Below are positions 1 to 25,851 of a stretch of DNA of 25,851 bases, piece by piece; the first letter of the stretch is position 1, and each line of letters starts with the position of its first letter. The DNA comes from a virus: positions 1 to 25,851 of IMG/VR virus record IMGVR_UViG_3300003878_000004; one strand, 5' to 3'. Made by a program: the position numbers and the translations under genes. The notes under the pieces were generated by a model, which was not told the origin of the DNA, made no database searches, and saw only the letters and a list, made by a program, of their open reading frames with translations.

Positions 1-54
1 GAAATATAACAAAAGGTTTTATGTATTCGGTTATAAGATAGCCTATATATAGCA

Positions 55-128
55 CTGATATATAGCTGATATATACTAGGGGCATATCATAATCATATAT
101 AAGATAGAGATATATGGGTGATATATAG
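55..128. repeat. AT-rich CTATATATCA repeats
   Basis: The 9-mer TGATATATA occurs at 56-64, 67-75 and 119-127 on the plus strand. The first two copies are 11 bases apart in near-perfect tandem, and a related CTATATATAG unit lies at about 43-52. On the minus strand these read TATATATCA and fall in the first 100 bases transcribed from the promoter at 149-171. Such AT-rich repeats next to a phage promoter suit an easily melted replication or terminus region, but that role is inferred. Confidence 0.5.
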
Positions 129-148
129 GGGGGGGTATATATATGTTC

Positions 149-171
149 TCTCTATAGTGGAGGATTAAGCA
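149..171 (-). promoter_or_regulatory. Phage RNA polymerase promoter (phi-OR-like)
   Basis: The minus strand reads TGCTTAAT followed by CCTCCACTATAGAGA. The core CACTATAG equals T7 promoter positions -7 to +1, which puts the start at G152, and initial bases GAGAGA resemble T7 GGGAGA. The element matches the one at 23807-23829 in 21 of 23 bases. It lies after the last late gene and points away from the operon, like T7 phi-OR. It may drive replication or packaging-related transcription, or genes beyond the left edge. Confidence 0.85.
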
Positions 172-268
172 GGGTATTACCTAAGCGTATGGCATGAGTG
201 GCAAAAGAGATAGAGGCCTAGCTTGGACAAGCTACGATCATAGCAGGGTATACTTACGATGTAATGAG

Positions 269-303
269 ATAACATAACGATGTTGTTACGCTATAACATA
301 ACG
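269..303. repeat. 11-bp direct repeat
   Basis: ATAACATAACG occurs at 269-279 and again at 293-303, exactly 24 bases apart. The spacer contains ATGTTGTTAC, which is partly complementary to the repeats, so a small hairpin is possible. No function can be assigned. Iteron-like binding or a terminus signal are guesses. Confidence 0.5.
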
Positions 304-352
304 GAGGGGGTACGGGGGACTTTTCGCGCGTGATAGCTGTAGATACCCCCTC
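304..352. other. 9-bp inverted repeat with long loop
   Basis: GAGGGGGTA at 304-312 is the exact reverse complement of TACCCCCTC at 344-352, with a 31-base loop containing CGCGCG. Neither strand has a T-run after the stem, so it is not a standard terminator. It may be a structural element of the gene-free end region. Confidence 0.45.
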
Positions 353-445
353 GCAAAAATGTATCATATTTTCTTGATAGTACTTATGAGGGTAACTGCA
401 GAGCTTTATATCAATTCTGCTAGGCGAGGATACGCGAGAAATAGC

Positions 446-480
446 CTCCCCGATGCGTCCGCTAGGGATACACCGGGGAG
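446..480 (-). other. Strong hairpin after last late gene
   Basis: On the minus strand CTCCCCG (480-474) pairs with CGGGGAG (452-446). The interior TGTATCC and GGACGCA can extend the stem with one mismatch and G-U pairs around a small CTAGC loop. It begins 40 bases after the stop codon of the last gene. The downstream bases GCTATTTCTC are only a poor U-run, so it could be a weak terminator or an mRNA 3' end stabiliser. Confidence 0.5.
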
Positions 481-519
481 AAAATAACAGCTCTGTACGG
501 GCCTTAGAAACGCTTACAG

Positions 520-795
520 CTACCCGTAGGTAATATAGGCGCTCTGTGACCCGGATACGTTACGCATACGAACGGCCTGAGTTACGCCGGGGAGTGTAAA
601 CACTGTACCTCCCGGAAGGCGTACGCTGTTAGTACTGTCGGGAGCATCTGAACCGATATTGATCCAAACGTCTGCTGCAGCCACGATAGCGATGAAAGAG
701 GCTGCTCCCCCGGCAGGGACCGCCTCTACGTAGGTAGCGGATGTAGTGAGTGGAACCGTAGCTGTAACTAGGTTCACTGGATTTGTGTATTGCAT
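520..795 (-). CDS. Small beta-rich protein, unknown function
   Basis: This 91-aa protein is the last gene of the late operon, after the lysis genes. It has no membrane segment, signal peptide or cysteine. It is rich in Thr, Ser, Val, Ala and Gly with alternating hydrophobic residues, suggesting a compact beta-sandwich. Recognisable segments are WINIGSDAPD in the middle, LPGGTVFTLPG, and the C-terminal SGSQSAYITYG. The start is ATG with AGGA eight bases upstream. The composition would suit a small virion surface or decoration protein, or an accessory beta domain, but this is inferred from looks and late position. No family was recognised. It starts 8 bases after the upstream gene. Confidence 0.7.
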   Translation of the reverse strand: MQYTNPVNLVTATVPLTTSATYVEAVPAGGAASFIAIVAAADVWINIGSDAPDSTNSVRLPGGTVFTLPGVTQAVRMRNVSGSQSAYITYG

Positions 796-803
796 GAGGT
801 TTC

Positions 804-1019
804 CTAAGGAAGTGGTCCGGAAGAGTTCTCTAAGTCGTCAATACGCTCTTCGAATTCTACCAGCTTGTTTTGTAAGTCTGCAGGAACGCCAGAGGCAACT
901 GCCTCGACCTCATTCTCTACAGTTTGTACTGCAACGTCTGTGCGGCGCTGCTGTACGCGGTTACGCCGCCGAGCTGTATTAGCTTGACGACGCTCCCGAA
1001 TACGATTAGATTTACGCAT
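804..1019 (-). CDS. Small basic coiled-coil protein, unknown
   Basis: This 71-aa protein has two halves. Residues 1-26 are very arginine-rich (RIRERRQANTARRRNRVQQRR), and residues 33-66 are acidic and likely helical, ending in a probable coiled coil (LQNKLVEFEERIDDLE). Its ATG overlaps the holin stop codon in a TAATG junction, so it is probably translationally coupled to the holin. The basic arm could bind nucleic acid, and the acidic helix could dimerise. It lacks a transmembrane segment and lipobox, so it is not a spanin or a typical antiholin. Function unknown. The coding call rests on tight packing in the operon. Confidence 0.65.
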   Translation of the reverse strand: MRKSNRIRERRQANTARRRNRVQQRRTDVAVQTVENEVEAVASGVPADLQNKLVEFEERIDDLENSSGPLP

Positions 1020-1519
1020 TAGTCTACTAAACCCGTCTTTTCTAGCTCAGGGATAGTATCCGGCTTACGCAGGGAAGTCACTACGTTGGAGAAACTAGCA
1101 CGGGCAACCCCGGTCTGCTTCTCGTATGTACGTAGACCACCAAGACCAAGCATACCCATAAGAACAGGGATCATTGTGCTTAGGTCTAGCACAGGCAATC
1201 CCGATAGGTCCACGACCTTACCCGAAATCTGGGCGTAGTAGTACACAGCTGCCATTAGGAAGGGCGCAAAGATGTAGTTATAGGCAAAAGCCATACCACA
1301 TACCCACCCAATCCAAGGCCTCCAACCTGCTACAAAGAGCATACCGGATTTGGCCTCCTCCTGATTGATAGCCATTTGGGCCAGATCAGCAGACATACCG
1401 ATTTGCATCAGCTTTAGCTTGATCTCGGCCTTCTCTTCCTCAGAAGTATGTACATCGTCGAAGATGCCGAAGACACCCTTCATTAAGTCCCCGATGATTG
1501 GGGCTGAAAAAATACTCAT
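1019..1519 (-). CDS. Three-segment holin (Holin_3TMs type)
   Basis: This 166-aa protein resembles the phage holin family with three membrane segments, also found in gene transfer agents. An N-terminal soluble helical part (1-57) contains charged EEEKAEIKLKLMQIG. It is followed by the family-typical SGMLFVAGWRPWIGW, a long hydrophobic stretch at about 68-96 able to cross the membrane once or twice, and a last segment at about 112-130 ending GLGGLRTYEK. The tail is soluble. It would form inner-membrane lesions that release the adjacent endolysin, which has no export signal. The ATG overlaps the endolysin stop codon (TAATG), giving a coupled lysis pair. Confidence 0.82.
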   Translation of the reverse strand: MSIFSAPIIGDLMKGVFGIFDDVHTSEEEKAEIKLKLMQIGMSADLAQMAINQEEAKSGMLFVAGWRPWIGWVCGMAFAYNYIFAPFLMAAVYYYAQISGKVVDLSGLPVLDLSTMIPVLMGMLGLGGLRTYEKQTGVARASFSNVVTSLRKPDTIPELEKTGLVD

Positions 1520-2127
1520 TACTTTGCCTCCTGTAATGCTGTTAGAAACAGCTTGGCGTGAGCAGCGATCTTAGGCCCATTTTTAGACACATCGCCGTTG
1601 ATTATGTCACGGGCTTTGATCCACTCGCTGTCCGTAGGATGCGAGGGGAGCATATCAAGAGAACGCCTACGGCGAAAGAGGCCCCTCCGCATACCCAGAA
1701 CCAAAGCAGGCACGGACACGGAGTTTTCTAACATCAAGTCGGGATTGTTAACGAGGTCTATACCAAGAAGATCACCTACCTTTTTGTAGTTCTCTTTGAA
1801 AGTGAGTTGAACAAGGCCCCTACCGTAGTAGCTATGGCCGTTGGCATCTCGGATTGAATAATTGCGTCGAATTAAGCCCCTCTCGTATAGAGAAGTGACC
1901 GCGCGTACAGCACCTTCGTCGGTAGTGGCTAGGCCTTCTCTGACTGGCTGCATCCTATAAGCGGTCTCGTGATACGCCGTAGCCAGTACATAAGCACAGT
2001 GGCTACGGCGCATACCTGCTGCGGAACAAAAGTCGATTATGGCCTCAAAACCTTTAACCTGATCCGATGTTAACCGCCCACGAGGCATATAGGGACGAAC
2101 GACGCTAAAAAACTTAGCGTAATCCAT
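1519..2127 (-). CDS. Endolysin, GH19 chitinase-like lysozyme
   Basis: This 202-aa protein looks like a glycoside hydrolase family 19 phage lysozyme, which cleaves peptidoglycan glycan strands. Residues 45-64 read AYVLATAYHETAYRMQPVRE, with Glu54 the likely general acid and Glu64 the second acidic residue. YYGRGLVQLTFKENY at 100-114 is the typical substrate-cleft motif, and ARDIINGD lies near the C-terminus. There is no signal peptide, SAR segment or separate binding domain, so it should need a holin. The start overlaps the upstream stop in TAATG, and the stop overlaps the holin start. T7 itself uses an amidase in the early region, so this gene and its place are unlike T7. Confidence 0.88.
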   Translation of the reverse strand: MDYAKFFSVVRPYMPRGRLTSDQVKGFEAIIDFCSAAGMRRSHCAYVLATAYHETAYRMQPVREGLATTDEGAVRAVTSLYERGLIRRNYSIRDANGHSYYGRGLVQLTFKENYKKVGDLLGIDLVNNPDLMLENSVSVPALVLGMRRGLFRRRRSLDMLPSHPTDSEWIKARDIINGDVSKNGPKIAAHAKLFLTALQEAK

Positions 2128-2531
2128 TATTCACCCTTAATAGACGCCTCCAGTGCAGTGACAGCAGCCTCTGCACTCTTGACAGCCTCTTTGCGGCGCT
2201 TAAGCTCTTCCTTTTCACGAGTGATCCGGATAGCGCGTTCAGCAGCAATAGCATCCCGCTGTGCTTTTTGTTTAGCAGCGATCTCTGCCTTCTGCTCGGC
2301 CACACGGGCACGGGCATAGTCCACAAGTACTTCTGCATCAGTAATAAAATCCGCAAGTCGAGCGTCGTCGCCCATCAGGCGTCCAATTGCCCGAACGCCA
2401 CCACGCCGGAACTCTTGGCGAATACCAGAGCGGTCTTGTGTAAAAGGCAAAGTACGTGAATTAGTGCCAACACGCTTGGCAGTCTTGTCCGCAGGCGTAG
2501 TTGCTGGGGTCGGTGTAGTTGATTTAGTCAT
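2127..2531 (-). CDS. Coiled-coil protein of unknown function
   Basis: This 134-aa protein sits between terminase large subunit and endolysin. Residues 1-16 are Thr/Pro/Ala-rich and probably disordered. Residues 35-68 (GIRQEFRRGGVRAIGRLMG onward) may fold, and residues 70-130 form a long highly charged helix rich in Ala, Lys, Glu and Arg, a likely coiled coil. There is no membrane segment or lipobox, so it does not look like an Rz or Rz1 spanin despite lying in the lysis area. The start is ATG with GGGAT upstream. No family recognised. A structural or nucleic-acid-associated role is possible but unsupported. Confidence 0.75.
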   Translation of the reverse strand: MTKSTTPTPATTPADKTAKRVGTNSRTLPFTQDRSGIRQEFRRGGVRAIGRLMGDDARLADFITDAEVLVDYARARVAEQKAEIAAKQKAQRDAIAAERAIRITREKEELKRRKEAVKSAEAAVTALEASIKGE

Positions 2532-2541
2532 GGGGCATCCC

Positions 2542-4365
2542 TTAATAGCGCTGTTTAAAGCGGCTGGTTACGTTTGGTATATTGTTATTAGGCCCTAGGC
2601 CATACATACCGTTATAGCCGGGTACAGATTGTCCTGTACCTAGCGGGTCCGACATCATGGCATGATACCGGGCACTCTCAGCAGCAGCAGCTGCTTGTAC
2701 TTCATTTACCGAGAGCAGATCAATCCAGTTACGGACACTTCCTGCTACGGCATCTAGTCTATCGTCATGGAGCAAGCTGCCCCGATCACGAGTAATCTTT
2801 GTTAATTGGTGGAATAGGCTGTAAGAGGCCCGGTTAGCTGCAGGGTATTTCCCCACGCTCTCCCAGTCACTCTTGATAAGATCAAGCTCTACCACAAGGC
2901 GTCCAGAACCAATAACGGGTTCCAACGTATCAATGATGCGAAGCTCTTTTTGTCCGCTCTCCCACGGGTCGTCTACCTCACAGCCGGAACCCTTTTCGGC
3001 TAAAGCTGCAAATAGACTAGGCTCCCACACTTTCTGCAGGGCACCGTTACCAAAGTTACGCTCAACGCTTATTTTACTGGGTAGCCATTTTAAAGCTACG
3101 GCAGTCAAAGCATCCAAACTCTCCTTATCTAAACCGCCCGGTACTCCACCGACATCTACTAAGTATACGCGGTTACCCAAAAACTTAGTGACCGCGTATG
3201 CAGTCTCGTCGCCGTTCTGTCCACCACCTGCCGGGTCAACATACATATGACATCCAACAAACTCAGCATGTTCTGCGCCAAAGTTATCGGCTTGGTACAT
3301 GGGGGTTTTTATAGGATAGTCCGATGCAACCGTAATACGATTATGTATGGAGGGCTGGTGATTGATAATGAGTGGACTAGTGCTGGAGTTGATGCTCATA
3401 AAGAGTAGCTTCTGTAGCTTAAGCGGATACCTAGCGGCGTCTGATAATCTGGTGTCCAACATGTGTTGTAGCTGGAAGTAAGCAGCGCCTTGGTCGATTT
3501 CTTTCTTTATAAGAACTTCTTCGCCTAGGATTACATTGTCTGTAGGCTTACCCCGATCACCCAGTAGTCCTCCACCAGTTTGCAAGGTAGGATCGGCCTC
3601 CATAGCCTCTCGAATAAAGGGTGCTAAATGCTCCCCGTAATTCTCGACCTCTTTTGGTGTAGGGTACCTACCCGGCCAGATGCGTATGTCAAAGCCACGT
3701 CCCGGCAAAGTATTGTAAATACTGTCTACCGATTGCGGTGTACCCAAGTAAATAATATCACCCGTAGAACAAATAGAGGTAAAGTCCCGTGAAAGGTTCA
3801 CTAGCTTTTCCCGCATCTCTGCAGTCAGTGAGTTCTTGGCGCTCTCAATGTCATCGGCAATAAGAACGTCTGACCGCTTACCCTGCAAGTTGGATGTAAT
3901 ACCAACACAGGCTACGCTAGGAGACTTCTCAGGACCTTTTAGGTCAACGTGTATATCATACGCAGACACAGACGCTCGGTCACCCCGGCTCTTATCGGGT
4001 AGCATACAGCTGAGTTCATCCATACCGTTAAGTATCTGAATTACCCAGTTGGCAATCTCCTTAGCCATAGTATCGCCAGAAGAGATGATAAGTATACGAG
4101 CAGATGGGTTATGGATCAAACGCCACACGGCGTAGGCAGCAGTAACTGTAGTCTTAGCCTGACCACGCTGGGCCTGTATCATTCGGAACAATGGCCCGAA
4201 CTCTAGGTACTTTGCCATATCCAGTTGGTTAGGTGTGCATTGGAAGCCCATCAGACCTACGATAACATCGTACAAGAACTCTTGGAAATGAGGATATGCC
4301 TCCTGCAAAACCATAACTTCTTTGATACGTGCCGCCTTATCTATGTTACGGACTTCTCTTGCCAT
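2542..4365 (-). CDS. terL: Terminase large subunit (T7 gp19-like)
   Basis: This 607-aa packaging motor ATPase and nuclease is close in length to T7 gp19 (586 aa). The ATPase domain shows a Walker A-like QRGQAKTT at 66-73, a Walker B region DVLIADDIES at 166-175, and a coupling-motif region YLGTPQ soon after. The nuclease domain begins with MYVDPAGGGQNGDETAYAV, whose first Asp should bind metal, and later HDDRLDAVAG supplies further acidic residues. It would translocate DNA through the portal and cut concatemers. Its ATG overlaps the small-subunit stop codon (TAATG), so the two subunits are probably coupled. Confidence 0.95.
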   Translation of the reverse strand: MAREVRNIDKAARIKEVMVLQEAYPHFQEFLYDVIVGLMGFQCTPNQLDMAKYLEFGPLFRMIQAQRGQAKTTVTAAYAVWRLIHNPSARILIISSGDTMAKEIANWVIQILNGMDELSCMLPDKSRGDRASVSAYDIHVDLKGPEKSPSVACVGITSNLQGKRSDVLIADDIESAKNSLTAEMREKLVNLSRDFTSICSTGDIIYLGTPQSVDSIYNTLPGRGFDIRIWPGRYPTPKEVENYGEHLAPFIREAMEADPTLQTGGGLLGDRGKPTDNVILGEEVLIKKEIDQGAAYFQLQHMLDTRLSDAARYPLKLQKLLFMSINSSTSPLIINHQPSIHNRITVASDYPIKTPMYQADNFGAEHAEFVGCHMYVDPAGGGQNGDETAYAVTKFLGNRVYLVDVGGVPGGLDKESLDALTAVALKWLPSKISVERNFGNGALQKVWEPSLFAALAEKGSGCEVDDPWESGQKELRIIDTLEPVIGSGRLVVELDLIKSDWESVGKYPAANRASYSLFHQLTKITRDRGSLLHDDRLDAVAGSVRNWIDLLSVNEVQAAAAAESARYHAMMSDPLGTGQSVPGYNGMYGLGPNNNIPNVTSRFKQRY

Positions 4366-4718
4366 TAGGCTTCTCCGGTTAAGGGCAGCTGGGTTACGTT
4401 ACTAAAATCGGGTCGATTAGATTTCTTTTCAGCCAACCGCTTCTCTAGCGCTCCCAGCTCGTCTAGTTGTTCGCTATCGTATGTGACTTCGTTATCCTTT
4501 AAAAACTTAGACGCCGCAGAGAGCATGGCCGGAGATGGCTCAATATTCATACTTAACAGCTCTGCTACCAAATCATCCTCTAAGTTTGAGGCGTTTGCTA
4601 ACTGGTCTGCTGCGATGTCTAGTTTTGCAAGATAGCCCTCAAGTACGCGAGAAAATATCTTGGTTACGGTAGAGTGTAATCCACCGAGCGCTTCCTCGGA
4701 AGCAGCATTTTTAGCCAT
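4365..4718 (-). CDS. terS: Terminase small subunit (T7 gp18-like)
   Basis: This 117-aa protein lies immediately upstream of, and overlaps, the large subunit. It is mostly helical and acidic. The segment EPSPAMLSAASKFLKDNEVTY in the middle resembles the conserved core of T7-group DNA maturase A proteins, and the C-terminus (RPDFSNVTQLPLTGEA) is probably flexible. T7 gp18 has 89 aa, so this copy is somewhat longer. It would recognise concatemeric DNA and regulate the large subunit. The start is ATG with GGAGG upstream. Assignment rests on the core motif and position. Confidence 0.85.
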   Translation of the reverse strand: MAKNAASEEALGGLHSTVTKIFSRVLEGYLAKLDIAADQLANASNLEDDLVAELLSMNIEPSPAMLSAASKFLKDNEVTYDSEQLDELGALEKRLAEKKSNRPDFSNVTQLPLTGEA

Positions 4719-4721
4719 GGG

Positions 4722-4955
4722 CTATCCTCCCAGTAAAAAGGTTTTTGTACCTACAATGAGTATAGGCAGTGTAAAAGAAATAGCAAGGGTCATACCGATA
4801 ACGCGGTTACCCTGTCTTTCCAGTACAGTAAGTCTATCTCCGTGACGGTCAATACGCTTATCCTGTACGGTCAGCTTTGCTAGAATGTGTTTAGTATCCG
4901 ACGCAATGCCACCGATCAATAGATGAAGAGCATTGTCTACAGGTTGTTCACTCAT
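4722..4955 (-). CDS. Coiled-coil membrane protein, holin candidate (gp17.5 position)
   Basis: This 77-aa protein has an N-terminal helix and charged coiled coil at about 20-50 (TVQDKRIDRHGDRLTVLERQ) and one hydrophobic segment at about 53-75 (VIGMTLAISFTLPILIVGTK) near the C-terminus. That layout resembles XhlA-type haemolysin-like holin partners. It lies between tailspike and terminase, exactly where T7 has its holin gene 17.5, though T7 holin differs in sequence. The ATG is preceded by AGGA at a long spacing. A second and more typical holin is encoded at 1019-1519, so this one may be an accessory lysis protein or a membrane protein with another role. Confidence 0.7.
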   Translation of the reverse strand: MSEQPVDNALHLLIGGIASDTKHILAKLTVQDKRIDRHGDRLTVLERQGNRVIGMTLAISFTLPILIVGTKTFLLGG

Positions 4956-4972
4956 AATTATAATCCTAATAG

Positions 4973-4995
4973 ACCCCCTGCATTACACAGGGGGC
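4973..4995 (-). other. Intercistronic hairpin after tailspike
   Basis: On the minus strand CCCCCTG (4994-4988) pairs with CAGGGGG (4980-4974) around a 7-base loop, and a further G-U pair is possible. The stem begins 7 bases after the tailspike stop codon. The following bases TCTATTAGG contain no proper U-run and run straight into the next ribosome site. An mRNA processing or stabilising element is more likely than a terminator. Confidence 0.55.
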
Positions 4996-5001
4996 CGGGG
5001 T

Positions 5002-8000
5002 TTATGCAGGCAAGGCTGCAGTTCTAATGTCGGGTAGCTTCATCGGAGAGTTATCGAAGTTCTTACCTCCGTCTGACCGAGGACCATTACCCTCATACTC
5101 TAGGCTTGCGCCGAATAAGTACAGAATGGCATCACCCGTATCTGTATCACCGTTTCTAGTGAGGCGTACTACAATGTTATCACCTTCCGTATATGGTAGA
5201 TCAGTAAGATCAATGTAGGCTTCTGCCAAAGTACCTGTAGAAGGTACAGAGCTTGAAACAACACGCTGATATAACGTAGAGCCACCAAAGCCTTGTCCTA
5301 AGGAAGTAGTGCGTACCTCAGCAACTAGGTCTGCATCCCCAGTACCGTCCATGATATAACACAGACGAAGACCTTTAAGTCTACCTGTATCCCAACGAAC
5401 GTTAGGCTGAATAGACCACAAAGCAGACTGAGGCCCGGTTGTAGTAAACCGTGCAGCAGGTACCTGAATGGCACCGTAGTTTGCATCAATGGCTGCGTTC
5501 GTAATACTCTTATTTCTAAGAGCAAGCTCCAGCTGAAAGCGATCCTCCATGAGATAGCTAAGGCTGTCGTAGGAAGCACCATTGTTTCGGTCAGTAAGAC
5601 TTACGTATGTAACACGGCCACCCTCGTTGGTGATGTTGGTAGGCTCAGAGTTGACACCGAATAGGTTGATAAACCCACCCTGACGTACAATCATGTCTCC
5701 ACCGTAGTAGTACACAAAGTTCTTGCGTGAACCTCTGTGTCGTACAGGGTCTCCGTTAGTGTCAACGATAAGAGTACCGTCACTTGTGTAGGCCCTACGA
5801 GAACCAAGCACTTCGAACTTACTTTGGATACGATATAGACCTGTACCGTCTACGTCACCTACGACAAGACCATTGCCGTTAGGTGTAATACCTTTGACTT
5901 GATCTACGTAGAAGTTCGTTACGCCTGCCCTAATTTCCGGATCACTATCCAGAACTAGGCCATTACTGTCTGCAAATGCTGCGTTGTTAGTCGCATTGTA
6001 TCGGAACTGGCTTAAATAACAATCAACACTAATCTTACCATTACCGTCATCAAAGCGCCAAGCCTCTTCTGTAAACCTATCGGCATACATTTCAGAGAAG
6101 TGACCAGAGTTAATAGAACTAGCATGTAAGCCGGAAGCAGCAAGGAAGTTACCCTGCAGTCCTACGCCTTGCATACGAACCTCATAAATCTGTTCTCCAA
6201 GAGAAGCAGCCTTAACAACTAGCATCTTGTCTAAAGCAGCAATTGCTTTAATACATCCGTCTGGATCGCCCGGAAGGGTCGAACTAGCCGATACGTCAGA
6301 TGTAGAGGCAGACCCGTACCAATTACAGTTACCTGTCTGGTAGAGTGTCTGAGCAGTATGATAGGTTTTAGGCAACAGCTTAAGAGTACCCCCAATTTCT
6401 TGTAGGTAATCAATTGCTGCCTGAATAGCAGGACCATCATCAAAAGTGGGGTCATCACCACGGGCACCGAAGTCTTCGGGTGTCGCCGTGAACGGGTCCC
6501 CAAGGCTAGTTACTTTCGGGATAAATCGGTTAGCCCGCTGGTAGTACAGATTATCCATACGTACACTGTTGACTACGCTTGCAGTATTATTAAACAAGCC
6601 GAACTTAACTAAGTCGATCTCCTCAAAAGAAGAGCCTCCTCGGTAAGCCGCGATCTCTACCCCATTTGCCATGACAACAAATGAACCGTTAGACAAACCA
6701 GTATCAGGCTGTCTAACCTCAATACTGTAATCCACGTACTCTAAAGAAGCTGCGTCGGGAAGACGCACTGTACGCTTGTGGTTAGTACCGCCATCACGTA
6801 CACGAAGCACTACAGACGCAGGCCTACCGCCAGAGCTAATAAAAGCTAAGGAAGCAACAATCGTACTTGCACCACTGTTTAAAGAAAGAAAAGTAGTCTC
6901 CGTAACACCTGTCTCAGATATAAACGCATCTCTGTCCGTAAAGGCTACAGAGGTGCCAAAAATAGCATCAGTTACGCCCACACTAGGTACAAAAGTACTT
7001 GCCTGTGGGACAGCAGTAAGATTTAACCTACCTCCACTAACAGTAGCGCCGGGGTTTACAACAGTGTACCCTCGGTCCTCTAAAGTAGTAGACCCTTCAA
7101 AAGTTTCTTGGCGTACATAAACCCGGTTAATGAGTTCATCGTATGCTTTCCATTCGTCGGACTGTGCATTGTAATAAAGCATAGAGCCATCGGTAGTACC
7201 TGCAGTGTCGCGGAACTTAAATATCTGATCCAAGTCTGTGACACCAGCACTGTCTCCACGTAGCCACGAGGCCAAAAGACCAGCAGCTTTAAGACGGTTT
7301 TCTATGTTACTAAAATGGGTTTCATCATCAGTCTGTAGAGTAAGCTCACTTACGTCAGGGTCCAGCATCTTTTCTAGGTCACATACGGTACCACCCAAAA
7401 ACTTTGCAGCTAGGGCTTGGCAGTAATTGATCTGTTGCAGCTCATTAACACCTGTGGTATCAGAGGCTGCAATTCGAGCAGGTTGGGACATGTACATAAG
7501 CACTGGATCAGATACGTCACCGTAAGCCCACACGTAATGAGAAAATACAGCCCAGTTAAATCGCTTCATTCCTAATGTCGTAGTAACATCAAGTACCTCA
7601 AAGGTACCGCCTGTAACATTATCTTTTCCCGTACTGTCATACAGACAAGTAACTAGGTTACCATTTACAGAACGTACTACGCCCGCTAGTTTAGAAAACT
7701 TGCCATCTGTAGGCACAGAACACACAAAGCGATTGCCAACTTCTACTGCATGACCTGCTTCAAGCTCAATGGTAGTAGTTGCTCCGGAGGTAATACCTAC
7801 GATAGACACTTTGCGGCCCTCTAGTACACCAGCAGGAGACTTGCGTGAATTTGTACCGTCACAGTCCCAGTAAGTGTTAGGACACTGCCCACGGGCAGCT
7901 GCGGCGATAATAGCGTCTTTTACCCGATACTCCCAGCTCTGTAGGCGAGGTACCGTAATTAAAGCTGCAGGTCCGTTTCTATTGAAAGGACTGCTTAAAT

Positions 8001-8877
8001 CTCCAGCTGCCTCGGCTGCATCGGATAAAGCGTCGATCTCTTCATAAGTACGTGCCCTAATTCTAGCCCCAGTCGTATACTCTACAATAGTATCGGCTAT
8101 AATTGGATAGGTGTCTCCTGCACCGGACCAAGCCCAGTTCTCCAAGTTATCTTTAGTAAGACCAGATAATTTAAAGTCATCCAAGGCTAACTCAACGATA
8201 CCGTCAGAACCTACACCAATGTGCTGGATACTTGTGCCTGTTAAAAGAATACGTATATGTGCTTTAGACTTACCGTATACGTTAGTAGGATCAAAATTAG
8301 GAGAGTAGTCAGGAAAGTCTAATCGCTCCCGCCACTTCTGAACAGCAAGCTCAAAGGTAGTCTCTACCCAGTTAGTTCCGTCAAAGACACGATAGACATC
8401 TACGCCAGAAGAATTATCTCTCCACGGTAAATGCACGTAGTCTGGCGCAGTGTCAGAAGCGACAATGGTGAATATATTTGCTTCTACACTCGTACGTACT
8501 GCATCCGATACTGTGTCTGTAATATCAGCTAAGTCTACCCGTCCGTCTACTAACTCGTGATATAGCATTAGGGCGTGTTTAGCCTGATTGTCCAAGTTAG
8601 GTCGAGTAATGTTAGACCCGGCAGAGAAGGATGTGTACATCTGTGTTTTAGGCACAGTACGCGCAATCTCTACAACATCTCCAACAACAAGCCTATTGAT
8701 TAGCAGCTCTGTGTCACTTATCCAACTAAAGTCATTGTAGTAGGCTGGATTACCTGCCCCGTCAAGGGCGTCGTTAATTCTCACAGTCACATGATCGCGA
8801 GAAAGAATACCTAGAGCAAAATTAAGTGGGAACGTAGCTTGTCCCTGATAGGTAGTTCTAATAATTGAAAGGGCCAA
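5002..8877 (-). CDS. Tailspike with T7 tail-fibre N-terminus and enzymatic domains
   Basis: This 1291-aa receptor-binding protein is more than twice the length of T7 gp17 (553 aa). Residues 1-125 match the T7 tail-fibre anchor (start ALSIIRTTYQGQ, then YTSFSAGSNITRPNLDNQAK). Residues 205-545 look like an SGNH/GDSL hydrolase: strand ILLTGTSI with Ser216, and block-V-like DDETHFSN with Asp518 and His521, interrupted by a probable beta insertion at 350-430. Residues 590-785 look like a beta-sandwich ending MDNLYYQ. Residues 797-1090 begin with DFGARGDDPT and DDGPAIQAAIDYL, typical of pectate-lyase-like beta-helices. The C-terminus is beta-rich. It should bind and degrade or deacetylate surface glycan. 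The start is TTG with AGGAGG five bases before. Confidence 0.88.
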   Translation of the reverse strand: MALSIIRTTYQGQATFPLNFALGILSRDHVTVRINDALDGAGNPAYYNDFSWISDTELLINRLVVGDVVEIARTVPKTQMYTSFSAGSNITRPNLDNQAKHALMLYHELVDGRVDLADITDTVSDAVRTSVEANIFTIVASDTAPDYVHLPWRDNSSGVDVYRVFDGTNWVETTFELAVQKWRERLDFPDYSPNFDPTNVYGKSKAHIRILLTGTSIQHIGVGSDGIVELALDDFKLSGLTKDNLENWAWSGAGDTYPIIADTIVEYTTGARIRARTYEEIDALSDAAEAAGDLSSPFNRNGPAALITVPRLQSWEYRVKDAIIAAAARGQCPNTYWDCDGTNSRKSPAGVLEGRKVSIVGITSGATTTIELEAGHAVEVGNRFVCSVPTDGKFSKLAGVVRSVNGNLVTCLYDSTGKDNVTGGTFEVLDVTTTLGMKRFNWAVFSHYVWAYGDVSDPVLMYMSQPARIAASDTTGVNELQQINYCQALAAKFLGGTVCDLEKMLDPDVSELTLQTDDETHFSNIENRLKAAGLLASWLRGDSAGVTDLDQIFKFRDTAGTTDGSMLYYNAQSDEWKAYDELINRVYVRQETFEGSTTLEDRGYTVVNPGATVSGGRLNLTAVPQASTFVPSVGVTDAIFGTSVAFTDRDAFISETGVTETTFLSLNSGASTIVASLAFISSGGRPASVVLRVRDGGTNHKRTVRLPDAASLEYVDYSIEVRQPDTGLSNGSFVVMANGVEIAAYRGGSSFEEIDLVKFGLFNNTASVVNSVRMDNLYYQRANRFIPKVTSLGDPFTATPEDFGARGDDPTFDDGPAIQAAIDYLQEIGGTLKLLPKTYHTAQTLYQTGNCNWYGSASTSDVSASSTLPGDPDGCIKAIAALDKMLVVKAASLGEQIYEVRMQGVGLQGNFLAASGLHASSINSGHFSEMYADRFTEEAWRFDDGNGKISVDCYLSQFRYNATNNAAFADSNGLVLDSDPEIRAGVTNFYVDQVKGITPNGNGLVVGDVDGTGLYRIQSKFEVLGSRRAYTSDGTLIVDTNGDPVRHRGSRKNFVYYYGGDMIVRQGGFINLFGVNSEPTNITNEGGRVTYVSLTDRNNGASYDSLSYLMEDRFQLELALRNKSITNAAIDANYGAIQVPAARFTTTGPQSALWSIQPNVRWDTGRLKGLRLCYIMDGTGDADLVAEVRTTSLGQGFGGSTLYQRVVSSSVPSTGTLAEAYIDLTDLPYTEGDNIVVRLTRNGDTDTGDAILYLFGASLEYEGNGPRSDGGKNFDNSPMKLPDIRTAALPA

Positions 8878-8898
8878 TCAAGCCTCCTAGTTAAGTAA

Positions 8899-8922
8899 AG
8901 TAGGCGCAGTATTACGCCTACT
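8899..8922 (-). other. Intercistronic hairpin after gp16-like gene
   Basis: A perfect 8-bp stem, AGTAGGCG (minus strand, 8922-8915) with CGCCTACT (8906-8899), closes an 8-base loop. It overlaps the stop codon of the upstream gene and is followed by TTTACTTAAC, which is too short a U-run for a strong terminator. The tailspike ribosome site follows within 20 bases. It may be a processing site or a mild attenuator. Confidence 0.55.
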
Positions 8923-11900
8923 CTTTGTTTCGTGTTGCAATACCTTTAGTCATTTCACCATACAAGATCGTGTTTGCAAAAGGCGTCACGCGCAGTGCAG
9001 CCATATCAGACCCGTCTGCCGTACCTGCCGCTGCTTTAGCTAGAGCGCCCGGAAGACGAATAGCATCGTTAGCAAAAGACAATACAGGAGGGGTTACCTC
9101 TGAGTGAGGGCTGAACTGGTTAAAACGTTTATCCTCCAAACCTAGTACCGTCATAAGAGGATCGTAAACCATAGGTAAAAATCCTGTCATGTTGGAGTAG
9201 GCGAAAGCACGTTTAGCATGTTCTGCTTGAGACATATCTTTACCATCAACAGCAGCTCTAAGATTAGAAGCGACCATAGCTGTAGCAAAGGTCATACCGA
9301 CAGCTGCGTATGCCATAGGATCATTGTTCCTAAAGTGACGCACCATCTGCTTCTGAGTAGCTTGCATTGGGAATGTCTTTAGATGGGTCATAATAGAACC
9401 CCACCCAGTGTGCATCCACGCATCTTGTTCTCCGGCCATAGCCTTCTGAACAACTTGGTTGATGTTTCTGGTTATAGACGCAGCAAACGTATCCGCTAAG
9501 TCTGCATCCCATTCGTCCATCTTTAAAAGATTAACGTAGGTCTGCTTACCGCGAGTAGTAAGCTCAATGGTACCGTCTTGTATAAGACGCGCTATCCTTT
9601 CCAAATCCTGTACATCAATACCGTAGTCATTAAAAACCCGGTTAGATAGCTTCTCGGATATACCACCGACACTATCTAGGTCAGCCTTAGCCGCACGTAC
9701 AATACTGTCTGCAGCACCCAAAGCAGCAGTCTTTTGCTGGTGTGCCCTGATCTGGTTAAAAAAGCTGGTATAGCCCTGTAAGTAAGATGCGGTAGATATA
9801 CCTTCTTGGACTTTACCTGCAAAGGTAGCGCCCTCAATCTTACTTACTTCATCTAAATTGAGATGCTCCGCAAAGTGATGCTGATCTTGACCAATATCGC
9901 CCAACAAGTAACTAAGGTCATCAAGCAGGCGTTTATTACCCGCTTTGATCTCCTTGTCTACAAGAGAGAGTGGACCACGGGTGTACCAGCCTTCTAGGCC
10001 ATGCTGTACAATAGTAGCCCCGGTCTCTCCGAGTTGAGTAAGGCCTAGCTTATTAAGCCACGCCAAGTTGACTAATCTTTTTGCTGTAGCCACACCCGCG
10101 CCTTGTTCAGAAGGCTCACCACCGTTAATCTTGGAATAACCTTTGGTAGCGCCACCGTCAAAAGCAGTAAACATAGCCTCAAGTTCTCCTCGCGGGGTAA
10201 TCTCTTCCCCTAAAGACCGCTGTTCGGCATGAATAGCAGAGATGATCTCTTTACGCTGTGCCCGGTTGGTTATGCCTTGTCGTGCAAGGGCACTAGACCC
10301 AGCGGCGCGGCGGGTATATCGGTGCCAGTCAGTGTCTAAGTTCTTTGAAAGTAGGTCTACTAACTGCAACTCTGTACCATCAGGCAGCTTAAAGGAGGTC
10401 TCCATATCAAGCTCGTTACGTCCTTTAGCAAAGCCTTCTTTAGCCCGCTCAGATTGATCGTTAACAAGACGAGACATAATCCCCTCTACTTCTTCCCTAG
10501 ATAAAGCACTGTGGTTTAAAGCGTCTTCAAGAAATTCACGGCCATCCGCCTGCAGCAATGATACGACGCTCATGTCAATCTCCGCTTCTTTAAGCTGGCT
10601 GCGGCGTAGAACAGCATGTGCAATAGCATCTGCATCCTTGCCCGCAGCCATACCCGCATTACGGTAGCCCTCGGCTAAACCTGCTTCCATAGCCTTACGT
10701 GTTGCAGTAGGGTCACTGGAGGCGCGTATCATGGCACCAATTTTAGGTCCCCATACATACGGGGTATAGTGGTCACTTAATCCAGCGATGTCTTCGAAGC
10801 CATCTACTTCTCGGCCACGGCCTCTGCCATGATCGTTGAGTATAGCCCGACTTTCTCTTGCCGCGTTATCGTATCCGTCAGCTGCAAAAACAACATGGCG
10901 ATTACTACCTCTATTTCTACCATGGAGACGTGCATTACGTTCTAACATTACCTCTCTAAAGAACTGCTCTTTACCTGCGTTAGACACGCCCTGTCCGGCA
11001 ACAATAGTATTCCCGGTTTCTCTGGCCCAGTCCTGCATAGCAGTTCTGGTACTGTCGAGTTGAGTTTGTATCTTACGTACGTAATTTTCTTGTAAAACGG
11101 ATGCAGTAGCCTTTCCGCGAAGATACCCGGAGGGGCTTTCAAACACTGTTTGTCCTAGCCAGTTCATAACGGCTGACTTGCTGTTGTACATTTTGGACTG
11201 CATACCAGTACCTACTACAGTAGCCCACTTAGAGTTAGACATCTTCTGTAAAACACTGTCTGCCTCTTCGGCCCGTCGATCATAAAAACCGCTGTCGTGG
11301 TTAAATCTGTGTGCCTTGTCGATCAGCTCTGCCTGCTCAGTACTCATACGGCCCAGAGGGTCTACTAGGTTGCGTTCTGGTAGCCCTAATGGCTCCGGAG
11401 TAGTCTGACGTGCGCCGACGCTAGAACCCTCTCCCTGCAGCTCTGAGCCTTTAATAGGCATAGGTGTATCAGTGAGGGCTTCATCGGTCACATAGGGGTT
11501 TGCAGTAAGTTCTGGTGCATTATTAGCGATCTGGTCAGCATAGTTATCTGCTAGCCGTAAGAGACTTGCATTACCACCCTCTTTAAGAGCGGTACCGCCG
11601 CCGCCCAAGGCTGCTCCGCCCACTGTACCTAAAACGGTGTAGTTTATTAGGTCCGCCGCGTCACCACCCTCTCGGATGTATAGGTTAGCAGTACCTATAA
11701 GAGCGCCCGCTTGGGCACCTGCGTACCCGTTTTGCACTAAGGATTGCCCGATGCGGGCACCCCTAGCACCTAAGCCTGCTGCACGGAAAGCCGTAAAGCT
11801 ACTGGTACCGATCTTAGCTGCGCCGAAAGCGCCGCCAGAAGCAAACACAAGAGGCAAGTCTACGTCACCCAGCATAGCAGTAAATCGCGTTAGTCCGCCA

Positions 11901-12409
11901 AAATCTTGTAGGGCTATTATCTCTTGGTCGTCAAGGTCTAGTAATACCCTCGCTCTGGCACGTTCAGCCGCAGCTAGACTAGTGTTAGCCATGATGTCGC
12001 CGTGATACTTTCTAGGTATCCCTTCGAGAAGGGTATCTATGTGATCCATCTTGTCGTACTCTGGGTCTACGCCCTCTCCAGTACGATTAAACAGTGCGCC
12101 TAAGGATGCCAGATTGACATCTGTTTTCACGGCTGCTCTAAAAACAGAGCCTTTAACAGCTTTGTTTACGGCACTGTCGTCTTCTGACACTGCCAAGTTA
12201 TCTAATGTGAAGTCTGTAAAGGATAGACCTTCATCTACATTGCGTTTTAGTACGCCTGCGCCTTCATCTTCTATTTTACGTACGCCTGCATGTAGCACGG
12301 TGGTACGATGGCCTAGCGCCAAATTCTCTTTAAAACCTACTTGACTGGTAGCTCTTTTAATCTCGTCTTCACGAAACGTAGTATCAATTACTTGAAACTT
12401 GTCAGCCAT
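8918..12409 (-). CDS. Internal virion core protein (T7 gp16-like position)
   Basis: This 1163-aa protein is the third ejected core protein by position, just before the tailspike. Residues 170-275 are Gly/Ala-rich and hydrophobic, and another hydrophobic stretch lies near residue 1035 (YAAVGMTFATAMVASNLRAA), which suits insertion into the cell envelope. The C-terminal 130 residues, including TGFLPMVYDPLM and LRVTPFANTILYGE, look like the C-terminal region of T7-group gp16 proteins. No transglycosylase motif was found here, unlike T7 gp16 (1318 aa), where it is N-terminal. The ATG at 12409 was chosen because AGGAGA lies five bases before it. An earlier in-frame start at 12439 falls inside a hairpin. 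Confidence 0.85.
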   Translation of the reverse strand: MADKFQVIDTTFREDEIKRATSQVGFKENLALGHRTTVLHAGVRKIEDEGAGVLKRNVDEGLSFTDFTLDNLAVSEDDSAVNKAVKGSVFRAAVKTDVNLASLGALFNRTGEGVDPEYDKMDHIDTLLEGIPRKYHGDIMANTSLAAAERARARVLLDLDDQEIIALQDFGGLTRFTAMLGDVDLPLVFASGGAFGAAKIGTSSFTAFRAAGLGARGARIGQSLVQNGYAGAQAGALIGTANLYIREGGDAADLINYTVLGTVGGAALGGGGTALKEGGNASLLRLADNYADQIANNAPELTANPYVTDEALTDTPMPIKGSELQGEGSSVGARQTTPEPLGLPERNLVDPLGRMSTEQAELIDKAHRFNHDSGFYDRRAEEADSVLQKMSNSKWATVVGTGMQSKMYNSKSAVMNWLGQTVFESPSGYLRGKATASVLQENYVRKIQTQLDSTRTAMQDWARETGNTIVAGQGVSNAGKEQFFREVMLERNARLHGRNRGSNRHVVFAADGYDNAARESRAILNDHGRGRGREVDGFEDIAGLSDHYTPYVWGPKIGAMIRASSDPTATRKAMEAGLAEGYRNAGMAAGKDADAIAHAVLRRSQLKEAEIDMSVVSLLQADGREFLEDALNHSALSREEVEGIMSRLVNDQSERAKEGFAKGRNELDMETSFKLPDGTELQLVDLLSKNLDTDWHRYTRRAAGSSALARQGITNRAQRKEIISAIHAEQRSLGEEITPRGELEAMFTAFDGGATKGYSKINGGEPSEQGAGVATAKRLVNLAWLNKLGLTQLGETGATIVQHGLEGWYTRGPLSLVDKEIKAGNKRLLDDLSYLLGDIGQDQHHFAEHLNLDEVSKIEGATFAGKVQEGISTASYLQGYTSFFNQIRAHQQKTAALGAADSIVRAAKADLDSVGGISEKLSNRVFNDYGIDVQDLERIARLIQDGTIELTTRGKQTYVNLLKMDEWDADLADTFAASITRNINQVVQKAMAGEQDAWMHTGWGSIMTHLKTFPMQATQKQMVRHFRNNDPMAYAAVGMTFATAMVASNLRAAVDGKDMSQAEHAKRAFAYSNMTGFLPMVYDPLMTVLGLEDKRFNQFSPHSEVTPPVLSFANDAIRLPGALAKAAAGTADGSDMAALRVTPFANTILYGEMTKGIATRNKE

Positions 12410-12428
12410 GTGGCTCTCCTGTATAAGT

Positions 12429-12451
12429 GCCCCGGCCAATATGACCGGGGC
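12429..12451 (-). other. Intercistronic hairpin between core protein genes
   Basis: GCCCCGGTC (minus strand, 12451-12443) pairs with GGCCGGGGC (12437-12429), nine pairs including one G-U, around ATATT. It begins 6 bases after the upstream stop codon. The bases after it, ACTTATACAGGAGA, contain no U-run and include the next Shine-Dalgarno. It therefore seems to be a processing or stability element. The plus strand has only a weak TTTAAATT tail. Confidence 0.6.
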
Positions 12452-12457
12452 TTTAAA

Positions 12458-15400
12458 TTAACGTTCCGTAGGAACATCGTCTTTGTTGAACTTACTCTTG
12501 TAGCGATCTTTGTACTGCTGCCCGATAGAAGGTAAATCAAGCCATATAGGCTCGGATACACCACCCGTCTGTAGCTGCACCTGTGCATACACATCCCGGC
12601 CATCACCTACAATAACGAAGGGACGTACTCCAGTCAGTTTTGTCTGCAGCACGTCACCAACACTGTCAATGTCTTTACCAAACGGATTAAGGGCCTGCAG
12701 AAAGCTGGCCTTCGTCAGGAAAGAGTATTCAGGGTCTGTGGACAGTTCACGTAAATGATCCATAATGGCTTCGTTGGCCACGTCAGCTTTGTTGTACTTG
12801 CCAACCTCTGCACCAAAGAGCTGTTGCTTAATACCGTACCCCTCGTCCATACGAACAAAGCGGCCACCGACTAAATCGGTTCGGGCAGTAAGACGCTCAC
12901 GGGCACCATCTACTAAATACTTGGGATCAGCACCGGGCTGTAATCTAGCCATAGCAGTAACCTCCGCTTCCAGCCACCCCTGCAGCATCTCTGATGTCTC
13001 TGAGCTACGTAAGTAGTCTTCGTCACGATCACTTCGATTGAACTGGTCTCCCAGCTCTGCATCACTAAATATAATCTGGGCTAGTCCTACGTCAGTATTT
13101 CTAACAATACCACCAAAACCAAATCGCCCCTCAACAGCACGTTTAATGCGCTTCTGTGTATCTGCCCGCACCGTTATATCACCGGGATCAACATTACCAA
13201 TCAGAGCCTTAGACTGTGTGTAACGAACCATACCGTTCTGTACAGGAGAGTTTTCACCACCGCCTGCCGCTATAATAGCATCTGCAGTAACTCGGCTCTC
13301 GTTGTCTAGTAAAGTAGCTGCCACTAAGGGGTCAGACTTCTTTAGCCGGATATAGCTCTCAATTACCCCTTTAGCTTGGGTATTGATTTCCCCAGCGCCG
13401 TTTACTAACTCTCCGCGCAATGCAGCAGAGCTTTCCGCTTTAACCTGAGGGTCCACTAATCCTACGGACAAATAGTTTTGTTCCAGTGCTTGCCTAGTAA
13501 AGGCAGGAGCCTCTTCTTTAGACAGTTTACCAGAGGCAACGGCGTCGGATACTGTTTGTCCAACCTGATCGTTTATCATCTTAAAGGCACGTTCCTGTAG
13601 CTCCTTAGGAAGGGTTGGTACAGTATTCGTACTCGCAGCACGTTCGATACGTGATTGCTCGATCTGATAATCGTCATAGTTATCCAAAGCAGTATTTAAC
13701 TGTTTTGTTGCGTGGTCGATTAGACCGGAGTAGTTGAAGTCTGCTACAGCTATACCCTCTTTGGAGTAAAGTGAGGCTACCTCTCGTACATGATCTTGGG
13801 TTACTCTTTGGTAGTACTCCTCTGGCTGACCCGGCTGGGCCATATCCGCATCGAAGTTGTTCTGCAGTTCTGCAAACCGTGCGTCAGTAACTGCCTTAAC
13901 ATTACCCTTTTGCATAGCCGCTGCTTTATCGCGAACGGCCTGCATCTGGCTTTTTAAGTGATCTGCAGTAGCTTTCGTACGTTCCACTCCCAAGGCCTGT
14001 CTAGCCCGGTTAGATTGCAGTACATACTCCCTATCCGTAAGGCTACCCTCAGACAACTGTTTGTTCAAGTCCATCTGAGTAAATTGATACGCTTCGTAAG
14101 CCCGCATAGCTAATCGCTCAGAAGTGCGCTCTTTAAGCGCCTGAGCGGCCACAAGACGATCTTTAGGAGGAATAGCCCCTGCACCCCTAGCTTTGGCAAG
14201 GATGCCCTTAGCGTAAGGCTCAGTCTCTTCTCGCTTAGGAAGCACAGAGTAGTCTCTACCTGCATCAATCCATTTTTTAGCGTTGGCAGGACCAGCGTTG
14301 TATGCAATAGCTGCCGCCTCTACATCCCCGGCAGGCCAGTTAAGGCCCTCGTAACCAGAGGCTTCTCCGGACACCATAAGCGCCCAGTACTCTTTACCTA
14401 CTCGTGCTACGTCCTTAGGGTCCGTAATGTCTGCAGGCTCAATACCGTAACCGGGATCAGCAATAGTTGCAGGCATAACCTGATGGGTGCCTAACGCACC
14501 GACAGGGGAGACCGCATTAGGATCACCACCGCTCTCCATCTGCACCATCATAGGCTCAGTAAGGGCAGCAATAGTCTCGTAATCGTTCCGTAAGGCAGCT
14601 TCTTGTATAAGAACCGTATCACCCTCCTGCTCGTAACGCTGTGCGTCCTTGGCAGAAAGATATACCGCTTTGCCCTGTGCAGCAGTAACCTCTACGTTGT
14701 AAGCAGTAGCTGCAGTAACGTAGGCGTTTAAGGCATCTTCTGGAGAAAGCTCTCCATTTACAATACGGTCGATCACAGAGCTTTCCTCTTTGATCCAGTC
14801 CTCATTGACGCCCTTAGCCTGCTCCCGAAGGTAAGAGGCCTCTGCCCGCTTAATAGCAGACAGTTGCCCTACGTCTAGGTTGTCTAGTAAGCCCTGCTTC
14901 TGTAGTTTAGCATAGGCTTTAGGATTACCATTGTTAAACGCAAGTGTAATCCCATCCACTACAGCAGCTGTGCGCCGCGCTGTGGATAGCCCACCGGAGG
15001 GAGATAACTCGCCGCCAGCGGCATTGGAAAACAACTCGCTGTCTGCGGTATCGTCCTGAGACATAATGTCGATAGAGGTGGATAAAGCGCTGTAGGCTTT
15101 CCGCTCCTGATCGGCTAAGTGCATGGTCATATGTGACTGCACTAGCTGTGGCATTTGCCGCGTCATCTGCTCTCTAACCATAGCGCCTGTCGTAGGGTCT
15201 AGGTCTTTAATACTCTCTTCTAAGGCTGCGCCGTATTTAGAACGGAAGTCTTCTGGAGTATCTTCGTACCCGCCATCGCGAATAGCAGCTTGTTGTTGAG
15301 AAAGAATGGCGGCAGATGCAGTCTGTGCCTGCATAACTCTGTAGCCCTGTAGGGCAAACTTGTCGCCTTCCATCTCTACTTCGTCAAAGGTCTTGCCTTG

Positions 15401-15646
15401 TTGAAAAGCCACTTGACCTTCCATAACGTCACGCTCTCGTTTAGATGCGATCTGGTTACGAACCTCTTTACTGGTCCAGCCCTGTACCGCCTGTATTGTA
15501 CGTGCGGTGGTTGGGTTTAATACGCTAGCAGGTCCTTGTGTAGCAGAGCTAGTAACAGAGGGCGCTGTACGTGTAGTAGGTTGCACTGGAAGAGCGCCCT
15601 TTAGGCTATCCTGTACCTGATCTCTTCGAGATGTACCTTGTGTCAT
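12458..15646 (-). CDS. Internal virion protein with lytic transglycosylase domain (gp15 position)
   Basis: This 1062-aa protein occupies the gp15 slot but is longer than T7 gp15 (747 aa). Residues 365-490 form a soluble lytic transglycosylase domain: MESGGDPNAVSPVGALGTHQ holds the likely catalytic Glu371 followed by the G-x-x-G-x-x-Q-x-MPAT motif, and AIAYNAGPANAKKW at 447-460 is the second signature. The first 60 residues are Ser/Thr/Pro-rich. The rest is long, charged and helical with many Gln and Ala, as expected of an ejected core protein. It would open peptidoglycan during genome delivery. The start is ATG with AGAGGA upstream. The gene is 11 bases from its upstream neighbour. Confidence 0.88.
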   Translation of the reverse strand: MTQGTSRRDQVQDSLKGALPVQPTTRTAPSVTSSATQGPASVLNPTTARTIQAVQGWTSKEVRNQIASKRERDVMEGQVAFQQGKTFDEVEMEGDKFALQGYRVMQAQTASAAILSQQQAAIRDGGYEDTPEDFRSKYGAALEESIKDLDPTTGAMVREQMTRQMPQLVQSHMTMHLADQERKAYSALSTSIDIMSQDDTADSELFSNAAGGELSPSGGLSTARRTAAVVDGITLAFNNGNPKAYAKLQKQGLLDNLDVGQLSAIKRAEASYLREQAKGVNEDWIKEESSVIDRIVNGELSPEDALNAYVTAATAYNVEVTAAQGKAVYLSAKDAQRYEQEGDTVLIQEAALRNDYETIAALTEPMMVQMESGGDPNAVSPVGALGTHQVMPATIADPGYGIEPADITDPKDVARVGKEYWALMVSGEASGYEGLNWPAGDVEAAAIAYNAGPANAKKWIDAGRDYSVLPKREETEPYAKGILAKARGAGAIPPKDRLVAAQALKERTSERLAMRAYEAYQFTQMDLNKQLSEGSLTDREYVLQSNRARQALGVERTKATADHLKSQMQAVRDKAAAMQKGNVKAVTDARFAELQNNFDADMAQPGQPEEYYQRVTQDHVREVASLYSKEGIAVADFNYSGLIDHATKQLNTALDNYDDYQIEQSRIERAASTNTVPTLPKELQERAFKMINDQVGQTVSDAVASGKLSKEEAPAFTRQALEQNYLSVGLVDPQVKAESSAALRGELVNGAGEINTQAKGVIESYIRLKKSDPLVAATLLDNESRVTADAIIAAGGGENSPVQNGMVRYTQSKALIGNVDPGDITVRADTQKRIKRAVEGRFGFGGIVRNTDVGLAQIIFSDAELGDQFNRSDRDEDYLRSSETSEMLQGWLEAEVTAMARLQPGADPKYLVDGARERLTARTDLVGGRFVRMDEGYGIKQQLFGAEVGKYNKADVANEAIMDHLRELSTDPEYSFLTKASFLQALNPFGKDIDSVGDVLQTKLTGVRPFVIVGDGRDVYAQVQLQTGGVSEPIWLDLPSIGQQYKDRYKSKFNKDDVPTER

Positions 15647-15657
15647 TATCCGTCCTC

Positions 15658-16170
15658 TTATTTAGGTCTACTGTCTTTATAGGCTTGAAGGCCTGCTGTA
15701 CCTACAGCAGATAACAGTGCAGCAACACTAGGCTTAGGAAGGACCGTGTTATCTGTCTGAAATATCTGACTGACGTTGATATTAGTTCTCTGTTGGCCAA
15801 GGGCATTGTAAGCCCCCGCTGTGTTCTCTATACGGGCAAACTGAGCATTAAGCTCACTTCTCTTTAAGCCGCGCATAACGGCTGCAACAGAACCGCCAGC
15901 TACGCCAGCAGCTGCAGCAAAGGCTTCCGCCTGTCCTACATCCTGCATAGCCTGTAGCTGTACGGCCTGATCTGAACGCCTATTAGCGTTTCGTACATCA
16001 ATCTCTTGAAGAGTGGTCTTATTTCGCTGCAGGTTACTTGAAATGGCAGTAACCGTATTTCTATGGCGCTGCTGCTCTTTCTGTAACTTCTGTTGCTGAC
16101 CTCCAACGAGGAAGTCAGTAAATGGTGTGCCCATGTCGGACAAAAACTGTGCCGCGATAAGTGCTGACAT
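15658..16170 (-). CDS. Internal virion protein (T7 gp14-like)
   Basis: This 170-aa protein lies between tail tube B and the gp15-position protein, exactly where T7 has gene 14 (196 aa). It has an N-terminal helix, a Gln-rich charged middle (GGQQQKLQKEQQRHRN), an Ala/Gly-rich hydrophobic stretch at about 83-98 (AFAAAAGVAGGSVAAVM), and a second weakly hydrophobic stretch near the C-terminus (SVAALLSAVGTAGL). These match the look of gp14 proteins, which are ejected and thought to sit in the outer membrane. The ATG at 16170 overlaps the gp12 stop (TAATG) with AAGGAGA before it. An earlier in-frame start at 16209 lacks such a site. Confidence 0.8.
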   Translation of the reverse strand: MSALIAAQFLSDMGTPFTDFLVGGQQQKLQKEQQRHRNTVTAISSNLQRNKTTLQEIDVRNANRRSDQAVQLQAMQDVGQAEAFAAAAGVAGGSVAAVMRGLKRSELNAQFARIENTAGAYNALGQQRTNINVSQIFQTDNTVLPKPSVAALLSAVGTAGLQAYKDSRPK

Positions 16171-18566
16171 TATACTCTCCTTCTTCCTCCTCTTGATTGA
16201 CCCACCCACTCAATCTCGTTAATAGAGATCGGCTTAGGACCAGAGGCTTCGATTGTTAGTTGTGACAAGTCTGACTGCTCCCCGTAGGGTATGTCAAATT
16301 CGCCGCTAGTGATTGATAAACGGGAGGGGTCATCCGGGTCTAAATTCAGGGCAACCTTCGCATTGCTTAGGCGGGTCTCCGCAGACCTGTAGCGAGAGGT
16401 ACGTACAGCAGTCATAGGACCGCTTTCATTAAAATGAACGATAAACCTAGAAACTACTAAACGTATAAACCGCATAACTCTCCCCTGCCCGTCTCTACGG
16501 AAAGGCATGGTAGGTTCAAAGATTTGTTTAATGTCCCGGCCTGCCCAAACATTTCGTCCGGGTGGTACTAGAAAAGAAGGAAGCCTATACACATATATGC
16601 CACCTTGTTCAAGGGGGGTCTCGTATAAAACAATCTCTCCCGGCTGTCGGCAGTTATCTCCCTGAATAATCACAGCATCTGCATAAGGAAGAAATACTTC
16701 CGAGAATACCTCCCCACTAGGGGCACGGTACCCAGAAGAAGCTGTGATGACGTTACTGTACTCGTCTAATATAATAGGGTAACCTACCGCAGGATTGTCC
16801 GGCAAGTCCAAGTCAAGTGTTGTCTGTCTATAACGCCCGTCTACGTATAGAAGTGCGCTGATCTGGTTGTCTTCAAAGAATAGATTAGAAATCTCTCCAG
16901 AAAGCTCCCAAGAAGACCAAGAAGATTGTAGCTTACGCTCACCGTCCCATAGATACTTGTAAACCCACACGGTGTTAGAACTGCCCGGATCGTCCGTACG
17001 TATAAGGGCTACGTCGAAGTTAGTTGATATTTGAATATCAGTAACCCGCCCCTTAATGTATTCTGGGATGGTTTCTGTGAGTGTAACCGCAGAGTTTGCA
17101 TCCACGGAGTTACTAGAGAAGAACTCTTTTATACCGGAGTATCCACCGATCTTAAACGGGAATAATACTGTCTTACCTGTACTAACGGGCCTAGCTCCAG
17201 AAGACATCTCAAAGGATGTAGTCTGTACCATAGACGCATTAGAGAAAGTCAGTGCGTCCCCTCCTGATATATGGAACTGATTGTCGTCTCCAAATACAAC
17301 AAGGTCCCTATCGAAAGGAACTAAGTACTGTAATGAAAATTCATCAGCGGCTGTAGATAAAATCTCAATAGGGTCCGTAGCCACCTCAGCTACAGCAGAC
17401 TTCTTAAAGAAATCGTCTGGCGCGTTGGTAGTGGACATATTAAGCAGCGGTCCCGCGATAAACACTAGGCGAGACTGGAACCCGTTCACATCCCGCAGGG
17501 CCTTACCTACGAAGCCGGGACGGGGATTTGTTTCCTCGTCGCCTACCCTGCGCGGTTGCCATTCGGCAGCACCTACTGTAAATGATCCATCGTCTTCCCG
17601 TGTAATAAGAAATGGCATGGTCAGGGGATCAAGTGCTACAGGCTCAGATGGATTATACCACTCTCGCCACAGCCCCTCGGAACCAAACCCGTCTCCCACT
17701 GTATCCTCCTCAGCAACCTCAAAGCGCATATAGAAGTCATCTTCCGACCCGTCAAGTCCAATCACTTGAACTAGGGTACCATGCGGCGCAAAGTTTGCCA
17801 ACTCTTCTGTAGATTTGGACACGTTAGTCTGGTATACAAGCGTGTCCCCTCCTGCCCCATCTTCGGTAGATACTCGTAAATCAGGTACCCCGTCTATCTT
17901 TATCACTGATCCGGAAGAAACTACGTTCATTCCTGCTGGCTTATTTGAGGCATTGTTTAGAGAGGACGCCAGCTGACTGGCAATCCAATCGGATGTTGTT
18001 CTGGATGCGTCTCCATCTTCTACACCGTCCGGTGCAGTGTATGTACCTGTGACTACAATACCGTCAGGTGTTTCCACATTAACGATATAGGTGTGACTAA
18101 AAAGCCCACCCAGAGAAGTTACTAGCGCCACATCCCTAACCACTAGGGCCTCTTCGGCAGAGGTATCCTCGACCATACCCACAACCTTGTCACGGTTAAG
18201 TAGGTAGATGGCTTCCGTTTCCTTATTGTCGTAAACGTACACCTCCATATCTTCACCTAAGTAGGCCAAGGCATCTGCACTAGCATTTACTACCTGCTGT
18301 TCACCAGCACTGTCTATGATATAGAGCTGCCCCGGCCTGTACCCGATCTGGTACACAACTCCGTCAACCTTAAACTTACGGAAAGAAAGTCCGTAGGGTA
18401 GAGTAGTAATGGAATTGCGTAGTAACGATCCGGGTCGGCTTGTTATACCCTTCACTGCGTGAGAGAGTAGGTTAATCTGCTTACCCACCTGCCCATCATT
18501 GCGTATGTGAGGGGGCTGTTGGCTAACGCCCTGTAGCATACTGCCTAGTGTGCTTGTGTCAGCCAT
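16170..18566 (-). CDS. Tail tubular protein B (T7 gp12-like nozzle)
   Basis: This 798-aa protein is almost exactly the length of T7 gp12 (794 aa). The N-terminus TLGSMLQGVSQQPPHIRNDG, then INLLSHAVKGITSRPGS, is the signature of this family. The remainder is beta-rich, as for the six-copy tail nozzle. The basic C-terminus SRGGRRRV directly encodes the Shine-Dalgarno of the next gene (AGGAGGAAGAAGGAGAG), and the stop codon overlaps its ATG. The start is ATG with GGAGG close upstream, 8 bases after tail tube A. Confidence 0.93.
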   Translation of the reverse strand: MADTSTLGSMLQGVSQQPPHIRNDGQVGKQINLLSHAVKGITSRPGSLLRNSITTLPYGLSFRKFKVDGVVYQIGYRPGQLYIIDSAGEQQVVNASADALAYLGEDMEVYVYDNKETEAIYLLNRDKVVGMVEDTSAEEALVVRDVALVTSLGGLFSHTYIVNVETPDGIVVTGTYTAPDGVEDGDASRTTSDWIASQLASSLNNASNKPAGMNVVSSGSVIKIDGVPDLRVSTEDGAGGDTLVYQTNVSKSTEELANFAPHGTLVQVIGLDGSEDDFYMRFEVAEEDTVGDGFGSEGLWREWYNPSEPVALDPLTMPFLITREDDGSFTVGAAEWQPRRVGDEETNPRPGFVGKALRDVNGFQSRLVFIAGPLLNMSTTNAPDDFFKKSAVAEVATDPIEILSTAADEFSLQYLVPFDRDLVVFGDDNQFHISGGDALTFSNASMVQTTSFEMSSGARPVSTGKTVLFPFKIGGYSGIKEFFSSNSVDANSAVTLTETIPEYIKGRVTDIQISTNFDVALIRTDDPGSSNTVWVYKYLWDGERKLQSSWSSWELSGEISNLFFEDNQISALLYVDGRYRQTTLDLDLPDNPAVGYPIILDEYSNVITASSGYRAPSGEVFSEVFLPYADAVIIQGDNCRQPGEIVLYETPLEQGGIYVYRLPSFLVPPGRNVWAGRDIKQIFEPTMPFRRDGQGRVMRFIRLVVSRFIVHFNESGPMTAVRTSRYRSAETRLSNAKVALNLDPDDPSRLSITSGEFDIPYGEQSDLSQLTIEASGPKPISINEIEWVGQSRGGRRRV

Positions 18567-18574
18567 ATGGCCTC

Positions 18575-19216
18575 CTAACTTGTGAAGTTTCCTTCGATCT
18601 GATTATTTATACGTGAAGAGTAGCCTGCTCCTATGTGCTGGTAACCAGCGGAGCGGGTTGTAAAGAAAGAACGGGCTGCACCAGAGGTGAACCAATTTAT
18701 ATCCATACGAGCGATGTTAACCGCATCCAGCTTTATACGAGCAGTGTACGCATCATTAGCGTAGGTCTGCAATTTAGTCGCGCCGCCATCCTCGTCTAAG
18801 TAAAAAGAGTATCTTGCAGAGGCTCTAATGAACTTAATAGCCTCCCTAGGCATATCAGAAAGAGGAACCTCGTGATGGATGTAGCACTGTACCGCAGAAC
18901 CTATAGTGTAAGTGTTGTTGTTTAAGTCAAACAAGTATCGGTCACGCACTACTAGGCCTTTACGCCCGTCAGTAGGATCACAGGACAATGCTGTACTTGG
19001 CACAACGATCCTACCCTGCTCGTCGGGGAACAGGGTAGTAGTCGCGTTGTTGAACCATAGAGGCATAGAGTTAAACTCTTCCAGAACCTCTTCCAGAACC
19101 TCGTTAGCGGTTATATAATCGGGATGGGATGTATCTTCCCCACTTAGGCTTGAAGTGCCTATAGTACGGAGCATACTGTTTATCAGACTTAACCTGATAT
19201 TACTTGAAATACTCAT
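18575..19216 (-). CDS. Tail tubular protein A (T7 gp11-like adaptor)
   Basis: This 213-aa protein lies between capsid and gp12, with length near T7 gp11 (196 aa). LSLINSMLRTIGTSSLSG near the N-terminus and EVLEEVLEEFNSMPLWFN, then REAIKFIRASARYSFYLDE, are typical of the helical core of these adaptor proteins. It would form the ring linking portal and nozzle. The ATG at 19216 has AAAGGAGA five bases upstream. The frame stays open to 19264, but that upstream start is adjacent to the terminator hairpin and lacks a ribosome site, so it was not used. It is the first gene after the capsid terminator. Confidence 0.92.
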   Translation of the reverse strand: MSISSNIRLSLINSMLRTIGTSSLSGEDTSHPDYITANEVLEEVLEEFNSMPLWFNNATTTLFPDEQGRIVVPSTALSCDPTDGRKGLVVRDRYLFDLNNNTYTIGSAVQCYIHHEVPLSDMPREAIKFIRASARYSFYLDEDGGATKLQTYANDAYTARIKLDAVNIARMDINWFTSGAARSFFTTRSAGYQHIGAGYSSRINNQIEGNFTS

Positions 19217-19284
19217 GTAGTCTCCTTTGTTATGGTAACCCACCCCGCCCGGAGAGCTAGGCATATGGGATGGGTTAGCAAAAC

Positions 19285-19317
19285 AAAAAAAAAAGCCCCA
19301 CTCCGAAGAGCAGGGCT
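19285..19317 (-). terminator. Rho-independent terminator after capsid gene
   Basis: On the minus strand AGCCCTGCTC (19317-19308), loop TTCG, then GAGTGGGGCT (19303-19294) give an uninterrupted 10-pair stem with two G-U pairs and a stable UUCG tetraloop. The transcript then continues into a U-run covering 19294-19285. It starts 7 bases after the capsid stop codon. T7 has its T-phi terminator for T7 RNA polymerase at the same place between genes 10 and 11. Confidence 0.93.
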
Positions 19318-19324
19318 ATGTATA

Positions 19325-20305
19325 TTAGTCGAACGAGCGAACAGCAGCCGCACAATCAGCGCGGTCGAAGTTAACGCCGAAGGCAAGATAGCTGTCGATA
19401 AACCACTGCAGCTCTTTATCGTCGTAATAGACTTTAGAGGTAAGCGGGATGGTCTCGGCAGCAAACAGAGCCTTAGGGTGAAGGATAAGCGCTTTTGTAC
19501 GTGCCTCGGCTGCACCTACATTGTAGAAGTTACCGTTCTTGGCATCAGACATTACATGATCTGTGATGACCTGATTAACAAGGCGTGTAGTCTTCTGAAT
19601 AGGAACACCCTTGATAGTCTTAATGGTACCGTCAGCATAATCGCCGTTAGCCATAGAGAAGTCTCGCGAAACCAACTTATCGTTGTTCAACAGAACATCT
19701 TCGTAAGTAGGACGGACAAAGACAACACATTCGTCTGTGTCGATGTCTTGCTCTTGCATCTGAGTGATCTGTGCAGCGATGGCTGTATAGAACTTTTCAG
19801 GGTCTTGCTCGTCGCCAGAAACAGCGAGTGTAGACGTAGAGCCTGCACCGAAAGCGCCATTGTATGAAGAGCCTCCAGCTGCTGTCGGAGCAACTGTCTG
19901 AGCAGCGCCACGTACACCAGCGATAAGATGGGCTTGGTCAAAGAGCTTACCTAGCTCTTTACCGTGGTCTTTACCAAGCTCGTTACGAGCGTTGAAGTCA
20001 GTCTGGAACTCGTTCAAAAGGTCCCGGTTATCACGGGCCAATGAAATACTATCCACGGTGACCGCTGTACGACCAAAGTTAGTAGCGGCAGCGTCTGGAC
20101 GGACACCTGCAGTTACTTTCTTGATCTGTGTACGACCAACGCGGCGCTTAATTTTTGTATCAGTACCGGATAGATGGTCGATAGTAACAAAGCGGCGGAT
20201 AATGGATGATTTTGTGAACTGACTGTCCACAGCACCGGAGTACTCCTCGATCATCTCGGAGTTTACCTGTGCGGAGAGGTGAGAACTATCTGTTGGCAAT
20301 GCCAT
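19325..20305 (-). CDS. Major capsid protein (T7 gp10-like)
   Basis: This 326-aa protein follows scaffold and precedes gp11, near the length of T7 gp10A (345 aa). The N-terminal arm (LSAQVNSEMIEEYSGAVDSQ), a basic strand region (TDTKIKRRVGRTQIKK), a long helix (LARDNRDLLNEFQTDFNARN), and the C-terminal VPIQKTTRLVNQ followed by APYQ-free strands are consistent with the HK97 fold in T7-group coats. No slippery frameshift site for a gp10B-like extension was noticed. The leader before the ATG reads AAGGAATATACATATC, strikingly like the T7 gene 10 leader. A strong terminator follows directly. Confidence 0.93.
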   Translation of the reverse strand: MALPTDSSHLSAQVNSEMIEEYSGAVDSQFTKSSIIRRFVTIDHLSGTDTKIKRRVGRTQIKKVTAGVRPDAAATNFGRTAVTVDSISLARDNRDLLNEFQTDFNARNELGKDHGKELGKLFDQAHLIAGVRGAAQTVAPTAAGGSSYNGAFGAGSTSTLAVSGDEQDPEKFYTAIAAQITQMQEQDIDTDECVVFVRPTYEDVLLNNDKLVSRDFSMANGDYADGTIKTIKGVPIQKTTRLVNQVITDHVMSDAKNGNFYNVGAAEARTKALILHPKALFAAETIPLTSKVYYDDKELQWFIDSYLAFGVNFDRADCAAAVRSFD

Positions 20306-20321
20306 GATATGTATATTCCTT
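20306..20321 (-). promoter_or_regulatory. Capsid translation start region, T7 gene 10-like
   Basis: The minus strand before the capsid ATG reads AAGGAATATACATATC. The T7 gene 10 leader is AAGGAGATATACAT ending at its ATG, so both share AAGGA plus ATATACATAT. The Shine-Dalgarno AAGGA lies 11 bases before the start, longer than for neighbouring genes. It sets the start and may give high translation of this abundant protein. A short GGGA/TCCC hairpin lies just upstream at 20335-20346. Confidence 0.6.
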
Positions 20322-20358
20322 GTATTATATTTGTGGGAGTATTCCCGTTAGTTTAGGC

Positions 20359-21177
20359 TTAAATGCCTTTAGCACGACCACGGGCACGAGCAGCCTTAAT
20401 TGGCTTTTCATCTGCCCCTGTTCGTTTAGCGACAACTAGACGAGCATAGTACTCTTTTGCTGTAATCGCTTCGGACGAGGAACTTGTATCGACATCTGCG
20501 ACGATAGTGGGGGTATCCGTAATTTCTGTGTTGCTACTGTCAGCATTGTATTTAGCCAGCAATTCACTCGCGGCGTAGCGGGCTGTTGGACCGCCCTTAC
20601 TGATAAGGTCATTGTATCCAGCCATATCGCTATCAGATACATTATCTTCGGCCCAAGAACGAATTGTAGTCCAGTTCTGTTCACCGCCAGCTGCTTCAAA
20701 CACTGCTTTAGAGATGGCGGAGTTTTTTTCAGCAACCTCTGCAGCATATGTTTTGGAGCCGGAAACGATAATAGTAGCAGCAGACTTACCTACCTTGGCC
20801 TCTAGGGCGGGGAGATCAATCAAGCTCATATCGTTTTTCTGTACAGCTTCAAACAAGAGCGCCTTGGCCTCGTCTGGAGTTGCACCTGCGTCCTGCATTA
20901 GCTTTAGAACGCTATTACCGACTTCACTGCCCGTGTCTCCGTAAGCCTCTGTGTCCAAAGGAGTTTCAGAGGTGTCTTTACCCTCTTCTTCTTCCCCTTC
21001 CGGATCGGCTTTAGGTAGGTCTTTGCTCTTCTCTGCTGCAGTTTTAGCGGCCTCTAAAGCCGCCTCTTTGGCAGCAAGTGCCTCAGCCTCTTTACTAGCT
21101 TGCTCATTAGCTGCTAAGTCAGCGGCTTTCTTTTCCTCGGTAGACTTATCGTCGTGAGGATTACTTTCATCAGACAT
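20359..21177 (-). CDS. Capsid scaffolding protein (T7 gp9-like)
   Basis: This 272-aa protein lies between portal and capsid, near the T7 gp9 length (307 aa). The first 80 residues are extremely rich in Ala, Glu, Lys and Asp (for example EEKKAADLAANEQASKEAEA and DPEGEEEEGKDTSE), so probably extended helix or disordered. The centre is helical and acidic. The C-terminus turns basic (VAKRTGADEKPIKAARARGRAKGI), as expected for the coat-binding helix of scaffolding proteins. It would guide procapsid assembly and then leave. The start is ATG with GGAGA upstream. Confidence 0.9.
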   Translation of the reverse strand: MSDESNPHDDKSTEEKKAADLAANEQASKEAEALAAKEAALEAAKTAAEKSKDLPKADPEGEEEEGKDTSETPLDTEAYGDTGSEVGNSVLKLMQDAGATPDEAKALLFEAVQKNDMSLIDLPALEAKVGKSAATIIVSGSKTYAAEVAEKNSAISKAVFEAAGGEQNWTTIRSWAEDNVSDSDMAGYNDLISKGGPTARYAASELLAKYNADSSNTEITDTPTIVADVDTSSSSEAITAKEYYARLVVAKRTGADEKPIKAARARGRAKGI

Positions 21178-21187
21178 AGTTGCTCTC

Positions 21188-22753
21188 CTATTGCTGTCTG
21201 TCTATTTCTGCTTTACCAGCATGTTCGGCCACCTTGGCCCCGGTATTAATCTCAGCCTCTCTGCCTGCCTGTGCAAGTGCCCGCTGTTCATTTGCCTGCA
21301 TCTCTTCTGGAGTATTCAAGAAGTCGATAAGGGCAACGCCTCTGTTAGTGAAGAGGAATTTTGCCGTGCGTAGTGGATTAAATACACCACGGAGTTCGTC
21401 TGGGACGTTCTCAAGCAATTGTAGGTCACTAATGGCAAGACGTAGGTTGTCAATCTGACCTTCCCTACTTAGGCTCTCTAGTCCGGTAGTTACGAGTACT
21501 TCAAAGTCTTTACCTAGAAGTGCCCCGACATCCATACTGGATAGAGAATAGTCTGCCTCTTTCTGTTGCCATGCTAAAGCAAGCTGTGAATACAGGCCCC
21601 CAAAAGCACTTTCAAGCTCCCGTGCCACCATTCGTACTTCCTCTGCAGTAACGCGCTCGGCGTCTCTTACAGCGGACATTAAGAATACAGATGACAAGTC
21701 GTTTTCCCATTTGCTAAGAATACCTGCAATGGTCTCCAAGTCTCCTCGGATACCGACCTCTGGGACGGTGATGTCTTCTCCGTTACCGGAAAAATATGCA
21801 CCTCTTGGCGAGTTGTTTAACTCCCTGAGCTGTAGCCCTAGGGGAGACCCCGGCTTAACAAAGAACTTAATATCTGCTGCAATAGCAATCAAGTCTGTCA
21901 AGGCCTCGGTTGTAACGTCAATCTTATGAAAGGTTGTGGAGTTGTCTTCGACAAGCCCGGTAGCGTAGTGAAAGCCCGAAGGCAAATTCCATACGAGCGG
22001 CAGTAAATCGAAGTCCTTGGCTGCGAACTTCTTTTGCCTCCCCATTGGGACACCCTCTACCTCTTGTCTAAACACCCATCTACCGTCAGATGCTAGGCGA
22101 TAATGAGAAAGTAATTCCAATTTATCGGTAGGCCGTACTTTAGGATGAATTGCTTTAATCACTTCCTGTTGTGCAGGAGTGAAAGTACACAGCTTCTTCT
22201 TATCGTACGTGACTGCCTCAATCGGGTTACCTTCAATATCTCTCCGGATACCATAACGGTCAATAGGGTACAGCACTCGCTTGCCTGATGGCATCCTGCG
22301 AAGCAGTACGTTACCTGTGATAATTAAGTGCTTACACGCCTCAATAGCCACGGGCCTATATTCTACTAGTCGCAAATTGCGAATAGCTTCTTGCTCGATC
22401 TTAGACGTAGCGTCTCTGATCTGATCTTTGATAATTGCGGCGTTTTCTTCGCCGTTTTCTTGCTCTAATGCACGTTGTGTCTCTGGTGTAGGCGCTACCG
22501 TAAAGAAGGGCCTACTTAGGGGGAACAGTACGTCTACGATCCGGTTGGCTAGATGGTTTACCCACTTAGCGCCCATCATAACAGAGCCTTTAGTCTGCTC
22601 TTGATTACTCTGGTACTCTTCCCGATCAACTCGCAGTATTCCTGCGAGGGTCCATCGTGCGTACGCTTCACTGCGCTCGATTAGGTCACCCTTCTCTTGC
22701 TCCATTTCGGCCCACACGGCACCAATAATCCCCTTAGGGTTTGTAACGGTCAT
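21188..22753 (-). CDS. Portal protein, head-tail connector (T7 gp8-like)
   Basis: This 521-aa protein is close to T7 gp8 (536 aa) in length. Near the N-terminus SEAYARWTLAGIL and later GAKWVNHLANRIVDVLFPLSRPFF are typical of the T7-group connector. Other features are MPSGKRVLYPIDRYGIRRD in the middle and SAVRDAERVTAEEVRMVARELESAFGG, the conserved helix near the channel. The C-terminal region (EEMQANEQRALAQAGREAEI) is charged and helical, suitable for the crown or barrel. Twelve copies would form the DNA entry vertex. The ATG overlaps the stop of the upstream gene (TAATG), implying coupled translation. Confidence 0.95.
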   Translation of the reverse strand: MTVTNPKGIIGAVWAEMEQEKGDLIERSEAYARWTLAGILRVDREEYQSNQEQTKGSVMMGAKWVNHLANRIVDVLFPLSRPFFTVAPTPETQRALEQENGEENAAIIKDQIRDATSKIEQEAIRNLRLVEYRPVAIEACKHLIITGNVLLRRMPSGKRVLYPIDRYGIRRDIEGNPIEAVTYDKKKLCTFTPAQQEVIKAIHPKVRPTDKLELLSHYRLASDGRWVFRQEVEGVPMGRQKKFAAKDFDLLPLVWNLPSGFHYATGLVEDNSTTFHKIDVTTEALTDLIAIAADIKFFVKPGSPLGLQLRELNNSPRGAYFSGNGEDITVPEVGIRGDLETIAGILSKWENDLSSVFLMSAVRDAERVTAEEVRMVARELESAFGGLYSQLALAWQQKEADYSLSSMDVGALLGKDFEVLVTTGLESLSREGQIDNLRLAISDLQLLENVPDELRGVFNPLRTAKFLFTNRGVALIDFLNTPEEMQANEQRALAQAGREAEINTGAKVAEHAGKAEIDRQQ

Positions 22754-23028
22754 TAGAAGAACCTCCCAGTACTTCCAGTACCTAGGCCACCAATACCCCC
22801 AAACACCCCACTGGATGCCTTAGGAGCCGCTTTCTTAGCTTTGCGGCGCAAGGAGACTTCATCTCCAGTAGCTGCGCCAAATACTATGTCCGCGCCGGGG
22901 TCCGCTCTAGCTTCATTTAGGGCGGAGGCTTCTTTAGCCTGTGTTTCTGCCTTTTCATTGGCAGCTTCCTGTGCTTTACGTGTCTTCTTGGCTTCTGATC
23001 TTGCAAGAAGCCCTGTAATAACTGACAA
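22753..23028 (-). CDS. Small tail assembly-like protein (gp7.3 position)
   Basis: This 91-aa protein precedes the portal gene, where T7 has gene 7.3, which encodes a small virion and tail assembly protein (99 aa). The layout is similar: a Lys/Ala-rich charged N-terminal half (ARSEAKKTRKAQEAANEK), a basic patch (LRRKAKKAAPKA), and a glycine-rich C-terminus (SSGVFGGIGGLGTGSTGRFF). Sequence identity to T7 could not be judged, so the link rests on composition and place. The start is TTG at 23028, with GGGAG six bases before. No ATG is available in frame at a suitable site. The TTG lies just after the acetyltransferase stop. Confidence 0.75.
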   Translation of the reverse strand: MSVITGLLARSEAKKTRKAQEAANEKAETQAKEASALNEARADPGADIVFGAATGDEVSLRRKAKKAAPKASSGVFGGIGGLGTGSTGRFF

Positions 23029-23029
23029 G

Positions 23030-23452
23030 TTATTCTCCCATTTCTAAGGTATGTGTATGCTCTGTCGTAGAGAAGCCCATTCTATTCAGAAGAGATGTTG
23101 TTCTCTCTGAGCTAGTGGACAGGGTACTCATAACAACGGCATCTACCTTGAGTTCACGGCCCGCCTGTATAAACTTGTGTAGCAGTGCTACACCAGTCAT
23201 ACTTCGGTCCTCGGCGTACCAGCCTATCTCTAGGAGGAGGGTGCGATCTCTAAACGGGTCCTCGTAGACTGCGCCTACGATTGCCCCGGTATCGGCACAA
23301 AACACTACTCCATCTTCTATTAACTGACGGAGGCTGGTTCGGGCCTTGTCGGGGTTTAGAGGCACATCCATGTATTTGTCGTTAAATACATGGGCTATGT
23401 CTAATATATGCTCTAAGTCTTCTGCTTCCGCCCTTTTTACTTTGTATACCAT
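23030..23452 (-). CDS. GNAT-family N-acetyltransferase
   Basis: This 140-aa protein has the GNAT layout. An N-terminal strand-helix (VKRAEAEDLEHILDIAHVFN) is followed by VVFCADTGAIVGAVYE, then TLLLEIGWYAEDRSMTGVALLHKFIQ at about 71-96 as motif A. There, the usual Q/R-x-x-G-x-G/A acetyl-CoA loop is weakly conserved. LLNRMGFSTTEHTHTLE at 121-137 is the typical final strand region. It would transfer an acyl group from acetyl-CoA to an unknown phage or host target. The start (ATG) overlaps the preceding small gene by 16 bases, and the stop abuts the next TTG start. GNAT genes occur upstream of the portal in several T7-like phages. Confidence 0.8.
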   Translation of the reverse strand: MVYKVKRAEAEDLEHILDIAHVFNDKYMDVPLNPDKARTSLRQLIEDGVVFCADTGAIVGAVYEDPFRDRTLLLEIGWYAEDRSMTGVALLHKFIQAGRELKVDAVVMSTLSTSSERTTSLLNRMGFSTTEHTHTLEMGE

Positions 23453-23634
23453 GGATATGGTCCTAACAAAGTCTCTAAGTACGTACGCATCTCCGCCTTC
23501 TGATACTCCTTGCCTATACCGAACTCACCGTCTCCCTTACTTAAGGTAAGAGGTCTTGTCAAGTCCGTAAGTGCTTTTCGTACAGTAGCGGATACATGTC
23601 TGTCGCCTAACGGCTTATTGGTTATCCCGCTCAT
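23437..23634 (-). CDS. Small protein of unknown function (65 aa)
   Basis: This 65-aa protein is basic and probably soluble, with a Thr/Arg/Lys-rich helix (HVSATVRKALTDLTRPLTL) and a C-terminus rich in aromatic residues (YLETLLGPYPWYTK). No family is recognised. The ATG has AGGAG upstream, but that Shine-Dalgarno lies in a small palindrome GGAG-ATTT-CTCC, which could hide it until a ribosome from the upstream gene passes. It overlaps its upstream neighbour by 20 bases and its downstream neighbour by 16, so the three small genes are tightly linked in translation. Confidence 0.65.
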   Translation of the reverse strand: MSGITNKPLGDRHVSATVRKALTDLTRPLTLSKGDGEFGIGKEYQKAEMRTYLETLLGPYPWYTK

Positions 23635-23782
23635 TGGAGAAATCTCCTATTGGATTTGTTATCTCTTGTATTAACTCCTCCCCAAGTATCTCTACGATCT
23701 CGGCAGGGATGTCGGTTCCTAGGGCGGTATACTGTATTGCTAGGAGAACCAAGTCGTCTTGGCTCAAATCTGAGTAAGACAC
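23615..23782 (-). CDS. Small acidic protein with GTG start (55 aa)
   Basis: This 55-aa gene starts with GTG at 23782. The Shine-Dalgarno AAGGAG lies six bases before it, and the phage promoter start lies 28 bases upstream, so this is the first gene of the promoter's transcript. The protein is acidic and likely helical: SYSDLSQDDLVLLAIQYTAL, then IPAEIVEILGEELIQEI, with amphipathic spacing and no membrane segment. It ends NERDNQ and TAA at 23615. No family is recognised. An early small acidic helical protein could be a binding or inhibitor protein, but nothing supports a specific target. Confidence 0.7.
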   Translation of the reverse strand: MSYSDLSQDDLVLLAIQYTALGTDIPAEIVEILGEELIQEITNPIGDFSNERDNQ

Positions 23783-23806
23783 ACGGCTCTCCTTAAAATG
23801 CTTATA

Positions 23807-23829
23807 TCTCTATAGTGGAGGGATAAGCA
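23807..23829 (-). promoter_or_regulatory. Phage RNA polymerase promoter for late operon
   Basis: The minus strand reads TGCTTATC followed by CCTCCACTATAGAGA, with the T7-like core CACTATAG and the start at G23810. Its first base directly follows the polymerase stop codon TAA at 23830-23832. It differs in only two bases from the element at 149-171. The upstream half (-8 to -12, CTCCT read outward from the core) is unlike T7, so the polymerase should have its own specificity. It would drive all genes from the 55-aa gene to the lysis genes. Confidence 0.88.
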
Positions 23830-25851
23830 TTAGCCAAAGAAGTAGGAGGAAGACAGGACTTCATTCAAGTCTAGTGTACCCCTGTTTGGTAAGGGGGGCA
23901 GCTCTATTCCGTGCCGCTCTTCGTGAACTTCCTTAAAGGACTGCAGTACATCGTAGTATGTATGTAGCGCTACGAATTGCTGTCGAATATGCTCCTGTAG
24001 CTTCTCTGCATACCGGGCAGGTACCCCGAAGTCATCGTGGATCATCGCGAAATCAACCATACCGTCATCCAAACACGCATTTATGGTCATCATCATATGA
24101 CAGGCATCCACATGATGCACTAGGTTAGGGCTAGAACCCTGCCTTTGCTTACGGATGTCCAGTGTATCTGTATACTTGGCTACCCGTACTTGAAGCCGCC
24201 CATTTATCTGGGTTTCTATCTTCTTGCTGTCGTACTTCATACTGGCCTGTAATACAGGAAATCCTATCGGACTGTGGTACTTAAGCGGCGCGTTGCTCTT
24301 AGAAAGTACTGCGCTGCACTCTTGTATCCAATCCATAGCCCCTCGTGCAGCCACAACCACCTCTGAAATACTTTCCCACAGTAGAGGGTTTAAGTATATG
24401 GAGTGCTTAAAACGGGTATTCTTGTCGAAGTGTTCTGACAGGTTGTCTTGAAGGTAGGCGTATATACTTGCCGTACATGCCTGCTGCGTTGATCCGTAGG
24501 GCAAAGTCATAACGGGTTTTTTAGGCATCTTCCGAGACATATTGTCTCCTAGTGCCGATACCCAGTTAATTGCGGCGGGTACTCCCCTATCCGCCTCGGC
24601 CTTCAACTTTCTGTAGCATACGTCTGCTACGTCTTGGTAAATGTCCGCAGGCGTTCTACTCGGAACGAGGTTGACGGAAGAACCGCCCACTTCGTCGGAG
24701 AGCATGGCTGAAAAGTGCTGCAAGCCATTACAGCTGCCATCAAGCCCGACAGGCAAATGCGATATAAATTCATAAGGGTTCTCTTCTTTTAATAGGTTGG
24801 AATACTCGAAGCACCAAGCAAGGAACTGGTAAGGCTTGTCCGCCTGTGCCCAGAACGCTCGGTTAGAGATTGGGTCCAGAGCAACTGCAGTAATGGCAGG
24901 TATGCTTTGCTCCGCCCACGAAACCCTGTCATCATAGGATACTTTATCGTATCCAAACTTGTTTGCTCCGTTAATGAGGAACCACCGGAGGCCGTTTTCG
25001 TCATGTATCTTCTCTCCTCTGCTAAATTCTATAAGCGCCTTGCTTTGATCTGTGCCTTGTGGGGTTAATCCAGCAGTCGCTGCATAAACGCGGCCCCTAA
25101 AGTCACACTGATATACATACCAGAACTCTTCGTGCTTCTGCATCTCTGTAGCTAGACGCATAGTCCGTACTAGAGCTAGGTTCTTCGCCACACGCTCTTT
25201 CTCCAGCGTGTATAGCTCCCTCGTGACGGCCTTCCATTCATTAAAGGCTAAGTACTGCTCAGAACCCTCTTTAAGCTCCCCAGCAACTTCTCCGGGGGAT
25301 AGGGGGCAATCTGGGAACTCGTACGGCTGTGACCTAGGCATACCACAGCCTAGGTTTTTACGCCACACCTCGTCTAGGGTTTCCTTCACACGGCTGTTAA
25401 CCCGCCACGGCGTCTGCTGCATTGCATTAACCGCATTAAGTACTGCGGGCATCTCTGCGTCAAGGTACATGTCCTTACGATCTGCAGTCATCTGTTTAGA
25501 TTTAATTAGAGGGGTACGTCCTCGTAGTGACGGGGACCAGAAGCCACCGTCTGTTACACTAACCCAGTTAGCTGGTGGTATCAGACAAGGCATCCGATCT
25601 GGGCTGGTTAATTCTACTAGGTCGTCGTGCCTAGTTATCCAGTCGATACACTCCGCCGTAGGTACCACTTTGTTCTGTGCCTTCATCTTACCGGATGATT
25701 TACCAGAGCTTGTGATCTCTACCAGATTGGATACTTCCATCAGCAAGGAGATAACGAGTGCGCCTACTCCGAGGGCGTCTGCCTCAGACCAATCCACCCA
25801 CACCAAGCCCTGATCCTGCCCCTTAGCACAGAGTACTTTTCGCTTGTGGAC
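23830..25851 (-). CDS. T7-type single-subunit RNA polymerase, C-terminal part
   Basis: The frame is open to the right edge, so 674 aa are present and the N-terminus is missing. If collinear with T7 (883 aa), about 166 residues are outside. Palm motif LDGSCNGLQHFSAML holds the metal-binding Asp at 24739-24741 (T7 Asp537). RKMPKKPVMTLPYGS matches the finger motif with T7 Lys631 and Tyr639. IHDDFG at about 24030-24040 holds the second catalytic Asp (T7 Asp812). The end SSYFFG matches the T7 aromatic foot (DFAFA). The promoter-recognition loop, before GSSPNLVHHVDA, is shorter and diverged from T7. It should transcribe from the two phage promoters found here. Confidence 0.96.
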   Translation of the reverse strand, partial: VHKRKVLCAKGQDQGLVWVDWSEADALGVGALVISLLMEVSNLVEITSSGKSSGKMKAQNKVVPTAECIDWITRHDDLVELTSPDRMPCLIPPANWVSVTDGGFWSPSLRGRTPLIKSKQMTADRKDMYLDAEMPAVLNAVNAMQQTPWRVNSRVKETLDEVWRKNLGCGMPRSQPYEFPDCPLSPGEVAGELKEGSEQYLAFNEWKAVTRELYTLEKERVAKNLALVRTMRLATEMQKHEEFWYVYQCDFRGRVYAATAGLTPQGTDQSKALIEFSRGEKIHDENGLRWFLINGANKFGYDKVSYDDRVSWAEQSIPAITAVALDPISNRAFWAQADKPYQFLAWCFEYSNLLKEENPYEFISHLPVGLDGSCNGLQHFSAMLSDEVGGSSVNLVPSRTPADIYQDVADVCYRKLKAEADRGVPAAINWVSALGDNMSRKMPKKPVMTLPYGSTQQACTASIYAYLQDNLSEHFDKNTRFKHSIYLNPLLWESISEVVVAARGAMDWIQECSAVLSKSNAPLKYHSPIGFPVLQASMKYDSKKIETQINGRLQVRVAKYTDTLDIRKQRQGSSPNLVHHVDACHMMMTINACLDDGMVDFAMIHDDFGVPARYAEKLQEHIRQQFVALHTYYDVLQSFKEVHEERHGIELPPLPNRGTLDLNEVLSSSYFFG

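Follow-up and report, generated by a model that had tools for sequence, protein, structure and literature searches.

The tailspike of a virus record of 25.9 kb (IMGVR_UViG_3300003878_000004; the whole stretch analysed, 25,851 nucleotides, is here called the window) appears to carry an SGNH hydrolase domain that is split by an inserted beta-barrel. Taken as a whole, it is quite probable that the protein is the tailspike of a T7-like podophage, whose SGNH domain would O-deacetylate a host surface polysaccharide and is followed by lectin-like and probable beta-helix modules. The features are collected in Table 1, in which residue numbers refer to the 1291-aa open reading frame.

Table 1. Modules and candidate active-site motifs of the tailspike, with window coordinates
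Feature	Residues	Coordinates	Strand	Basis
Tailspike gene	1-1291	5002..8877	-	1291 aa, TTG start, aggagg upstream; Phage_T7_tail at N-terminus
T7 gp17-type tail-attachment domain	1-120	8518..8877	-	PF03906, E=2.4e-7 over 15-120
SGNH hydrolase domain (predicted)	205-545	7243..8265	-	AlphaFold2 models, VIA-align top rows, homologues
Block I GTSI, candidate nucleophile Ser216	214-217	8227..8238	-	Invariant in ten-member alignment
Block II NWAWSG, candidate oxyanion Gly252	247-252	8122..8139	-	Invariant in ten-member alignment
Block III GTNS (GxND-like), candidate oxyanion Asn343	341-344	7846..7857	-	Asn343 invariant
Inserted FCCH-like beta-barrel	352-432	7582..7824	-	UBA1/UBA6 FCCH-region matches
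Block V DDETH, candidate Asp518 and His521	517-521	7315..7329	-	Both invariant
Galectin/ConA-like beta-sandwich	637-784	6526..6969	-	Galectins, Z up to 9.8; Foldseek E 1.8e-4; low-confidence model region
Beta-helix N-terminal cap-like motif DFGARGD...DDGPAIQAAID	795-844	6346..6495	-	phrog_3918, phrog_7458
C-terminal region, presumed beta-helix and C-terminal sandwich	845-1291	5005..6345	-	Presumed from position

An SGNH-type esterase domain had been proposed from a sequence-only reading of positions 7240-8265, a span equivalent to residues 205 to 545/546, and structure prediction of the region around residues 200-550 with a structural search had been suggested as a check. The AlphaFold2 model of residues 178-800, which includes the beta-sandwich, had low confidence (pLDDT 53.5), so residues 186-547 were refolded alone (pLDDT 66.8, pTM 0.73), giving a model of moderate confidence that is low around residues 251-280. 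In both models, strands and helices follow one another in the order typical of SGNH enzymes. In the 186-547 model, five core strands with intervening helices (210-213, 245-247, 335-338, 459-463 and 497-499) build an alpha/beta/alpha core that fits the parallel five-stranded sheet of the superfamily, and in which beta1 precedes Ser216, beta2 precedes Gly252, beta3 precedes Asn343, and the loop with Asp518 and His521 precedes the last helix. Structural matches to this model were almost exclusively SGNH hydrolases: going by the entry titles, every one of VIA-align ranks 1-47 was an esterase, acyltransferase or lipase of the SGNH/GDSL type, including PatB (8TLB, Z 16.3), the tailspike gp63.1 of Escherichia phage G7C (4QNL, Z 15.3, 189 residues, 3.1 A, among the top three), Ape1 (Z 14.7) and acetyl xylan esterases (Z ~14), and two strong matches (E 2.5e-18 and 6.1e-18) were found among viral predicted structures. 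The predicted models thus support the assignment of residues 205-545 to the SGNH hydrolases and bear out the proposed alpha/beta SGNH core.

Relatives of the domain are remote. Beyond the N-terminus, tblastn found a single phage relative, gp20 of Pseudoalteromonas phage vB_PspP-H6/1 (KX257490, ANJ65527; 24.7% identity over residues 140-584), which is annotated with pfam13472 and itself matches PF13472 at E=1.4e-5, below the curated cut-off. Single-sequence queries with the SGNH region or the C-terminal region retrieved no relatives from viral_contigs; alignment-driven searches gathered eight distinct IMG/VR relatives (L003-L008, L010 and L016) and one protein from a gammaproteobacterial MAG. 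A scan for a DNA pattern yielded no further relative, its match in L021 sitting in what appeared by eye to be a non-relative. Like the window protein, H6/1 gp20 and the IMG/VR relatives have the SGNH core, the same inserted barrel and the conserved S/G/N/D/H residues, and most have the following beta-sandwich; unlike it, they have other N-terminal domains and the block III sequence DHxHND/E, at about 20-28% identity, and several of them lack a C-terminal beta-helix-like region. The MAG protein (L017 5827-7044) is a stand-alone, secreted-looking SGNH protein of 405 aa with the same barrel insertion and could be a cellular counterpart; among 369 genomes of its class, a full-length match was found in the seed only.

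Family-level comparisons also lead to known SGNH enzymes. PF13472 was matched by six of the ten family members (best E=3.6e-7); where members were scored individually, the match fell short of the curated cut-off. A sequence search of the PDB with the family profile A4 reached 7DDY, an acetyl xylan esterase (E=9.3e-5), and placed GTSI on GDSI at block I and DETH on DRVH at block V. A chance motif in a protein with no SGNH domain is therefore highly improbable: direct scans gave the window domain no Pfam GDSL, PHROG or NCBIfam match, but fold matches of Z 14-16, PF13472 homologues and invariant catalytic residues all speak against it. The family, of which about ten members were gathered, has no Pfam model of its own, and its barrel-split SGNH form is missed by standard annotation in this genome.

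The proposed active-site residues are those that the family keeps. In an alignment of ten members, comprising the window protein, the eight IMG/VR relatives and the MAG protein, with H6/1 left out, 26 columns are invariant and include Ser216, Gly252, Asn343, Asp518 and His521. Invariance is rare among residues of the same types in the domain, even across these remote relatives: two of 26 Ser (216 and 296), two of five His (219 and 521), four of 28 Asp including Asp518, and two of 17 Asn (247 and 343). The chance that all five SGNH positions would be invariant was put at ~6e-5 in a residue-type-matched estimate that ignores phylogeny. Ser216 in GTSI, previously named as candidate nucleophile, was numbered exactly and occupies the block I position after beta1, and the Asp-x-x-His of block V, assigned earlier to Asp518 and His521, lies within DDETH; Gly252 and Asn343, which the earlier reading had not named, are likewise present and invariant.

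Block III of the window protein is unusual, reading DGTNS versus DHxHND/E in the relatives, so that two His and an Asp are absent and Ser344 replaces the Asp of GxND; within the ten-member alignment this change is confined to the window member. A frameshift was considered as the cause of the odd block and was rejected, as the other two frames contain stops and do not encode HNHND. The proline of DxxHP is Phe in the window protein (DETHF), which is also the most diverged member of the family, at about 20-28% identity to the others. These substitutions and this divergence could indicate that the domain keeps the SGNH fold with little or no catalytic activity and functions solely as a platform for carbohydrate binding. 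We consider this unlikely, since all five SGNH residues are kept despite divergence of the domain to ~22-28% identity, and the block III Asn, the oxyanion-hole supplier, is among them.

The beta-rich insertion noticed earlier at 350-430 was recovered in both models, with strands at residues 355-429 that follow block III and precede the fourth core strand, and could be named as an FCCH-like barrel. It superimposes on the FCCH region of the ubiquitin-activating enzymes UBA1 and UBA6 with Z 8.8-8.9 and rmsd 2.0-2.2 over 78-80 residues, sufficient to assign the FCCH fold; the likeness is one of fold only, with no functional link to ubiquitin. Structural comparison also showed a resemblance to phage tail-tube and head-tail proteins. 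No sequence family matched the barrel itself; phrog_584 was matched by four of seven relatives, with a location that presumably lies in the barrel. The insertion is common to the relatives, and the literature searched gave no account of an FCCH domain within SGNH spikes of phages.

The N-terminus places the protein on a T7-like tail. PF03906 scored 31 bits against a cut-off of 25.2 in the Pfam scan of the spike, identifying a Phage_T7_tail domain, and tblastn matched Rhizobium, Paracoccus, Stappia, Agrobacterium and other podophages, with 30-42% identity confined to the first ~113-138 residues. The match to alphaproteobacterial podophages ends there, at a sharp module boundary. Since only these residues match such phages, the spike looks like a T7-type attachment domain that acquired its SGNH module by exchange. 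The phage is T7-like. The closest counterparts of its tail nozzle protein are those of Paracoccus phages and of phage MedPE-SWcel-C56 (host given as alphaproteobacteria), and these nearest phages suggest an alphaproteobacterial host.

Downstream of the SGNH domain and the beta-sandwich, the cap-like motif matched phrog_3918 (E=2.5e-4) and phrog_7458, a tail spike family (E=1.6e-3), and residues 795-844 gave weak tblastn matches to Acinetobacter and Klebsiella spikes. The rest of the C-terminal region had no profile match, including to a Pfam beta-helix, and no PDB sequence match. A beta-helix depolymerase domain is therefore only suggested, and by the cap-like motif alone. In three relatives (L007, L008 and L010), beta-helix-cap-like motifs (GDGVTDD..., recognized by eye) directly precede the SGNH domain, and L007 also matches End_N_terminal; this position suggests that the SGNH domain was grafted into beta-helix spikes in these relatives.

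Based on this architecture, the T7 gp17-type domain would fix the presumably trimeric spike to the tail. Ser216 would act as the nucleophile, with Gly252 and Asn343 forming the oxyanion hole and Asp518 and His521 together serving as the general base. The FCCH-like barrel, which lies between blocks III and V, probably influences how the substrate reaches the active site. The putative enzyme would most likely remove ester-linked (O-acetyl) groups from the host surface polysaccharide during adsorption, and the galectin-like sandwich and the probable beta-helix would bind that polymer too and might also cleave it. SGNH spikes that remove acetyl groups are now recognized as a common alternative to depolymerases. 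Demonstrated deacetylases or esterases include G7C gp63.1, Possum gp66, Aristophanes gp41 and two Klebsiella prophage fibres (PMC13123978, PMC9569702, PMC8471582), and by analogy with these, O-deacetylation of host polysaccharide is the likely role of the spike. G7C gp63.1, an O-antigen deacetylase, likewise has its SGNH domain in a tailspike, but it has other N- and C-terminal domains and no significant sequence-profile match (hhalign, family profile A3), and the stretch matched in its SGNH domain is 238 residues long, against 348 here; being 110 residues shorter, it has no comparable barrel insertion. Acinetobacter phage Aristophanes gp41 and Pectobacterium phage Possum gp66 are podophage spike or fibre SGNH proteins with demonstrated O-deacetylation, to which the present spike is likened by description rather than by sequence.

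Alternatively, the SGNH enzyme could be active on a different ester or perform acyl transfer, for example as a peptidoglycan O-acetylesterase/transferase or a lipase. In line with this, the top structural matches include the peptidoglycan-acting enzymes PatB and Ape1. Similarity of SGNH folds cannot tell substrates apart, however, and the domain sits in the portion of the tailspike that faces the host, adjoining lectin-like and beta-helix-type modules; comparable phage spikes that have been tested act on O-acetyls of surface polysaccharides. This alternative is thus quite improbable, and polysaccharide O-deacetylation is retained as the preferred role.

SGNH tailspikes are already known; the present T7-type spike, which joins a barrel-split SGNH domain to a probable beta-helix in a single chain, is a variant of them, of which no description was found in the literature searched. 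With this family, the SGNH set comes to include a barrel-split form. In the published examples consulted, SGNH and beta-helix domains are on separate proteins (PMC13320782, PMC11058221). The T7-like Vibrio phage Peru-2 has the same two predicted activities, but in two separate genes, P2_41 (a T7-like tail-binding domain with a pectin-lyase spike) and P2_42 (a GDSL esterase), whereas here they are probably fused in one polypeptide (PMC13320782). A bolder reading, which we put forward tentatively and with some doubt, is that of a two-enzyme spike, in which one chain deacetylates and then cleaves the polysaccharide, the barrel acts as a substrate gate, block III has been rewired (DGTNS), and the domain represents a distinct SGNH subfamily without its own model in the libraries scanned. 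If one spike does have both activities, it could be asked whether deacetylation must precede chain cleavage. In addition to the putative deacetylase spike, the same phage encodes a predicted acetyltransferase (window 23030-23452, minus strand; phrog_1249, E=2.6e-11).
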